Source: Candidatus Cloacimonetes bacterium HGW-Cloacimonetes-3
GTDB lineage: Bacteria; Cloacimonadota; Cloacimonadia; Cloacimonadales; Cloacimonadaceae
DNA: 64,000 bases
Assembly: GCA_002840645.1 (NCBI GenBank)
Contig: PHBO01000002.1
Location: 1-64,000, forward strand
Direction of reading: 5' to 3'
Below, in pieces: positions 1 to 64,000 of the stretch. Position 1 is the stretch's first letter; each line of letters opens with the position of its first letter. The notes under the pieces were generated by a model, which ran no database searches, was not told where the DNA came from, and worked only from the letters and a program-made list of their open reading frames with translations. Made by a program: the position numbers and the translations under genes.

Positions 1-261
1 CCACCCATCATTTGCGATGCCTTTAGAAACGACTATTATAATAACAACGACACTGTATACTTGAAAGGGTTACCACTCATCGCCATTTGCACCTTATTGG
101 CACTCTCTTCTCCCTCTCTCTTAGCACCAGAAAATGTTGGGTAATACAGCCGAGACCCTGCCGCAACCCTGCCGCAATGCGGCGGAATCGTGGCAGCATT
201 ATGGCAGGATCATGCAAGAATTTTTAGTGCTAAGAGAGGGGAAGAAGAGAGGGAGATTTTA

Positions 262-309
262 GGGGATAGGGAATGGGATAGGGTGGGAAGGATAGGGTGA
301 AGGATAGGG
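262..309 (+). other. G-quadruplex-forming tract (candidate)
   Basis: Seven runs of three or more G occur in 48 bases. The first four (262-265, 269-271, 275-277, 281-283) are separated by three-base loops ATA, AAT and ATA. This fits the classical intramolecular G-quadruplex pattern. It lies downstream of the leftward secreted-protein gene, on its template strand. Folding is inferred from pattern only. Confidence 0.5.
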
Positions 310-385
310 AAGCCGAAATACTGATCGGCTTAAGGCAAAAACAGAGATTGCATCCCCAATGTTGATCTGGTCTGAAACATAATAA

Positions 386-412
386 AGGGTGTCCGGCATT
401 GCAGGACACCCT
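386..412 (-). terminator. Probable terminator of the 862-aa secreted protein gene
   Basis: Inverted repeat AGGGTGTCC/GGACACCCT with a nine-base loop. Read leftward it is followed by a T-rich run (TTTATTATGTTT). It lies about 130 bases after the stop codon of the leftward gene. Confidence 0.5.
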
Positions 413-541
413 ATATCTATGGGCTGATACAGTTCCCATAATTAGTCTGCATCGTAATTGCACACACCTCGTGTGCAGACAGCCGAGGGCGACTGTCAAT
501 ACGAGAATGCACCTTTATCTATCTGGGAATTGTTTCATTGC

Positions 542-3130
542 TTACTTTACAATTACCATCTTCTTGGTATTACTGACGGAAGGGGTGCTAAGTTTGTAGA
601 AGTATATTCCGCTGCCACAAACATTGCCCTTGCTATCATTACCATTCCATACAAGCGGGTTTAGCCCTTCTTTCACACTGAAGGTTTTCACTAACTGACC
701 GGTGATGTTATAGATGTTCACAAATCCGCTTTCGCCGTCTTTCACCGTAACATTAATGGTGGTGGTGTTACGCTGTTTGAAGGGATTGGGATAAGCGTTG
801 CTCATGTTGGACACAAGAATTGGCACATTGCCATCTGTGGGAGCAGTGAGGCTAACTGTCATAGGACCGAAGTATTCCATCTGCGAATCCAGAGAAACAC
901 TTACCAACCAGTAGTAATAGGTCTCACCGGAATAGAGGTCGGCATCATTATAGCGGTAGTTTATCTGCGAGCCGTTGTGCGTACCCTCGTTTATAATGCT
1001 GCTGTTTACCCTTATAGCATTGGACAGATCACCATCAAAACTACGCAGGATATCATAACCAAGATGGTTGGTTTCAGATTCCACCGTCCATCTTAAGATT
1101 ACAGAGTTATAGTCTGCCGCAGGAACTGCACTAAAGGCAGATAGGGTAACAGGCAAAGTGGGGTTGGTATCACCCAGAACGATAGGCACATCGCCTTTGG
1201 CATCGAAATCCACATTGCTAAAGGTTATGGAAGTTCCGGCATTGGCAACGGCGTTCCACAATCCAGCCTGGCGGTATGCGCCCCAGGGAGCATCAGTTTC
1301 GATAACGATATCCACTATCCCGCTACCGGTAAGATTGGCATGATACAAGGGGCTAAAGCCTGCACTGGGAAGAGGAGGCAGGGTTTGATCTGCCGCATAG
1401 TTTAAGGGAACGGTAGGATTGATAGTTATGAACACTCCACCGCCTATATCTACAGGCGTGGAAGCTGCGGCGGGGAAATCGTTGCGGCGGGCAAAGATGA
1501 TATGTACTTCTTCTAAATCCTTGCTGCCATTCTTTCCTCCCATACTGGGGTCAAACATATCAAAATAAACTGAAGATTCATTCCACCAGGGATATGCCGA
1601 AATTACGAACCAATCATTGGGAAGAATCCTGCAGGCAACCCAATCGGGGATATAGCCTAAATCCGGATATATAATAATCTTTTGAAATGAATAGCTGGCG
1701 TTGCTAAGCTGAATAACTAAGCCAACATCATCCAGGGTAGTTTCGAAATCCGGGTTCCAGGTGATGCTTGTATGTGGATCGCCCGAGATATATTCGATTA
1801 AAAAAGAGGGATTGATAAGCCCATAAGTTCCGGCTGATAAATCTGTTACGCTGGTGCTGTATGTGCTATTGGTCGTGAAGTTCCAAAGGGGTATCCCTAC
1901 AGCATCACCACCTGAATTGTAGGGGGTAACATGCCAATAGTACTTTGTTCCCCACAGAAGAGGGCTTGTTGGTGTGTAAGTGGTAAGCAATCCCAGATTA
2001 AGATTGTTCACAACATTTGTGCCAGAGAAGTCTGTTCCCAGGCTGATTCTGTATCCCGTGGGGACAAAACCGGTGGTGGGGGCAGACCAGGAAAGCGCAC
2101 TACTTAGTGCAGTATCCCAATCGTTGTTTGCCGGTGAAGGGCTGGTTGCAGGATTCAAGGTAGGCAGCGTTTGGTTTGCCTGCACCTCAAAGTTATCCAT
2201 TATATCGGTGTATGCTGTGCTGCTGAAATATGGATAGATGGTGCCGGCACCTGCCAAAGCAGAGTTAGATAGGGATGTGCGCTGATAGGAACCTCTTAAC
2301 AATCCGGTTACGCCGGCAGCATCGGAATACCAAACCTGGCAATTGGTAGTAAACAGATTGGAGCCCTGATTTGTGATTGTGAAAACTGCTTTAAACCAGG
2401 TACCTGCTTCAGGTCCCTCACCCCAACCGGTGGAATAGTTAGTTGTGTTATTAACGAAACCTGCTCCACTGTCATGGAAATACATTGCTAACGAAGATGA
2501 TGTAGTAATCGTGGAGCCACTAATTTGATTTGCGTTTGCCGTAGCAAATCCCATGATTGTAAGCCCGGAAGTTGTGGCAGTTTTGTAATATGCACTAACC
2601 GTAACCGATTGTCCCGAAGCAGGGACGGTAATTCCGGCTTTGCGGGTCCATACATCGTTGGTAAAGGTAGGCATGTTTACACAGCCGCTGTTGCCAATCC
2701 CACCGCTACTTACATTGGTAAACACCGGTGTGGGGTCGGGATTGAACAAATTGTTCAAATCGGTTGTGACGTTAAAATTGGTCAGCGGGCTTGCCGGTGC
2801 AGTGCCTACGAAGTCCTTGTAAACCCCTTCATTTACCGGTATCGAATAACTTGTAGGGGAAAAGGTGTATCCTATTTTCACCGCTGTAAGGGACTGTCCT
2901 GCATAATTACTGTTGGAAAAGAAATAATAGCCGTTTGCATCCGTTGTCCCTTTCAATACACTGTTTACATGCATTCCCACACCCTGTATGGGGACACTTG
3001 CAGCGGTTTTAACGTAACCGGAAATGGTCCAGGTCGGTCGCCCGGGACCTTCTTTTCCCTGTGCAAAGCAGAGCGCGACGCTAACCACAAGTAGCGTGAT
3101 AATAATGCTTAGTCTGATAAATTTGAACAT
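542..3130 (-). CDS. Large secreted protein with carboxypeptidase-regulatory and fibronectin-like domains and C-terminal sorting domain
   Basis: 862 aa. A Sec signal peptide (residues 1 to about 24, ending CFAQ) is followed by a carboxypeptidase-regulatory-like beta domain (TISGYVKTA to about residue 110), a long low-identity beta-rich region that includes a fibronectin-III-like stretch (around residues 330-420, TGYRISLGTD and YYWHVTPYN), and a C-terminal FlgD-like domain (YPNPF, then WNGNDSKGN, SGIYFYKL and KKMVIVK). That ending is the type A T9SS-style sorting signal of Bacteroidota-like phyla, so export to the cell surface or medium is inferred. The ATG follows an excellent ribosome site (GGAGG, four-base spacer). 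No enzymatic motif is visible. Its last 80 residues closely resemble those of the 624-aa protein at 38952-40826. Confidence 0.85.
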   Translation of the reverse strand: MFKFIRLSIIITLLVVSVALCFAQGKEGPGRPTWTISGYVKTAASVPIQGVGMHVNSVLKGTTDANGYYFFSNSNYAGQSLTAVKIGYTFSPTSYSIPVNEGVYKDFVGTAPASPLTNFNVTTDLNNLFNPDPTPVFTNVSSGGIGNSGCVNMPTFTNDVWTRKAGITVPASGQSVTVSAYYKTATTSGLTIMGFATANANQISGSTITTSSSLAMYFHDSGAGFVNNTTNYSTGWGEGPEAGTWFKAVFTITNQGSNLFTTNCQVWYSDAAGVTGLLRGSYQRTSLSNSALAGAGTIYPYFSSTAYTDIMDNFEVQANQTLPTLNPATSPSPANNDWDTALSSALSWSAPTTGFVPTGYRISLGTDFSGTNVVNNLNLGLLTTYTPTSPLLWGTKYYWHVTPYNSGGDAVGIPLWNFTTNSTYSTSVTDLSAGTYGLINPSFLIEYISGDPHTSITWNPDFETTLDDVGLVIQLSNASYSFQKIIIYPDLGYIPDWVACRILPNDWFVISAYPWWNESSVYFDMFDPSMGGKNGSKDLEEVHIIFARRNDFPAAASTPVDIGGGVFITINPTVPLNYAADQTLPPLPSAGFSPLYHANLTGSGIVDIVIETDAPWGAYRQAGLWNAVANAGTSITFSNVDFDAKGDVPIVLGDTNPTLPVTLSAFSAVPAADYNSVILRWTVESETNHLGYDILRSFDGDLSNAIRVNSSIINEGTHNGSQINYRYNDADLYSGETYYYWLVSVSLDSQMEYFGPMTVSLTAPTDGNVPILVSNMSNAYPNPFKQRNTTTINVTVKDGESGFVNIYNITGQLVKTFSVKEGLNPLVWNGNDSKGNVCGSGIYFYKLSTPSVSNTKKMVIVK

Positions 3131-3283
3131 TTTTCCTCCATGTTCATTTGTTGTTTTGCTTTATATCCGATACTAAGTAGCGGATTCCAATATCTAAACC
3201 ATTTATGTAGATTTGTTTGCTTTGTCCTTGTAAGCAAGGTGAGCCGCTTTGCTGCCCGGATTGCCATCTGTGCTTTTCACTAT

Positions 3284-3598
3284 TCAAAACGCATTACTCT
3301 TGCAGGATGTAAAAGTGCAGATTTCGTTTAAGATAGTATCTTTGTTAAACATATAACCGGGCTTTTCCTTAAGGTGACCCAGCATCTGCTTCTGCAAAGC
3401 ACGAATCTCCCTCATGCGTTGTTCTCTGTCATTAGCAGAATAGGGCCGTACAACATTAAGAAACTCTTCATTGGCAAAAGTGAGGGTTATGCACAATTTT
3501 CCTCCGCTGCTCTGCGGCATGTCTAAAATTTCACTTACCGCTGTAATTGGATTGAGTGCATGGGATACTTCAATAAGCTGAGCAGAATCCTTTGCCAT
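3284..3598 (-). CDS. Small protein of unknown function (104 aa)
   Basis: I do not recognise the family. The ATG at 3598 (MAKDSAQLIEV) is preferred because AGAGGTGG lies just upstream. A longer start at 3619 would place that ribosome site inside the coding region. The protein is soluble and mixed alpha/beta, with a basic central helix (NDREQRMREIRALQKQMLGHL) and two cysteines near the end (CTFTSC), and has no signal peptide. It lies downstream of the sigma-54 activator on the same strand, separated by 287 bases that hold two alternative hairpins. The regular composition and strong ribosome site make it a credible gene. Confidence 0.6.
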   Translation of the reverse strand: MAKDSAQLIEVSHALNPITAVSEILDMPQSSGGKLCITLTFANEEFLNVVRPYSANDREQRMREIRALQKQMLGHLKEKPGYMFNKDTILNEICTFTSCKSNAF

Positions 3599-3745
3599 CT
3601 TCTCACCACCTCTTTTCATTTTTGATAATGGATAGTAAACGCATTAACTGCGCCAAAGGAGCAGGAATAAATCAGAGGCATACAAATTGCTACATAATAA
3701 GCACTTATGGGGATTGGTGGTTTTGCTGAAGGAAGAATTTGGGTG

Positions 3746-3798
3746 GTCACAATGAGCAGCCCTGTTCATTGTGACTATTCAAAATGAACAGGGCTGCT
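3746..3798. other. Two overlapping, mutually exclusive hairpins
   Basis: Hairpin A pairs GTCACAATGA (3746-3755) with TCATTGTGAC (3766-3775). Hairpin B pairs AGCAGCCCTGTTCATT (3755-3770) with its perfect complement at 3783-3798. The two share 3755 and 3766-3770, so only one can form at a time. They lie between the sigma-54 activator and the small gene downstream. No clear T-run follows, so this is not a standard terminator. Confidence 0.7.
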
Positions 3799-3885
3799 AT
3801 CAGAGGGAAGGAAAATCAGCAGGTTTATGCTCTAAAGGCTCTCCCGGTAACTAAAGTACAGCCTTCAGTTTGGCAAATCTGCATA

Positions 3886-6012
3886 TCAATTAGGTATTTG
3901 ATTAATGGCTTTTAGCTTACGTTTAAAAGTGGAGTATGATATCCCCAAAACCTTTGCAGCTTTGGTGTGGTTTCCCTCAGCCGCCTGCAAGGCATCTAGT
4001 ATCATCTGTTTTCCCATTTCTTCCATCGTGGGGGTGGAAGAGCTATGTTTCGTGGGCACAGAATCAATCACCGGAGCTAAACAGACAGTGAAATCATCTT
4101 TGGTTAGTACATTTCCCTTAAGCAAGATCATAGCTTTTTCTATCATGTTTTTAAACTCGCGTACATTCCCGGGGAAATCGTAACTATAGAGGTAGTTAAG
4201 TAGTGAATTGTCATACCGGGGCACGTTTTTTTTCATAATCCGGGCAAATTCCTGCAGGTAATGCTCCAGAATAGGTTCAATATCCTCTTTACGATCACGC
4301 AGGGGTGGGATATGTATCTCCAGAGTATTGATTCTATACAGCAAATCAGCCCGGAAACCACTGTTTTGGATAAGTTCCGAGATATCCTTGTTAGTGGCAG
4401 AAATCAGCCGGAAATCTACCTTGATGGCTTTGTTAGAGCCTAAGCGCTTAACTTGTCTTGTTTCCAGAACCCTCAGGAATTTTGCCTGTAATAATTGGGG
4501 AGTATCGGCGATTTCATCCAGAAACAAAGTGCCGTTGTTTGCCTCTTCCAGAAAGCCCGCTTTATCGTGCATGGCACCTGTAAATGCGCCTTTCGTGTGC
4601 CCGAAGAATTCGCTTTCTGCAAGGGATTCCGGAATAGAACTGCAGTTTACATCCACGAACAAACCTCTTCTTTCAGGTCCGGCAAAGTGAATTAGCCGGG
4701 CTATAATCTCTTTCCCCACGCCGCTTTCTCCGGTTATCAGGACGTTTGTATTGCTGTGCAGAGCTGCTGTCATAGCCAGTTCGTGCACTTGCCTAATGCT
4801 CTGGCTAACGCCTACAAAGCTCATTTTTATCGCTTTTTTCAGGGCTTCAGTTACTAACGAATTCTGCTTTTGCACCTCTGCCAGGCGGACAGATGTTTCA
4901 TCGTACTTTTTCTGGAGGGATGACAGCTTTTCTACCAGTTCTTCATTGAACATCGCATCTTTTAGTTCCGTAACTTTGCGCTGATAATTTAGTGCTGTTT
5001 CGAATTCATGCTTAGCAGTGTACACATCACACAGCGCACCATAGCAGTGTAGCATGTCCAGCCTGGCATTGTCCTTTGTAGAAAGCTCTAAACTGAGCAG
5101 GAGTTTTTCTAATGCCAGATCAAACAAACCTTGTTTGTAATAGACAGTGCCGATATGTTTGTGTATCTTGGGGGTGTATTTCACAATTTGATTATCTTCT
5201 GCCAATTGCAGAGCTTCGTGATACTGTTCCAGGGCCGGGATAAAATCTCCCGCGTTTTCATAACACCCGCCAATATTGTTTATTAGGGCTATCTTAAAGA
5301 TAACTGAATCATTTGCGCCCAAATATTCTCGTGCCTCCAGGTATAGGGACAGGGTTTTCTCCGGATCGCATTCACTGTAGGAAACCCCCAGATTAATCAA
5401 AGCCTGCATTATTCCCGGGGAATCCCCAAGCTTTTTTCTTATCTTCAGGTTGCGATGCAGATAATCCTGTGCCTTTTCAAACTGGCTTAACTGACTATAG
5501 ATGATACCGGTAACTTCCAGAGCACTACAATAGCTGTGTCTCGCACGCAGGTTTTCTTCCTTGTCCAGCTCCTTGGTGTGCTTTTCATAGATTTCCAGGG
5601 CGTTTGTTAACAGAGTCAGCCCCTTTTCGAATTGCCCCAGTTCGCGATAGATACGGCCAATATTGATATATACTTCTGCCAAACCAAATTCATTACCTGT
5701 CTCTTTGTAGATATCCAAGGCTATATTGTAGTTAGCTTCCGCATTTTGATAATCTGACTGCCTGATATAGCAAGTGCCAATAAACACATATTTGCTGGCA
5801 AGTTCATTTTCCTGGCCAGCAGCTTGGAAAAAGGCAAGCACTTCCTTGCAATACAAGGCGCATTTATCGAAGCCATTTTGAGCTTGGTGAAATAGAATTA
5901 GATCATCCAGAGCTTTTTTTATGGATGCCGGTTGCAAAGTAGATTTAGCAGCGGCTAAAGAAGCTTCAAGCTCTAAGCATTGCTTATTCACATTTTTCTC
6001 TTCTTTGGTCAC
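3886..6012 (-). CDS. TPR-sensor sigma-54-dependent transcriptional activator
   Basis: 708 aa. The N-terminal ~380 residues are tetratricopeptide repeats (for example YNIALDIYKETGNEFGLAEVYINIGRIYRELGQFEKGLT split over several units), followed by a short coiled region and a sigma-54 interaction AAA+ domain with Walker A GESGVGKE (about 424-431), the sigma-54 contact loop GAFTGA (about 473-478) and Walker B GTLFLDEI. The end is a Fis-type helix-turn-helix (NHTKAAKVLGISYSTFKRKLK). There is no receiver domain, so the signal is probably a protein or peptide bound by the TPRs. The start is GTG at 6012, preceded by AGGATGAGA. Known members of the family remodel RNA polymerase-sigma-54 at -24/-12 promoters, and such sites are visible elsewhere in this window. 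Whether this protein acts on them is inference. Confidence 0.92.
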   Translation of the reverse strand: MTKEEKNVNKQCLELEASLAAAKSTLQPASIKKALDDLILFHQAQNGFDKCALYCKEVLAFFQAAGQENELASKYVFIGTCYIRQSDYQNAEANYNIALDIYKETGNEFGLAEVYINIGRIYRELGQFEKGLTLLTNALEIYEKHTKELDKEENLRARHSYCSALEVTGIIYSQLSQFEKAQDYLHRNLKIRKKLGDSPGIMQALINLGVSYSECDPEKTLSLYLEAREYLGANDSVIFKIALINNIGGCYENAGDFIPALEQYHEALQLAEDNQIVKYTPKIHKHIGTVYYKQGLFDLALEKLLLSLELSTKDNARLDMLHCYGALCDVYTAKHEFETALNYQRKVTELKDAMFNEELVEKLSSLQKKYDETSVRLAEVQKQNSLVTEALKKAIKMSFVGVSQSIRQVHELAMTAALHSNTNVLITGESGVGKEIIARLIHFAGPERRGLFVDVNCSSIPESLAESEFFGHTKGAFTGAMHDKAGFLEEANNGTLFLDEIADTPQLLQAKFLRVLETRQVKRLGSNKAIKVDFRLISATNKDISELIQNSGFRADLLYRINTLEIHIPPLRDRKEDIEPILEHYLQEFARIMKKNVPRYDNSLLNYLYSYDFPGNVREFKNMIEKAMILLKGNVLTKDDFTVCLAPVIDSVPTKHSSSTPTMEEMGKQMILDALQAAEGNHTKAAKVLGISYSTFKRKLKAINQIPN

Positions 6013-6067
6013 AATCTCATCCTAACAGGTTATTTATCAGGGCAAGAAGTTTCGGAGCTGGCAAATC

Positions 6068-6073
6068 TGTCAA
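6068..6073 (-). promoter_or_regulatory. TTGACA -35-like box before the sigma-54 activator
   Basis: Leftward TTGACA lies 55 bases before the GTG start. A clear TATAAT-like -10 box is not present at 17 bases. The box is embedded in an inverted repeat (AAATCTGT at 6063-6070 and ACAGATTT at 6093-6100), which could be an operator. Confidence 0.35.
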
Positions 6074-6121
6074 TGATTATTGTCTTTCGACCAACAGATT
6101 TGTAATTGTGTTCAAGATGCT

Positions 6122-7204
6122 CTACTTCTGCAGAATTACTTTTCGTGTAGCTTGGCTGTTTCCACTACGCACTTTGATGAAATAAATGCCGTTCACACAG
6201 TACCTGCCATAATTATCTCTTCCATCCCACGCAATGGATGTAGCGGATTCTGCTGTCAACTTGCGTATCTTTCTGCCTTTGATATCAAACACGGTAGCTG
6301 TCAGTGTCCCAGGTACCTTGGCAGCAAAATTTAGAGATGTGCAGTTTGCAAAAGGATTTGGGAAAGCCTGAGAGAGCTTCAAAGCTGCCGAGTTATTTAG
6401 CTCGTCATCTATGCTGACGGAATCCATACTGAAGTTCAATGTGTATGTGTTAGCTGCTGTGATTTCTACATTAGTAACTTCTTGGGTGATGTATCCATCC
6501 ACAATGCAGGACACATTCCAAAGCCCCGGTATCAGGCTTAGGCTATAGCTGCCGTTTTCAGCACTGAAAACACTGGAGCTGCCTGCCATAATCACTGCGC
6601 CGGAGATAGGCGTTCCACCCATGGAGGTAACTGTCCCTGTTAGCGTGCCATTTACAATCACAGGTGTCCATGTTAAGCTCATATTCGTGAAGTAAGATTC
6701 ATTGGGAATGGTGAGGTTCACCGGAGCACTGCCCTTAGTGAAGGTAACCTGCTTGAATTTACCCATGTTACCACTACTGGCATTGTGTTCTGTGAATTCG
6801 ATATTAACTTTATAATCTCCATCGGGAGCATCAATGCCCTGGTAGTTCTTCCCATTCCATGTAATATTATGAAGTTGATGGTTTGGCAGTGAAGCTGAGG
6901 TAATCGCTCCGGTGGTGTTCTGTCCAGAACTGGCGATCCAACGGATAAGAGTGTACTGGTAACCACTTGCCCATTTCTTTATAGTTTTCACAAACTGATT
7001 CTGGGAATTAGTGATCCAGATTGCACCGGCATTATCCGGAGCATAGTTTCCATTATACGTTACAGTGCGAACACTATAAGCCATCGAGCCATCTGTGAGG
7101 TCTCGAAATATACCTCCGATAAAGGATTCATCACCATTTAGCAGGTCTCCGAAACACAAGCTTAGGGCAATTAGTAAGGTTAGGTAAACAAGTAATTTCT
7201 TCAT
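6122..7204 (-). CDS. Secreted DUF2271 protein with C-terminal sorting domain
   Basis: 360 aa from the ATG at 7204, which has GGAG seven bases upstream; an in-frame ATG seven codons earlier lacks one. After a signal peptide (MKKLLVYLTLLIALSLCFG), residues ~40-175 match the DUF2271 pattern (APDNAGAIWITNSQNQFVKT, then LIRW and PDGDYKVNIEFTEH), a family of periplasmic proteins of unknown role. Next comes a carboxypeptidase-regulatory-like domain (LTGTVTSMGGTPISGAVIM, ~200-270) and a FlgD-like sorting domain (FPNPF, then WDGRDNYGRYCVNGIYFIKV and TRKVILQK). A possible -24/-12 promoter lies at 7261-7275. Function is unknown; extracellular location is inferred. Confidence 0.85.
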   Translation of the reverse strand: MKKLLVYLTLLIALSLCFGDLLNGDESFIGGIFRDLTDGSMAYSVRTVTYNGNYAPDNAGAIWITNSQNQFVKTIKKWASGYQYTLIRWIASSGQNTTGAITSASLPNHQLHNITWNGKNYQGIDAPDGDYKVNIEFTEHNASSGNMGKFKQVTFTKGSAPVNLTIPNESYFTNMSLTWTPVIVNGTLTGTVTSMGGTPISGAVIMAGSSSVFSAENGSYSLSLIPGLWNVSCIVDGYITQEVTNVEITAANTYTLNFSMDSVSIDDELNNSAALKLSQAFPNPFANCTSLNFAAKVPGTLTATVFDIKGRKIRKLTAESATSIAWDGRDNYGRYCVNGIYFIKVRSGNSQATRKVILQK

Positions 7205-7260
7205 TAAATAACTCCATTTCAACACGTAGTACTTGATACTATAAGTGCACCACTTCTATT

Positions 7261-7275
7261 GCAATTAGCATTCCA
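7261..7275 (-). promoter_or_regulatory. Possible sigma-54 promoter of the DUF2271 protein gene
   Basis: Read leftward: TGGAATGCTAATTGC, with GG and GC exactly ten bases apart and a good -12 (TTGCAA). The -24 box deviates from TGGCAC at two positions. It would give a leader of about 45 bases. Confidence 0.4.
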
Positions 7276-7426
7276 TACGTGTACTTTGTATGTTAACCGG
7301 GAAAAGCAGAAGAATGTGGGCAACAAGTAAGCACATCCATACAAATGCGTATCGTGGCTTTATGTATCGATAAAACGGATGCGCTGGATTGGTTTTACGT
7401 TAGATTGTAATGTAGTGAGGTTAGAA

Positions 7427-8047
7427 ATGAAGAAAACAATACTTATCTTAGCAATAACAGCAATGCTGATTACCGGCACATCTCTGATGGCAACCACCAG
7501 CCGTGGGTTGGGATTGCATTTTGGCACAGTATCTGCAAACGGATTCAGCTACCGGCAATTTACCGGGAAGAATGGATTTCAGGCTACCTTGGGTGCTATT
7601 TCCTTGGGTAATAACGATGATTATTTCTACACTCCCCAATACGGTAACTATGGGGGAGCCAGTATGATTACCCTAACTGAGGAAGGGCGCAGAACAAACG
7701 TTAATTTGGGGCTAAATTATCTTCATACTTTGGCGGATAATCCCAGTGGACGTTTTTATGTACTGGGAGGTGCTTCGTACTTGCTTTCCCGAATAAAACA
7801 ATTCGAGCAAGATTATGGATTCCAATCCAACAACGGATATGAGGATATTTATGTTCTGCTTACTAATCACCCCGTCCGCAACAAATGGGAGACTAAGAAC
7901 AATTATTACATCGGCGCAGGCATTGGTTTCGAGCTGAACCTTGGCCGCAACTTCCATTGGGCGATTGAATTGCCGATTACTTTGAATCAGGATGGGGATA
8001 TCATGATGTACATCCCGCAAACGGGGTTGTACTATTATTTTGATTAA
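7427..8047 (+). CDS. Small outer-membrane beta-barrel-like protein
   Basis: 206 aa from the ATG at 7427, preceded by TGAGG. A signal peptide (KKTILILAITAMLITGTSLMA) is followed by alternating hydrophobic/polar strands with many aromatic girdle residues, ending in the aromatic-rich TGLYYYFD. This is the pattern of a small outer-membrane barrel (OmpX/OmpW-like size). No specific family is recognised. It is divergent from the DUF2271 gene and ends at a bidirectional terminator shared with the convergent yjbQ-like gene. Confidence 0.65.
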   Translation: MKKTILILAITAMLITGTSLMATTSRGLGLHFGTVSANGFSYRQFTGKNGFQATLGAISLGNNDDYFYTPQYGNYGGASMITLTEEGRRTNVNLGLNYLHTLADNPSGRFYVLGGASYLLSRIKQFEQDYGFQSNNGYEDIYVLLTNHPVRNKWETKNNYYIGAGIGFELNLGRNFHWAIELPITLNQDGDIMMYIPQTGLYYYFD

Positions 8048-8084
8048 AGTCTGCGTGTAAAGAAGCAGAGTAATTGGTAAACAA

Positions 8085-8114
8085 AAAGAACGGCTTTCTG
8101 AGAAGCCGTTCTTT
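8085..8114. terminator. Bidirectional rho-independent terminator
   Basis: Twelve-base perfect stem AAAGAACGGCTT/AAGCCGTTCTTT with a six-base loop, A-rich on the left and T-rich on the right, between convergent genes. Confidence 0.85.
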
Positions 8115-8128
8115 GTTTATGAGGGTAA

Positions 8129-8545
8129 TTATTCGCCTATAATCTTCACCAGCACACGCTTATCGCGCATACCATCGAATTCACCATAGAATATCTGTTC
8201 CCATTGCCCGAAATCCAGCTCACCATCAGTGATTGCTATCACCACTTCCCTGCCCATAACCTGGCGTTTGAGGTGTGCATCTGCATTGTCCTCATAACCA
8301 TTATGGCGGTATTGTGAATGGGGCTTCTCGGGAGCAAGCCGTTCCAGCCAGTGCTCGAAATCCGCATGTAAGCCACGCTCATCGTCGTTGATGAACACCG
8401 AAGCTGTTATATGCATGGCATTCACCAAGCACAAGCCTTCTTTCACACCACTTTCACGAAGAGCAGACCGCACTTCGGGAGTTATGTTTAAGAAATCCCG
8501 TCTTTTTTGTGTGTTGTAATGTAGCTCTTTACGGTAACTCTTCAT
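8129..8545 (-). CDS. YjbQ/UPF0047 family protein
   Basis: 138 aa, full length for the YjbQ (UPF0047) family, whose members are small trimeric beta-proteins with reported thiamin-phosphate synthase activity; the physiological role is unsettled. Family marks are visible: [18 protein letters not shown], the conserved histidines ([13 protein letters not shown]) and [18 protein letters not shown]. The ATG at 8545 overlaps the stop of the upstream phosphatase gene as ATGA, implying translational coupling. An in-frame TTG two codons earlier is less likely. Confidence 0.88.
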
Positions 8546-9246
8546 GGACAAAGGGGCTGGGCATCAAGATATGCTGTAATTTGAGTGGGATGGTCGAAAA
8601 CCATATCCGCACCGGCATCCAGCAGCTCTTTCTTGGTACGATAGCCCCAGGCAGCACCTATGGCAATCATGCCTGCATTTTTGGCGGTTTTCATGTCCGC
8701 TTCGGAATCACCCACGAAAGCGACGAATTCAGGTTTTACTTTCATACGTGCAGCAAGCTCCAAAGCAGAGGTTGGGTCTGGCTTCAAAGGTGTGCCGGGT
8801 TCTTCTCCGCTATAAATGCCGAAGGGGTTCTTGGTGTGGCGAATCATAGCTCCACGGAAGAAATGACGAATCATCTTCTTTGTGAAGTAATGTGCCTTGT
8901 TGGATAGTATCGCCAGCTTCAACTTTCTGGCTACAGCCAACTGGATAAGGTACAACACACCGGGGTAGATGTTCGTGTGCAGATACCACATTATGTCATA
9001 ATGATCCCAGAATTTCTTGGCTAATGCCTCGATAGTTTTGGCATCCTGGTGCTTTGCCGGTAACACCCGCTTTGCCAGTTCGTTCAACCCACTTCCTACA
9101 AAACCCTTGTAGTCTTCTACTGAATGCTCCGGGTACCCTAACTCTTTTAATGAAAGGTTCATGGCATCGGCGATATCTCCAATACTGTCGATAAGGGTGC
9201 CATCTAAATCGAAGATTACGGCTTTAATTTTGGGTTTCGTGTTCAT
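8542..9246 (-). CDS. gph: HAD-superfamily phosphatase, phosphoglycolate phosphatase type
   Basis: 234 aa. HAD motif I is [10 protein letters not shown] near the start, motif II SNKAH (~118), motif [12 protein letters not shown] (~157) and motif [17 protein letters not shown] (~178-192), with a helical cap between I and II. This layout matches Gph/PGPase enzymes that dephosphorylate 2-phosphoglycolate, though related HADs act on other small phosphates and the sequence alone does not fix the substrate. GGAAG precedes the ATG. The stop overlaps the start of the yjbQ-like gene. Confidence 0.85.
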
Positions 9247-9278
9247 GTCTCACTTCCTTTTTCTATATGTATAGCGGT

Positions 9279-10103
9279 TTAGCTGTTAATTTCACCCTCT
9301 GTGATAAGTTTCACATGAGGATAAGGTATCTCGATGTTTTCTTGGTCAAAGCGTTCTTTAATGCTAAGCATTAACGCGTTTTTTAATAACATAACTGATT
9401 CTTTGTTTGTCCACACACCATAATTTATATTTATCCCGGAATCTGCAAAGCTATCCACATGCAGAAGTGGCTCTGGGTCACTTAACGCCAGGGGTTCCTT
9501 GGATGCGATGTCGGCAAGTACGGCAAGCACCTTGGTAAGGTCTTCCTTGTAAGAAACGGAAATACTGATATTAGCCCTGCGGATGGGATAGCGGGTGATG
9601 TTTATCACTTCAGTTTTAATCATAGTTTCGTTTGGTACACGCACATATCTGCCATCGAAGGTCTTTAGCTTAATAGAAAGCAAATCAATGGTTTCTATTA
9701 CCCCAATAGTTGTCCCGATCTGAACCGCGTCTCCGATCACGAATGGTTTTTCAGATATTAGAAAGATACCGCTGATGATATTGGATACACTTGTTTGAGA
9801 TGCAAAACCAATGGCTAAGCCAAACACGCCTGCCGCTCCAAGAAGGGCAGACAATTTGAACCCAAATTCGTTTAACACGCTTACCATCAGGATCAGGATA
9901 CAGACATAATATACAGCTCTAACCACGAGTTGTTCGCTCTGAGGAGACAGGCGGTCAGTCAACAGCTTTCGGACAATTCTCCTGATCAGGCGGATCAAGG
10001 GTATCCCCAGCAGCAGAATAAGAACAACACGGATCACCAAATTCACCCGATCGGGGGTGATATACTCTGCCATTAAAGCAGATACATTAATTCCTGTTAG
10101 CAT
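9279..10103 (-). CDS. Small-conductance mechanosensitive channel (MscS family)
   Basis: 274 aa, close to the classic MscS length. Three N-terminal membrane segments are visible (ITPDRVNLVIRVVLILLLGI; VVRAVYYVCILILMVSVL; the pore helix LSALLGAAGVFGLAIGFASQ), followed by the MscS beta domain (FVIGDAVQIG, GVIETIDLLSIKLKTFDGR, VRVPNETMI) and an alpha/beta cytoplasmic domain. Start at ATG 10103 has GAGGTG five bases before it; the in-frame GTG at 10109 is inside that site. It acts as an osmotic safety valve in the inner membrane by family knowledge. Confidence 0.92.
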   Translation of the reverse strand: MLTGINVSALMAEYITPDRVNLVIRVVLILLLGIPLIRLIRRIVRKLLTDRLSPQSEQLVVRAVYYVCILILMVSVLNEFGFKLSALLGAAGVFGLAIGFASQTSVSNIISGIFLISEKPFVIGDAVQIGTTIGVIETIDLLSIKLKTFDGRYVRVPNETMIKTEVINITRYPIRRANISISVSYKEDLTKVLAVLADIASKEPLALSDPEPLLHVDSFADSGININYGVWTNKESVMLLKNALMLSIKERFDQENIEIPYPHVKLITEGEINS

Positions 10104-10258
10104 CGACACCTCACTATAATAACTTGACTATTCTCTGTATAATATAAACAAATTATGGGCTGTGTCCACTATAATTATCTTGGCATTAAGAATAGTGGCT
10201 TGCAGCTAATCTCCAGATAATACAATTCAAGCTGCAAGATCAATAGCTTACAGAGGCT

Positions 10259-11455
10259 CTACAATTGAATACTGGTACCAATTCCGAGGTAGTTCAGGGG
10301 TTTTATATACAAGTCCGAATCATACATTCTATATTGAACATAGCATTCAGAAAAAGGACTTACAAAATAGCTAAGCTTAGCCTGGTAGTTGTTTACAGCA
10401 TTTCCAAGATGCAAGTAGCTAAGGTTTCCGTAAAAATGATTCAGCAATAGCCATTGCCCCTCGCTAAAAAAGGCGGTCTTCTCCCTTTCAAGGCTGTGTT
10501 TCATGCCTGCACTAAAGAAGGAAGCCTGGGCAACATCATAAGGGAAATGGTACTGAAGATGGCAGCGGATTTGGTTGGATAGTAAATATACTTCGCTCAG
10601 CTTATCATCGGAGCAGCTATTGTTTATCAGGCTGATAAAGCCGTTTACCTGCATGCCTAAGCTCTGTTGATACCTTAGAGTGGTTTGGTACATGTTTCTC
10701 GTGAAATCCGGTAAGCTATCTCCATTGCGGTTAACCCAACTGAAGCTGCCTGCAAATTTGCCGGATGGTATCGGTTGAAGCTCCACATCGGCACCCAAAG
10801 TAGTTGAATTCATGTCATATACTTCGGATGCAGTAAAGTTCGCTTGCTTAACATCCGTGCTGCCGTTTATGCTAAGGTACGGGTACACCTGGTAAGAAAG
10901 CTGCATGCCGTAATAAAGATCATCAAATCCTCGTTCAGGCATCTCGGTGGCATCCATTTCGAAAGTGTCATTATTCCACACGAATTCAGTTGGTGTAGTT
11001 TGTAAATGCTTACCTATTCCATAGGCTGCCACAGAAAGTCCGCCAAAGTTTCCACTAATGTCCATCTGGGCTTGATGCTGAGCCTTGCGGTCAAACTCTA
11101 TCTGATTGTTCCAACTTGGATAAAGCGGTAGTCGTTCCGGGCTGCCGAACAGCAAATTGCGGTATCCGGCACCTATGTTCCAGTGTTTTCGCGTGTATTC
11201 CAGTCCCACGAAATTATGCATCCATTTCTTCTGCGGGAATTCACCCAGTTCTCTATCGGCAGCCTCAAGTTTAGAATTAACAAATAGATGCAAATTGGGC
11301 ACTAAGCTAAGCTTTGCATCCAGTCTTGTCTGGTTTAGTGAGGTTGCTTTTTCGTTACCGGAGACCGTATAGAATCCGCTCTGAATCTGGATTTCAGCAG
11401 CAAGACCAATGCCACAAAGCAGCAACAGGATTAATAGATAGCACTGTTTGGACAT
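10259..11455 (-). CDS. Outer-membrane beta-barrel protein of unknown function
   Basis: 398 aa from the ATG at 11455. A signal peptide (KQCYLLILLLLCGIGLAA) precedes a long series of amphipathic beta strands with aromatic ends, as in porin-like barrels; it ends YLGIGTSIQL. I do not recognise a named family. It is the last gene of a tight operon after lemA and two membrane-bound ferredoxins, overlapping the second ferredoxin by 25 bases, so a shared function with them is likely. Downstream is a 9-bp inverted repeat (10199-10238) with no T-run. Confidence 0.72.
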   Translation of the reverse strand: MSKQCYLLILLLLCGIGLAAEIQIQSGFYTVSGNEKATSLNQTRLDAKLSLVPNLHLFVNSKLEAADRELGEFPQKKWMHNFVGLEYTRKHWNIGAGYRNLLFGSPERLPLYPSWNNQIEFDRKAQHQAQMDISGNFGGLSVAAYGIGKHLQTTPTEFVWNNDTFEMDATEMPERGFDDLYYGMQLSYQVYPYLSINGSTDVKQANFTASEVYDMNSTTLGADVELQPIPSGKFAGSFSWVNRNGDSLPDFTRNMYQTTLRYQQSLGMQVNGFISLINNSCSDDKLSEVYLLSNQIRCHLQYHFPYDVAQASFFSAGMKHSLEREKTAFFSEGQWLLLNHFYGNLSYLHLGNAVNNYQAKLSYFVSPFSECYVQYRMYDSDLYIKPLNYLGIGTSIQL

Positions 11456-11697
11456 ACCGCCACACACATTGCACACTTTGTGCATTTAGTTTGGTCTATA
11501 ACTGCTTTGCCCTGCGTATTATAGTAAATCGCATCATTAGGGCAAACCCTGATACACTCTCCACATCCATTGCAAGAGCTGTGGTCAACTTCGTAGTAAA
11601 GCATAGTTGCACCTGTTGTTAAAGGTGCGCGTTTGCATGCAAACCCTAATAAGATTATCAGCAGGGTAATGATGATCAGGATGTATGAAGCTTTCAT
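11431..11697 (-). CDS. Lipoprotein-type 2[4Fe-4S] ferredoxin
   Basis: 88 aa. The N-terminus is a lipoprotein-like signal (ASYILIIITLLIILLGFAC), with the lipobox cysteine at about residue 21. Two full [4Fe-4S] motifs follow, CNGCGECIRVCP and CTKCAMCVAVCP. The ATG at 11697 overlaps the stop of the upstream ferredoxin gene as ATGA. Anchored outside the inner membrane, it would carry electrons in the periplasm; that placement is inferred from the signal. A longer in-frame reading starting at 11844 is a shadow of the preceding gene. Confidence 0.85.
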   Translation of the reverse strand: MKASYILIIITLLIILLGFACKRAPLTTGATMLYYEVDHSSCNGCGECIRVCPNDAIYYNTQGKAVIDQTKCTKCAMCVAVCPNSAIY

Positions 11698-11936
11698 CTT
11701 GCTGTTTTTATAGCCCGATATGTGCAGGTTCGAACGCAAATCTTGCAATCGATACATAGTTCCGGATCGATGCTTGCCTTTGCTCCATGGATGCTGATTG
11801 CTCCTGTGGGGCATTGGCTTATGCAATCCCCACATCCCACACATAAATTACGTTGAACTACAGGTTTATCCAGTATTATGGCAGCCAAAGTCATAACGGA
11901 TAAGGCTATCAAAATACAGATTAGGAGGGTCTTCAT
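11694..11936 (-). CDS. Membrane-anchored 2[4Fe-4S] ferredoxin
   Basis: 80 aa. A single N-terminal hydrophobic segment (LLICILIALSVMTLAAIIL) is followed at once by two [4Fe-4S] binding motifs, CVGCGDCISQCP and CIDCKICVRTC. Its ATG directly follows the lemA stop codon (TAAATG). A paralogue with a lipobox follows in the same operon. The segment could be an uncleaved anchor or a signal peptide; no lipobox cysteine is present. Confidence 0.85.
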   Translation of the reverse strand: MKTLLICILIALSVMTLAAIILDKPVVQRNLCVGCGDCISQCPTGAISIHGAKASIDPELCIDCKICVRTCTYRAIKTAR

Positions 11937-12536
11937 TTATTCGAATTCTACCTTGGGAGCATTTTGAGCAGCAGTATCGGCTTGGAAGAATTGGAAAGCT
12001 TTCACATTGATGAAGTTGGCTATAACGTTGTTTGGGAAGGTAACGATTAGCTGATTGAAAAGCTTGGCACTATCGTTATAACGCATTCTTTCGGTTCTGA
12101 TGCGGTTTTCTATCCCTTCTAACTGCGCCTGAAACTGCAAGAAGTTTTGATTTGATTTTAGTTCGGGATAGCGTTCCACCACAACCATCAAACGTGATAA
12201 TGCACTACTAAGTCCAGCCTGGTTTGCCTGGAAGTTTTGGAAAGCCTGTGGATCGGTTAAAGCTTCGGGAGGAAGGTTCACGCTGCCGCCCATTTTGGCA
12301 CGGGCTTCGGTTACCTGGGTTAGAGTTGATTTTTCGAAGTTAGCTGCACCCTGCACGGTTTGAACAAGATTTGGCACTAAATCGAAACGAGTTTGATATA
12401 CATTCTGAACCTGTGCCCAAGCGTTTTCTACGCTAACTTTTTCTTTCTGAATTGTGTTGTATCGTCCTATAAACCATCCTGCTGCCATAATAACAAGCAG
12501 AACTACAACGAGTAAGGCGATCAGTCCTTTTTTCAT
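11937..12536 (-). CDS. lemA: LemA family protein
   Basis: 199 aa, normal LemA length. One N-terminal membrane helix (GLIALLVVVLLVIMAAGWFIG) and a four-helix-bundle domain with the family signatures ENAWAQVQNVYQTRFDLVPNLV split here as ENAWAQVQNVY and RFDLVPNLV, YPELKSNQNFLQFQAQLEG, and FNQLIVTFP with ANFINVKAFQFF. The ATG at 12536 has GGGAG at a good distance. LemA proteins are membrane proteins of poorly known function, often next to TPM-domain proteins. Here the partners are two ferredoxins and a beta-barrel protein, which is unusual. Confidence 0.92.
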   Translation of the reverse strand: MKKGLIALLVVVLLVIMAAGWFIGRYNTIQKEKVSVENAWAQVQNVYQTRFDLVPNLVQTVQGAANFEKSTLTQVTEARAKMGGSVNLPPEALTDPQAFQNFQANQAGLSSALSRLMVVVERYPELKSNQNFLQFQAQLEGIENRIRTERMRYNDSAKLFNQLIVTFPNNVIANFINVKAFQFFQADTAAQNAPKVEFE

Positions 12537-13025
12537 TTTAACTCCCAAGTTGATTTAGGAGCATTTGAAATAGATGTGATATATTGTCCAGAAGTTTTTT
12601 ATATCAGCTTCTCATTCCTTCTTCTGTCTTTACATGCAAGGGAGCTAAGTGCAATTATGATAATCAGTTTGTCCGATATCGGTGTTTGTAAATATTTTCA
12701 ATGGTATTGGTTTATCTCGCAAGTAAATCTGCTTGCTCTGTGATACAAAAGTACTCCGGGGAGTAAGCATTTTGCACAGCATTTAGGATGAAGCTTACTG
12801 TCTTCTTGCATTGTCTAAACCTGTAAACTTCGGGTAACCCTCCCATAACCCTCCCGTATCGCGATACGGGAGGGTTATGGGAAAGTTATGCGCTGCAAGC
12901 AGAAAGCCTATAGTGTCTTATCAGGGAAAAAGTGGCTATGCGGAGTGGTCTCTGGCGCACACGCGGTGTGTACGGATACGTAACAGCACACGCCTCGCGT
13001 GCCGGAGATAGAGAAAAATTTAATA
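12537..13025. other. Intergenic stretch with palindromes
   Basis: No gene is supported in these ~490 bases. They contain the 40-bp palindrome at 12842-12881 and, at about 12945-13010, an imperfect inverted repeat built from GCGCACACGCGGTGTGT and a partner containing GCACACGCCTCGCGTGC. A related GCACAC/GTGTGC hairpin occurs at 457-473. Confidence 0.6.
12842..12881. repeat. 40-bp perfect palindrome
   Basis: The left arm CCCATAACCCTCCCGTATCG is followed directly by its exact reverse complement, with no loop. The left half contains a second copy of the TAACCCTCCC motif that also occurs just upstream (12834-12843). A site this long and perfect is not expected by chance. Confidence 0.9.
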
Positions 13026-14318
13026 CTATGGAGTTTTAGATAGCTTTAACAGAGGCACATCCAGCCAGTATCTGCCAACTGGTTTGCTTTGGATGATTAT
13101 TGTGGGGGAGTTGGACTTGTTATTTACAACTTTTGTACGGGGGGAAACATACAGGGTATCCGAAAACAACGCAGGCAGGCTAAACAGCAGTTCGCCCTTG
13201 CCGATGCTGAGGTGAGTTTGCAGTACTCTAAGTGTATCTACAGAAACGTTTGCCTCACAAACAAGCTCTGTAAAGAAGCCCTGCTGTTGTTGGGTAAGAG
13301 TAAAACCTTTGTTATTGTAACTATGTATGCTTTTCAGCTTACTTCCGGGAAAGCCAAAGCCGTTCGCCCGGTAATCGAGGAGGGAACTATCTCTAAGGCT
13401 AATGCGCACTACCGCATTACTAAAATTCAATTCCAGGCTTTGGTTGGTTCCATTTCCCAGTTGGCTACTAATCTTATACTCCTGATTGGCAGAATAGGGA
13501 GTGGCAAGCATCACACCAATAGTTATCAATAGTCCTAAAAGAGCTAACAATAGCTTTTGCAAGGGCTTTAACTTGCGCTGCATTGATTCATCAGAAGGTA
13601 CAAAGAACAGGTTCCGGTGCAAAGCTAATGCCCTGAAAAGCAGGAATGAACTTAGATATACCAGTGTTCCAGCCCAGAGGACATCACTGGCAAAGTGCCC
13701 TCCCTGACCCATGCGAATCCAGCCGATTATCAAACCCCAAACCAAGGCGGCAACAAGAGTAAGATTGGCAAGATTAGCTCTGTGTTTGCGGAGCACAAAA
13801 GCCAGCGCAAAAAAGTAGAATCCCATGGTAGCATGTCCACAGGGAAAGGATTTGCCGGGACTGGTGGCATCAACTGTCAACAGAGCTTCGTATGCGTGTT
13901 CGCCACCATACTGCACAAGCTCTCTTGGGCGCGGTCTGCCCCAGTTGTCCTTTAAAAGGCTATTCACCAGAATGCCGGGACCCACAACCATCGCTAACAC
14001 AAGGAAAATAAATATCTTACGGTGGGGTAGAAAGCGTGGCTTGCTATAACACAGTACGAACCCCACCAATGCACCAAGGCTTAGTATCAGGGCGGGGATA
14101 TTGCTGTAATGGTAGATAAACAAGGCAAGGGGAGAGCTGTTAAACGCCCATCCGCTAATGGGATCGTAATAACGGCTTTGGAGGGTTAGATCGAGGTTTG
14201 TAAGGCGGAATATAACTGTTCCGATAGTCAGTATCAACATCGGCAGGATAAAATCCGGAGATAAAAGGAAATGACGGCTTTTGGGAGCCGTCATTTCTGT
14301 ATTACTGGGTCTTATCAT
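13026..14318 (-). CDS. PAP2-family membrane phosphatase with extra C-terminal domain
   Basis: 430 aa. The first ~245 residues are a six-helix PAP2 (type 2 phosphatidic acid phosphatase) domain with the three-part signature K-x6-RPR (KDNWGRPRPRE), PCGHATMGF and GWIRMGQGGHFASDV. Substrates of this family include undecaprenyl pyrophosphate and phosphatidylglycerophosphate; the substrate here is open. Residues ~265-430 follow another membrane segment and look like a beta-rich extracytoplasmic domain of unknown role. The ATG at 14318 overlaps the rpsA stop (TAATG). A strong hairpin lies over codons ~8-17; a later start (for example 14240) cannot be excluded. Confidence 0.85.
   Translation of the reverse strand: MIRPSNTEMTAPKSRHFLLSPDFILPMLILTIGTVIFRLTNLDLTLQSRYYDPISGWAFNSSPLALFIYHYSNIPALILSLGALVGFVLCYSKPRFLPHRKIFIFLVLAMVVGPGILVNSLLKDNWGRPRPRELVQYGGEHAYEALLTVDATSPGKSFPCGHATMGFYFFALAFVLRKHRANLANLTLVAALVWGLIIGWIRMGQGGHFASDVLWAGTLVYLSSFLLFRALALHRNLFFVPSDESMQRKLKPLQKLLLALLGLLITIGVMLATPYSANQEYKISSQLGNGTNQSLELNFSNAVVRISLRDSSLLDYRANGFGFPGSKLKSIHSYNNKGFTLTQQQQGFFTELVCEANVSVDTLRVLQTHLSIGKGELLFSLPALFSDTLYVSPRTKVVNNKSNSPTIIIQSKPVGRYWLDVPLLKLSKTP
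14262..14296 (-). terminator. Terminator-like hairpin inside the 5' end of the PAP2 gene
   Basis: Perfect 11-bp stem AAATGACGGCT/AGCCGTCATTT with a six-base loop. Read leftward it is followed by TTCCTTTTAT. It sits 22 bases after the rpsA stop codon but within the first 17 codons of the overlapping PAP2 frame. Confidence 0.65.
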
Positions 14319-16756
14319 TATTCGGGTTTTGGTTCTTCTGTTTCTTCAGGTACAGGTATTTCTTCAATTTCTACTTCTTCAGCTTCTTCAGCTTCAGGAG
14401 CGGGTACTTCTTCTACCTGTATTACGGGAGTCTCCTCAACTGCGGGAATCTCTTCCACAACGGGAGTCTCCTCAACTGCGGGAATCTCTTCCGCAACCGG
14501 GGTTTCTTCCACTACGGGTGCTTCCTCAGCAACTGGAATCTCTTCCGCAACCGGGGTTTCCTCCACTACGGGTGCTTCCTCAGCAACTGGAATCTCTTCC
14601 ATTACCGGGGTTTCTTCCACTACAGGCATTTCAGTGGCAGGTTCCGTATCTTCAACAGCAGCTTCAGATTCAGCAGCAGCTGCGGCAGCGGCTTCAGCGT
14701 CACTCTCTTCTTTGCTCTCTGCCAGCTGTCTGTCGCGGGCTTCTTTCTCTTGTTTCTTTTTCTGTTGCTTAGCTGCCTTTTCGCGCATGAACTGCTCGTG
14801 GATAGCGATGTATTCTTCCTGCAATCTGGGATCGCGAGAGAAGAAGAAAGCCTTCACGGAAAGTATCAGGCGGCGGTTTTCCATATCCAGTTCGATTACT
14901 TTTAAGGGTAATTCTTCACCCACATGGAATGCATCTTCGCTATGCTCAAGTTTTGGAAGCGCAAGATGAGAGATAGGAATAAATCCTTCCACAACGTCAT
15001 TACCCATGGGAACATCAACCAACAAGCCTTTGGGGATGAGCTTACTAATCTTACCCTTAACTTCAGTATTGACAGGTAAAACAGTGCTAAGGCTTTCCCA
15101 AGGATCGGGAACAAGCTGTTTCACACCCAGTGCTATGCGGTGCTGTGCACGGTCTATGGATAGGATTATGGCTTCTACATCCTGATTTTTGCGATACACT
15201 TCTCTGGGATGGTAGATGCGCTTTGTCCAGCTGATGTCGGAAATATGCACCAAACCATCGATACCTTCCTCGATCTCCACAAAAGCACCAAAAGCTGTGA
15301 GGCTTTTAACTTTGCGGGTAAGGACTGTGCCCATGGGGTAGCGATCTTCAATAGTAAGCCAGGGATTGGCATCCATTTGTTTCATACCCAGGGAGATGCG
15401 TTTGTTTTCTTTATCCAGTTCAAGGACGATAGCACTTATAGTATCGCCAACTTTAAGTATCTTGCGGGCATCGGCTATCTTCTTAGTCCAGCTCATTTCA
15501 GAGATGTGAACAAGACCTTCCACGCCGGGTTCGATCTCCACAAAGGCACCAAAAGACTTCACGCTTACCACCTTACCGGTGATGCGGGTGCCTTCGGGAT
15601 TCTTTAACTCGATGGTTTCCCATGGATGAGGAACAAGTTGCTTCAAACCGAGGGATATCTTATTGGTTTCGGGATCGAAGTTGATAACCTTAACCTTAAC
15701 TTTATCACCAATTTGCAGCATTTCGGAAGGGTGGGATATCTTACCCCAACTCATGTCGGTAAGATGGAGTAATCCATCGATACCGCCAAGGTCTATAAAG
15801 GCACCATACTGAGTTATATTCTTCACTTCACCGTCTAATTCGGAATCTATCTCAAGCTTTTCAAGAAGCTCTGCGCGTTTAACCGCAGCTTCTTCTTCCA
15901 ATACTTGACGACGGGAGAGGATGATGTTGCGATGTTCTTCATCAACGTTAACTACCTTAAAAGCAAGTTCCTTGCCGATGAATTGATCAAGATTCGGAAT
16001 TGGTTTAAGGGACATCTGTGAGCCGGGTAAAAAGCCTTCGATTCCCAGAATATCCACTATCATACCACCTTTCACACGACGGCGTATCACACCAGAAATG
16101 TTTGTGCCATCAGCAAAGGTATTCTTGATACGTTCGATATTGAGGTTGTAATCTGCTTTCTTTTTGGATAGCAGTAACTTGCCTTCGCCATTCTCGATCT
16201 CGTTGATAAATACCTTCACTACGGTATTGCGTTCAGGCACACCGCTGTAAGCAAATTCGGAAATGGGAATAACGCCTTCGGATTTGAAGCCGATATCCAC
16301 ACGCACTTCCTTGTCGGAAATATCCACGATCGTCCCTTCGATAATCTCACCCTTTTTGAAGTTAGAGAACGATTCTTCATACATAGACAGCATGGCTTCG
16401 TGCTCTTTTTCATCCTGGGAAAGCTCTTTCTTGGGGGCTTCCGGTTTGGGAATCACTACAGGCTCTGCAACAACTGGTTCTTCAATTACTGGTGCAGGTT
16501 CGTCGGTGATAACGGGTTCTTCCTCGGGGGGAGTTTCTTCGGGTTCTGGAATCACTGTTTCAGTTTCTAAAACAGGAGTTTCCTCGATACTTTCTACTTC
16601 ATGTTCGGTAGCGGCAATTGAAGGCTCAACGGGAGTTTCATCACCTTCAACTGTTGATTTTGACGTCGCGTCGGCTCCGCTCTCCAGACCGGTTTCCACT
16701 ACTGGCTCCGTTTCCTTAACTTCAGGCTCGACAGTGTTTTGATCATGGTTTAACAT
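14318..16756 (-). CDS. rpsA: Ribosomal protein S1 with acidic repeat extensions
   Basis: 812 aa; typical S1 is about 550-570. Residues ~130-660 carry six S1 (OB-fold) RNA-binding domains, seen as repeated G-x-V followed by hallmark segments such as [42 protein letters not shown] (partly quoted) and [10 protein letters not shown]. Both ends are extended: an N-terminal ~125-residue acidic P/E/V/T-rich region, and a C-terminal ~130 residues of (A/V)EE(T/I/A)PV repeats after an alanine run. S1 recruits mRNA to the 30S subunit. AAGGAGG precedes the ATG, which overlaps the stop of cmk-ispH. The gene order cmk/ispH-rpsA is also found in other bacteria. Confidence 0.93.
14340..14640. repeat. Degenerate tandem repeats encoding the acidic S1 tail
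   Basis: DNA repeats in units of 18 bases and multiples; the block containing GCAACTGGAATCTCTTCC recurs about 72 bases apart. It encodes (A/V)EE(T/I/A)PV repeats, so copy number could vary between strains by slippage. Confidence 0.75.
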
Positions 16757-18339
16757 GATTCCTCCTTAAACAAGGGGATTTCTTCGATGCACTTTACAGT
16801 GCCCGAACCCCCACTTTTTTCTTTTATTCTGTTAAATACGTTTATAATCATATCTTCCGGAGTTGAAGCTCCGGCGGTAATGCCAATTCTTATATAAGCA
16901 GAGAAATCCACGCTTTCCAGCTCTTCTGCGCTTTCAATGTGATAAGTTAAGCAGATTTCTTCACAAAGCGAAGCCAAAGCTCTGGTATTGGAACTGTTAT
17001 AACCACCGATAACAATCATCAAATCGCTATCACGTGCAAGCTCCACTGCGGCATTCTGCCTATGTGAGGTTGCCAGGCAAATGGTATTAAAAATCTTTAG
17101 CTCCAATAAGTTAGCAAGCAATTCACACGCCAAATCCTGAAGAGACTTCAGCTTTTGGGTAGTTTGCGATATGAGGCACAACCTGTTACCTGTAAGGGTT
17201 GGGATTGGTTCTCCGGGGGCGATCACCAGGGTGCGTTCATTACCGTAGGACAGCATGCCGCTTACTTCTGGGTGGGTTTTATCGCCTAATATGAGCACTG
17301 GGCAGCCTTCCGCCGCCATACTGCGGATCAATTCATGAGTACGCTTCACATAGGGGCAAGTAGCATCAATAATCTCGTTGTTATTGGCTTGTAAACGCTC
17401 ATAACTTTGGCGGGTTATGCCATGTGAGCGGATAATCACGGTTGCATTCCGGATATTCTGCTCTTCATTTATTACTTTTATACCGTTGGCTTCCAGTTCT
17501 TTCACGATCTGAGGATTATGAATTAACTCTCCCAGGCTGTAAACAGCTTTCCCGTCATTTTTTGCTTCCATGGCAAGCTGGATCGCACGGCGAACCCCAA
17601 AACAAAAACCGGAGTGCTTTGCCAAGCGAATCTGCATATCAGACTTGCCATTATTTTCCAGGGAAAGCCGCATCATCACGATCTCGTTCAGCTTTTCCAC
17701 CTGCTCTTCAATGCTAAGCAAGCTGGTGTCGATCAGGAATGCATCAGAAGCTGGTTTCAGGGGAGCCATAGCACGGCTGCTGTCGGCTAAATCTCTGGCT
17801 TCAAGTTCTGATAATACCTGCTCTATAGGGGTATCAATGCCTTTTTCCTTTAGCTCCATGAAGCGGCGTTTAGCTCTTTCCTGTACATCGGCAATCATAA
17901 AGAACTTAGCTTCTGCATATGGGAAAACAACGGTGCCTATATCCCTGCCGTCTAATACAATACCGCCATCGCAGCCAAGCTTACGTTGTAAATCCACCAT
18001 CTTATGGCGAACTTCAGGTATAGCTGATATTGCGGAAGCGGAGGAAGACATTTCCGGGGTGCGGATAGCATCGCTGATATTTACGCCATCTAAGTATAAT
18101 AGGTTCCCGTTATCAGAATAGCCCACGGAGATATTTATCGTACTCATCAGGTTAATAATCGCCGCCCTGTCTTCAATGGCTAAACCCTGCTTCTTCGCTG
18201 CATAGGCACAAGCTCGATACATCGCACCTGTATCCAGATAGATATATCCGAGCTTCTTTGCCAGAAGTTTGGCAGTGGTGCTTTTTCCCGAAGCTGCGGG
18301 TCCATCGATCGCAACGATAATTCTCTTCATACTTAGCAT
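16750..18339 (-). CDS. cmk-ispH: Cytidylate kinase fused to 4-hydroxy-3-methylbut-2-enyl diphosphate reductase (IspH)
   Basis: 529 aa, one uninterrupted frame. Residues ~1-222 are cytidylate kinase (Walker [32 protein letters not shown]), which phosphorylates CMP/dCMP. Residues ~235-520 are IspH/LytB, the last enzyme of the MEP isoprenoid pathway, with its Fe-S cysteines in [21 protein letters not shown] and [10 protein letters not shown], and the family SHG and DKTHPEV motifs. GGAG lies before the ATG at 18339. Both halves keep their catalytic residues, so two activities are expected. The frame overlaps the rpsA start by seven bases. Confidence 0.93.
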
Positions 18340-18445
18340 TTATCTCCAAGGGTACACCCTTTTTTGCAGGCGATATGGAGTCAACACTTTTTTTCTGTAT
18401 TATGATTTATAAAGCATGTATATTCGATTCCTGCTCATTCTTCCT

Positions 18446-18524
18446 TACTTGAATTACTTATGCATTACTTATGAAATACGGATGAGATGCGCATTTCATA
18501 AGTAATGCATAAGTAATTCAAGCA
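18446..18524. repeat. Modular palindromic repeat, copy 1
   Basis: A perfect 30-bp inverted repeat (18448-18477 with 18493-18522) around a 15-base centre ACGGATGAGATGCGC. It is built of 11-base units such as ACTTATGCATT and ACTTATGAAAT. It lies between lysS and cmk-ispH. Confidence 0.9.
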
Positions 18525-18532
18525 AGAAGGGC

Positions 18533-18564
18533 AAAAAAAAGAACCGACTAAGCATAGCCGGTTC
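18533..18564 (-). terminator. Rho-independent terminator of lysS
   Basis: Read leftward: GAACCGGCT-type stem (GAACCG...CGGTTC, 18541-18564) followed by eight T. It is 32 bases after the lysS stop. Confidence 0.85.
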
Positions 18565-18595
18565 CAATGTTATAAGTTATTAGGAATAGTGTGCG

Positions 18596-20092
18596 TTACA
18601 CTCCCTTCATCTGGGGAAAAAGAATCACTTCCTTAATGGAATCATTACCTGTTAGCAGCATCACCAAGCGGTCTATACCGATACCTTGTCCACCCATAGG
18701 CGGCATGCCGTATTCCAGTGCTTCCAGGAAGTCCTCATCCACTACATTCGCTTCATCGTCACCCAGGGCACGCAACTTAGCTTGTGCTTCCAAGCGGGCA
18801 CGCTGATCCATGGGATCATTCAACTCGCTGAAGGCATTGGAGAATTCACTACCGGCAATTATCAGCTCAAAGCGGTCTGCCAACATGGGATTACCGGGTT
18901 TGGCTTTTGCCAGGGGAGAGATCTCTTTGGGGAAATCACATACGAAAGTAGGCTGGATCAGCTTGGCTTCCACAAAGTGCTCATAAAGCACGGCTATCAG
19001 CTTGCCTTTGCCTGCTCCGGCTGGGATTTCCAGATGCTTTGCCAAACAAAAAGCTTTCACTTCCTCAAAATCAACTTTATCCGTATCCAGTCCGGTATAT
19101 TCCGTCACTAAGGCAGGCATGGAAGCTCTGCGCCAGGTGCCACCGAGATTAACCTCGTGACCCTGGTAAGTAAAAGTCTCTTTTCCGATGATGTCTTTCG
19201 CCAGGTGCTTAAACAACGCCTCGGCTATATCCATCATCCCGTTCAGGTCGGAATAGGCTTCGTAGAACTCCATCAGAGTAAACTCAGGATTATGTGTTCT
19301 GTCCATTCCTTCGTTGCGGAAGTTCTTGCCAATCTCATATACGCGCTCAAATCCGCCTACAATAAGCCTCTTGAGGTATAACTCGGTAGCGATGCGCAGA
19401 TACAAATCCACATCCAGAGTGTTATGATGAGTGGTAAACGGGCGCGCATTAGCTCCGCCATATAATGGCTGTAAGATTGGGGTTTCCACCTCAAGGTAAT
19501 CGCGCTCATCCATAAACTTGCGAATGGCGGTTATCAGGTGGGAACGGAGCTCAAACACTTTACGGTGACTGGGATTTAGCAATAAATCCAGATAGCGTTT
19601 ACGGTAACGAAGCTCAATGTCGGCAAATTCATCGTAACGGATGGTCTTGCCGTCTTCAATGCGTTCCTTCACTGCGGGAAGGGGACGGATGTTCTTGCTT
19701 AACAGTGTAATAGCTTTTACTTTAAGAGAGTATTCCCCTGCTTGAGTAATAAACAGAGTTCCATCTGCCTGAACAAAATCACCCGGGTCACAAAGCTTGA
19801 ACAGCTCGTAATTCTCTTCTCCAAGCTCGTTCTGCGCTACGTAAATCTGAATACGCGCGCTTAGGTCCTCGATATTGCCAAAGCCGATCTTGCCCTGACG
19901 GCGCATGGCAACCAAGCGACCGGCAATGGTAACTTGTTCTTCACGCGCAATCCAGCCGTCTTTATCAATAAGTAAGGCGGAAATGAGATGGCTGCGTGAG
20001 GATTCTACCGGGTAAGGATCAATGCCTAAGGCTTTGATCTTCTCCAGCTTTTCCTGACGCAGCCGTATAAATTGATTTGGTTTCTGCTGCAT
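18596..20092 (-). CDS. lysS: Lysyl-tRNA synthetase, class II
   Basis: 498 aa, normal length. An N-terminal OB-fold anticodon-binding domain (VTIAGRLVAMRRQGKIGF, ~58-150) is followed by the class II catalytic core with motif 2 FRNEGMDRTHNPEFTLMEFY split here as FRNEGMDRTHNPEFT, and motif 3 GIGIDRLVMLL near the end. It charges tRNA-Lys. It starts 11 bases after the upstream S1-domain gene, so both are probably one transcript, ending at the terminator at 18533-18564. Confidence 0.97.
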   Translation of the reverse strand: MQQKPNQFIRLRQEKLEKIKALGIDPYPVESSRSHLISALLIDKDGWIAREEQVTIAGRLVAMRRQGKIGFGNIEDLSARIQIYVAQNELGEENYELFKLCDPGDFVQADGTLFITQAGEYSLKVKAITLLSKNIRPLPAVKERIEDGKTIRYDEFADIELRYRKRYLDLLLNPSHRKVFELRSHLITAIRKFMDERDYLEVETPILQPLYGGANARPFTTHHNTLDVDLYLRIATELYLKRLIVGGFERVYEIGKNFRNEGMDRTHNPEFTLMEFYEAYSDLNGMMDIAEALFKHLAKDIIGKETFTYQGHEVNLGGTWRRASMPALVTEYTGLDTDKVDFEEVKAFCLAKHLEIPAGAGKGKLIAVLYEHFVEAKLIQPTFVCDFPKEISPLAKAKPGNPMLADRFELIIAGSEFSNAFSELNDPMDQRARLEAQAKLRALGDDEANVVDEDFLEALEYGMPPMGGQGIGIDRLVMLLTGNDSIKEVILFPQMKGV

Positions 20093-20103
20093 TTACTGTG
20101 TTT

Positions 20104-21654
20104 TTATAAGTCTTTGAAAGGATTATCTTCTACGGGGCTAACCTTTTGGTTGGCATACTTGCGCCATTCTTCATCGCTTTTTCCTCTGCCTCTGCCACCG
20201 TCACGGCGCTGACCACTGCTGTCGCCTCTGTTTCCGCCACGGTAGTTATCGCTACTGCCGCCGCCTCGAGATTCACGTGCTTGGTTTTCCTCAAAGCGGG
20301 GACGTGCTTCGATAACTTCGTCGGGACCGCGATCAGTGTAATCCAATGTGATACGATGGGCTTCTTTGTCTAAGGCAGTAACCATCAGAGTAATTTTGTC
20401 TCCACCTTTAAAATCATCTGTTTTACGGATGCGGGAGCGGGGGAGCAAGCCTGTTACGCCATCGGCGATGGACACAAACAAGCCGAAGTTGGTGCTGCTT
20501 TCCACCACGCCTTCAAAGCCGGTGTTAAGCTGTATGATTTCGTCTATCTTATCCCAGGGGTCTTCCTGTAAGGCTTTCAAGGAAAGGGATATCTTGCGGG
20601 TATCGGGATCTATACGCAATATCTGAACTTGCACGAATGTGCCTTCTTTCAGAATTTCGCGGGGGTGAGCGATGTTTCGGCTACGGCTCATTTCAGAAAT
20701 GGGAATAAGCCCTTCCACGCCTGGTTTCAGCTCTGCAAAGGCACCAAAATTGTGCAAGCGGAGAATACGGCAATTGATAGTATCGCCTTCGTGAAGCTCA
20801 CTAAGAGCTGCGGTGAAGGGGTTCTCTTGCAATGCTTTAAGAGAAAGAGCAATCTTGTCGCCCTTTATCTCGAGTATCTTGACGTCCATTTCTTGTCCGA
20901 TCTTCAAATCATCCTGTGGCTTAACCACATGTTGCCATGATATCTCGGAAACGTGCATTAAGCCTTCAATGCCACCAATATCAACAAATGCACCAAAGCT
21001 GGTCATACGCATCACTGTGCCTTTAACTACGTCGCCCACATGCAGATGTTCAAGGGCGGCAGCTTTAGTTTCCTGTTCCTGTGCTTCTGCCAGTTGACGG
21101 TGCGAAACCACAATCCGGCGACAGTTTTCCGAACACTCAATCACGATAAAGTCCAGAGTTTTACCTATGAAGACACTGCTGTCTTCAGTTGGACGCAAAG
21201 ACACCTGTGAGAAGGGGCAAAATGCCCGTGCACCCAGGATATCAACGTTAAATCCGCCTTTAGTGGGCGAATAAATCTTGCCCTGAACGGGTATCTTCTT
21301 CTCGAAAGCATCGAGAATGGATTGCTTGTCCACGTATTGCTTAGTGAGGCTTTTACCAACCACATAGCCCTGATCGTTCTGATCAACTACATAGCCTTTC
21401 AGGGTATCACCTACGGCTAAATGCAACACGCCTTTTTCATCGGAATAATCGCCGATTTCAGCGTAGGCATCGAACTTCCCACCGAGGTTAAGAATCAGGT
21501 ATTGCTCGCTGATACTAACGATCGGGGCTTCGACAACATCGCCTTTTTTGATTTCAGTAGTGTTTTGAAAGGATTCTTCGAGCATGCGAAGATATTCTTC
21601 TTTCAATTCTTTCATTGCAGCTTTGCTGCTGGTATCATGCACCTTGTCTGACAT
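20104..21654 (-). CDS. Second S1-domain RNA-binding protein with RGG-rich tail
   Basis: 516 aa. Five S1 domains can be traced (~38-430), with canonical segments such as MTSFGAFVDIGGIEGLMHVSE and LHNFGAFAELKPGVEGLIPIS (partly quoted). The last ~70 residues are rich in Arg, Gly and Ser (ESRGGGSSDNYRGGNRGDSS), a tail type that binds RNA. A full S1 (rpsA) is 3.4 kb downstream, so this is a paralogue; other bacteria also carry a second S1-like protein of unclear role. GGAG lies seven bases before the ATG. Confidence 0.9.
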   Translation of the reverse strand: MSDKVHDTSSKAAMKELKEEYLRMLEESFQNTTEIKKGDVVEAPIVSISEQYLILNLGGKFDAYAEIGDYSDEKGVLHLAVGDTLKGYVVDQNDQGYVVGKSLTKQYVDKQSILDAFEKKIPVQGKIYSPTKGGFNVDILGARAFCPFSQVSLRPTEDSSVFIGKTLDFIVIECSENCRRIVVSHRQLAEAQEQETKAAALEHLHVGDVVKGTVMRMTSFGAFVDIGGIEGLMHVSEISWQHVVKPQDDLKIGQEMDVKILEIKGDKIALSLKALQENPFTAALSELHEGDTINCRILRLHNFGAFAELKPGVEGLIPISEMSRSRNIAHPREILKEGTFVQVQILRIDPDTRKISLSLKALQEDPWDKIDEIIQLNTGFEGVVESSTNFGLFVSIADGVTGLLPRSRIRKTDDFKGGDKITLMVTALDKEAHRITLDYTDRGPDEVIEARPRFEENQARESRGGGSSDNYRGGNRGDSSGQRRDGGRGRGKSDEEWRKYANQKVSPVEDNPFKDL

Positions 21655-21785
21655 AAGTATCTCCTAACGACATTTCAGAATGACCACGTTTTCCAGAGGC
21701 TTGATTTTGTAAAGGTTTTTATTTAAAAGCAGTTCGGTAAAATAGGATAGCCCACCCCCAGTTTTTACGATAAAACAGATTTATG

Positions 21786-21791
21786 TTGACA
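21786..21791 (+). promoter_or_regulatory. TTGACA -35-like box before the 356-aa lipoprotein gene
   Basis: TTGACA 58 bases before the GTG start; no good TATAAT-like -10 at 16-18 bases. Confidence 0.35.
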
Positions 21792-21849
21792 CAAACCAAT
21801 GCTTTTCGCAAACTTGGACACTAAAGTTTAGAAACTCGAGAGGTGAAGC

Positions 21850-22920
21850 GTGAATAAATCTTTGCTGTTATCCCTAATAGTTGTGGCACTTATGTTTACA
21901 GCTTGTTGTAAAAACAAAGTAACTGAGAAAAAGATGGATAATCCCAAACAAGGTGATACGAACTATAACTACACCGGAAGCACTTACGAGCAAAACTACG
22001 TTTGGGGTGGAGCTATGAACATGGCATGGAGTGAACTGATAGAGAGCTTCACTCAGGATAAAATAGAGCTTGATTCCTCCGATCCTATGGTTCAGAGTAC
22101 GCTGGACAAACTGAATGAGCCTGTATTTGGCAAGCAAGATATGGACGACACAAGTTATTATATTAAAAGCGGATACGGAAAGAAAACTATAGACCTCATC
22201 AATAAAGAGTGTCGTGATAAGTTCCCATCTAAAAGCATTGCTGACCTGAAGATAAACCTCGGCGAAAGGGATATCATTTCGTATGCCTATTTTCTGAAGG
22301 AGATAGAATATCAAAATACCTTCACCAAGCAAGATATTAGCTTTGATACTAAGAAAGTGAAAGGCTTTGCCGCTAATGGAAATTCTTATGCAAATGTGTA
22401 TATATTGGACTACACAAATGATGATAAGTTCTTGATAGGCATAAAGCTTAAGGATAACCAAGATCAGATTTTCCTTGGGAAGGGATATCCTATGGACAAG
22501 CCGGATGAGCTGGTAAAACTATTGCGTGAGAAAGCTCCCCTGCAAACTGATCCTGAAACCTATTTAGGAAAACCAATGAACAAAAAGGATGTGTTTCAAG
22601 CACCGATGCTGCACTTGGACTACGAGCGTTCCTATGACGAAATGATAGGGCAACGCTTACTAAATCCTGCACTAAAGGGCTACGTAATCTCCATTATGCA
22701 AGAGATTGTGAAGTTCGATATGGACGAAAAGGGTGCTCGCGTAGAAAACGAAGCTGTGATTGGTATGGTTACTTCCGCAGGTCCAGGACAAGATCCCTAT
22801 AAGCCCAAGCTGTTAATACTGGACAAGCCATATTGGGTTATGATGAAACGCTATAACTCCAACAATCCATATTTCATCCTGGGAGTTCAGAACACGTCTC
22901 TGATGAAACCCGTGGAATGA
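21850..22920 (+). CDS. Lipoprotein of unknown function
   Basis: 356 aa. It starts at GTG, with AGAGGTG a few bases upstream. The N-terminus is a lipoprotein signal (SLLLSLIVVALMFTAC), followed by a second cysteine and a polar linker. The rest is a soluble mixed alpha/beta protein (FVWGGAMNMAW-like region, YAYFLKEIEYQNTF, FAANGNSYANVYILDYTNDD, MLHLDYERSYDEMIG, KPYWVMMKRYNSNNPYFILGV). The end resembles serpin-like surface proteins in general layout, but I cannot support an assignment. Single gene before glycerate kinase. Confidence 0.7.
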   Translation: MNKSLLLSLIVVALMFTACCKNKVTEKKMDNPKQGDTNYNYTGSTYEQNYVWGGAMNMAWSELIESFTQDKIELDSSDPMVQSTLDKLNEPVFGKQDMDDTSYYIKSGYGKKTIDLINKECRDKFPSKSIADLKINLGERDIISYAYFLKEIEYQNTFTKQDISFDTKKVKGFAANGNSYANVYILDYTNDDKFLIGIKLKDNQDQIFLGKGYPMDKPDELVKLLREKAPLQTDPETYLGKPMNKKDVFQAPMLHLDYERSYDEMIGQRLLNPALKGYVISIMQEIVKFDMDEKGARVENEAVIGMVTSAGPGQDPYKPKLLILDKPYWVMMKRYNSNNPYFILGVQNTSLMKPVE

Positions 22921-22974
22921 CAAGGGTAATAATATAAATATCCCATAGATTAAACACTAAAAGAATGTAACATT

Positions 22975-24138
22975 GTGGATAACATTCTCTCTTCCCTTGA
23001 AGAAGCGTTAAAGCAGTATTCTGCTTTTCCATATCTGTGCAAGCTGATTTCAAGTGTAAACTATTCAAGCCATGTTAATCTTTTGGCGATTGGTAAGAGT
23101 GCCTATTCCATGGCACAGGCAGCTACAGATATATTGATAAACAGAGGTGTTGAGTACGACGGATATTTGCTTACCAAATATGGGAATGCACCTACAAAAC
23201 TGCCTGATCTAATCACTTTTGAAGCGGGGCACCCGGTACCGGATTCGAATAACATCCTCTATAGCCGTTCCATACTTGGATGGCTTTCCTCCCTCCCACC
23301 CGAAGAAGATATTATCATCCTGCTTTCAGGTGGAGGGAGTGCACTGTTTGAATTACCTGAGGGGCGAACCACGCTTGATGATCTGGCAGAGCTTAATAAA
23401 CGCCTGTTAAACAGCGGCATGAGCATTGCTAATATGAACGCTGAACGTAGCAAGTTTTCCCGGGTAAAGGGCGGCAAAGCTCTAAAGTATATTGCCTGTA
23501 AACGGGTGTTCTGTTACGCATTGTCCGATGTGGAGGGAAACAATCCTACCGTCATTGCCTCAGCCCCTTTTTTCCCTGCTGAGTTCGCAGAAATTGCCTC
23601 TAACTATTACATAGCTGAGGACAAGGCTAAGCAGCAAAACATAACTTATCACATTGTAGGTGATAACCAATCGTTTATGGTTACTTTAGCTGAGAGTATC
23701 GGTATGCTTGTAACGGTACACCCAGATTTTATTACAACTACTGCCGAAATATGGTCACAAACTCTGGCAGATTTTGCCAAAGACGCTAACAACAGAGGTA
23801 TCCATATATTCGGAGGGGAAACGCCATTGACTGTTACAGGCACCGGCAAAGGCGGACGTTGTACTCAAATTGCATTGGATTTTGCCTTACGCATTTCCGG
23901 TTACAAAAACATCAGCCTGATTACCTATGCTACTGATGGCAGTGATAATTTGTCCTCTGTGGGTGGTGCAATTGTAGATGGAGATACAATTGCCCGCGCT
24001 AAGGCAATGGGGTTAGATGCTGAGAGTGCGCTCTTCCGCAATGATGCCTTCTCTTTACTAAACGCGATAGGTGCTATAATTGCCGCCTTCCCATACTCAG
24101 TAAATGTAAACGATGTATTTGTGCTTTCCATTGCTTGA
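22975..24138 (+). CDS. Glycerate 2-kinase (GckA/MOFRL family)
   Basis: 387 aa, start GTG with a weak ribosome site. The two-domain GckA (DUF4147 plus MOFRL) family is shown by LLAIGKSAYSMAQAA, FEAGHPVPDSNN, LLSGGGSALFELPEG, SRVKGGKALKYI, and in the C-terminal domain GGETPLTVTGTGKGGRCTQ and ATDGSDNLSSVGG. The enzyme makes 2-phosphoglycerate from glycerate. A permease follows, and pyruvate kinase is encoded just beyond on the other strand, so a role in moving glycerate into lower glycolysis is plausible. Confidence 0.9.
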   Translation: MDNILSSLEEALKQYSAFPYLCKLISSVNYSSHVNLLAIGKSAYSMAQAATDILINRGVEYDGYLLTKYGNAPTKLPDLITFEAGHPVPDSNNILYSRSILGWLSSLPPEEDIIILLSGGGSALFELPEGRTTLDDLAELNKRLLNSGMSIANMNAERSKFSRVKGGKALKYIACKRVFCYALSDVEGNNPTVIASAPFFPAEFAEIASNYYIAEDKAKQQNITYHIVGDNQSFMVTLAESIGMLVTVHPDFITTTAEIWSQTLADFAKDANNRGIHIFGGETPLTVTGTGKGGRCTQIALDFALRISGYKNISLITYATDGSDNLSSVGGAIVDGDTIARAKAMGLDAESALFRNDAFSLLNAIGAIIAAFPYSVNVNDVFVLSIA

Positions 24139-24199
24139 AAGCAGAGTAATTACCTAAGAATTAGAACATAATATAATCAATGAAATGGGATGAGTTGCC

Positions 24200-25432
24200 A
24201 TGGATCAAATAATAGTTATTGCTACGCTTATAGCGTTCATCGTATTTTTTATCTGGGATAAAGTACGTTACGACTTAGTAGCTTTAGGAGGTCTGTTTAT
24301 TATCTCCATAACTGGGGTAATACCTATTCAGACAGCTTTCTACGGTTTTTCTAATCCTGCATTAGTTACAGTCGTCGCAGTAATGATTATCAGCAGGGGG
24401 ATGCAACACTGCGGGCTAATGAACTGGATAACTTCCAGGTTAAATTGGTATGGTGAATCTCCCGTTTTTCTGCTCTTTCCCTTCACTATCCTCACGGCTA
24501 TAGCTTCTGCATTTATGAATAATGTTAGTATTATTATGCCCTTATCTATGAAAATGGCAAGACAACGAAATCATCCGGCTTCTTTGATACTGATGCCACT
24601 GGCTTTTGCTACTTTGCTGGGGGGCACATTAACCCTGGTTGGTGCTGCGCCAAATATTATCGTCTCATCAATACGGGCAGAGAATCTTGGTACTGCTTTT
24701 AGTATTTTTGATTTCTTCAAAGTAGGGCTACCCTTAGCAATATCGGGCATATTATACCTAAGTTTCGTAGGCTGGCGTTTTTTGCCCTCCAATATCACGG
24801 AAGAAAGTGCTGAAGAGCCACCACAAAAGGAAGAGGAATACTTCACTAATAAAATTCCGGCTTACCTCACAATACTTGCCATTAGCGTTACCCTGGTTAT
24901 TTTGAAGCTGCTTCCCACTCACATTGCTTTTCCGCTGGGAGCACTGGTTATGGTACTTTTAGGAGTTATTCCTCACGATGATGTTTACAAAGGTGTAGAT
25001 TGGTCTGTAATCGTAATGCTGGGTGCCCTGATCCCATTTGGCAGAGCCATGACCAATTCCGGTGCTGCTTCATACATCGGTAATATTCTCGAATCACTCG
25101 CATTGACTTCTGCTCCCTGGATTCTGGTAGGTATCATGCTACTGTTCACGATGCTGCTTACGAATCTGATAAACAATGCCACAACAGCCATCATCATGGC
25201 TCCCATTGCAATTGGCTTGGCACAAAGCACGGGGAGCAACCAGGATTTGTATCTGATGACTGTTGCTTTAGGCGCATGCTCTACCTTTTTAACTCCAATC
25301 GGACATCCTGCCAATATGTTGATTAAAGTACCGGGGAAATACCGTTTCAGTGACTATTGGAAGCTGGGCTTAGTTATCCAGCTTATCAACCTTGTTGCCG
25401 GGACTTTTTTACTGATACACTACTGGGGCTAA
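24200..25432 (+). CDS. SLC13/ArsB-NhaD type permease
   Basis: 410 aa, about ten membrane segments. Family features are the two repeated re-entrant regions AFMNNVSIIMPLSMKMA and NLINNATTAIIMAPIAIG, each with the NN pair, followed by the GGTLTLVGAAPNIIVSS and FLTPIGHPANMLIKVPG motifs. Members move dicarboxylates, sulfate or other anions with sodium. The two TrkA-C domains often inserted in bacterial members are missing, so it is the short form. The gene follows glycerate 2-kinase by 61 bases; uptake of glycerate or a related acid is inference from context. Confidence 0.85.
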   Translation: MDQIIVIATLIAFIVFFIWDKVRYDLVALGGLFIISITGVIPIQTAFYGFSNPALVTVVAVMIISRGMQHCGLMNWITSRLNWYGESPVFLLFPFTILTAIASAFMNNVSIIMPLSMKMARQRNHPASLILMPLAFATLLGGTLTLVGAAPNIIVSSIRAENLGTAFSIFDFFKVGLPLAISGILYLSFVGWRFLPSNITEESAEEPPQKEEEYFTNKIPAYLTILAISVTLVILKLLPTHIAFPLGALVMVLLGVIPHDDVYKGVDWSVIVMLGALIPFGRAMTNSGAASYIGNILESLALTSAPWILVGIMLLFTMLLTNLINNATTAIIMAPIAIGLAQSTGSNQDLYLMTVALGACSTFLTPIGHPANMLIKVPGKYRFSDYWKLGLVIQLINLVAGTFLLIHYWG

Positions 25433-25451
25433 ACCAAGCTAATTGATATAG

Positions 25452-26870
25452 TTATAGTTCAAGTATCTCCAGCCGGTGATTAGCATTTGGATTGCTTGTT
25501 GAAGGAACTTCCACGATTACGGCATATTTGTTTGTGTCGTCAAATTGCAATTTACCCCGGATAAATGCCTTCCAATCCTGCGGCATGCCCTCTAAACACA
25601 CTGCCTTCACTCCCCAAGAGAATTGCAGATTCTGGCAGGTTTGGTAGTCCATTGATACTGCCGTTACCCACACAGGTAATTTGAAACGTGAGATCATTCT
25701 GGCGGTGTGCCCCGAGACTGTGTGTGCCAGTAGTATTGCCGGCATCAGATGAGTAACAGTCTGATAAACATTATGCGAAACTACATCTGTAATATGTGCA
25801 GCATCGGGACGGTAAAAGTCTGATACCCGTTTGTTATTATTTATCGTGCCAATGTGCGGTTCTGTCGCCGCAGCAATCTTAACCAGCATTTTCACGGCTT
25901 CCAGAGGATAATTACCTATAGCGGATTCCTCGGACAGCATAATGCAATCTGTTCCATCCAACACAGCATTTGCTACATCAGTAGCTTCGGCACGGGTGGG
26001 ACGTGGATTATCCACCATAGACTCCAGCATTTGAGTTGCTGTGATAACAGGTTTCCCAAAGAGATTCGCTCTTGCGATCAGCCGTTTTTGCACGATAGCC
26101 AATTCTTCTATGGGTATTTCCACTCCCAAATCACCTCGTGCAATCATTATTCCATCAGCTTCATTCAGGATTTCATCCAGCTTCACTAAAGCATCAGCCC
26201 GTTCTATTTTCGCCACGATAAACGGTTTATACCCCAGCTCTGCGGCTGCCTTGCGAACAGCGACTACATCTGCGGCTTCATCCACAAAGGATTGGCTGAT
26301 AGCATCCACACCATTTTCCAGGGCGGATTTCAGGCATTCGTGATCCCTCTTGGTGAAGGCGCAAATTCCCAGATTAATGCTTGGCAAGTTCATGCCTTTG
26401 TTAGAGCGGATTTCACCGCCAACAAGAACTCTGCACTGTATTTCAGTTTTATCAGTTTGCAGAACTATTAGTTGAATCAAGCCATCATTCAGAAACATCA
26501 CATCATCCGGGTGTACTGCTTGCGGTAAGCTTGGCAGAGTAACAGAAACGCGGGTTTTATCGCCGATGAATTGCCGGGAAGAAAGCGTGATAATATCATC
26601 CACTTCCAGGGTATAAGATTCTTCTTTCAGCTTTCCCAGCCGGATTTTAGGACCGGGAAGATCAGCAAGAATAGTTATACTTCTACCTGCCTTCTTGGCT
26701 GCATTGCGCAGGTTTGTTATCGATTTGGCGTGGTAAGCAAAATCTCCGTGAGAGTAATTCAGCCTTGCTATGTCCAATCCCGCAACAATCATTTGGTACA
26801 TCATCTCCGGTGTTTCGGAGGCGGGACCAATCGTGCAGACAAGCTTGGTTTTGTTTGTCTTCATGCTCAT
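25452..26870 (-). CDS. pyk: Pyruvate kinase
   Basis: 472 aa from the ATG at 26870, preceded by GAAGGAAG; an in-frame start at 26903 is less likely. Signatures: CTIGPASETPE at the N-terminus, LADLPGPKIRLG, the B domain (residues ~75-160), VAKIERADAL, the active-site segment IMIARGDLGVEIPIEE and TATQMLESMVDNPRPTRAEATD (partly quoted). It lacks the additional C-terminal phosphohistidine domain of some bacterial forms. It converts PEP and ADP to pyruvate and ATP. Convergent with the permease gene, 19 bases apart. Confidence 0.96.
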   Translation of the reverse strand: MSMKTNKTKLVCTIGPASETPEMMYQMIVAGLDIARLNYSHGDFAYHAKSITNLRNAAKKAGRSITILADLPGPKIRLGKLKEESYTLEVDDIITLSSRQFIGDKTRVSVTLPSLPQAVHPDDVMFLNDGLIQLIVLQTDKTEIQCRVLVGGEIRSNKGMNLPSINLGICAFTKRDHECLKSALENGVDAISQSFVDEAADVVAVRKAAAELGYKPFIVAKIERADALVKLDEILNEADGIMIARGDLGVEIPIEELAIVQKRLIARANLFGKPVITATQMLESMVDNPRPTRAEATDVANAVLDGTDCIMLSEESAIGNYPLEAVKMLVKIAAATEPHIGTINNNKRVSDFYRPDAAHITDVVSHNVYQTVTHLMPAILLAHTVSGHTARMISRFKLPVWVTAVSMDYQTCQNLQFSWGVKAVCLEGMPQDWKAFIRGKLQFDDTNKYAVIVEVPSTSNPNANHRLEILEL

Positions 26871-27024
26871 TATATCTTCCTTCCATCCATCAATTTCCGG
26901 CATCAGGTATTTAGTTATTGAAAGTTTTCTGTGCCTATAATAAACTACATCATTTTGGCTGCTTCACAAAGAATATTCTAAGGGATTGAAATGTGGTCGA
27001 AACATTGGATATCGCTTTATGCAT

Positions 27025-27131
27025 CCTTGCTTGCCGCATAAGATCCGTAAAAGGACTGACCATGAGCCGACCATGATAAATCTCGGTGAGATCATGGTCA
27101 GCTCTCGGTCTGATTATCTTCGGCAAGCAGG
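27025..27131. repeat. Nested imperfect inverted repeat upstream of the lptD-like gene
   Basis: Outer arms TGCTTGCCG (from ~27028) and CGGCAAGCA (to ~27129) and an inner hairpin GACCATGAT/ATCATGGTC (27069-27099 area). It spans about 105 bases between the divergent pyk and lptD-like genes. Confidence 0.6.
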
Positions 27132-27146
27132 TGAGTTGAATCCTGC

Positions 27147-27175
27147 TTGACACATTGCTGCCACCAAATTTATAT
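27147..27175 (+). promoter_or_regulatory. Sigma-70-like promoter of the lptD-like operon
   Basis: TTGACA (27147-27152), a 17-base spacer, then TTATAT (27170-27175; TATATG one base on). The predicted start of the mRNA is only about ten bases before the ATG at 27194. Confidence 0.55.
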
Positions 27176-27193
27176 GCCACGTTAAGTGGAGAA

Positions 27194-29611
27194 ATGGATA
27201 AACTGAAGTACCTGATAGTCTTATGCCTGTTTATGGCACTGATGCATATGTATGCGCAAACTTCTGCGCCAGGCACTGCCATGCCCGATTCTTTGTTTCC
27301 GGCTATCCCGGACAGCCTGAAGATAGAAAAACCTGCTATGGATTCACTGTTCTACACAGCGGACAGCATATCTTACCAGTATGATCTGGAGCAAATCCGC
27401 CTCTATGGCAAACCCAAGATAAACTATCAACAGGCGGAAATTATTGCCGATTCGCTGCTGATAGACCTGAAGCACGAGCGGGCTTTCAGCTATGGCTACA
27501 CCCGCATGCGAGATGGGGAACAGCTTCTTATTGGAAGCAATGTCCGCTATGACGTGAATACGCAAACCGGTATCCTGGATGGTGGCAACAGCATGATGGA
27601 GAAGGGTTATTATAACGGGAGCGAGATTCGGAAAATAGCCAATGATATTTATGATATAGACAATGGCAGATTTACTTCCTGCGATTATGCAGAGCCGTCA
27701 TATTATTTCTGGGCAAAAAAGTTACGTATTTACAGGGGAGACAAGGTTGTCGGAAAGCCCGTGATAACCTATGTAAACCACTTTCCGGTGTTCTATTTCC
27801 CATTTATCAGCATGCCAATTCAGCGGGGCAGATACGCCGGATTCCTGATCCCGGAGCCGGGATATAACAGCACAGATGGTAAATACTTACGCAATATTGC
27901 CTGGTATTATCCTTACCAAGACTTTGCCGACCTGATCCTAAGTATGGAACTGCGCGAAAAGACCGGATGGAAAGCCAGCTTCAACAGTAGCTATAAGAAG
28001 CGCTATTACTATAATGGTGGCATAAACGCTACATATCAGAATAACTTAAGCCAGGGGGCAAGCACCAACGATTGGTCTTTGCAGGGTAATCATCACCACG
28101 ATTTGGCAAATAAAACCTCACTGGATGTGAACCTGGATTTTATCAGCAACAAACGCATTTGGGAAGGCAGCGACGATATCAACCAGAGCCTTGCCCAACG
28201 GCTAACTTCCAGTGTTTCATACCGTAAACCCCTTGGTTCCTCGTATCTGAATATCGGCAGCGTTTACACTCAGGATATCATTAATGACCGTGCTTCTGTA
28301 AGTTTGCCAAGTGCTTCGTTTAACTTCCCTTCACGTCCGGTGGCGGAACTGTTTTCGGCTTCATCTGATTCCTGGTTTAGCAATCTTAGCTACAATTACA
28401 GCCTGCGCTTTGATCACACAGGCGAACTGCGTGATCCCGGCTACAGCTTTGCGGACGTGGTATGGGACAACAGCAGAGACCCCAACGACCCCAGTGGCAA
28501 CACATATTTGAATGAGCATCATATGGGACTAAAACACAGCCTGGGTCTATCTTACAATTGGAAATACAGAGGCTGGCTAAGTATGCGCCAGGGGATGGAT
28601 TTCCAGGAAAGCTGGATGGACAGAGATAAGAAGAATAACAAACTGGTGCGGGGAGGAGATTACTCCGCTTACATCGGCAGCAATTTCAATATCTATGGTG
28701 TGCGTAACTTCACAAATATCCCCATCCGTTCTATACGCCATATCTTAAGCCCTTCCTTTAGCGTACGTTATTCACCGGATTCCCGGCAGAATGAAGACCT
28801 TTACAGCTTTGGCGGCATTGGGGTGCGCAGTTCGGAGAAAGCAGCCAGTTTCAGCTATGGGCTGGAGCAGAAATGGCAGCTAAAGTACATGCAGGGCGGT
28901 AACGAGAAGAAGCTTAACGACGTGTTTACCCTCAGCTCCCGTGGCTCTGCCAACCTGTACAAAAGCGAGAAACGCTTTAGCAGCATCTCGCACAGTATGA
29001 ATTTCCGTCCTGGAAACATTTCTCTGGGTAGCCTGAACCTGAACCCTGACAAGTTTAAGCTGGGGGATATTGTCCTTGGCTATTCTTCACAGTTTAGCTT
29101 GCAGCAGAACCCATATCTGGTGCACTGGGATGAGCTGAATCTAACTAACCAGTATTTCTCTCAAAGCATCTCATTGGGAGGATCAGCCCCCTATTATAAC
29201 TATTTTCCCCAGCCCAAGAACATCATGTTCGACAGCTTTGGTATTGCCGATTCCCTTAGTGAAATAGATCAGTTTGTGGAGGACGAAGCTAAAGATAACA
29301 AATGGAGTATCTCAGTAACCCACAACCTGTATGCTCCCAAGGATATCTTCCGCTCTCAAAGCAGTAACCTCCGTTTGGGGCTAAGCTGTAAGCTTACTGA
29401 TAACTGGAGTCTTAGCTACAGTAACTACTACAACCTAAAAAGTAAAGAAATGATCTCCCAGGGCTTTCAACTAAGCCGTATGCTACATTGCTGGAAGATG
29501 GATATATCTGTCAACCGGCGCAATGAATACTGGGATTATCGGATAACTTTGTTTAACCTACTATTACCCGATGCCTTGAGGTTCCAAACCCGTGAGAGTA
29601 AAAAGTATTAA
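27194..29611 (+). CDS. lptD: LptD/OstA-like outer-membrane assembly protein
   Basis: 805 aa from the ATG at 27194 (GTGGAG just before, close spacing). A signal peptide ends near MYAQT. Residues ~50-130 form the OstA-like beta-jellyroll (DSISYQYDLEQIRLYGKPKI, INYQQAEIIADSLLID). Next is the typical transition TSCDYAEPSYYFWAKK-LRIYRGDKVVGKPVITYVN and FPFISMPIQRGRYAGFLIPE (partly quoted), then a ~550-residue beta barrel. LptD places LPS in the outer leaflet with LptE. Only one cysteine of the usual pairs is evident in the jellyroll junction. It heads a rightward operon with a HAD phosphatase, a methylase and XdhC. Confidence 0.85.
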   Translation: MDKLKYLIVLCLFMALMHMYAQTSAPGTAMPDSLFPAIPDSLKIEKPAMDSLFYTADSISYQYDLEQIRLYGKPKINYQQAEIIADSLLIDLKHERAFSYGYTRMRDGEQLLIGSNVRYDVNTQTGILDGGNSMMEKGYYNGSEIRKIANDIYDIDNGRFTSCDYAEPSYYFWAKKLRIYRGDKVVGKPVITYVNHFPVFYFPFISMPIQRGRYAGFLIPEPGYNSTDGKYLRNIAWYYPYQDFADLILSMELREKTGWKASFNSSYKKRYYYNGGINATYQNNLSQGASTNDWSLQGNHHHDLANKTSLDVNLDFISNKRIWEGSDDINQSLAQRLTSSVSYRKPLGSSYLNIGSVYTQDIINDRASVSLPSASFNFPSRPVAELFSASSDSWFSNLSYNYSLRFDHTGELRDPGYSFADVVWDNSRDPNDPSGNTYLNEHHMGLKHSLGLSYNWKYRGWLSMRQGMDFQESWMDRDKKNNKLVRGGDYSAYIGSNFNIYGVRNFTNIPIRSIRHILSPSFSVRYSPDSRQNEDLYSFGGIGVRSSEKAASFSYGLEQKWQLKYMQGGNEKKLNDVFTLSSRGSANLYKSEKRFSSISHSMNFRPGNISLGSLNLNPDKFKLGDIVLGYSSQFSLQQNPYLVHWDELNLTNQYFSQSISLGGSAPYYNYFPQPKNIMFDSFGIADSLSEIDQFVEDEAKDNKWSISVTHNLYAPKDIFRSQSSNLRLGLSCKLTDNWSLSYSNYYNLKSKEMISQGFQLSRMLHCWKMDISVNRRNEYWDYRITLFNLLLPDALRFQTRESKKY

Positions 29612-30182
29612 ACGCGCTATCTTTCTGGATAGGGATGGCGTGCTAAGCCCCGATGAATTTGGGTACATCAGCAATCCTGACTTGTATCACCTATACCCTT
29701 ACACCGGTGCAGCGTTGCGCATCCTTAAGCAGCTTGGTTTCTTACTGTTTGTGGTTACCAATCAATCCGGAGTTGCACGCGGCTATTTTAAAGTGGAAGC
29801 CCTGGAATCAGTGTTAGCCCGCATGAGAAGCTTAATATCGGCAGAAGGGGTGGAGCTTGATGGCGTATATTATTCCCCCTATTTCAAGGATGGTATTGTA
29901 GAGCCTTACAACATTCAGCATGAAGACCGCAAACCGGGAACAGGCATGTTCAAACGGGCTTTGAGTGAATTTGGTTTTGATGTAAGTGCTTCGTGGATGA
30001 TTGGGGATAGAGCCACAGATATAGAGTTTGGCAAGAACGCAGGACTAAAGACTATACTGCTTTTAAGCGGTAACGGGCACAAGGAAATGATTGGCAACCT
30101 GGAAAGCGGGCTGTTAAAGCCAAATTTCGTGTGTGAGGATCTGCTGACGGCAGCCTCACTAATCCAAGCACATGGCTTATGA
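29592..30182 (+). CDS. HAD-IIIA phosphatase, GmhB-like
   Basis: 196 aa, starting at GTG 29592 inside the end of the lptD-like gene (20-base overlap). HAD motifs: FLDRDGVL, TNQSGVARGYF, RKPGTGMF and IGDRATDIEFGKNAG. This is the layout of D-glycero-manno-heptose-1,7-bisphosphate 7-phosphatase (GmhB) and of histidinol phosphatase. The Cys-x-His...Cys-x-Cys zinc loop of standard GmhB is replaced by YYSPYFKDGIVEPYNIQHED (no cysteine). Its place after lptD favours a role in LPS-core heptose synthesis, but the substrate is not proven. Confidence 0.8.
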   Translation: MRVKSIKRAIFLDRDGVLSPDEFGYISNPDLYHLYPYTGAALRILKQLGFLLFVVTNQSGVARGYFKVEALESVLARMRSLISAEGVELDGVYYSPYFKDGIVEPYNIQHEDRKPGTGMFKRALSEFGFDVSASWMIGDRATDIEFGKNAGLKTILLLSGNGHKEMIGNLESGLLKPNFVCEDLLTAASLIQAHGL

Positions 30183-30988
30183 AAAGCCTTGAGCATTACA
30201 GCGAAGAGAAGTTTTCCTCATTCAGTTTTGAGCAGCAATGTCATGCGCTTGATAAGCTAATCCATGCTCTGGAGCAGGCACTAAACAACGATCTGGAAAG
30301 GCAAAGGCTGATTTCCCACATATTGGAACGATGCAAGCTCCTGCAAGAAGCAATGCCGGCTAAGCTAACACTATTCACAGACGGGTTGCATCCGCAGCTA
30401 AGCGCACATCAGGTGCTGAACAAGTTATATCACTATCATGAAGAAGCTCTGCGGAAGGATAGCCAGCTTAGCATCCGCACCGGCGATGGCAGCGTACATG
30501 CCGATCCTGAGGTAAGGCACAAGGCTGCTCAGATAACTATAATATGCGACAACCTGCGCTCTGTATTCAATATCGGCTCGCTATTCCGCAGTGCAGAATG
30601 CCTGGGGATTTCTGAGATATTGCTTTGTGGCATCAGTCCTGCTCCATCGCACCCAAACATGCCTAAGACGGCGATGGGAACACAGAGTCTGGTATCCTGG
30701 CAGCATTTTACTGACACCAAAGATGCTATTTCCTATTGCAAAGCAAAGAACATGCATATCTATGCCCTGGAGACGGTTAACGAAGCAGTTTCCGTGTTCA
30801 AAACTGCATATCGCTTTCCCATGGCTCTGGTGATTGGTAACGAAAGCCTGGGGATAGAGCCGGAAACCCTGGAGCTTTGTGACGCTTTTATCACTCTTCC
30901 GCAGCTTGGCTGGAAGAACTCTCTTAATGTGGGCGTGGCTACAACCGCAGCCTTGTATCAGATAATCTTTGGAGCTTATAATGGATAA
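30179..30988 (+). CDS. SpoU/TrmH family RNA 2'-O-methyltransferase
   Basis: 269 aa. A helical N-terminal ~115 residues precedes the SpoU (SPOUT, knotted) domain with motif 1 CDNLRSVFNIGSLFRSAE, motif 2 VIGNESLGI and motif 3 LPQLGWKNSLNVGVATTAALY (partly quoted). These enzymes methylate ribose 2'-OH in tRNA or rRNA using SAM. The target cannot be read from sequence. The start overlaps the upstream stop as ATGA, and its own stop overlaps the XdhC start by eight bases. Confidence 0.92.
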   Translation: MKSLEHYSEEKFSSFSFEQQCHALDKLIHALEQALNNDLERQRLISHILERCKLLQEAMPAKLTLFTDGLHPQLSAHQVLNKLYHYHEEALRKDSQLSIRTGDGSVHADPEVRHKAAQITIICDNLRSVFNIGSLFRSAECLGISEILLCGISPAPSHPNMPKTAMGTQSLVSWQHFTDTKDAISYCKAKNMHIYALETVNEAVSVFKTAYRFPMALVIGNESLGIEPETLELCDAFITLPQLGWKNSLNVGVATTAALYQIIFGAYNG

Positions 30989-31775
30989 CAACGAGTATTA
31001 CAGCAAGTTAAGCGCAATGCTAACAAATCACACAAGTATCTGGCAAGCCAGCGTGGTGGAAAGTGACGGTTCCACTCCTGCCAAAAGTGGCATGAAGCTT
31101 GCCGTGCCTTTGACTGAAGCGGTGTTCGGTAACCTGGGCGGCGGAGAAATGGAGCATATGGTGATCAGCTTTATCCGTGAAAGCCAGCCTAACGGTGCCA
31201 AGATATATAGCTTTGATTTAGCTCCCGATGGTTCTGCGGCGGATTTTAGCACTTCTATGATCTGTGGTGGGAAAGTAAGCGTCTTTATCGAAGCTCTGCA
31301 TCTTTCGCAGAGATTGTATATAATCGGCGCAGGGCATTGCGGTAGAGCACTGGGTCAGCTTGCCAAGCTAAGTGGTTTTCATGTAAGCTTGATCGATAAC
31401 CGCGATGAGATTATCCAAGCAGATCTCACCACCTTCTCTCACAACAGCATACTGCACGATTACACCGATCTTACAGAGGTAATTGGCTTTAGCCCATCTA
31501 CTTACGTGGTTATTATGACGCACGGACACCTGCACGATAAAGAAGTGTTGGAGCAGTGCCTCAGGCAAAGCAGTGCTTATCTGGGCATGATTGGCAGCAA
31601 AACTAAAGTTGCCCAAACCTTTGCGAAGCTGAAGGATAAAGGCTTTACCGAGGCAGAGCTTAGCAAATGTCATGCACCAATCGGGATTCCTATCGGCTCA
31701 CAAACACCTTACGAGGTGGCTGTGAGCATCATGGCAGAGCTGATCATGACGCGGAGTGGCAGATCAACCTTCTGA
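30981..31775 (+). CDS. XdhC/CoxI family protein
   Basis: 264 aa from ATG 30981, with GGAG six bases upstream. Residues ~10-95 are the XdhC/CoxI domain (VVESDGSTPAKSGMKLAV and GGGEMEH), and ~110-260 are the Rossmann-like XdhC C-terminal domain (LYIIGAGHCGRALGQLAKLSGFHV, split as LYIIGAGHCGRALGQL, VIMTHGHLHDKEVLEQCLR, YLGMIGSKTK and CHAPIGIPIGSQTPYEVAVS). XdhC matures molybdenum cofactor for xanthine dehydrogenase-type hydroxylases. No molybdenum hydroxylase gene is nearby, so the client is unknown. Confidence 0.9.
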   Translation: MDNNEYYSKLSAMLTNHTSIWQASVVESDGSTPAKSGMKLAVPLTEAVFGNLGGGEMEHMVISFIRESQPNGAKIYSFDLAPDGSAADFSTSMICGGKVSVFIEALHLSQRLYIIGAGHCGRALGQLAKLSGFHVSLIDNRDEIIQADLTTFSHNSILHDYTDLTEVIGFSPSTYVVIMTHGHLHDKEVLEQCLRQSSAYLGMIGSKTKVAQTFAKLKDKGFTEAELSKCHAPIGIPIGSQTPYEVAVSIMAELIMTRSGRSTF

Positions 31776-31792
31776 TCCAATCTCGTTCCTTC

Positions 31793-31868
31793 CTTGAATT
31801 GCCTTAGCATTACGCATGAACTACGGATCGCATCCGTATTTCATCCGTATTGCATAAGTAATTCATGC
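31793..31868. repeat. Modular palindromic repeat, copy 2
   Basis: Starts CTTGAATT and ends GTAATTCATGC; between are 11-base units with TACGCAT, TACGGAT, ATCCGTA (twice) and ATAAGTA. Located between the convergent xdhC and htrA genes. Confidence 0.85.
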
Positions 31869-31941
31869 AGGCACAAAGCAGAAAAAGTATAATCCTACAG
31901 GCATCTGCAAGGTAGCTTACGTGATTTAACAATTAAACGAA

Positions 31942-31973
31942 AAGGGTGAAAGAACACGATGTCTTTCACCCTT
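31942..31973 (-). terminator. Rho-independent terminator of htrA
   Basis: Twelve-base stem AAGGGTGAAAGA/TCTTTCACCCTT with an eight-base loop, followed leftward by TTCGTTTAATTG. Confidence 0.75.
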
Positions 31974-31994
31974 AAGTCTATATGGTTGAGCTAA

Positions 31995-33455
31995 TTAGTC
32001 GAAACGCAGGATAAGGAAGGAAGGTTGTTTATTGGTATCCTGTACGTATAGACGTATGGTTTTACGGTTTTCCTTTTCCATGTTAGCTTTGGCTTTTTCC
32101 AGTACGGTGCTGAATTCTTTGGGGCTGTTCACTTCTGTGCCATCCAGGCTAAAGATAAGATAGCCAACGCGCAAGCCGGATTTTGCTGCGGGGGAATTTG
32201 GCTCTACATTGCTAACCACTACTCCCTTTTCTCCGATAACTCCAAGGCGTTTGGCGATGGCACTATCTATAGCTTCCACACTTATGCCTGTGGCAACACC
32301 GCCTTTGTTATCCGCTGTGGATGCTACTGTATCATCGGGGAATGCTTCCAGCTCCATCTTAACGGTTATCTGCTTGTTATTACGGAAGATTTGGAAGGGG
32401 ATTTCTTTACCGATTTTAGCTGTGGCTACGGCGATTCTGAATTTGGATACGCTGGGTACTTTAACGCCATCTATCTCGAGGATGATGTCTCCAATTTGGA
32501 TACCGGCTTTTTCTGCCGGGGAATCCTTCTCTACCTTGGAAACAAGCACACCGGAGACTTCGCTAAGCTGGAAAGATTCCATGATGTCCGGGGTAATTTC
32601 CTGGGGAAGGATACCAATATATGCACGGTTAACTTTTCCACTGGCTACCAGATCATCCACAACCCGCTTGGCAAGATTGATAGGGATGGCAAAGCCGATA
32701 CCGACATTGCCTCCGTTGTTACTGGCGAGAGCGGAGTTTATACCAATCACTTCACCACGGATATTTAGCAGTGGTCCGCCACTGTTGCCGCTGTTTATGG
32801 CTGCATCGGTCTGGATGTAGTCCTGATATATGGGAGAATTGGCACCCAGATTCAGGTTTGCACGGCTTGTGGCTGATATAACACCAAGAGTAACAGTGCG
32901 GTCTAAACCTTCACTGAAAGGATTGCCAATCGCGATTGCCCACTCACCGATCTCCAGTTTATCGGAGTCGCCCAGCGGAGTAACTGTAGCTTTTTCGCCT
33001 TCTTTCATTACTATCTTGATTACAGCAATATCGGTATTGGGATCTAAACCCACTACCGTGCCGGTGTAGGTAACTTTATCGGCGAGGGTAACGGTTATTG
33101 TGCCGTCTCTGCCTTTATCCACAACATGGTTATTCGTCATGATGTATGCTTCTCTGGTGGATTCTATGTATTCGTAGATGAACCCACTACCCATAGAAAC
33201 CACTGGGCGCGATTGCTGATTGGGTTGTTGGGGAAAGAACTGGCGGAAGAAATCATCATCAAAGAAAGGATTACGGTTGTTTTGTACCATAACTTTGCTT
33301 TCCACGCGAATCTGAACTACAGCTTCGCGGACGTTTTTAACTACCTGAACTACCGGATTTGGGGATGTTGCATCCATAATCGGTACTTTGGCATTAGCAC
33401 AGCTCATCATGCTAAATGCGACAAGCGCAAGGGTTAAATGTTTCCACATTTTCAT
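31995..33455 (-). CDS. htrA: HtrA/DegP-type periplasmic serine protease
   Basis: 486 aa. A signal peptide with a possible lipobox (AFSMMSC) is followed by a trypsin-like domain with His (TNNHVVD, ~110), Asp (NTDIAVIK, ~142) and Ser (NSGNSGGPLL, ~225), then two PDZ domains (~270-360 and ~390-480; VLVSKVEKDSPAEKAGIQIG, VVVSNVEPNSPAAKSGLRVG). This is the DegP/Do family that degrades or refolds envelope proteins. The ATG at 33455 is best spaced from AGGAG; the ATG at 33461 is too close. A good sigma-70 promoter is present at 33551-33579 and gives a ~90-base leader. Confidence 0.95.
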   Translation of the reverse strand: MKMWKHLTLALVAFSMMSCANAKVPIMDATSPNPVVQVVKNVREAVVQIRVESKVMVQNNRNPFFDDDFFRQFFPQQPNQQSRPVVSMGSGFIYEYIESTREAYIMTNNHVVDKGRDGTITVTLADKVTYTGTVVGLDPNTDIAVIKIVMKEGEKATVTPLGDSDKLEIGEWAIAIGNPFSEGLDRTVTLGVISATSRANLNLGANSPIYQDYIQTDAAINSGNSGGPLLNIRGEVIGINSALASNNGGNVGIGFAIPINLAKRVVDDLVASGKVNRAYIGILPQEITPDIMESFQLSEVSGVLVSKVEKDSPAEKAGIQIGDIILEIDGVKVPSVSKFRIAVATAKIGKEIPFQIFRNNKQITVKMELEAFPDDTVASTADNKGGVATGISVEAIDSAIAKRLGVIGEKGVVVSNVEPNSPAAKSGLRVGYLIFSLDGTEVNSPKEFSTVLEKAKANMEKENRKTIRLYVQDTNKQPSFLILRFD

Positions 33456-33550
33456 CGTCATATCTCCTGATATAGAATTTCCTTTGTTTGGATATGTAAA
33501 AAATACAAAAACACAAGGGTTTAGCCCATAACGTTAACTCATATAGGGAC

Positions 33551-33579
33551 ATTTTATCCACAATATGGATGTTCGTCAA
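33551..33579 (-). promoter_or_regulatory. Sigma-70-type promoter of htrA
   Basis: Read leftward: TTGACG (33579-33574), a 17-base spacer, TAAAAT (33556-33551). It is the best housekeeping promoter in the window. Confidence 0.65.
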
Positions 33580-33836
33580 GGGAAAATTTAGGATAACTTC
33601 CTCTCTAACAGAGGGGCAAATGTTTACTACAGCGCAAGTATAACATAATAGGAGTGGTTACGCCTCCATTTGCCTCACAGACCAGTGTTTAGTAACAAAA
33701 TCTACTCAACAGGTTTGGGGGAAATGTGCCGCACAAAACAAGTTGGCAGACCTCAGTTAGCATAGTAATCTGTTGTGGGAGAGATTTAGAGAATGGCGAG
33801 ATTGACAAAAAACTTAAAGCTACCAATCTGGCACTC
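33580..33836. other. Divergent intergenic region htrA/recG
   Basis: No gene seen. A short frame (33793-33885) starting at ATG after GGGAGAGA overlaps the recG start region and codes for 30 residues; it is probably not real. GAGGGGCAAATG at ~33611 and CATTTGCCTC at ~33667 form an imperfect inverted repeat. Confidence 0.4.
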
Positions 33837-35942
33837 ATGGCAGAAAACAAAAGAGACCATACAAACGCTTTGGAGCAAAGCATAAAATTCCTGAAGGGAG
33901 TGGGGGAGAACCGCGCCCGTCTTCTGCAAAAAATGGGGATTAGCACGATGCTGGATCTGATGGAGTACTTCCCGCGTGCTTATATTAACAGAAAGCTAAA
34001 TCCCAGCCTCTTTGATGTTCAGGTAGGGGACATACTGGCTTTTACAGCCATGATCTCCTGGGTGGATGTGCGTAGCTCAGCCAAAGGGAAATCTATCCTG
34101 AATGTGGGTGTTAGCGACGGCAAAGTAGCATTAGTTTGCTCCTGGTTTTCCTATCCTCACGCCTACGAAGTGCTGTTCAAGCCGGGAAGGCTGCTGTGGC
34201 TTAGCGGAGCGGTGTCGGAGTTCAATGGTCAATATCAGATGCTTCATCCGGAGTTCGAATTGATAGAGGAAGAAGATGGAAGTGATGGGGATTTCTGGAA
34301 AGAGCGCGAAGTTCTTCCAGTTTACCCACTAACCGCCGGCTTTACCCAAAAACTGATGCGACGCATGGTGTATAATGCCTTTGCATTGTATGCCAAACAT
34401 CTGGAAGAAAACCTGCCTGAAGCGATTATAGATAAATACGGCTTCCCGGAACGCAAGATTGCCCTGCAGAAGATGCATTTCAGCCAAAAGCCGGAGGAAG
34501 CAGCCCAGCTAAAACGCCGCTTTGCCTACGAAGAGCTTTTCTATACTCAGATGATGTGGGCACGGCACAAAGTGTTACACGGGGCAAAAGCAAATGGCAT
34601 TACATTCGAAAACAAAAAAGAGCTTACCACCAAGCTATATAAACAGCTTCCCTTTACGCTGACGGGAGCTCAGAAAGCCGTGTTACGCGAATTATTCGAT
34701 GATATGTGCTCTGCCAAGCAGATGAGCAGATTGCTGCAAGGTGATGTGGGCAGCGGTAAGACAGTGGTTACGCTGTTTGCCATGCTCTTAGCGGTGGAAA
34801 ACGGGTATCAGGCTGCATTGATGGCACCCACGGAAATACTTGCAGATCAGCACTATAATACGATTACTTCGATGCTAAAAGGCTTGGAAATATCCGTGTG
34901 CATCTTAAAAGGTGGAAATTACAAAGGCAAGAGCCAGACTAAGGACGATATTACCGGCGGCAAAGCACAAATAGTGATTGGTACGCATGCCTTGCTGCAA
35001 AAGGATATCAGCTTTGCACGTCTGGGGTTTGTGTGTGTGGATGAACAGCATCGTTTCGGAGTGGAGCAGCGGGCAAGGCTGGCGCGGATGGCATTGTGCC
35101 CTGATCTGCTATATCTGTCCGCTACACCAATTCCACGGTCTTTGGCTATGACAGTGTATGGAGATTTGGAAGTTAGCATTATAAACGAATTGCCACCCTC
35201 AAGAAAGCCGGTGCAAACCCTGGTGCGCTCCTCAGCAAAGATAGAGCTTGTTTATGCCCAGGTGCAAAAGGAGCTTGAAGCAGGAAGGCAAGTGTATATC
35301 GTATGCCCGCTGGTGGAAGAATCCGAAAAGCTATCCCTGCTGGATGCCACCAAGCTGTTTGAGCATATTTCCCGGAAGGCATTCCCCCAGTTTAGCTCGG
35401 CATTGTTGCACGGTAGAATGAAGGCAACAGAAAAAGACGAGATAATGAATAAGTTCAAAGCCGGAGAGACGAAGATACTTGTTTCTACCACGGTGATTGA
35501 AGTGGGAGTGGATGTTCCCAATGCCAGTGTGATGATTGTAGAACATGCGGAACGCTTTGGACTGGCGCAAATGCACCAGTTGAGGGGACGCGTAGGGCGT
35601 GGCTCTGCGCAATCCTATTGTTACCTGATAGAGCATCAGCCGGTGGGGAAGATAGCAAGAGAGAGGCTTGCCACGATGACTAAAACCATGGACGGCTTTG
35701 TAATAGCGGAAAAAGACCTTGAACTGAGAGGACCGGGAGAGCTATTCGGTTTGGAGCAATCCGGCATGCCTATGTTTCGCTTTGCTAATCTGATGAGGGA
35801 TCAGGATATTCTGAACCTCGCCAGACAGGATGCTTTTGCCATTGTGAATGATGATCCGCATTTGATGAAACCTGAAAACGCACTGCTTAAGAAGCTCTAC
35901 CAACACCAATATACCAGGCAAGAAGAGCTTATCTTGTATTAA
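33837..35942 (+). CDS. recG: ATP-dependent DNA helicase RecG
   Basis: 701 aa from the ATG at 33837. The frame is open further upstream to a GTG at 33726, and no candidate has a good ribosome site, so the start is uncertain. The wedge/OB domain (FLKGVGENRARLLQKMGI, DLMEYFPRAYINR) is followed by superfamily 2 helicase motifs: Walker A GDVGSGKT, DEQHRFGVEQR (the RecG DEQH box), SATPIPRS, and helicase C-terminal motifs VGVDVPNASVMIVEHAERFG and QLRGRVGRG. RecG remodels stalled forks and Holliday junctions. It appears to be a single gene. Confidence 0.95.
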   Translation: MAENKRDHTNALEQSIKFLKGVGENRARLLQKMGISTMLDLMEYFPRAYINRKLNPSLFDVQVGDILAFTAMISWVDVRSSAKGKSILNVGVSDGKVALVCSWFSYPHAYEVLFKPGRLLWLSGAVSEFNGQYQMLHPEFELIEEEDGSDGDFWKEREVLPVYPLTAGFTQKLMRRMVYNAFALYAKHLEENLPEAIIDKYGFPERKIALQKMHFSQKPEEAAQLKRRFAYEELFYTQMMWARHKVLHGAKANGITFENKKELTTKLYKQLPFTLTGAQKAVLRELFDDMCSAKQMSRLLQGDVGSGKTVVTLFAMLLAVENGYQAALMAPTEILADQHYNTITSMLKGLEISVCILKGGNYKGKSQTKDDITGGKAQIVIGTHALLQKDISFARLGFVCVDEQHRFGVEQRARLARMALCPDLLYLSATPIPRSLAMTVYGDLEVSIINELPPSRKPVQTLVRSSAKIELVYAQVQKELEAGRQVYIVCPLVEESEKLSLLDATKLFEHISRKAFPQFSSALLHGRMKATEKDEIMNKFKAGETKILVSTTVIEVGVDVPNASVMIVEHAERFGLAQMHQLRGRVGRGSAQSYCYLIEHQPVGKIARERLATMTKTMDGFVIAEKDLELRGPGELFGLEQSGMPMFRFANLMRDQDILNLARQDAFAIVNDDPHLMKPENALLKKLYQHQYTRQEELILY

Positions 35943-36010
35943 CTATGTGCCACATTACAACAGCCATGCGACAATTATCTTGCCAAAGTGGAACAGTAAT
36001 GCCTTTTTCA

Positions 36011-36016
36011 TTGACA
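36011..36016 (+). promoter_or_regulatory. TTGACA -35-like box before the DUF5683-like gene
   Basis: TTGACA 52 bases before the TTG start; 17 bases on is GCATCT, not a TATAAT-like box. Confidence 0.35.
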
Positions 36017-36067
36017 AGAACCACAGTTGTAGAGCATCTGTACGTAAATGAAGATTGAGGTTATAGC

Positions 36068-36520
36068 TTGAAGAAATCAATACTGTTAATCCTGATCATC
36101 CTTGGTTTTTGCTTGCTGTTATCAGCCCAAAAACCCAAAAGCCCTACCCGGGCAGCGATCTATTCCGCTCTGATCCCTGCCGGGGGACAGATATATAATC
36201 ACGCCTATGTAAAAGCAGGTGTGGTGGTGGGAGTGCAAAGCTATCTGATTGCTTCCGCTATTGTTCATGATAACAAGGTGGATGAATACCGCCGGAAGAG
36301 CAAGAACACCAATGATATATTCTACAAGCAGTTTTACCAAACCAAGCAAGAAGAATACCAGGAACTACGCACCAGTGACTTTTGGTGGATGGGCATAACC
36401 GCTGTTCTTTCGGTTTTGGATGCTTATGTGGATGCACACTTATCGGATTTCGATGCGCAAAAGCAAAAGCTACATCTACTGTTTGAAGAGGATAAGCTGA
36501 CCCTGCAATACAAGTTTTAG
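36068..36520 (+). CDS. Small membrane protein, DUF5683-like
   Basis: 150 aa, TTG start with GAGGT eight bases upstream. A signal peptide or first helix (SILLILIILGFCLLLSAQ) precedes SPTRAAIYSALIPAGGQIYNHAYVKAGVVVG (partly quoted), a motif typical of DUF5683-type envelope proteins of unknown role, and a third hydrophobic segment (DFWWMGITAVLSVLDAYVDA). The C-terminus is short and charged. It is followed after ten bases by the CAP-domain gene, probably co-transcribed. Confidence 0.7.
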   Translation: MKKSILLILIILGFCLLLSAQKPKSPTRAAIYSALIPAGGQIYNHAYVKAGVVVGVQSYLIASAIVHDNKVDEYRRKSKNTNDIFYKQFYQTKQEEYQELRTSDFWWMGITAVLSVLDAYVDAHLSDFDAQKQKLHLLFEEDKLTLQYKF

Positions 36521-36530
36521 AGTGTAAAGT

Positions 36531-37316
36531 ATGAGCATTAAACGCCTTCTCCTGTTGATCTTACTAATATCAGTAACTGCTCTGTCTGCGGTGCAGATTA
36601 CCATAACGGAATTTGAGCACCTTATTTGGCGGATAACCAACGCAGAAAGGGCTAAAAACAACATGGCTCCCTTGGTTTATGATGATGGATTGGCAGATTT
36701 GTCAAGACAGCACAGCCGAAACATGCTTGGCTTCGGATTCTTCGATCATAAAGACCAGCTTGGCAATTATGTGAACGACAGAAAGCGGCTGCACTACCCG
36801 GAACTGATAGTATCATCAATTGGGGAAAACCTTGCCCGTTTCTATAATACCGATGGCATCTACACTCCCCAGGAGATTGTTACAGGCTGGATGAATTCCT
36901 CCGAACACAGGAAGAACATACTGAATGAAGGGTACACTCACCTTGGAGTTGGGGTAGTAATCCATGAAGGCTTTTTGCTTGCTACCCAGAATTTTGCCAC
37001 TCCGCTTGTTAAGCTCAGCACGCCCATACCCAAGAAAATTAAGCGCAAGAAAGGCTTAAGCCTGGATTTTGAGTACCTATCTCCCATCAGCCCGGATAAG
37101 TTGAATATCTCTCTCAGCTTTCCCAATCCTAAACTAAGGTATCAGGTGTCCAAGAACTCCTTCACAGTAGGTAGCATGCCGGTGCAAATTACCTGGATAG
37201 ACCCCGCGCATTTTCGCCTGGAACTTGATTTCCTTGCCGGTAAGGGCTTGTATGAGCTTTCTTTTGGTTTCGGCGGGGGATTTTACAAAGACGGAGTAAA
37301 ACTCAAGGTAAAGTAA
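36531..37316 (+). CDS. Secreted CAP (SCP/PR-1) domain protein
   Basis: 261 aa. Signal peptide (RLLLLILLISVTALSA), then a CAP domain (~23-155) with the conserved HSRNMLGFGFFDHKD, IGENLARFYN, SSEHRKNILNEGYTHLGVGV and the histidine/glutamate cavity residues. Bacterial CAP proteins are extracytoplasmic; their activity is mostly unknown. The remaining ~100 residues are a beta-rich domain of no recognised family. Its last 14 bases overlap the convergent exonuclease III gene. Confidence 0.88.
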   Translation: MSIKRLLLLILLISVTALSAVQITITEFEHLIWRITNAERAKNNMAPLVYDDGLADLSRQHSRNMLGFGFFDHKDQLGNYVNDRKRLHYPELIVSSIGENLARFYNTDGIYTPQEIVTGWMNSSEHRKNILNEGYTHLGVGVVIHEGFLLATQNFATPLVKLSTPIPKKIKRKKGLSLDFEYLSPISPDKLNISLSFPNPKLRYQVSKNSFTVGSMPVQITWIDPAHFRLELDFLAGKGLYELSFGFGGGFYKDGVKLKVK

Positions 37317-38076
37317 GTTCCACCCACACCGGGCAGTGATCCGATCCCTCTACATCTTGTCTTATCCCGGCACCGCTGATATAATCCATCGCTTCCTTGT
37401 TCACCCAGAAGTAATCTATTCTCCACCCTATGTTTCGGGGGCGTGCCAAAGCCCTGTAGCTCCACCATGAATACTGATGAGGTGATGTATCAAAGGCTCT
37501 GAATGTGTCCACCCAACCTTGGTCTATTAGCTTATCCAGCCAAGCTCTTTCAATAGGTAGAAAACCGCTGTATTTCTCGTTTTCTTTTGGATTAGCAAGG
37601 TCTATCGGTTTGTGTGCGGTGTTATAGTCGCCTGCCACCAGTACTATCTTTCCGGTCTTTCGCTTTTCTTCCATCACTTCCAGGCAGCGATCATAAAATC
37701 TTAGCTTATAAGCCAGCCGATTATCGTCTTTTTGTCCATTGGGAAAGTATATGTTAAACAGGATAAAGCTCTTGTACTCAGCGATGTTTATTCTACCTTC
37801 GCAATCTAATTCTGCAATCCCCAATTCGCTACTGAAGCTTTCTGGCAGTACTTTACTGAATAAGCCTGTGCCCGAGTAACCTTTCCGTTCAGCATGTGAC
37901 CAATACTTCAGGTATTCCGGTAGTTCGTTAATTTCGGCGGGGATTTGGTGCTCCTGCAGTTTGGTTTCCTGAATACCCAGGATATCAGGTTTTTCCCTGC
38001 TTATCACATCTACAAAGCCCTTATTGATAACTGCACGTAAGCCATTAACATTCCATGACCATATTGATAACTTCAA
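37303..38076 (-). CDS. xthA: Exodeoxyribonuclease III (AP endonuclease)
   Basis: 257 aa. The endonuclease/exonuclease/phosphatase fold is marked by WSWNVNGLRA, LGIQETKLQE, YSGTGLFSK, VAGDYNTAHKPIDLANP, RIDYFWVN and the terminal GSDHCPVWVEL. It cleaves at abasic sites in base-excision repair. The start is TTG at 38076, the only start codon placed next to a good ribosome site (GGGAG, eight-base spacer); no in-frame ATG exists near it. It overlaps the convergent CAP gene at the 3' end. Confidence 0.95.
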   Translation of the reverse strand: MKLSIWSWNVNGLRAVINKGFVDVISREKPDILGIQETKLQEHQIPAEINELPEYLKYWSHAERKGYSGTGLFSKVLPESFSSELGIAELDCEGRINIAEYKSFILFNIYFPNGQKDDNRLAYKLRFYDRCLEVMEEKRKTGKIVLVAGDYNTAHKPIDLANPKENEKYSGFLPIERAWLDKLIDQGWVDTFRAFDTSPHQYSWWSYRALARPRNIGWRIDYFWVNKEAMDYISGAGIRQDVEGSDHCPVWVELTLP

Positions 38077-38123
38077 AGCATGTCTCCCAATTTCTGTTTC
38101 TATTGTCTATGCGTAGTTGTTTT

Positions 38124-38759
38124 TTAGTACTTAATTGTAATTACATGTTGCTCATCTGCATACCAATCTTCATCAAGGATGAATTCCCATTCAAGGCTTT
38201 TCTGCTTTTTGGAACCAGAATACTCAGGGATAACTTCCTTAGTTTTATACGGTAGGTGCAGCTTAAGCGACATATTCATATCGAAGAAGCTAAGATACTC
38301 TTGATACTCATCAGCGGATTGCAGAGAGAACTGGTGGGGGTCTATACTTAAAGTTCGTTCTTTTCCTTTCTTTACATGGCTTATCCCTTTATCGGGTTCA
38401 AGACAGATAATTTTCTGAAGAGTTTGCAAGTTGTTAAACGTGAACTCCATGTAGTAAAGAATGGTAACCTCGTCGTTTATGCTGCTGCTTTCTTTATCAA
38501 GTTTGGTAAGCTCAGCACCCTCTGTGGCACGTACTCTGGCTGCCAATTCATCCAGAGCATTATCTTTGCCCAGGCTTTCCTCAATATCCATCTGATCATC
38601 CACAACAGGGAGAACGATGGACGTACTAATCCTGGCTCTACCGGATTCGTCTGCCGAAATCCAGATCTCGTGATCAATGTCAACTCTGCAGGCTCCTAAG
38701 GCAAGAAGTATCAGTCCTAAAACCGGTAACAAGTAAGTGGGCAACTTTGTGCCTTGCAT
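38124..38759 (-). CDS. Lipoprotein of unknown function
   Basis: 211 aa. Lipoprotein signal LLPVLGLILLALGAC, then a soluble domain that begins with a beta strand pattern (RVDIDHEIWISADESGRARIST) as in LppM-like or DUF3153-like lipoproteins; the resemblance is only approximate. GGGAG is six bases before the ATG. It lies 47 bases downstream of exonuclease III reading frame start, upstream in transcription order, so the two may be one leftward transcript. Confidence 0.72.
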   Translation of the reverse strand: MQGTKLPTYLLPVLGLILLALGACRVDIDHEIWISADESGRARISTSIVLPVVDDQMDIEESLGKDNALDELAARVRATEGAELTKLDKESSSINDEVTILYYMEFTFNNLQTLQKIICLEPDKGISHVKKGKERTLSIDPHQFSLQSADEYQEYLSFFDMNMSLKLHLPYKTKEVIPEYSGSKKQKSLEWEFILDEDWYADEQHVITIKY

Positions 38760-38892
38760 CCCAAACTCCCTAAAATATTAGTGTTTATTATATACTAACT
38801 GTGGTGCATGCTACGGGCAAGCTAAATGATACGTGTTCATATTGCATTTTTTCAGTAGTTCAGTAATAGCTGAGTATTTGCGTGCAGAAAGC

Positions 38893-38924
38893 AAAAAGGG
38901 CACAGGAAGAATCCTGCGCCCTTT
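38893..38924 (-). terminator. Rho-independent terminator of the 624-aa secreted protein gene
   Basis: Stem AAAGGGCGCAGGA/TCCTGTGCCCTTT (one mismatch), read leftward into TTTTTG. It starts 28 bases after the stop codon. Confidence 0.85.
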
Positions 38925-38951
38925 ACATATATTATCGTAATGTAGGTGGGT

Positions 38952-40826
38952 TTACCTTACAATTACAAGTTTCTTGGTTTGGGTGAGAGAGGGTGTGCTT
39001 AGTTTGTAGAAGTATATCCCACTTGCACAGTTATTGCCTTTGCTATCTTTGCCATCCCAGTTCAATGTGTGGTATCCTTCTGAAACACTGATGCTTTTCA
39101 CTACTTGTCCAACAACATTGTAGATAGCGATTTCACCTTTTTCACCAGCCTTGAGTTCCACTTCAAAGCGGGATGTGCTACCGGTACGGAAGGGATTTGG
39201 ATAAGCATCGCTTAGCAGGTTCCGTAAGGGTAATGTAGGTGTTTCGGTGGTGCTTAGTGTTTTGCTTATGGGTCCGAAGAACTCACTGCTACCGTCATTG
39301 CTTAGTGCTTCCAACCAGAAGAAGTATACACCCGGTTGGCTCAATTCACTCGCTACGAAGCTGTAACTTGCTCCGGAGCTGCTGTTTTGAGGGCTAATTG
39401 CATCTGGTGTAAGGCAGATTGAGTTGTAATCTGTGTTGCTGGTGTTGAAATATACTTTGAAGCCCCGCAGAGAGGTCTCAGAAGCAGTGCTCCATGCCAA
39501 AGCTATTAAATTCTGAGCATTTACGCTGGCAGTAAAAGAGGATAGCGTAACAGGCAATGGAACATCAGGAGCGGCAAGAGAAAATTCCAAAGCTCTTTGT
39601 ACATCTGTAACTTCCCAATAGCTACCATTCCAGGGGACAAATTGCATTGCCAAATCCCGGGTATCAATGCCCAAAGCAACAAACTCAGGGACTGTGTACC
39701 ACTGGTCAGTGCCAATAATCCGAGTAACTACAATCCAATCGGCACTGGCTTTGGCAAGAGCTGCCTGAAGCCTAATATCTGCCTCGAAGGTATTCATAGT
39801 AGAGCCAAACTGCCAATACAAAGGTGCTTTCCTGGGCAATGCAGGTGGGAATGTGCCGGCAGGTTCCTGAGTGATTTCATTCACGTAGAAGGTGCTTAAG
39901 TCTAATGCTTCTCCGCCCTTAGTTCCTGCGGTAATGTTCACTTCCACATTCTGAGCTGCAAAGGGCTGAACAATCGGGAAGCCTGCATCAAGATTAATGT
40001 CAGTGTTTACAGGGTTGCTGGGTAATGCAGCGGGAGAGATGTTTAACCCAAAATCGTACCAACCCATATTGGTGGATGTTACAGAGAGGATACTATCCAT
40101 GCTGAGGTCAACTTTGTAGTTAGAAGCTGCGAATGGAGCTAACCAGTCAGGATCAGATAAGACAGTATCAAGATCACCAAAACCGTATCCGGTCTGGCGG
40201 TTCCCTAATGGGAAAGTACCGTTACCAATGTTTCCAACCCATGAGCTCATTCCTGGGACTGTACGCATCGTGGCTTGATTGGGGTATGGGGTGGTGATTA
40301 CAAAAGTTGCATTCTTCAGGTATAACTTGGGAACACCGTTGTAAACAAGCTGTCCAAAGGCGTTGGAATACACTCTGACGTCTCCTGCTTCACCGGCAGT
40401 TGCCCAATTGTTAAGTGGGTTCACCGTGTTAACCCTTCTGAAAGAAACTAACTCAAACTCTGAAGCAGTGTTGTCCGGCTTTTTGAAATTTAGTGCTAAC
40501 AAAGCAGGATTGGGAGCAAGAGCCGGGTTTGCTGAAGTACAGGTTATGGCGGTTACTTTACCCGGGGTAGTGCCTGAATGTACCCACATGTCTGCATAAA
40601 AATGAGGGGAGGTAGCGTTAAAAGTAAAATGGTTCATGTCTCCGGTCGGAAAGCCGGGATTATCAGCATCATAAACCCAGTTTCCTGTACGGTCATACGA
40701 TTCCAGATTTTGAACACTAAAACTAAATTCTGTTACTGCAGCGAGGAAGGTAGGCACAATCATAAGTAAAAGAAAGCAAACCTTAAAGATTGTACCCGGG
40801 TTTTTAGGTATCCTGGCTATTGTCAT
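38952..40826 (-). CDS. Secreted protein with C-terminal sorting domain
   Basis: 624 aa from the ATG at 40826, which has AAGGAG at ideal distance. The frame stays open upstream to 41120 but that part overlaps the divergent gene's promoter and is not coding. Signal peptide IFKVCFLLLMIVPTFLAAV; a large region of beta-sandwich type with no enzyme motif (ESYDRTGNWVYDADNPGFPT, DADIRLQAALAKASADWIVV-like segment); a fibronectin-like stretch (ALAWSTASETSLRGFKVYF); and the FlgD-like sorting domain (YPNPF, WDGKDSKGNNCASGIYFYKL, KKLVIVR). The paired 862-aa protein at 542-3130 has an almost matching tail. Confidence 0.87.
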   Translation of the reverse strand: MTIARIPKNPGTIFKVCFLLLMIVPTFLAAVTEFSFSVQNLESYDRTGNWVYDADNPGFPTGDMNHFTFNATSPHFYADMWVHSGTTPGKVTAITCTSANPALAPNPALLALNFKKPDNTASEFELVSFRRVNTVNPLNNWATAGEAGDVRVYSNAFGQLVYNGVPKLYLKNATFVITTPYPNQATMRTVPGMSSWVGNIGNGTFPLGNRQTGYGFGDLDTVLSDPDWLAPFAASNYKVDLSMDSILSVTSTNMGWYDFGLNISPAALPSNPVNTDINLDAGFPIVQPFAAQNVEVNITAGTKGGEALDLSTFYVNEITQEPAGTFPPALPRKAPLYWQFGSTMNTFEADIRLQAALAKASADWIVVTRIIGTDQWYTVPEFVALGIDTRDLAMQFVPWNGSYWEVTDVQRALEFSLAAPDVPLPVTLSSFTASVNAQNLIALAWSTASETSLRGFKVYFNTSNTDYNSICLTPDAISPQNSSSGASYSFVASELSQPGVYFFWLEALSNDGSSEFFGPISKTLSTTETPTLPLRNLLSDAYPNPFRTGSTSRFEVELKAGEKGEIAIYNVVGQVVKSISVSEGYHTLNWDGKDSKGNNCASGIYFYKLSTPSLTQTKKLVIVR

Positions 40827-40971
40827 AATATCTCCTTCATCAGCATCATGTAATATAGCATACCCGGCAGGCACAGCTTGTACATTGCTGATATTGTAAA
40901 AACTAATTAAAAACAATCGTAAAGCAAACAAGTAATAGCCGCACTTAGCTGCCCCCCACGGAAAAAAATGA

Positions 40972-40977
40972 TTGACA
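40972..40977 (+). promoter_or_regulatory. TTGACA -35-like box before the acyl-CoA dehydrogenase operon
   Basis: TTGACA 64 bases before the ATG; GCAGCA follows at 17 bases, so the -10 is not canonical. Confidence 0.4.
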
Positions 40978-41041
40978 TATAAAGCCCCTTCAAGGCAGCA
41001 TGCACCCTCTGTAACTTTATGAATAATATAGGAGATACGAT

Positions 41042-42187
41042 ATGAACTACTTTTTAACCGAAGACCAGCTGGAAATGCAGGACATAGCCCGAAGAATAGC
41101 CCTTGAGAAAATGAAGCCACTATCAGAGAAGTATGATGAAGAGGGAACTTTCCCTTGGGATATCGTGGAAGTTATGGCTAACAGCGATTTGTTTGCCGTG
41201 ATGATTCCAGAAGAATACGGCGGCATCAGCGGTAAGGTTGTAGATTTAGCCATCGTAACCGAAGAGCTTTGCGCTGTGGATTTAGGCATTTCGCTGGCTT
41301 TTGGAGTTACAGGATTGGGTATGTATCCCATCCTGATTGCAGGTAACGAAGAGCAGAAGCAGAAATATTTATCCCAGATTGCCACAGGTAAGAGGCTGGC
41401 AGCCTTCGGTCTTACCGAAGCTAATGCCGGTAGTGACGTGGGTGCCATGTCCACCACCGCCAAGAAAGTAGGCGACACTTATGTGCTGAATGGCACCAAG
41501 CAATGGATATCAAATGGCGGAGAAGCCGAGATATACACTGTGTTTGCCATGACAGACCCCAGCAAGGGACCTCGCGGATGCTCTGTTTTCGTCGTGGAAA
41601 AAGGTACTCCCGGATTCAGCTTTGGCAAGAAAGAGAACAAGATGGGCATCAGAGCTAATTCTACCCGTGAGCTTATCTTTGAAGATTGTGTGGTTCCCGC
41701 AGAAAACCTGCTTGGACGCGAAGGCACCGGTTTTATCACTGCCATGAAGGTTTTCGACAAATCCCGCCCCATGGTGGGTGCACAGGCTGTGGGCGTTGCC
41801 CGTGGTGCTTATGAAGCAGCAATAAAGTACTCCAAAGAGCGTGAGCAGTTTGGCAAACCCATTTGCAGCTTCCAGGCTGTGCAATTTATGCTTGCTGATA
41901 TGGCTACCGAGATCGAGGCGGCGCGTGCATTGGTGATGCAGACTGCCAGAATGGTGGATTCAGGAGCTAAGAACTATTCAAAAGAAAGTGCCATGTGCAA
42001 ATACTTCGCCTCTGATGTAGCCATGAAAGTTACCACCGATGCCGTACAAATCCTGGGCGGCTACGGCTATATGAAGGAATACCCGGTGGAGAAGATGATG
42101 CGCGATGCCAAGATACTCCAGATTTACGAAGGAACCAACCAAATCCAACGCAGCATCGTAGCAGCCAACATCTTAAAGGAATTCTAA
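41042..42187 (+). CDS. Acyl-CoA dehydrogenase
   Basis: 381 aa, full length. It starts at ATG with GGAG upstream. Family segments: MIPEEYGGISG, GLTEANAGSDVGAMSTTAKK (FAD/substrate loop), WISNGGEAEIYTVFA, the catalytic base in QIYEGTNQIQRS (Glu about 363) and QILGGYGYMKEYPVE. This fits short- or branched-chain/butyryl-CoA dehydrogenases; chain length cannot be fixed. No electron-transfer flavoprotein genes are adjacent. It heads an operon whose next gene, a PAS protein, begins in its stop codon (TAATG). Confidence 0.95.
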   Translation: MNYFLTEDQLEMQDIARRIALEKMKPLSEKYDEEGTFPWDIVEVMANSDLFAVMIPEEYGGISGKVVDLAIVTEELCAVDLGISLAFGVTGLGMYPILIAGNEEQKQKYLSQIATGKRLAAFGLTEANAGSDVGAMSTTAKKVGDTYVLNGTKQWISNGGEAEIYTVFAMTDPSKGPRGCSVFVVEKGTPGFSFGKKENKMGIRANSTRELIFEDCVVPAENLLGREGTGFITAMKVFDKSRPMVGAQAVGVARGAYEAAIKYSKEREQFGKPICSFQAVQFMLADMATEIEAARALVMQTARMVDSGAKNYSKESAMCKYFASDVAMKVTTDAVQILGGYGYMKEYPVEKMMRDAKILQIYEGTNQIQRSIVAANILKEF

Positions 42188-42522
42188 TGCACGAATGGAT
42201 TAAGGAATTTCCCGCTGCCATCACGGTATGTGATCTAAACGGGATTATCACCGAAATGAACGATCTTGCCATCGCTACTTTCCAAAATGATGGCGGGGCG
42301 GAGCTGATCGGCAAAAACTTGTACGACTACCATCCCGAGCACTGCAATGTAATCATTAGAACCATGCTGGATACGGGCAAATCCCATTCATACACCATCC
42401 AGAAGGGTGAGGTGAAGAAGCTTATTCACCAACAGCCATGGTTCATTGATGGCAAAGTTGCCGGGCTGGTGGAGATGTCCTTCGTGCTACCTACAGAAAT
42501 GTCTCACTATGTCCGCTCTTAA
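42187..42522 (+). CDS. Stand-alone PAS-domain protein
   Basis: 111 aa, one PAS-like domain only: FPAAITVCDLNGIITEMNDLA at the N-terminus, ELIGKNLYDYHPE in the middle and PWFIDGKVAGLVEMSFVLP as the last strands. PAS domains bind small ligands, haem or flavin, or serve as dimer modules. Without an output domain it may regulate a partner, perhaps the acyl-CoA dehydrogenase whose stop it overlaps (TAATG). The ligand is unknown. Confidence 0.8.
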   Translation: MHEWIKEFPAAITVCDLNGIITEMNDLAIATFQNDGGAELIGKNLYDYHPEHCNVIIRTMLDTGKSHSYTIQKGEVKKLIHQQPWFIDGKVAGLVEMSFVLPTEMSHYVRS

Positions 42523-43066
42523 GCTTCTGGTGCATGCTTGCTGTGCACCATGCTTCATTGCTCCATACCACAAGCTTAGGGAAGCAGGTCATGAGGTAAG
42601 TGCATATTGGTTTAATCCCAATATCCATCCTTTACTGGAATACCAGAAACGGCGCGATACATTGAGAGAGTTTTGTGCCAAAGAAGGCATCACTCTCATC
42701 GAGGAAAACCGCTATGGCTTGGTACCATTTCTGCTGGCTACTTTGAATAACATCCCAACCCGCTGCGAATTCTGTTACAAAATACGTCTTGAAAACGTAG
42801 CCAGAGTTGCCTTAGAAAGTGGCTACGATGCCTTTAGCACAACCTTGTTGTACAGCAAATACCAGAAGCACGAGCTTATCATCCATACAGCCAAAGCAGC
42901 GTCAGAAACATACGGAGTGGATTTTTACTACGAGGACTGGCGTAATCTTTGGCAGGAAGGGATAAAACTCTCCAAAGCCTGTGGCATGTACCGCCAGCAG
43001 TATTGTGGCTGCATATTCAGCGAAGAGGACAGATACAGTGAGCAGATACCAAGAGATAAATCTTAA
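42509..43066 (+). CDS. queH: Epoxyqueuosine reductase QueH
   Basis: 185 aa from the ATG at 42509, inside the end of the PAS gene (14-base overlap). The DUF208/QueH family is identified by its metal and Fe-S ligands: HACCAPC, RCEFCYKIRLE, and QQYCGCIFSE. QueH carries out the last step of queuosine synthesis in tRNA, reducing epoxyqueuosine, and replaces the cobalamin enzyme QueG. An earlier in-frame start at 42446 would lie inside the PAS frame and is unlikely. Confidence 0.93.
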   Translation: MSALKLLVHACCAPCFIAPYHKLREAGHEVSAYWFNPNIHPLLEYQKRRDTLREFCAKEGITLIEENRYGLVPFLLATLNNIPTRCEFCYKIRLENVARVALESGYDAFSTTLLYSKYQKHELIIHTAKAASETYGVDFYYEDWRNLWQEGIKLSKACGMYRQQYCGCIFSEEDRYSEQIPRDKS

Positions 43067-43964
43067 TAGTTTAACAACTTACTCTGTAAAAGAGCGTTTC
43101 AGCAAGGTAGCCGCCACGGCTTTTGCGAAAGCAGGCAAGGTAGATACTGGCGCATTTCTGGATTGCCTGCCTAATATCCTTTGTGCTGCTGATTTTAAAG
43201 AGCTTGTAGCAGCCTGTAAAGCAGCCAATGCCAAGGGGAAACCCATTATCATAGGCTTGGGGGGGCATGTAATCAAATGCGGTTTGGCACCTCTGATCAT
43301 CGAGCTGATGGAAGCCGGATATGTAGGCGCATTGGTTACAAACGGCTCAGTTGCCATCCACGATTATGAAATAGCATACTTCGGACAAACTTCGGAGGAC
43401 GTCTCCAAAGCCTTGGCGGATGGTTCATTTGGCATGGCGGAAGAGACTTCTGTGGGCATAAACACAGCGATAACCAATGGCTCTGCCAAAGGGCTTGGTT
43501 TTGGTGAAGCTCTCGGACAAGCCATTTTGCACGATGCTCCCAACGCCAAACTATCTCTCCTTGCTTCTGCCTATAGGTTGGGAATTCCAATCTGCGTGCA
43601 GGTTGCCATAGGTACGGATATTATTCACCAAAGCCCGCGCGCAGACGGCAAGGCAATCGGCGATTGTTCCCTGCGCGACTTCCGTATTTTCTGCGCACAG
43701 GTGGCTGATCTGGATGAGGGCGGGGTATTCCTGAATTTAGGCTCTGCGGTTATCATCCCTGAGGTATTCTTAAAAGCTCTCACTGTAGCCAGAAACATCA
43801 CCGGAAGCGTGAAAAACTTCACAACTGCGGTGTTTGATATGAACATGCACTACCGTGCCAGAGTGAATGTGGTGCAGCGTCCTGTGGAAACCGGAGGCAA
43901 AGGATATTACTTCATCGGGCATCACGAGATTATGATTCCCTTACTGATTAAATCTCTGATATAA
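43038..43964 (+). CDS. Deoxyhypusine-synthase-like conserved protein
   Basis: 308 aa. It starts at GTG 43038, with GAGGA eight bases upstream, overlapping queH by 29 bases. The segments IIIGLGGHVIKCGLAPLIIELM, ALVTNGSVAIHDYEIAYFGQ and ADGSFGMAEET (partly quoted) fit a family of bacterial proteins distantly related to deoxyhypusine synthase (NAD-binding Rossmann-like). True eIF5A substrates do not exist in bacteria, so homospermidine-type or other chemistry is possible. The assignment is by recollection of the family's motifs and is moderate. Ends with a terminator at 43987. Confidence 0.6.
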   Translation: MSRYQEINLNSLTTYSVKERFSKVAATAFAKAGKVDTGAFLDCLPNILCAADFKELVAACKAANAKGKPIIIGLGGHVIKCGLAPLIIELMEAGYVGALVTNGSVAIHDYEIAYFGQTSEDVSKALADGSFGMAEETSVGINTAITNGSAKGLGFGEALGQAILHDAPNAKLSLLASAYRLGIPICVQVAIGTDIIHQSPRADGKAIGDCSLRDFRIFCAQVADLDEGGVFLNLGSAVIIPEVFLKALTVARNITGSVKNFTTAVFDMNMHYRARVNVVQRPVETGGKGYYFIGHHEIMIPLLIKSLI

Positions 43965-43986
43965 AACCTATTTAAACTTCATACTT

Positions 43987-44011
43987 AGCGGGTCTTGCAC
44001 CCGCTTTTTTA
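43987..44011 (+). terminator. Rho-independent terminator of the acyl-CoA dehydrogenase operon
   Basis: AGCGGGT/ACCCGCT stem with a five-base loop and a run of T. Confidence 0.88.
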
Positions 44012-44049
44012 TCCTCATTCCAAATCATGGTAAAAGTGCATCCACCCTG

Positions 44050-44128
44050 CTTGAATTGCTTTAGCATTACGCATGAATTACGGATGCCATCCGTATTTGA
44101 TGCGTAATAATATGGCAATTCCGGCAAG
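44050..44128. repeat. Modular palindromic repeat, copy 3
   Basis: Begins CTTGAATTGC and ends GGCAATTCCGGCAAG; contains TACGCAT, TACGGAT, ATCCGTA and ATGCGTA units at about 11-base steps. Located between convergent genes and two terminators. Confidence 0.85.
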
Positions 44129-44130
44129 AA

Positions 44131-44159
44131 AAGAAAAACCCTCACCGGGGAGGTGAGGG
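44131..44159 (-). terminator. Rho-independent terminator of the PDZ/beta-barrel gene
   Basis: Read leftward: CCCTCACC/GGTGAGGG stem with a five-base loop, followed by TTTTTCTT. Confidence 0.9.
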
Positions 44160-44197
44160 CTTTTCACAGGATGTTTAGGGGGTGCTTTTGGGAAATC

Positions 44198-45403
44198 TTA
44201 GAATCCGAACCAGGGACCGATCGTTACATTAAGCCCTTGATATTCGGTATTGGGAGAATGCAGGACTTCAAAGTTATCCTTGTTTAAACCTTTAACTCTC
44301 CAGCCTTCTTTAGGTGCGTAACCGTATGTATAGCCTGCTTCTGCGCGGATTCCCATCCAGGGAAGTAAACGTAACATAAGCTCTGCACGAGGCTGCACTA
44401 CTATATAGCTGCGAGAAGCTACAGTATGGGTGTTCTGGCTATTAAGGACGGTGTTGTCCCAGTCTGTCCAATCGTAATTAGAATTGCTTTTTAGGATTTC
44501 AATAGTGTGAGAACCGCCACCCAGCATCAAACCGGCTGAGGTAATGATACCTTTTGTTAGTGCAAAACGCTTATCCAGAGTTACTCCACCCATCGTGCTT
44601 TTATATTGCATCCAGATATGGTAACCACTGGCAGGGGCACCCGAGGCTACTGGTTCCTGAATTTTCTTATTGTCTTTATAGCCGGTAACCTGTCCACCGA
44701 TAAAAAAGCCTTTACCGATATACCCTTTACCACCGCCACCTTGCATCAGGATGCCATCTTCGTTCAGCTTGCTAAAGCCCATGCTTGTTACTATATGGTT
44801 TATATCTGTCATATCTGTATCAAACCACATAGGTATCCAGGTTCCGCCACCATAACCAACGGATTTCTTTTTCTGCTTGACTGGCTCTTCTCCGGGAGCT
44901 TCAGCGGTTTTAGTTTCCCGGCTACCGAAAGTGAAATCCATCTTGATTACTTCGCCCATACGGAAAAGCTCCATGGCAACTGTATCTCCGGCGCGGTACT
45001 GTTTGCGCAGTCTTTCGAAAGTTGCGAAGTTAGAAACTTCTTTGGCATCCATGCTAAGTATGATGTCATTCTCTTGTAAGCGTTGATCCCAAGCAGGAGA
45101 ACCAGATACGACTCCGGTGATCAATACGCCGTAGCAGCCCTTGTAACCCAATTCCTGGGCTTTAGGGAAATCAAGATCTTCAGAAAAGATACCAAAATAA
45201 GCTGCATCAGGTGCATCTGAATCGGTCGAGAAGTTTTTGCGGATTGTCATGGTCATTTTTGGTGAACCGGGAATATCACTAAGGTTCTTTTCCAGTTCCA
45301 CCTTCATTTCATTTATTTCTTTGCTAATGTCACTTTTGGACTGTGCAACCAGGGTGCCAAGTCCAATCCCCAGAATCATAAGGACTATCAGTGCTTTTTT
45401 CAT
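44198..45403 (-). CDS. PDZ-domain protein with outer-membrane-like C-terminal region
   Basis: 401 aa from the ATG at 45403 (CAGGAG at six to seven bases). Signal peptide KALIVLMILGIGLGTLVAQ, a short helical region, then one PDZ domain (~60-150; GVLITGVVSGSPAWDQRLQENDIILSMDAKEV, partly quoted). Residues ~185-401 look like a beta-barrel: amphipathic strands, glycine-rich turns (GGGGKGYIGKGFFIGGQVTG) and a final GPWFGF with C-terminal phenylalanine. No protease triad is seen. A near-perfect -24/-12 promoter lies only 33 bases upstream. Confidence 0.82.
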   Translation of the reverse strand: MKKALIVLMILGIGLGTLVAQSKSDISKEINEMKVELEKNLSDIPGSPKMTMTIRKNFSTDSDAPDAAYFGIFSEDLDFPKAQELGYKGCYGVLITGVVSGSPAWDQRLQENDIILSMDAKEVSNFATFERLRKQYRAGDTVAMELFRMGEVIKMDFTFGSRETKTAEAPGEEPVKQKKKSVGYGGGTWIPMWFDTDMTDINHIVTSMGFSKLNEDGILMQGGGGKGYIGKGFFIGGQVTGYKDNKKIQEPVASGAPASGYHIWMQYKSTMGGVTLDKRFALTKGIITSAGLMLGGGSHTIEILKSNSNYDWTDWDNTVLNSQNTHTVASRSYIVVQPRAELMLRLLPWMGIRAEAGYTYGYAPKEGWRVKGLNKDNFEVLHSPNTEYQGLNVTIGPWFGF

Positions 45404-45435
45404 TTTGAACTCCTGTGTTTTTTCTTTTATTATAC

Positions 45436-45450
45436 GCAAGGCTTGTGCCA
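45436..45450 (-). promoter_or_regulatory. Sigma-54 (-24/-12) promoter of the PDZ protein gene
   Basis: Read leftward: TGGCAC, five bases, TTGC, with GG and GC exactly ten bases apart. This equals the sigma-54 consensus. The predicted mRNA starts ~21 bases before the ATG and still includes the AGGAG site. Confidence 0.82.
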
Positions 45451-45525
45451 AACGACAAGAAATCTGTAACTATATTCATAACAATGTGATAACCCACAGA
45501 GACAAACATGGGAGTTAGCACACTT

Positions 45526-45560
45526 ATATCAAAACGATATATCACATTGATATATTTGAT
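45526..45560. promoter_or_regulatory. Candidate activator-binding palindrome (UAS)
   Basis: Imperfect dyad: ATCAAA and GATATATC on the left, GATATATTTGAT on the right. It lies 76 bases from one and ~90 bases from the other divergent -24 element, the usual distance for a sigma-54 enhancer. The role is inferred from position. Confidence 0.4.
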
Positions 45561-45650
45561 GAGAAGGATGGTGTTGTTGGTCTGGTGCAAATTGCCTATT
45601 AATCATAGGCAAGCATATGAAAGAAGCCGCTTATCTACTTTTCTACTTTT

Positions 45651-45666
45651 CGGAATGTATCTTGCA
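45651..45666 (+). promoter_or_regulatory. Possible sigma-54 promoter of the M28 peptidase gene
   Basis: CGGAATGTATCTTGCAC: GG and GC are ten bases apart, the -12 TTGCAC is good, the -24 deviates. It would give a leader of about 27 bases. Confidence 0.4.
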
Positions 45667-45703
45667 CGCTTCCAGGTAATAGTAATCCCATTAGGGAGAG
45701 GAA

Positions 45704-48592
45704 ATGAAAAAGCTGTGTCTAATTACCATTCTGCTGGTGGCATATTGTATGCTAACTGCCACACCAAGCTATATTTTAGCTATTCCTACCACCAGGCTGC
45801 TAAGCAATGCGAAAAGCACCAATCTGCGTGAAACCGTGCTAAAGCTGGCGAAGAGTGGATGTGAAGTATATTATTACAACGAAAATCAGGTAATAGTTGG
45901 CAGTGCAAACCAAGATGTGCCTGATGCCAGGCTTCTTAGTCCTATGGACGGTGCTAAGCTGTATCTGATAACCAAGCTCGGTGCAGATATGGATGAAGCT
46001 GTTAAACAATGCGGTGAGGTTCTTCTGGATTTGGGCACTTCTGTGTTGCTTAAAACACAGATGGATGATGTAAGTTTACGAAACAAAATAAGCAACCCCT
46101 TTACTTTGCTGGAACTGTCTCCCATCCGGCTAAGCAGCAACACGGGGGTATCGGGCACAATAGCAGAAACCAGAACTTCCATAGAAAACCTGATTGCGCA
46201 GGTGAACGCAGATAGTGTGATGTATTTCATCCAATCCTTGCAAGATATGCAAACGCGTTATGCCCTTGCGGATAACAGGCTTACAGTGGCGAATTGGATA
46301 AAAAGCCAGTTCCTTAGGTTTGGCATTACTAATGCCGATACGTTTAGCTTTCAGTGGAATGGAATCACTCAGTATAATGTGGTAGCCACTATTACAGGCT
46401 CTGTGTACCCCGATACATACATCATTGTGGGCGGGCATCACGATTCCATAACCCGTACCACCCCGTATGTCTTAGCTCCCGGTGCCGATGATAATGCCAG
46501 CGGTTCTACGGCTGCTATGGAGATGGCGCGGGTGATGATGGCAAGCGGTTTTCAGCCGAAATGCTCTATCCGTTTCGTAACCTTTGCCGCGGAGGAATTT
46601 GGCTTATGGGGTTCCAAAGCATACGCTCAAATGGCTGATGATGCCAACCTGGACATCCGTTTGATGATAAACCATGATATGATAGCCAATTACGTAGAGG
46701 GCGACCAACGTGTGCGTTTGATGCCTTATGATGGCTTTATGGATTATACTGATGTGGCTTCGGGGATTACATCTCAATATACCAATCTCTTGCCTGTTAA
46801 TGGCAGCATGAACTCCTCATCCAGCGACAGCCATCCCTTCTGGGCGAAAGGCTTTCCGGTTATCTATTATTTCGAGCAAAATTTTAGCACTGTGTATCAC
46901 TCGGATCAGGATATAACCGCTAATATAGATTCACAATATTGTGCCGAAGTAATTCGTGCTTCCACCGCTGTGGCTGCCACATACTCTGCCATGCCCGGTG
47001 CTCCATCTAACCTCAGGGTTCTGGATACCGGCACAGGTAGCTCACTAACCGCCATTTGGGATGCTCCAAACGACCCCAATGTGATAAGATATGTGGTGGA
47101 TTATCTAAACACAGACACCATGGTATCTATCGTACTAAGCACCACGGACACCATGATCGTGCTAACGGGCTTAACGGAAGGGGCAAACTACAAAATATCC
47201 GTATGCTCCATAGATGTTGACGGTGATGCCAGCAACTATGTTTCAGCCACGGGTATCCCCTTATCAATTCCACGCACGCCGGCTAATTTTGTTGATGCTC
47301 CCTTTACTTCTACTATCGTGCTTTCCTGGGCTGCGAATACAGAAGTGGATTTGGCTGGTTACCATCTTTGGCGTTCCATGTCCCCAGAGGTAACAGGAGA
47401 ATTGCTTGCAACCATCACAGGGGATTTTAGCACCTACCATGATGAAAATCTGCTAGGCTCGCAGCAATACTATTATTACCGGCTTAGTGCCTTTGACAAC
47501 GATGCCAATGAAAGCCCTGCTACCGAAGTATTAAGCAGCCGTCCCGTAAGCATGAATCAGGGGATTTTGCTTGTGGATGAAACCAAGAACTTTAGCGGAA
47601 GCAGCCCCTTACAGCCTACTGACGAAATGGTGGATAGCTTCTACGATAATCTGATGGATAATTTTAGCGTAACCACGAGATTGGATTTGGAAGGCGTAAC
47701 CACTCCCCTGCGTTTAGCGGATATCGGGATCTACTCATCCATTCTCTGGCATGGAAACGATTATGCTGAAGTTAGTTATCCCGCCGCCATGCGTGATGTA
47801 TTCCGTGAATACATAAACCGCGGTGGCAAGATACTATTCAGCCTCTACAATCCCAGCCAGGCTTTCGAGCTTAATACCGCTTATCCCGTTACCTTCACCA
47901 ACACCAGCTTCATGCGTCAGGTTTTGGGTATAGACTATGCCAATTACAGTAATACTGCCCGTTTCAAGTACGCTATACCGAACTGGACGAGCATTCCATA
48001 TATGCAGGTGGATAGCCTGAAAACCGGAGCTTCGCTTAACGGACATATCCTCAAAATGGAAAGCATTACCCCTGGTCTTACAGCTCTGGGAGCGTATACA
48101 TATGGCTCTGATTACGCATCCAATACCTCGCAGGGTAGCATGAACGGGCAATGTGTTGGCGTGTATAATGAGTATGGAACAGGTAAGGTATTTACCCTTG
48201 GTTTTCCGCTGTATTTCATGGAGCAAGCTTCCTCACAAGTTTTTATTAACCATGTTTTTGGAACTCTGTTTAACGAACCCAGCCCCAATGATGATCCCTA
48301 TGCTCCTGCTACCAGCGGATTCACGGTGTTGCCAAACCATCCCAATCCCTTCACAAACACCACAACTATCTCCATAGAAAGCAAAGATTATCACAAGCCC
48401 ATGACTGTCTCTGTATATAACCTTAAAGGGCAGTTGGTTAACACGCTGTTCAATGGTATCCCCGGAGCAAAGAATTCTTTAAGCTGGGATGGCAAAGATA
48501 ATAAAGGGAATGCAGTTAGCACCGGTGTGTATCTGCTAAGAGTGCAACAAGCAGGCAAAACAAGCACCGCTAAAATGCTGCGCTTGAAGTAA
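45704..48592 (+). CDS. Secreted M28-family metallopeptidase with fibronectin-like domains and sorting domain
   Basis: 962 aa. Signal peptide KLCLITILLVAYCMLTA. Residues ~160-430 are an M28 aminopeptidase domain with zinc ligands and catalytic residues in VGGHHDSI (~244), GADDNASG (~262), AAEEFGLWGS (~297) and a late SDSHPFW histidine region. Two fibronectin-III-like domains follow (APSNLRVLDTGTG, TPANFVDAPFTS), then a flavodoxin-like or GATase-like segment of unknown role (ILLVDETKNFSG) and the FlgD-like sorting domain (NHPNPF, WDGKDNKGNAVSTGVYLLRV, AKMLRLK). GGGAGAGG precedes the ATG. It probably supplies amino acids from peptides outside the cell. Confidence 0.92.
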   Translation: MKKLCLITILLVAYCMLTATPSYILAIPTTRLLSNAKSTNLRETVLKLAKSGCEVYYYNENQVIVGSANQDVPDARLLSPMDGAKLYLITKLGADMDEAVKQCGEVLLDLGTSVLLKTQMDDVSLRNKISNPFTLLELSPIRLSSNTGVSGTIAETRTSIENLIAQVNADSVMYFIQSLQDMQTRYALADNRLTVANWIKSQFLRFGITNADTFSFQWNGITQYNVVATITGSVYPDTYIIVGGHHDSITRTTPYVLAPGADDNASGSTAAMEMARVMMASGFQPKCSIRFVTFAAEEFGLWGSKAYAQMADDANLDIRLMINHDMIANYVEGDQRVRLMPYDGFMDYTDVASGITSQYTNLLPVNGSMNSSSSDSHPFWAKGFPVIYYFEQNFSTVYHSDQDITANIDSQYCAEVIRASTAVAATYSAMPGAPSNLRVLDTGTGSSLTAIWDAPNDPNVIRYVVDYLNTDTMVSIVLSTTDTMIVLTGLTEGANYKISVCSIDVDGDASNYVSATGIPLSIPRTPANFVDAPFTSTIVLSWAANTEVDLAGYHLWRSMSPEVTGELLATITGDFSTYHDENLLGSQQYYYYRLSAFDNDANESPATEVLSSRPVSMNQGILLVDETKNFSGSSPLQPTDEMVDSFYDNLMDNFSVTTRLDLEGVTTPLRLADIGIYSSILWHGNDYAEVSYPAAMRDVFREYINRGGKILFSLYNPSQAFELNTAYPVTFTNTSFMRQVLGIDYANYSNTARFKYAIPNWTSIPYMQVDSLKTGASLNGHILKMESITPGLTALGAYTYGSDYASNTSQGSMNGQCVGVYNEYGTGKVFTLGFPLYFMEQASSQVFINHVFGTLFNEPSPNDDPYAPATSGFTVLPNHPNPFTNTTTISIESKDYHKPMTVSVYNLKGQLVNTLFNGIPGAKNSLSWDGKDNKGNAVSTGVYLLRVQQAGKTSTAKMLRLK

Positions 48593-48602
48593 TAAATGAA
48601 GG

Positions 48603-48652
48603 GGCGAAAGGCTTTTCGCCATTAAAAGATAGGGGCGAGTTTACCTCGCCCC
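48603..48652 (+). terminator. Two tandem hairpins after the M28 peptidase gene
   Basis: GGCGAAA/TTTCGCC (48603-48620) followed by GGGGCGA/TCGCCCC (48632-48652). They begin eleven bases after the stop codon. Only a mixed A/T run follows the first one. Confidence 0.55.
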
Positions 48653-48669
48653 ACCCCGTCATACCCTTC

Positions 48670-48710
48670 CGTCATTCCAGCGCAGGCTGGAATCCAGCGA
48701 TGGAATGACG
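48670..48710. repeat. Short dispersed palindromic repeat
   Basis: CGTCATTCCA/TGGAATGACG arms with an inner CTGGAATCCAG. The sequence type CGTCATTCC(A/C)GCG...GGAATCCAG recurs between genes in many unrelated bacterial genomes. Confidence 0.7.
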
Positions 48711-48721
48711 AAGTTGAGCAT

Positions 48722-48870
48722 TTGGAGTTCAAACCGGCTATCTTGTTTTGCGCTTGTTACCTTGTTTTTAGCCGGATTGGACTTCAAAGGCGGAGTGGGT
48801 TGCTCGTGAAGTCAAAAGCGCCCTAAGTTTATCGTAAATATGTAATTAAGAGAGGCGCCTTGAACTCCAA
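48722..48870. repeat. 149-bp cassette bounded by inverted repeats
   Basis: TTGGAGTTCAA (48722-48732) and its exact complement TTGAACTCCAA (48860-48870) bound the element. A nested pair CCGGCTA/TAGCCGG lies inside. There is no coding frame. It resembles a small non-autonomous element, but no target duplication was established. Confidence 0.55.
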
Positions 48871-48907
48871 GAATCGCGTAGCCCGTATATAAGTAAAGGG
48901 AGGCAAC

Positions 48908-49051
48908 ATGCAAGTTGTATTAAAGAACATTCTAAATGCGTATTCGGGCAAGTGTGACGGGCTTATATATTACTATCATCCCGGTTTGGACAGGCTGCTG
49001 TGCAGGCGGCACACTATACCCAAGGTATCGGGGAGCGAGTTTAACGTTTAA
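48908..49051 (+). CDS. 47-residue protein, probably a truncated member of a larger family
   Basis: ATG with a very strong ribosome site (AGGGAGG, four-base spacer). The product begins MQVVLKNILNAYSGKCDGLI, continues with YYYHPGLDRLLCRRHTIPKV and ends SGSEFNV. From memory, this opening resembles that of longer (over 100 aa) conserved proteins of unknown function in related bacteria, of which this would be the N-terminal piece; I cannot confirm that here. It lies between the inverted-repeat cassette and nrdD. Confidence 0.55.
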   Translation: MQVVLKNILNAYSGKCDGLIYYYHPGLDRLLCRRHTIPKVSGSEFNV

Positions 49052-49130
49052 CATCCAGCGTTTAACCATTACAATTAGGCTACGGTTGTTAACTGTGGAA
49101 AAGAAACAACAGTAAAACGCGCATTTCTCA

Positions 49131-49136
49131 TTGACA
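49131..49136 (+). promoter_or_regulatory. TTGACA -35-like box before nrdD
   Basis: TTGACA 125 bases before the ATG. TATTTT follows at 15 bases and TTTGAT at 18, neither ideal. Confidence 0.35.
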
Positions 49137-49261
49137 AAAAACGTAACTTCTTATTTTGATAGAAATCAGGTGTGCATGCCCGAAACGCAGATTATGGGTT
49201 ACAGAGCACTAAGAGGTTATTAATAAATGAGATATCGATATACTTTGAAGGGGGAACACAT

Positions 49262-51397
49262 ATGTTTTCGATGATACGGAAACGGAACGGGAACATCGTT
49301 AGTTTTGATAAGCAAAAGATTGCCATGGCGATACAGAAAGCCGGGCTGGCAACCGGTGAATTTGGTGAAGAGATGGCAGATGTTTTAACATTGCGTGTGC
49401 TAAATCTCACCCAACAGGTAATACAGGATGAAATCCCCGATGTGGAGCGCATTCAGGATATTGTGGAAGAAGTGTTGTTGGCTTCTCCCTACAAGAAAAC
49501 GGCAAAATCCTATATTATCTACCGCGATCAGCATGCCCGTATACGTGAACTGGTATCCACAGCGGGTGTGAGGCTGATAGACCAATATTTGGAGAAGCTG
49601 GATTGGCAGGTGAATGAAAACTCCAATATGGCATATTCCTTACAGGGGCTAAATAATTACATCGCCTCCGAGGTAAGTAAAACCTACTGGCTGAATAAGA
49701 TATACCCCCCTGAAATCCGCGAAGCGCATGTGAATGGCGATTTGCATATCCACGATCTGGGTCAGCTTTCCGTGTATTGCGTGGGCTGGGATTTGATGGA
49801 TGTGCTGCTCACCGGTTTCTGTGGCGCAGAAGGCAAGGTGGAGAGCGCACCGGCGAAACATTTTCGGAGTGCCTTGGGGCAGATTGTGAATTTCTTTTAC
49901 ACCCTTCAGGGCGAAGCAGCGGGGGCACAGGCATTTTCCAGTTTTGACACGCTTTTAGCACCGTTTATTTACTACGACAAGCTTAGCTATGAGGATGTGA
50001 AACAGGCTTTGCAAGAGTTTGTGTTCAACATTAATGTCCCTACGCGGGTGGGATTCCAAACGCCTTTTACCAATATCACGCTGGATTTGTTCCCACCGGA
50101 TTTGTATAAAGACCAGCCTGCCATTATCGGCGGGAAGCCTATGAAGAATTGTTACAGCGAGTTTCAAGCGGAAATGGACATCTTGAACCGTGCTTTTTTG
50201 GATGTGATGATTGAGGGCGACGCCAAGGGCAGAGTTTTCACCTTCCCGATACCTACTTACAACATCACAAAAGGCTTCGACTGGGATAACCCCACCATCC
50301 ATTACCTGTGGGAAGCCACTGCGAAATATGGGATTCCTTACTTCTCTAATTTTATAAACTCGGATATGGACCCCAATGATGCGCGCAGTATGTGTTGCAG
50401 GCTTCGTTTGGATACCCGTAAACTGGAAGCGCGTGGGGGAGGGCTGTTTGGCGCAAACCCGCTAACCGGATCCATTGGGGTGGTTACGCTTAACTTACCG
50501 CGCATCGGCTATCTGGCAGAAACGGAAGAGGATTTCTTCAAGCTGTTGGAGGATAGGCTGATACTGGCGAAGAACAGCTTGGAAATTAAACGCAAAGTGT
50601 TGGAGACCTACACCAAAAGCGGGCTGTATCCTTACACAAAGTTCTATCTTAAAAGCATATACGAACGGTTTAGCCAATATTGGAAGAACCACTTTTCCAC
50701 TATCGGCATCATCGGTATGAACGAAGCCACCCAGAACCTGATGGGTAAGAATCTGGGCACCAAAGAAGGCAAAGACTTCGCTCTGAAGGTGATGGACTAC
50801 CTGCGTGCCCGGCTGATTGATATACAGGAAGAAACACTGAATAATTACAATCTGGAAGCTACACCCGCTGAAGGCACCAGCTACCGTCTGGCGATATTGG
50901 ATAAGAAGCAATTCCCCGGAATAAAGAGCGCAAATTGTGGCGGAGATACGCCATTTTACACCAATAGCACGCAGCTTCCGGTGAACTATTCCGATGATAT
51001 ATTTGAGGTTTTGGATTTACAGGACGAGCTGCAAACCAAATATACCGGCGGAACTGTATTGCACATCTTTGGCGGAGAGCGGGTGGAACATGGTCAAAGC
51101 ATAAAAGCTTTGGTGAAAAGCATTTGTGAAAGCTATAAACTGCCTTATTTTACTTTCTCGCCCACCTTTAGCATCTGTGGTCAACATGGTTATCTGGATG
51201 GCGAACAGCCTGTATGCCCCTTTTGTCAGAAGGATACGGAAGTATTCTCACGCATTGTGGGCTATCTGCGCCCTGTTTCGCAATGGAACGATGGCAAGAA
51301 GGCGGAGTTTAAGCTGCGTACTACCTTTGATCCCCTGAAACAGCATGACAAAAGCCTCGAGCACAATGAGAACAGCCTTTTTGCGAAGCGTGTTTAA
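49262..51397 (+). CDS. nrdD: Anaerobic ribonucleoside-triphosphate reductase
   Basis: 711 aa from the ATG at 49262, after AAGGGGG; the frame is open 30 codons further but those lack a ribosome site. Residues ~1-95 are the ATP-cone (MIRKRNGNIVSFDKQKIAMA). The glycyl-radical core includes GDLHIHDLGQLSVYCVGWDL, NVPTRVGFQTPFTNITLD and CCRLRLD. Near the end are the zinc site CGQHGYLDGEQPVCPFC (~637-656) and the radical glycine in VGYLRPV (~668). It makes dNTPs without oxygen. The activase gene follows with no gap. No other ribonucleotide reductase is in the window. Confidence 0.96.
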   Translation: MFSMIRKRNGNIVSFDKQKIAMAIQKAGLATGEFGEEMADVLTLRVLNLTQQVIQDEIPDVERIQDIVEEVLLASPYKKTAKSYIIYRDQHARIRELVSTAGVRLIDQYLEKLDWQVNENSNMAYSLQGLNNYIASEVSKTYWLNKIYPPEIREAHVNGDLHIHDLGQLSVYCVGWDLMDVLLTGFCGAEGKVESAPAKHFRSALGQIVNFFYTLQGEAAGAQAFSSFDTLLAPFIYYDKLSYEDVKQALQEFVFNINVPTRVGFQTPFTNITLDLFPPDLYKDQPAIIGGKPMKNCYSEFQAEMDILNRAFLDVMIEGDAKGRVFTFPIPTYNITKGFDWDNPTIHYLWEATAKYGIPYFSNFINSDMDPNDARSMCCRLRLDTRKLEARGGGLFGANPLTGSIGVVTLNLPRIGYLAETEEDFFKLLEDRLILAKNSLEIKRKVLETYTKSGLYPYTKFYLKSIYERFSQYWKNHFSTIGIIGMNEATQNLMGKNLGTKEGKDFALKVMDYLRARLIDIQEETLNNYNLEATPAEGTSYRLAILDKKQFPGIKSANCGGDTPFYTNSTQLPVNYSDDIFEVLDLQDELQTKYTGGTVLHIFGGERVEHGQSIKALVKSICESYKLPYFTFSPTFSICGQHGYLDGEQPVCPFCQKDTEVFSRIVGYLRPVSQWNDGKKAEFKLRTTFDPLKQHDKSLEHNENSLFAKRV

Positions 51398-52111
51398 GTG
51401 AAGATAGGCGGCTTTCAAAAGTTCTCACTGTTAGATTACCCGGGGCAATTGGCAGCTATAGTCTTTGCTCAGGGCTGCAATTTCCGCTGCCCCTATTGCC
51501 ACAATCCCGCGGTGGTTGATCCCTTGCGTTATGGTCATTTGTTGGACACCGAAGCTGTGTTACGCTTTCTGTTTAGAAGGCGCAAGAAACTTGGAGCAGT
51601 GGTGGTATCCGGTGGTGAGCCAACCCTACAGGACGATCTGGTGCCTTTTCTGCGCTTGCTGAAAGCTATGCGTTTCAAGGTAAAGCTGGATACAAACGGC
51701 TCTATGCCAGAGGTTATGGAAGCAATTGTGGCTTCGGGTTATGTGGATTATTTTGCCATGGATGTAAAAGCACCGCTACCTTTGTATAAGCTGGTTTCCG
51801 GTAGTGATATTGATACCGCCCTTATTCTACAAAGCATGGATGTGATTCGCAGAGCGGGCGTTACTTACGAATTCCGCAGTACTTTTTTTGATGCGCTGCT
51901 AAGTGTGAATGACCTAACGCGGATGCGAGAGCTGCTGAAACCGGGGGATAAATTTACTATCCAGGAATGTCGCTATGGCAATAACCTGGTGGAACTTAGC
52001 AAGCCAAATCAGCAAACGGGAGTGCTGCCTCTTAGCGAGAGCTCTGCCTTTAGATCGCTGCTTGGCTGGGGCGAAGAACATAGCGTACAGATAAGCATCC
52101 GCAGCCTATGA
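51398..52111 (+). CDS. nrdG: Anaerobic ribonucleotide reductase activating protein (radical SAM)
   Basis: 237 aa. GTG start directly follows the nrdD stop (TAAGTG). The radical-SAM cluster motif is CNFRCPYC (~27-34), preceded by GGFQKFSLLDYPGQLAAIVF and followed by VSGGEPTLQDDL. It is the pflA-like, longer type of activase (TIGR02495 style) that installs the glycyl radical on NrdD. The stop overlaps the next start as ATGA. Confidence 0.93.
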   Translation: MKIGGFQKFSLLDYPGQLAAIVFAQGCNFRCPYCHNPAVVDPLRYGHLLDTEAVLRFLFRRRKKLGAVVVSGGEPTLQDDLVPFLRLLKAMRFKVKLDTNGSMPEVMEAIVASGYVDYFAMDVKAPLPLYKLVSGSDIDTALILQSMDVIRRAGVTYEFRSTFFDALLSVNDLTRMRELLKPGDKFTIQECRYGNNLVELSKPNQQTGVLPLSESSAFRSLLGWGEEHSVQISIRSL

Positions 52112-54582
52112 AACAGGTGGATATCGAGCATCTACTTCCTCTGGTGGAAAAGCCTTCCCGCTATATTGACCATGAATTGAACGCATGTAACAAGGATTTT
52201 GATAAAGCGGATGTGCGTTTTGCTTTTGCCTTCCCCGATGTGTATGAGCTTGGTATCTCGCACCTGGGCTTGAAGATACTGTACAGCATTGTAAATGGTC
52301 TCAGCTTTGCAATGGCAGACAGAGCCTACCTGCCATGGACAGACCTCAGTGCGCTGATGCGCGAGGAGAAGATAAGCTTGTTCGGTTGGGAAAGCAGGGT
52401 TGCTTTAGCTGAATTTGATGTGCTTGGGCTAACGCTGCAAAGCGAGCTGAATTTTACTAATGTGTTGGAAACAATAGATTTGGCGGGCATAGATATTCAC
52501 TGTGATAAACGTGGTGAACCCGATCCCATCGTTATGGCGGGCGGTCCCTGCGCCACCAATCCTCTGCCTCTGCTTCCTTTTATAGATGTGTTTTACATCG
52601 GCGAAGCAGAAGAGGGAATCATCGAAATAGCTCAGATACTAAGAATGTATAAAACACGCAACGAACGGATGTTGCACATCTCTAAACTGGATTGCTGCTT
52701 TGTACCTGCGCTAACTGCACAACAGATAAACATTAAAAGCCGTAAATACACGGGCTTTCATGAATCCAAGCTGCAACATAAACCACAGCTTTTGTCATGG
52801 CAACTGGCAACGCATAACCGCTATGTGGCGGAGATAATGCGCGGCTGCTCAAGAGGTTGCCGTTTTTGCCACGCGGGTTACTTCTACCGCCCTGTGCGTG
52901 AACGAGCTCCACAGGATATTTTGAAGGATTTACTGATAGAGACACAGGCATCGGGATGGGACGAAGCAGGGCTTATTTCGCTTTCAAGCAGTGATTATTC
53001 TTGCATTCAGGACTTATTGCTGAACTTGCTTGGCTCTGTGGATACCAATAAAACCCACATCTCCCTGCCTTCATTACGGGTGGACAGCCTTAGCGAAGAA
53101 CTGGTTCAGGTGATGAAGAATTTGGGCAGGGAAGGGCTTACTATTGCCCCCGAAGCGGGTTCGGAACGCCTGCGCATGGTGATAAACAAGAACCTGAGCG
53201 AAGCAGACATCATTAAAGGAATTGATACAGCCATCAGCCTTGGCTGGCAGAAGATAAAGCTGTATTTCATGCTTGGTCTGCCCACGGAAGATGAAGCCGA
53301 TATAGATGCGATAATCACCCTGATAGACAAGATTAACATGATGGGGAAGAAGCGGTTGCAGATAAATGTGACCCTTTCTCCCTTTATCCCAAAGCCTTTC
53401 ACGCCCTTTCAATGGGCAGCAATGTTAGATAGAGACAGCCTGTTAAACCGGGCCAGGCGCATCAAAGAAGCCTTTGCGAAACCACGGAATATCAAGATAA
53501 AATACCATACCATAGAGACCTCCATCCTTGAAGCAGCTATCACCCGCGGGGACGAGCAAATGGCAAACGTGATAGAGGCAGCCTGGAAACTGGGCGCACG
53601 GTTTGATGCCTGGAGCGAGGGCTTCGATTATTACTATTGGCAACGTGCCTTTGTGCAGACAGGAACCGATGTAAACCAATATCTGGCAGCAAGAAACACA
53701 GATGAACCCCTGCCCTGGGATTTCGTGGATACAGGCACTTGTAAGGCGTTTATGTTAGCAGAGTGGAACAAGGCACAGCAGGGCGTTCAGACGCCCGATT
53801 GCCGAGAAATATGCTCTGTTTGCGGTGTTTGTGACGAAACTGTGCAAACTCAAACCGCCGATGTAAATAAGCCTTACTCCCAAGATAACTTGTTGGAAAC
53901 AAATACAAACAGCCTAAAATCGGCAGAAACCGGATATGAAATGGTGATGGACACGAACCAAACCCCCAAGCAATATCGATATAGAGTGTTTTACCAGAAA
54001 GTGGGCTTGTTGCGCTTCATCTCTCATCTGGATTGGATGCGCATGCTTTTCCGCCGCATCGCTATCCTGGACATGCAAACAGTATTTACCCAGGGATTTT
54101 CTCCCCATCCCAAGGTTAGCCTATCGCCGCCGTTACCGGTTGGTGTAGAAGGATATGGCGAGTTCTTTGACATCTCTTTTTATGCTCCCTATCCCCCTGA
54201 AATGATCCTAAGTGAATTTCGCAATACCCGCATCCCGGAGTTTAACCTGCTAACCTGCGAAGTAATCGTTGGCAAGGCGCAATTGCCTGTAAGAGAACGG
54301 ATAAGCCTTTCTTTACCTCAGGAAATGCTTGGTTATGCTTCTGAACGAATTGATGAGTTTCTTGCCCAATCAAGCTATGTATTCACAAAAACAACTCCCA
54401 CGCGGACAAAGAGCTATGATCTGTGCCTGATTATCCAGCAGATAGAGCTGAAAGACAATGAACTACACATACTTAAGTTATTGGAAAGCCCGGCTTTGTA
54501 TGATGTGCTCGCAGCACTTTTTGCCTGGGAAAAGAAACAGCTTTACGCCATGCCTCTAAAGCGTATCAGCTTCGATTATTAG
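52108..54582 (+). CDS. B12-binding radical SAM protein fused to DUF2344 domain
   Basis: 824 aa. The N-terminal ~210 residues have the B12-binding-like fold of the TIGR03960 family (FAFPDVYELGISHLGLKILY, MAGGPCATNPLPLLPFIDVF). The radical SAM core follows with CSRGCRFCHAGYFYRPVRER (~247-254 for the cysteines), TIAPEAGSERLR and KLYFMLGLPTE. A cysteine-rich linker (CREICSVCGVC, ~568-578) leads to DUF2344 (TIGR03936; RYRVFYQKVGLLRFISHLD, TQGFSPHPKVSLSPPLPVG). The family often neighbours RNase G and ribosomal protein genes and its function is unknown. Here it is coupled to nrdG by ATGA. Confidence 0.9.
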   Translation: MKQVDIEHLLPLVEKPSRYIDHELNACNKDFDKADVRFAFAFPDVYELGISHLGLKILYSIVNGLSFAMADRAYLPWTDLSALMREEKISLFGWESRVALAEFDVLGLTLQSELNFTNVLETIDLAGIDIHCDKRGEPDPIVMAGGPCATNPLPLLPFIDVFYIGEAEEGIIEIAQILRMYKTRNERMLHISKLDCCFVPALTAQQINIKSRKYTGFHESKLQHKPQLLSWQLATHNRYVAEIMRGCSRGCRFCHAGYFYRPVRERAPQDILKDLLIETQASGWDEAGLISLSSSDYSCIQDLLLNLLGSVDTNKTHISLPSLRVDSLSEELVQVMKNLGREGLTIAPEAGSERLRMVINKNLSEADIIKGIDTAISLGWQKIKLYFMLGLPTEDEADIDAIITLIDKINMMGKKRLQINVTLSPFIPKPFTPFQWAAMLDRDSLLNRARRIKEAFAKPRNIKIKYHTIETSILEAAITRGDEQMANVIEAAWKLGARFDAWSEGFDYYYWQRAFVQTGTDVNQYLAARNTDEPLPWDFVDTGTCKAFMLAEWNKAQQGVQTPDCREICSVCGVCDETVQTQTADVNKPYSQDNLLETNTNSLKSAETGYEMVMDTNQTPKQYRYRVFYQKVGLLRFISHLDWMRMLFRRIAILDMQTVFTQGFSPHPKVSLSPPLPVGVEGYGEFFDISFYAPYPPEMILSEFRNTRIPEFNLLTCEVIVGKAQLPVRERISLSLPQEMLGYASERIDEFLAQSSYVFTKTTPTRTKSYDLCLIIQQIELKDNELHILKLLESPALYDVLAALFAWEKKQLYAMPLKRISFDY

Positions 54583-54603
54583 CCGTAAACAGCACCGAAG
54601 CGC

Positions 54604-54861
54604 ATGAGAACCGGTAAGATAATAGATATTCACTGCCGTTGTGGGTACAAGCTGTTCCGCTACTTCAAAGCCGGTAAGGGACGCTTGCTAAAATGCTTGA
54701 TAAGCCGTCTTACGGACGACTTTGTGGGCTTAACAGGGGCAGAGACCTTTTCCCGCCCCATGTGTCCGCAATGTGGCAAAGAACTGGGAATAATCATGAT
54801 GATTCACGGCGAGCCAGCGCTTAAACTGAACCAGGGTACTATAGAGAGCATTAGGTTGTAG
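54604..54861 (+). CDS. Small zinc-ribbon protein
   Basis: 85 aa. It starts 21 bases after the radical SAM gene. Two separated cysteine pairs, CRCG (~11-14) and CPQCG (~56-60), could bind one zinc; an internal cysteine also lies at about residue 30. Between them is a basic stretch (KLFRYFKAGKGRLLKCLISR), as in RNA-binding ribbons. No named family recognised. Tight spacing suggests that it works with the TIGR03960/DUF2344 protein. Confidence 0.72.
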   Translation: MRTGKIIDIHCRCGYKLFRYFKAGKGRLLKCLISRLTDDFVGLTGAETFSRPMCPQCGKELGIIMMIHGEPALKLNQGTIESIRL

Positions 54862-54878
54862 CAGGGAACTGCGAAAAG

Positions 54879-54893
54879 TGGCACATAAGTTGC
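54879..54893 (+). promoter_or_regulatory. Sigma-54 (-24/-12) promoter of the C10 peptidase gene
   Basis: TGGCAC (54879-54884), five bases, TTGC (54890-54893), then TT. GG and GC are ten bases apart, so it equals the consensus. The predicted transcript starts near 54904 and carries a ~190-base leader that includes repeat copy 4. Confidence 0.8.
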
Positions 54894-54954
54894 TTGTATA
54901 AGTTATAAATGATATATAGTTGCGACTTGCGTTCATATTTAATGGATGTAGGTC

Positions 54955-55034
54955 TGATGAATTGCGGTATCATTACGGATGAAATACGCATCCCATCCGT
55001 AATTCATGCGTATTGCATAAGTAATTCATGCAAG
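54955..55034. repeat. Modular palindromic repeat, copy 4
   Basis: Contains GAATT, TACGGAT, TACGCAT, ATCCGTA, ATGCGTA, ATAAGTA and AATTCATGCAAG units at about 11-base steps. It lies inside the predicted leader of the C10 peptidase transcript. Confidence 0.85.
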
Positions 55035-55096
55035 TGCGATGACCTCTATGCATCCACTTGGTTCGAAAGTTTAGCACATTGTGTAATGGAGTAAAC

Positions 55097-56830
55097 ATGA
55101 AAAGATTGATATTGATTATTTACGTCCTTGTATCTGCTGTTCTTTGGTCGGTGAGTATCCCTGCTGATGTGGCGCAACATCTTGCCTCAGTGAAAGTTCA
55201 GCAATTGTATCCCAGCCTTACTATTGGTAGCTGCGAAATGTTGATTAGCCCCCCGAACGAGCTACTTGCCTATGTATATCATCTTAAGCCAACCGGTTAC
55301 ATTATAATCGGGGCAAAGGAAGAGCTTCCTCCTTTGTATGCCTATTCAGGTAGTTCGGATTATGTATCCTTGGAATTTGGTAATCCTCTGGCAGATATTG
55401 CTATAGCTGATCTCAACTATAGGTTGCAAAGCGATGATGAAGCAGCACGAAACCGGGAAGCCTGGCAAAGTGCTTTTTATACTGATCGTATAGAACAATG
55501 GCCTCCTGCGGGTTATTCGCTTACAGAAGGCTGGGTTAAGACCTTATGGACTCAAAGCTTTCCGTTTAACATGATGTGTCCCCTTGATACCGTTACTGGG
55601 AACCGTAGTGTAGCGGGATGCCCTGCGATTGCAATGGGGCAGATAGTGAAATATCATCACACTTTGAACGGCACAAGGCTAAATGACGCTGATGATTACT
55701 ACCACTCGTATTCGGGACGTAATTACTGGGTGGATAATGATTTTGCCACTGTTGGCTTTCCTTCATACCCGCAGCTTAATGGCTATCTGGACGAGATTAA
55801 TAACCGTTTCCGTTACCAACAGGACTTGAATGACAGCCTTGACGCCGCCATAGTATTTGCCGTGGGGAGCGCATTGAAACAGGTTTATAGTTCTTTGGGC
55901 TCGGGCACATTTGCAGTTAGTCAGGCATACAATGCCTTCTTAAGATTTGGTTTCAGCGATGCGGAACTACTTACAGAAACCTCTCCAGATTTGTATCCGC
56001 GCATGGTGCAAAACATCAAAAACGGATTACCAGTGCATTTTGCTGTGGTTACACCAGCCTGGGATTCCGGACATAACGTGGTAGTAGATGGCTATAACGC
56101 AAATAATTACTTTCATCTAAATTTCGGTTGGGGTGGGGCAAATAACGGCTGGCTTTTGTTGCCTCAGCAAATGCCATACAATCTTACCGTGGTGGAAGGC
56201 GCAGTAGTGGATGTAAAGCCTATCGAATATGTGTTAGCAGTCCCCGATACGCTTAATTTTAGCTATGACTCCAATCAGGTGTTGGAAATCTATAACATGC
56301 ACAATGACACGATTATTGTGGAAGCCTTGCTGATAGGAAGCGGTCTGGAGGGTGCAAACATCATTATGTTGCCTCAGATTCCTCTTCCTGCTTCAATACC
56401 TGCAAATGGTATGATGAGCTTCTCAATCAACTTCAATAATACAGCTCAGTTACCTAACCTGGAAGGCAACTTACGCTTGATCCTGAATAACTCCGCAGTA
56501 AATATTCCGGTGCGCTATGCAAACGCTTCTGCGCTGGATGATGAGAGCGCAGTTCCTGCTCTGGGAGCGGTTTCCGTTTATCCCAACCCCTTCTGCCAAA
56601 GCTGTAAGATCAAGCTGGAAAGCAAGAACGAACATAAGCTGAAACTGGAAGTGTTTAATATCAAGGGACAAAAGCTGTATAGTGATGAGCTAATGCCAGG
56701 TGCGCAACCGCAGGAATTCATTTGGAAAGGAAATGACAGTATGGGGAACCCTGTACCCAGCGGGATTTACCTTTACCGTTTATCCGGCGCAACAAGAAGC
56801 ATTAGTGGTAAGTTGCTAAAGCTTAGGTAA
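55097..56830 (+). CDS. Secreted C10 (streptopain-type) cysteine peptidase with sorting domain
   Basis: 577 aa from the ATG at 55097 (GGAG upstream). Signal peptide RLILIIYVLVSAVLWSVSIP, a Spi-like propeptide (~25-130), then the C10 domain with catalytic Cys175 (VAGCPAIAMGQIVKYHH) and His326 (SGHNVVVDGYNANNYFHLNF, GWGGANNGWLLL). A beta domain (~380-480) and the FlgD-like sorting domain (YPNPF, WKGNDSMGNPVPSGIYLYRL, GKLLKLR) follow. The family makes secreted broad-specificity proteases as zymogens. It is preceded by a consensus -24/-12 promoter. Confidence 0.93.
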   Translation: MKRLILIIYVLVSAVLWSVSIPADVAQHLASVKVQQLYPSLTIGSCEMLISPPNELLAYVYHLKPTGYIIIGAKEELPPLYAYSGSSDYVSLEFGNPLADIAIADLNYRLQSDDEAARNREAWQSAFYTDRIEQWPPAGYSLTEGWVKTLWTQSFPFNMMCPLDTVTGNRSVAGCPAIAMGQIVKYHHTLNGTRLNDADDYYHSYSGRNYWVDNDFATVGFPSYPQLNGYLDEINNRFRYQQDLNDSLDAAIVFAVGSALKQVYSSLGSGTFAVSQAYNAFLRFGFSDAELLTETSPDLYPRMVQNIKNGLPVHFAVVTPAWDSGHNVVVDGYNANNYFHLNFGWGGANNGWLLLPQQMPYNLTVVEGAVVDVKPIEYVLAVPDTLNFSYDSNQVLEIYNMHNDTIIVEALLIGSGLEGANIIMLPQIPLPASIPANGMMSFSINFNNTAQLPNLEGNLRLILNNSAVNIPVRYANASALDDESAVPALGAVSVYPNPFCQSCKIKLESKNEHKLKLEVFNIKGQKLYSDELMPGAQPQEFIWKGNDSMGNPVPSGIYLYRLSGATRSISGKLLKLR

Positions 56831-57023
56831 AACTACTTAGGATAGCTTAGTTTAAAAGTTTGATAATAGGCGTTTAGCAATGCCAACTGTGCAGCAGAAT
56901 ACATAAAGCTTGTTAAAAATTAGTTGTCTTTTCTATAGCGAGTAAGCTTATATGTTTTGCACAACTTACGTTTTTAGGTTGCAGCTTATCAACATATAAG
57001 CTGTTTAGCTCGGATAATCTATA

Positions 57024-57029
57024 TTGACA
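57024..57029 (+). promoter_or_regulatory. TTGACA -35-like box before hppA
   Basis: TTGACA; AAAAAG follows at 17 bases. A transcript beginning ~57060 would leave no leader for an ATG at 57062, which supports the start at 57119. Confidence 0.4.
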
Positions 57030-57118
57030 GAAACACTTAAACCCGCAAAAAGGCACTTCGTATGGGAATGAAATCCCAAATCATTCCTATAGTCCAAGTT
57101 GTTAGAGGTATAATTGAA

Positions 57119-59479
57119 ATGATAGCCATACCGCTTCTTTGGTTTGTAGCACCTATTGGTGCGATTCTGGCATTGGTTTTTGCCATGGTTTTCTTTTATC
57201 AGGTAAAAGCGCATGATCCCGGCACAGCACGAATGCAAGAGATTGCCGGTTATGTTCGTGAAGGTGCTTTTGCGTATTTGAGGCAGCAATACAAAGGTGT
57301 AATTCTATTCTTCATCGCTGCTTTTGTAGTATTTCAAGTTATGGCATGGGGATTACATGTCCTGCATTGGTTAGTTCCCTTTGCCTTCCTAACAGGTGGA
57401 TTCTTCAGCGGTTTAGCCGGATATATCGGCATGAATATGGCAACCCTGGCTTCCAACCGTACCGCTCAGGCATGCACGAAGAGCCTGAACAAAGGCTTGA
57501 AGGTTGCTTTCCGTGCCGGTGCCGTGATGGGATTAACTGTGGTAGGGCTTGCCCTGATAGATATCTCCATTTGGTTTTACATCCTATATCACTCCGCTGT
57601 GCCACTTCAAAGCATTACCGTGATTATGCTCAGCTTTGGCATGGGGGCGTCCACACAGGCGTTGTTTGCCCGCTTAGGCGGCGGAATATTCACCAAAGCT
57701 GCCGATGTTGGTGCAGATTTGGTAGGTAAGGTAGAAGCAAACATCCCGGAAGATGATCCCCGCAATCCTGCTACCATCGCAGATAATGTTGGCGACAATG
57801 TGGGTGATGTTGCCGGTATGGGAGCAGACCTTTACGAATCCTATGCAGGCTCTATCCTTGCTACCGCAGCTTTGGGAATGAGTGCTGTGGCAATGTTGGG
57901 GGCAGAATATTCTTCCATGGCGATAAACTTCGTGATAGCTCCAATGGTGTTAGCAGGTGTTGGAGCGCTGCTATCAATCATAGGAATCTTCTTCGTAAGC
58001 ACGAAGGAAAGTGCCGGCACAAAAGAGCTGATGTTCGCTTTGAATAAAAGTGTATATCTCAGTTCGTTACTAATTGCTGTAGCAGCCTTCTTTATCACCA
58101 AAGCACTTTTACCTGCGGATTACTATTTCGGCGTATTCATCTCCACGGTCATTGGCTTGGCAGCCGGTATTCTCATTGGCTTTTTCACCGAGTTGGATAC
58201 CTCCCACAGCTATAAAGCAACGCGTAACATAGCCGCTCAATCTGAATATGGACCTGCCACAGTTATTCTGGAAGGGTTTTCTGTAGGTATGCGCTCCACC
58301 GCTGCTCCCGTTATCACGGTTGTGGTAGGAGTATTGACAGCGTTTATTTGCAGCCATGGATTTTCCTCCATTGAGATGGGGCTTTATGGTATAGGTTTTG
58401 GAGCTGTTGGTATGCTTGCTACTTTAGGTGTTACATTGGCGATGGATGCCTTCGGACCCATAGCCGATAACGCCGGTGGAAACGCACAGATGAGCGAATT
58501 ACCGGAGAATGTGCGGGAAATGACAGATAACCTCGATTCTGTGGGCAATACTACTGCCGCTACGGGCAAGGGTTTTGCAATTGGTAGTGCCATGCTTACT
58601 GCGATGGCTTTGCTGGCTGCATATTTGGAAGAAGTCCGCGCCGGGTTATTGTTAATCGGCGAAAAAGCCGGACAGGTGCTGTTTCTTAACATTCACTATA
58701 GCCCCAAATTCAGTGAGATGATACCCATAGCCGAAGCTTCGATAGCAGACTTTATAAATTTCTACCAGATCAATGTGCTAAACCCCAAGTTCCTGATGGG
58801 TGTGTTTGTAGGCGCAATGGTGGCGTTTGTCTTCTCGTCGCTGACCATAAAAGCGGTCGGGCGCGCTGCGGGTAAGATGGTACAGGAAGTTCGCCGTCAG
58901 TTCAAAGAAATACCGGGAATACTTGAAGGCACAGGCAAGCCGGATTATGCCCGTTGTGTGAAAATATCCACCATGGGTGCTCAGCAAGAAATGCTTCTGC
59001 CGGCTCTGGTTGGTATTCTTACTCCTATCATCATAGGTATGATATTGGGTGTGGCAGGTGTTTTGGGCGTTCTGGTTGGTGCTTTATCCTGCGGGTTCGT
59101 GCTGGCTGTTATGATGAATAATGCCGGTGGTGCATGGGATAACGCAAAGAAATACGTGGAATCCGGTGTTTTTGGTGGAAAAGGTTCAGAACAGCATAAA
59201 GCTACAGTTGTTGGCGATACTGTTGGTGATCCTTTCAAAGACACTGCCGGACCGTGTATTAACATTCTGGTAAAGCTTATGAGCATGGTGTCAATTGTAT
59301 TTGCTGGATTGATCGTTGGCTACTCGCTTAATGTCGAGACCATAAATGCACCGTTTACGGGCAAGAAGCTTGATAAATCGCTGCATAATGAGATAATATA
59401 CATGGATAAGGCTGCCTTGGAAAATACACCCTGTGCGGATTGCCCGGACTTAACTCCGGATTGTGCTGTTAAGGAATAA
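57119..59479 (+). CDS. hppA: Membrane-bound ion-pumping pyrophosphatase
   Basis: 786 aa from the ATG at 57119, with AGAGGT nine bases upstream; the frame also offers an ATG at 57062. About sixteen membrane helices. Catalytic loops: DVGADLVGKVEANIPEDDPRN (partly quoted), DNVGDNVGDVAGMGADLYES, DAFGPIADNAGGNAQMSEL and DTVGDPFKDTAGP. The residue after GNTT is Ala (GNTTAATGKGFAIGS), as in K+-dependent enzymes; K+-independent ones have Lys. It couples PPi hydrolysis to Na+ or H+ export; the ion is not decided. The tail ends with CADCPDLTPDC, a cysteine cluster not usual for the family. Transcription ends at 59512-59544. Confidence 0.95.
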   Translation: MIAIPLLWFVAPIGAILALVFAMVFFYQVKAHDPGTARMQEIAGYVREGAFAYLRQQYKGVILFFIAAFVVFQVMAWGLHVLHWLVPFAFLTGGFFSGLAGYIGMNMATLASNRTAQACTKSLNKGLKVAFRAGAVMGLTVVGLALIDISIWFYILYHSAVPLQSITVIMLSFGMGASTQALFARLGGGIFTKAADVGADLVGKVEANIPEDDPRNPATIADNVGDNVGDVAGMGADLYESYAGSILATAALGMSAVAMLGAEYSSMAINFVIAPMVLAGVGALLSIIGIFFVSTKESAGTKELMFALNKSVYLSSLLIAVAAFFITKALLPADYYFGVFISTVIGLAAGILIGFFTELDTSHSYKATRNIAAQSEYGPATVILEGFSVGMRSTAAPVITVVVGVLTAFICSHGFSSIEMGLYGIGFGAVGMLATLGVTLAMDAFGPIADNAGGNAQMSELPENVREMTDNLDSVGNTTAATGKGFAIGSAMLTAMALLAAYLEEVRAGLLLIGEKAGQVLFLNIHYSPKFSEMIPIAEASIADFINFYQINVLNPKFLMGVFVGAMVAFVFSSLTIKAVGRAAGKMVQEVRRQFKEIPGILEGTGKPDYARCVKISTMGAQQEMLLPALVGILTPIIIGMILGVAGVLGVLVGALSCGFVLAVMMNNAGGAWDNAKKYVESGVFGGKGSEQHKATVVGDTVGDPFKDTAGPCINILVKLMSMVSIVFAGLIVGYSLNVETINAPFTGKKLDKSLHNEIIYMDKAALENTPCADCPDLTPDCAVKE

Positions 59480-59511
59480 CCTGTTCTATGTGGGATGAAC
59501 TAATTATATAC

Positions 59512-59544
59512 AAACAAGCCCGGACGCTATATCCGGGCTTGTTT
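59512..59544. terminator. Bidirectional rho-independent terminator
   Basis: Thirteen-base stem AAACAAGCCCGGA/TCCGGGCTTGTTT with a seven-base loop, between convergent hppA and ndk. Confidence 0.85.
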
Positions 59545-59567
59545 CACATAAGTTTCTTAAATCGTGA

Positions 59568-59972
59568 TTAACTGCCGAAGATAACCCCAATTTCCCGATT
59601 TGCGCTAACATCGGAATCCGAGGCATGCACCCCATTTTCCGTTACACCCTCTCCAAACAAGAAGCGAATTGTTCCCGGCTTGCGCTTTTCCGGTTCCACA
59701 GCTCCGATCAATTCCCTCAGGTCGTGAATAACATTCTCCTTTTCCACGATGATAGCCACAGTGTCAGCCGAAGTCATAAACTGCACTAAACCAGGAAAGA
59801 AGCTTTTGCCAACATGTTCAGCGTAAAAACGGGAAGCAAGCTTTTCATCGAAGCGGAACAGCTTTAGTGCCGAGATATGATATCCACCACGCTCTAAAAG
59901 AGATATTATATGCCCAATGTGCTTATGTTGCACAGCATTGGGCTTAATCAGCAGCAGAGAGTGTTCTAACAT
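59568..59972 (-). CDS. ndk: Nucleoside diphosphate kinase
   Basis: 134 aa, slightly short. LLLIKPNAVQHKHIGHIIS, KPGTIRFLFG and the active site NGVHASDS (His about residue 115) show the Ndk family, which equalises NTP and NDP pools by a phosphohistidine. The common G-T-I-R sequence is kept but the usual RPG loop is replaced by KPG. The start codon overlaps the upstream stop (TAATG). Confidence 0.93.
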   Translation of the reverse strand: MLEHSLLLIKPNAVQHKHIGHIISLLERGGYHISALKLFRFDEKLASRFYAEHVGKSFFPGLVQFMTSADTVAIIVEKENVIHDLRELIGAVEPEKRKPGTIRFLFGEGVTENGVHASDSDVSANREIGVIFGS

Positions 59973-60292
59973 TAGCTGGAATACACCGTCTCAATATAGT
60001 CTAATGCTGCTACCTTGATAGCTATATCGCGGTTTAAAACCATACTCATCTTTATCTTATGCTTAAGCACATCTGTCCAGATTTCGAAGAGCTCGCTGGG
60101 TTTGAATTCCACACCCGTATAGAGCTTCAGCATATCCTGATAGAAATCATCACGGTCAGAATCCACTCTGGCAAGAACCAGTTTTTGGGTGTCGGCGCAT
60201 ACATCATAATCTTTGTAACGCACATCTACAACAGCATAACCAAGCTTCAACAGGTTCTCGAAGTTTACTTGTAAATCTTCATGACTAATCAT
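59972..60292 (-). CDS. Small conserved-type protein of unknown function
   Basis: 106 aa. I do not recognise it. It looks like a compact alpha/beta protein (FENLLKLGYAVVDVRYKDYD, then KLVLARVDSDRDDFYQDMLK, ending VAALDYIETVYSS) with no signal peptide. The ATG follows AGGAG. It is translationally coupled to ndk (TAATG), so it may be nucleotide-related. TTGACA lies upstream at 60378-60383. Confidence 0.65.
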   Translation of the reverse strand: MISHEDLQVNFENLLKLGYAVVDVRYKDYDVCADTQKLVLARVDSDRDDFYQDMLKLYTGVEFKPSELFEIWTDVLKHKIKMSMVLNRDIAIKVAALDYIETVYSS

Positions 60293-60377
60293 CTTTTATC
60301 TCCTGATTTTAAATTATTCTCGACAAAAAGAAGGCAATCGCTTTCTTTGTTTGCATGAATGTGAGGTTTGGCTGTGG

Positions 60378-60383
60378 TGTCAA
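60378..60383 (-). promoter_or_regulatory. TTGACA -35-like box before the ndk operon
   Basis: Leftward TTGACA ~86 bases before the ATG; ATTCAT follows at 17 bases. Confidence 0.35.
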
Positions 60384-60400
60384 GCACTATTTGCATAAAG

Positions 60401-60454
60401 TAGTGAGAACTACGTAAGTGAGATTTTTAGTGAGAGCTATGCAAGTGAGATACT
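60401..60454 (+). repeat. Two tandem 27-bp repeats upstream of uvrB
   Basis: 60401-60427 and 60428-60454 each begin TAGTGAGA(A/G)CTA(C/T)G and continue (T/C)AAGTGAGAT; 22 of 27 positions match. Each unit holds two GTGAGA copies. The last one is part of a GTGAGATACTCAC dyad. Operator role is inferred from place only. Confidence 0.7.
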
Positions 60455-60493
60455 CACCTGTGCGCAGCACTCTCGCCACTAATAGGGGAAGAT

Positions 60494-62503
60494 ATGTCAT
60501 TGTTTAAGTTAGTAAGCGAATACGATCCCTCCGGTGATCAGCCTGAGGCAATAACTCAGCTTGTAGAAGGGATTGAAACCGGTAAAAGACACCAGGTACT
60601 GCTTGGGGTAACAGGCAGCGGTAAAACCTTTACTATTGCCAATGTGATTGCTCAATTGAACAGACCCACTCTGGTGTTATCTCATAATAAGACCCTTGCA
60701 GCACAGCTTTATGGTGAGCTCAAACAGCTATTCCCCGATAATGCGGTAGAGTATTTTATCAGCTATTATGATTATTACCAGCCGGAAGCTTACATTCCGG
60801 GCAAGGATATCTACATAGAGAAGGATAGCTCTATCAATGATCAAATAGAGAAGCTGCGTCTCAGGGCTACGATGAGCCTGATGGAGCGGCGTGATGTGAT
60901 AATAGTATCATCCGTTTCCTGTATCTACGGTCTTGGGGTTCCGGAGGAATACCGCGAAGCCCTGATCCGCCTGGAAACCGGGATGAAGATGGATAGGGAA
61001 GAGCTGATTCTGCGCCTTGTGCAAGCTCACTACAGCCGTAATGACATCGCCTTCGAGCGTGGTGCATTCAGAGTACGTGGAGATATTGTGGACATTTATC
61101 CTGCCTATCTGGAGCATTGTTTGCGAGTGGAGTTCTTTGGTGATGAGGTGTTCAAACTGGAGAAGCTGCATCCCATTTCCTATCAGAGCCTTGGAGTGGT
61201 GGATTCCTATCCCGTGTATCCGGCAATTCACTTTATTATGAGCGAAGATAAGATGCGAGCTGCTCTTTATAGCATCGAGAGCGAACTGAATGCCAGGGTG
61301 GCATACTATTTGGAGAACCAGCGTTATGTGGAAGCAGACCGCCTAAAACAGCGAACCTCCTTCGATCTGGAAATGATGCGTGAACTTGGCTATTGCAGCG
61401 GTATAGAGAATTACAGCCGGCATCTGACAGGTGCCGATGTGGGTACCCCGCCAAGTTGCCTGATGGATTACTTCCCCGACGATTTCCTTTTTGTAATAGA
61501 CGAATCCCACGTTACTATACCACAGGTACATGGCATGTTCGGTGGGGACTATACCCGCAAGAAGAATCTGGTAGAATATGGTTTCAGATTGCCTTCTGCT
61601 TTCGATAACAGACCTCTGCGTTTTGAGGAGTTTGAGCATTTCATGAAGCAGGTTATCTTTGTATCCGCTACTCCGGCAGATTATGAGCTAAGCCTCACCC
61701 AGGGCGAGATTGTGGAGCAGGTGATTCGTCCCACCGGCTTGCTTGATCCCGAGATAGAGATCAAACCCATCAAGCATCAGGTAGATGACCTCATAGCCCA
61801 GATTAAGGCACGTACAGCAGTGAACCAAAAAGCGTTGGTGATGACTCTTACAAAGCGCATGAGCGAAGACCTCACCACTTACCTAAAGAATGCAGGAATA
61901 AAGGCAAGCTATCTGCATAGTGATATTGATACGATTGAACGTGCCAAGATTATCCGCGAATTGCGCTTAGGCGAGCATGATGTGATTGTGGGAGTAAACC
62001 TGCTGCGTGAAGGATTGGACTTACCGGAAGTATCTCTTGTAGCGATTCTGGATGCGGATAAAACAGGCTTCCTGCGTTCAGCGCGGTCGCTTATACAAAT
62101 CTCCGGTCGTGCAGCCCGTAATGTGGATGGAAAAGTGATTTTCTATGCCGATGAGATTACCGACGCCATGCAAAAAGCAATCAGCGAGACGAATCGCAGG
62201 CGTGTGAAGCAAGTAGCATACAACATAGCTAATAACATTACTCCTCAGACGATTATGAAGACTTTAGAGCAGATAATGCAATCCACCTCAATTGCCGAAG
62301 GCTATGACAAAATTGACAGCGCAGAAAAGCCCTCAGCGAAGCCTTCCAAGCAGGAGTTTATGGAATACCTGGAGCTGGATAGCAAAGAGAAAGTTATCGA
62401 ATTGCTTACCAAGGAAATGAATAAAGCAGCCACAAATCTCGATTTTGAACGTGCTGCCGAGCTAAGAGACCGTATCTGGGAGATGCGCGCAGGCAGTAAT
62501 TGA
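60494..62503 (+). CDS. uvrB: Excinuclease ABC subunit B
   Basis: 669 aa, full length. AGGGGAAG precedes the ATG. Helicase motif I is GVTGSGKTFTIANV; the damage-probing beta-hairpin is YYDYYQPEAYIPGKDIYIEK (partly quoted); DESHVTIPQ is the DExH-like box; C-terminal helicase motifs are VGVNLLREGLDLPEVSLV and QISGRAARN. A UVR domain for UvrC binding ends the protein (LTKEMNKAATNLDFERAAEL). It verifies and loads at lesions in nucleotide-excision repair. Single gene behind a tandem-repeat region. Confidence 0.97.
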   Translation: MSLFKLVSEYDPSGDQPEAITQLVEGIETGKRHQVLLGVTGSGKTFTIANVIAQLNRPTLVLSHNKTLAAQLYGELKQLFPDNAVEYFISYYDYYQPEAYIPGKDIYIEKDSSINDQIEKLRLRATMSLMERRDVIIVSSVSCIYGLGVPEEYREALIRLETGMKMDREELILRLVQAHYSRNDIAFERGAFRVRGDIVDIYPAYLEHCLRVEFFGDEVFKLEKLHPISYQSLGVVDSYPVYPAIHFIMSEDKMRAALYSIESELNARVAYYLENQRYVEADRLKQRTSFDLEMMRELGYCSGIENYSRHLTGADVGTPPSCLMDYFPDDFLFVIDESHVTIPQVHGMFGGDYTRKKNLVEYGFRLPSAFDNRPLRFEEFEHFMKQVIFVSATPADYELSLTQGEIVEQVIRPTGLLDPEIEIKPIKHQVDDLIAQIKARTAVNQKALVMTLTKRMSEDLTTYLKNAGIKASYLHSDIDTIERAKIIRELRLGEHDVIVGVNLLREGLDLPEVSLVAILDADKTGFLRSARSLIQISGRAARNVDGKVIFYADEITDAMQKAISETNRRRVKQVAYNIANNITPQTIMKTLEQIMQSTSIAEGYDKIDSAEKPSAKPSKQEFMEYLELDSKEKVIELLTKEMNKAATNLDFERAAELRDRIWEMRAGSN

Positions 62504-62807
62504 TCCACTTCCTGCTTCTCAATTCTTCACTCAATTGATTGCAGACACCCCTTGAAATGCGGTTGTACTACCCACTTATGCCTATGTTTAGCACCGCTTG
62601 GTTATCTTGCCCATCTCTTTAGCACATCCCCTACCGCGTTAGGGTAGATGCAAAGAGGCTGCCCGGAGGCGCGAAAGAGATTAAGTAAGGAAGCTTTGAG
62701 AAGCAAGCATGACCGGATCGAGCACTTTATCTGCGCTAAGCAAGCATGGTGCAACAAAGCGGGATAAATAATCCCGCTTCATTACAGATAGTGAGTTCTT
62801 GAGTTAC
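62504..62807. other. Intergenic stretch uvrB/pckA
   Basis: No gene seen. It contains a CCCTA/TAGGG hairpin (~62632), a direct repeat AAGCAAGCATG (about 62701 and 62737), and the pckA terminator at 62757-62779. A small structured RNA cannot be excluded, but I recognise none. Confidence 0.5.
62757..62779 (-). terminator. Probable terminator of pckA
   Basis: AAGCGGGAT/ATCCCGCTT stem with a five-base loop, then TTGTT read leftward. Confidence 0.65.
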
Positions 62808-64000
62808 TTACTTAATGTTTAAGGATTCCACCAGCTTAGTCTGAGTTTCGGGCTTTTCTTTCAGATCGCTGCTCATTAAGAAATCTTTACGTTGCTGGAA
62901 TCTGTCTTTCAACATGGTGATGTAGTTATCTTTATTACCACGTGTTTCGGGATTGTACTTGTCATAGAATCCCGGCAAAATGGCTTCGATGGATTCACGG
63001 GTAGGGATCATAGCTCCCGGCAGGGCAGACCATGGTTCCCACGTGAGCTGATCTGTAAGCAGGGCAGTTTGAAGAGTAAGAGAAGTTTTTAACGGAATTG
63101 CTTCCAGAATATCGTCCGATTCCTTCCAGTAACCGCGGGAATTGAAGCAATAGAAATCTGCTCCGTTATCAGCTACCGCAAGGAAGGCATCCACATCTCG
63201 ATACAACTCATACACCCGGAAAGGATTGGCAAAAGGTTCGAACACAAGCTTATTCAGCTCTTCTTCTTTCACATTCTCGGCGCGGTTGCGCTGGGTCATT
63301 AAAGCTGCACCCATGGCGATGGCAAGGTGTTTATCGGTGCATTTGATCACGGGAGGTAGCACGGAATCCTTCATCAGCCATACCAAAGCCTTCGGGAATG
63401 CGCAATGATTCACATATTCACCCAGCAGACCGCGGTCTAACAATGCGCGTCCATTGGAATTGCGCAAATCCTGACCCACGGGGATACGCTTACCATCTAT
63501 TTCCAGAGTAGCGTGATTCATAAGAGCCAGGGCGTATTTCCAATCGGGATGATCGATGGGACGGCTATCTGTTTTATCGAACAGCGTCGGCTCCCACGCA
63601 CGGCAAATCTTGTTTTCCAAATCAATCTGGAAGGCATCATCATGCAATACCACTTTGGAAAACCCACGGGGCAATGTGCCGGCATTGTCAGCATTATTCG
63701 TGTGGCTGGATTTGCCTGTGCCGGAGAGTCCGTAGAAGGCTATTGAGCGAACACCAAGCTTGTGGTACTTAGCGTCTTCGCAGGTGCCGAAATCTATCTC
63801 TTTAATTCCACCATGGCAAGCAGCCATACCGATGCGAATACCGGAAGTCCATGCCAGAGTTAGGGTGCCTTTTTTACGTTCGCCGAAATAGCGCATACCA
63901 AGATTCACAATCACATTGTGTTTTTCGTCCACTAAAGCAAGCTGGGGGGCACCTACATTGTTGTAGAAAGTGTCATCACAAGTCCATTCGTTGAAGGCGA
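62808..64000 (-). CDS. pckA: Phosphoenolpyruvate carboxykinase (ATP type), 5' end beyond window
   Basis: At least 397 codons are open to the right edge; the true start lies outside. A GTG at 63932 is not taken as the start because the frame reads on through it (EWTCDDTFYNNVGAPQLALV). Family evidence: the kinase-1a P-loop FYGLSGTGKSSHTN, the metal-binding HDDAFQIDLENK, and RNSNGRALLDRGLLGEYVNH and FEPFANPFRVYEL in the C-terminal lobe. It interconverts oxaloacetate and PEP with ATP. It is a divergent member: HDDAFQID replaces the usual GDDEHCW. Confidence 0.82.
   Translation of the reverse strand, partial: AFNEWTCDDTFYNNVGAPQLALVDEKHNVIVNLGMRYFGERKKGTLTLAWTSGIRIGMAACHGGIKEIDFGTCEDAKYHKLGVRSIAFYGLSGTGKSSHTNNADNAGTLPRGFSKVVLHDDAFQIDLENKICRAWEPTLFDKTDSRPIDHPDWKYALALMNHATLEIDGKRIPVGQDLRNSNGRALLDRGLLGEYVNHCAFPKALVWLMKDSVLPPVIKCTDKHLAIAMGAALMTQRNRAENVKEEELNKLVFEPFANPFRVYELYRDVDAFLAVADNGADFYCFNSRGYWKESDDILEAIPLKTSLTLQTALLTDQLTWEPWSALPGAMIPTRESIEAILPGFYDKYNPETRGNKDNYITMLKDRFQQRKDFLMSSDLKEKPETQTKLVESLNIK

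Follow-up and report, generated by a model that had tools for sequence, protein, structure and literature searches.

Exported ferredoxins encoded with an outer-membrane barrel in Cloacimonadota: a candidate cytochrome-free electron conduit

To our knowledge, the outer-membrane electron conduits familiar so far all use multihaem cytochromes. The window analyzed here, a stretch of 64,000 nucleotides from Candidatus Cloacimonetes bacterium HGW-Cloacimonetes-3, encodes two very small ferredoxins next to a predicted outer-membrane β-barrel and thereby raises the question of whether iron–sulfur proteins could carry electrons across the cell envelope instead. Cloacimonadota are common in anaerobic digesters, and published proposals that they transfer electrons directly to other species have so far invoked pili (PMC7382037, PMC13082233). 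A sequence-only reading of the locus had described four genes, namely lemA, a ferredoxin with an N-terminal membrane or signal segment (Fd1), a ferredoxin with a lipobox (Fd2), and a barrel gene, coupled by abutting or overlapping start and stop signals. Pfam matches, gene coordinates, and a structure model bear out this description (Table 1). The ATG of Fd1 directly follows the TAA of lemA with a spacer of 0, the ATG of Fd2 overlaps the TGA of Fd1 as ATGA, and the ATG of the barrel gene lies 25 bp within the 3′ end of Fd2 in a different frame. Both ferredoxins contain two complete CxxCxxCxxxC motifs along with Fer4 matches, the sequence signature of a 2[4Fe-4S] bacterial ferredoxin, and are predicted to bind two clusters each. 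We find that the ferredoxins and the barrel, but not lemA, belong to a real and conserved system that is apparently undescribed, and we consider a role as an electron conduit to have about an even chance of being correct.

Table 1. Features of the window discussed in the text
Feature	Position	Strand	Description
lemA	11937-12536	minus	199 aa; Pfam LemA 5.7e-54; judged outside the system
Fd1	11694-11936	minus	80-aa 2[4Fe-4S] ferredoxin, N-terminal hydrophobic signal/anchor segment
Fd2	11431-11697	minus	88-aa 2[4Fe-4S] ferredoxin, predicted lipoprotein (LLGFAC followed by K)
Barrel gene	10259-11455	minus	398-aa predicted outer-membrane β-barrel, ~20 strands, without plug or known family
DUF2271 protein	6122-7204	minus	T9SS C-terminal sorting domain; recurrent cassette neighbor

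The Fd1–Fd2–barrel cassette and its lemA neighbor

A search for Fd1, the barrel, and LemA in genomes related to that of the window showed that relatives of Fd1 and of the barrel are co-located. Using profiles built here, we then scanned the neighborhoods of 21 relatives and of 35 loci from named genomes (partly the same genomes), most of the genomes compared being metagenome bins. The Fd1–Fd2–barrel tandem lies on one strand in nearly every Cloacimonadota locus that is not truncated by a contig end, and the order recurs at about three dozen loci, including loci of Fibrobacterota (L098), Chitinivibrionales (L100), and the unclassified bacterium bin_47 (L099), all three of which share the order ferredoxin, lipoprotein, Fd1, lipoprotein ferredoxin, barrel-sized ORF, and DsbD_2. 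The exceptions are G007, with a truncated barrel; G038, whose contig starts at Fd2 and has the genes in a rearranged order; and the divergent cluster L081. Judged by gene order, Fd1–Fd2–barrel is a real conserved cassette and more than a chance arrangement. The barrel profile matches 37 of 125 genomes in the phylum and 20 of 50 genera, a count that leaves out a divergent barrel subgroup. We also observe that the G007 cassette (L038:4368-5793), in which Fd2 reads into the truncated barrel, looks decayed or misassembled and that a contig labeled Armatimonadota (L080) has a cluster that closely resembles the Cloacimonadota ones, probably through a binning or naming error.

Outside the genus of the window, the cassette is commonly part of a wider cluster that comprises a NapH-like membrane protein, two further proteins that we call A and B, a ferredoxin with a type IX secretion system (T9SS) tail in three genomes, Fd1, Fd2, the barrel, and a DsbD_2 protein. 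Which of these lie upstream of the cassette depends on the lineage (the NapH-like protein, A, B, and, in G037, G044, and G056, the T9SS-tailed ferredoxin), and the DsbD_2 gene (PF13386) follows the barrel on its 3′ side in most lineages. The genus of the window lacks the DsbD_2 protein, and the genes for B and the T9SS ferredoxin are not at its cassette locus.

The lemA gene behaves differently. It abuts Fd1 only in the genus of the window, where it adjoins the cassette in the congeners G004, G005, and G007 as well. In two other members of the genus (G002 and G008) and in one genome from another genus (G010), lemA is followed by mscS with no cassette between them. In G015 and G016, it occupies a separate rpsA–PAP2–lemA site with the cassette located elsewhere, and outside the genus of the window, it is found at its own rpsA–PAP2–lemA site without ferredoxins. 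A lemA remnant persists beside an intact cassette in G017, from a neighboring genus. Because the adjacency is limited to one genus and lemA has decayed independently in G017, we regard it as a positional neighbor only; its distribution and the cassette-free sites in G002, G008, and G010 rule it out as a member of the unit. The four-gene order that had been put forward for a conservation check thus survives in its Fd1–Fd2–barrel core, which is conserved elsewhere, and loses lemA. Elsewhere in the window (14318-16756), a ribosomal protein S1-like protein carries long low-complexity acidic repeats of the EETPV type at its ends.

Export signals and the barrel model

The N-terminal hydrophobic segment of Fd1 is present in 39 of 41 Fd1-like sequences, and the two without it are ordinary soluble ferredoxins caught by the profile, which serve as controls. 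Among 35 Fd2-class sequences, 27 have a strict lipobox, with forms such as LSGC, LSAC, LIAC, and VVAC among the orthologs, and six more have Y-[FVI]-G-C; of the remaining two, one is truncated where its contig stops and the other is a different protein. In the window, the hydrophobic stretch of Fd2 ends in LLIILLGFAC followed by K, a lipobox that is weak alone, with Gly at −3. Assignment of Fd2 as a lipoprotein is therefore well founded at the level of the family and weak for the window protein (GFAC). Net charge is biased toward N-in, C-out in most orthologs and is neutral in the window Fd1 (N +1, C +1). Tat export is disfavored, as an RR motif occurs in very few of the ferredoxin sequences, and export looks Sec-type instead. 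Since [4Fe-4S] proteins normally fold before export, a Sec-type route would require that the ferredoxin clusters be assembled outside the cytoplasm. The lipoboxes and the charge bias, together with the lipobox and T9SS signals on sister ferredoxins described below, point to a periplasmic location for Fd1 and Fd2. In many Fd2 orthologs outside the family of the window, Asp follows the lipobox Cys, a residue that signals inner-membrane retention in Escherichia coli by a rule that may differ in Cloacimonadota. A separate observation concerns the genus that holds G012 (L034, L037, and L041), in which the second cluster motif of Fd2 reads CxxDxxC with Asp in place of the second Cys; an Asp ligand is known from redox-variant ferredoxins.

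The AlphaFold model of the barrel protein (pLDDT 89.7, pTM 0.76) consists of a signal helix followed by the β strands, and it contains no plug domain. Its Foldseek neighbors include TonB-receptor barrels and, with E 2.8e-7, MtrB from the Mtr complex (6r2q_B), a likeness that among barrels is weak evidence given TM values of 0.3–0.6 and identities of ~6–12%. No known family could be assigned to it: there was no Pfam or NCBIfam family match, a profile search returned no relative among PDB sequences, and seven barrel or barrel-sized proteins had no match to DUF3570 (PF12094) up to E 10. Taking the model at face value, and by analogy with MtrA, which fills MtrB, we would expect the open pore to be filled or gated.

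Further exported redox proteins

Protein A combines a signal, an OB-like domain, and a Fer4 domain and is a predicted exported ferredoxin. Its structure model is fairly confident for the N-terminal domain, for which the best PDB neighbors look OB-type without reaching significance, and poor for the ferredoxin part. In the window genome (G000), A lies on contig C4, and it is unlinked to the cassette throughout the genus, where its presence nonetheless coincides exactly with that of the cassette (four of nine congeners). Across 61 genomes, 21 have both, three have the cassette only, four have A only, and 33 have neither (Fisher p 1.5e-9, with the caveat that related genomes are not independent). 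This shared presence without linkage is the best evidence that A and the cassette work together. On contig C4 (L141:5580-7794), A sits behind genes for a LolA-like lipoprotein chaperone and a sugar-phosphate nucleotidyltransferase-like protein, a neighborhood conserved in several genera.

Two other cluster ferredoxins also carry export signals. B is a large protein with a lipobox, predicted to be a lipoprotein, that has Fer4 domains at both ends of a series of fn3 repeats. In the clusters of G037, G044, and G056, a Fer4 protein ends in a Por_Secre_tail/TIGR04183 domain; the G044 protein scores 41.6 bits against a cut-off of 23, and the other two have the same architecture by profile. The window genome, the one genome checked for it, encodes SprA of the T9SS.

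The proposed electron input is a membrane Fe-S protein that matches both TIGR02163 and NosR models. With 66.6 bits against a NapH cut-off of 213, it is, on its profile scores, a relative of NapH rather than NapH itself. An inventory of Fer4 proteins in the window genome adds two exported ferredoxins to those of the cassette: A and, on contig C19, a double ferredoxin that adjoins the NapH-like gene. Directly upstream of this pair (L060:7655-11560) lie korA and korB, which encode a 2-oxoacid:acceptor oxidoreductase, and the korA–korB–napH–ferredoxin order is found in G015, G016, and G017 as well. This gene order suggests that the oxidation of 2-oxoacids is coupled directly to exported ferredoxins; the window genome has separate Rnf-like genes. 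Invariant C23 and C128 form a CxP/CP cysteine pair in the DsbD_2 protein, which may supply reductant for the maturation of the exported ferredoxins.

DUF2271 proteins are known flavinylation substrates, and the flavinylation motif is [ST]GA[ST] (PMC8238504). Orthologs of the window's DUF2271 protein adjoin the cassette in G009, G017, G022, and G027 and lie inside the cluster in G048, which makes this protein a possible surface partner of the cassette. In all eight aligned homologs, however, GA[IV]T replaces the canonical motif, within an invariant GA[IV]T[SG]AS, and flavinylation of the neighboring DUF2271 protein is not supported by this measure. In bin_47 (L099:2225-6108), D[AV][VI]SSA[ST] motifs are common to three proteins of the cluster, namely the barrel, a lipoprotein, and a secreted protein, and look like an ApbE flavinylation motif that has S in place of G.

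A proposed ferredoxin conduit, its rivals, and known systems

We propose, with a probability of roughly one half, that Fd1, Fd2, and the barrel are the central part of an electron conduit through the cell envelope that is built on ferredoxins. The proposal is supported by the gene order shared across phyla; by the export signals of the Fd1 and Fd2 families; by the co-occurrence of A with the cassette; by the further ferredoxins that are exported, lipid-anchored, or T9SS-tailed; by the NapH-like protein; by the unplugged barrel; and by the absence of cytochrome c assembly genes. Cytochrom_C_asm was found in 0 of 61 genomes, with controls above the cut-off in eight of 14, and a haem conduit is therefore unlikely. 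An electron-carrying role with an outward direction is suggested by the carrier family, the surface-secretion tails on some of its members, SprA, and the empty lumen of the modeled barrel. Weighing against the proposal are the Sec-type export, the Asp after the Fd2 lipobox Cys, the patchy distribution of the cassette, the weak Foldseek likeness, and, in the genus of the window, the lack of DsbD_2 and the absence of B and the T9SS ferredoxin from the locus. The periplasmic path toward the outer membrane envisaged in the sequence-only reading gains strength from the gene order, the sister ferredoxins, the NapH-like protein, the absence of cytochrome c assembly genes, and the unplugged barrel, with the location itself read from the export signals.

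A fuller version of the conduit, which we hold more tentatively and at somewhat less than even odds, is a cytochrome-free route in which 2[4Fe-4S] ferredoxins that mature outside the cytoplasm, some periplasmic, some lipid-anchored, and some sorted to the surface, would pass electrons through or beneath the large barrel and so provide the missing direct interspecies or extracellular route in Cloacimonadota and their Fibrobacter-line relatives. In the conduit as first proposed above, electrons would originate in the cytoplasm, from a 2-oxoacid:ferredoxin oxidoreductase or from quinol, and would be passed by the NapH-like membrane protein to A-type exported ferredoxins. From A, they would reach Fd1, in the inner membrane or periplasm, and the lipid-anchored Fd2, and a ferredoxin in or under the lumen of the wide barrel would take the role that MtrA has inside MtrB. 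They would then move through or into the barrel to surface proteins, for which lipoprotein B with its fn3 stalk, the T9SS-tailed ferredoxins, and the DUF2271 proteins are candidates, and these may hand the electrons to an external acceptor, to a mineral, or to a syntrophic partner. Where present, DsbD_2 may maintain the cysteines of the exported proteins in the reduced state for cluster insertion. If correct, the conduit would supply a mechanism for the interspecies electron transfer proposed for Cloacimonadota, would allow electroactive microbes to be sought by features other than CxxCH motifs, and would raise the question of how [4Fe-4S] clusters enter Sec-exported proteins; testable protein sets are available in the named genomes. 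In the open-access literature, we found nothing on a ferredoxin or Fe-S conduit, on T9SS ferredoxins, or on electron transfer of such a make-up in Cloacimonadota.

The same components could instead form a redox chain that ends in the periplasm, where the exported ferredoxins would feed a reductase or reduce iron or sulfur compounds and the barrel would serve as a porin for substrate or product. NapH-like proteins often serve periplasmic oxidoreductases (PMC8238504), the invariant cysteine pair of the DsbD_2 protein is compatible with such a chain, and in many orthologs the Asp that follows the lipid Cys of Fd2 would fit an inner-membrane position. We nevertheless judge this reading unlikely, though a serious competitor, as no terminal oxidoreductase recurs in the cluster neighborhoods examined, the T9SS-tailed ferredoxins point outside the cell, and the barrel gene is closely tied to Fd2, adjacent to it and often overlapping. 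A role in handling iron or other metals, with the exported cysteine clusters binding or delivering iron, copper, or Fe-S clusters and the barrel passing metal or ferredoxin-like cargo, seems improbable to us. It draws on the resemblance of the barrel model to TonB receptors and on relatives of DsbD_2 that are known from copper homeostasis. It also has a parallel in FusA, which is described as an outer-membrane barrel receptor that imports plant ferredoxin (PMC5095587). The barrel model has no plug domain, however, no metal transporter or regulator recurs in the clusters examined, and the Fer4 domains retain full ligand sets for 2[4Fe-4S], some orthologs having an Asp ligand as in redox-tuned ferredoxins.

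That Fd1 and Fd2 are anchored in the membrane and face the cytoplasm, in the manner of the ferredoxin domain of RnfB, we consider very improbable: the single N-terminal hydrophobic segment of Fd1, the RnfB-type domains among the PDB matches of Fd2, and the neutral charge bias of the window Fd1 would fit, but the lipoboxes on Fd2 and B, the T9SS tail on a sister ferredoxin, the N-in bias of most orthologs, and the close link to an outer-membrane barrel disfavor it. We give even less credence to the Fe-S envelope sensor offered in the sequence-only reading, here coupled to LemA. The abutting genes in the genus of the window would agree with it, but LemA occurs without the cassette and the cassette without LemA, and no kinase, anti-sigma factor, regulator, or signaling domain recurs in the cluster neighborhoods examined.

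The cassette and its cluster share features with several known systems. Like RnfB/RsxB and other membrane-attached polyferredoxins, the cassette pairs a 2[4Fe-4S] domain with an N-terminal membrane segment, but RnfB faces the cytoplasm, whereas Fd2 is a predicted lipoprotein in a set tied to an outer-membrane barrel. The matches to TIGR02163 and NosR recall NapGH, NosR, and MauMN, in which a membrane protein of this kind has periplasmic ferredoxin partners. In contrast to those systems, the NapH-like score falls below the cut-off, the clusters examined contain no nitrate or N2O reductase, and the partners, which look Sec/Lsp-exported, lead on to a barrel in the outer membrane. The extracytosolic flavinylated systems of Meheust et al. 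(2021) likewise include NapH-like, DsbD–DUF3570, and DUF2271 proteins (PMC8238504). There too, NapH-like or DsbD-family membrane proteins hand electrons to exported carriers, and DUF3570, a domain of ~420 aa, is similar in size to the cassette barrel. The cassette departs from them in that its carriers are exported ferredoxins (the term 4Fe-4S is absent from the main text of PMC8238504), the barrel has no DUF3570 match, and the neighboring DUF2271 proteins carry the altered motif.

The proposed functional parallel lies with the porin–cytochrome conduits MtrCAB of Shewanella, PioAB, and Pcc of Geobacter. As in these systems, a wide outer-membrane barrel shares an operon with small multicenter redox proteins and is linked to a membrane electron input; the unplugged barrel of the AlphaFold model, encoded with its carriers in overlapping genes, follows the MtrCAB pattern, and MtrB is among its structural neighbors. 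MtrB itself has 26 strands, compared with ~20 predicted for the cassette barrel. Unlike the porin–cytochrome conduits, the centers of the cassette are predicted to be [4Fe-4S] ferredoxins rather than haems, the 61 genomes have no cytochrome c assembly genes, and no sequence relation of its barrel or carriers to those systems was found. The system most likely works like a porin–cytochrome conduit without the cytochromes, as a counterpart to that family and not a member of it.
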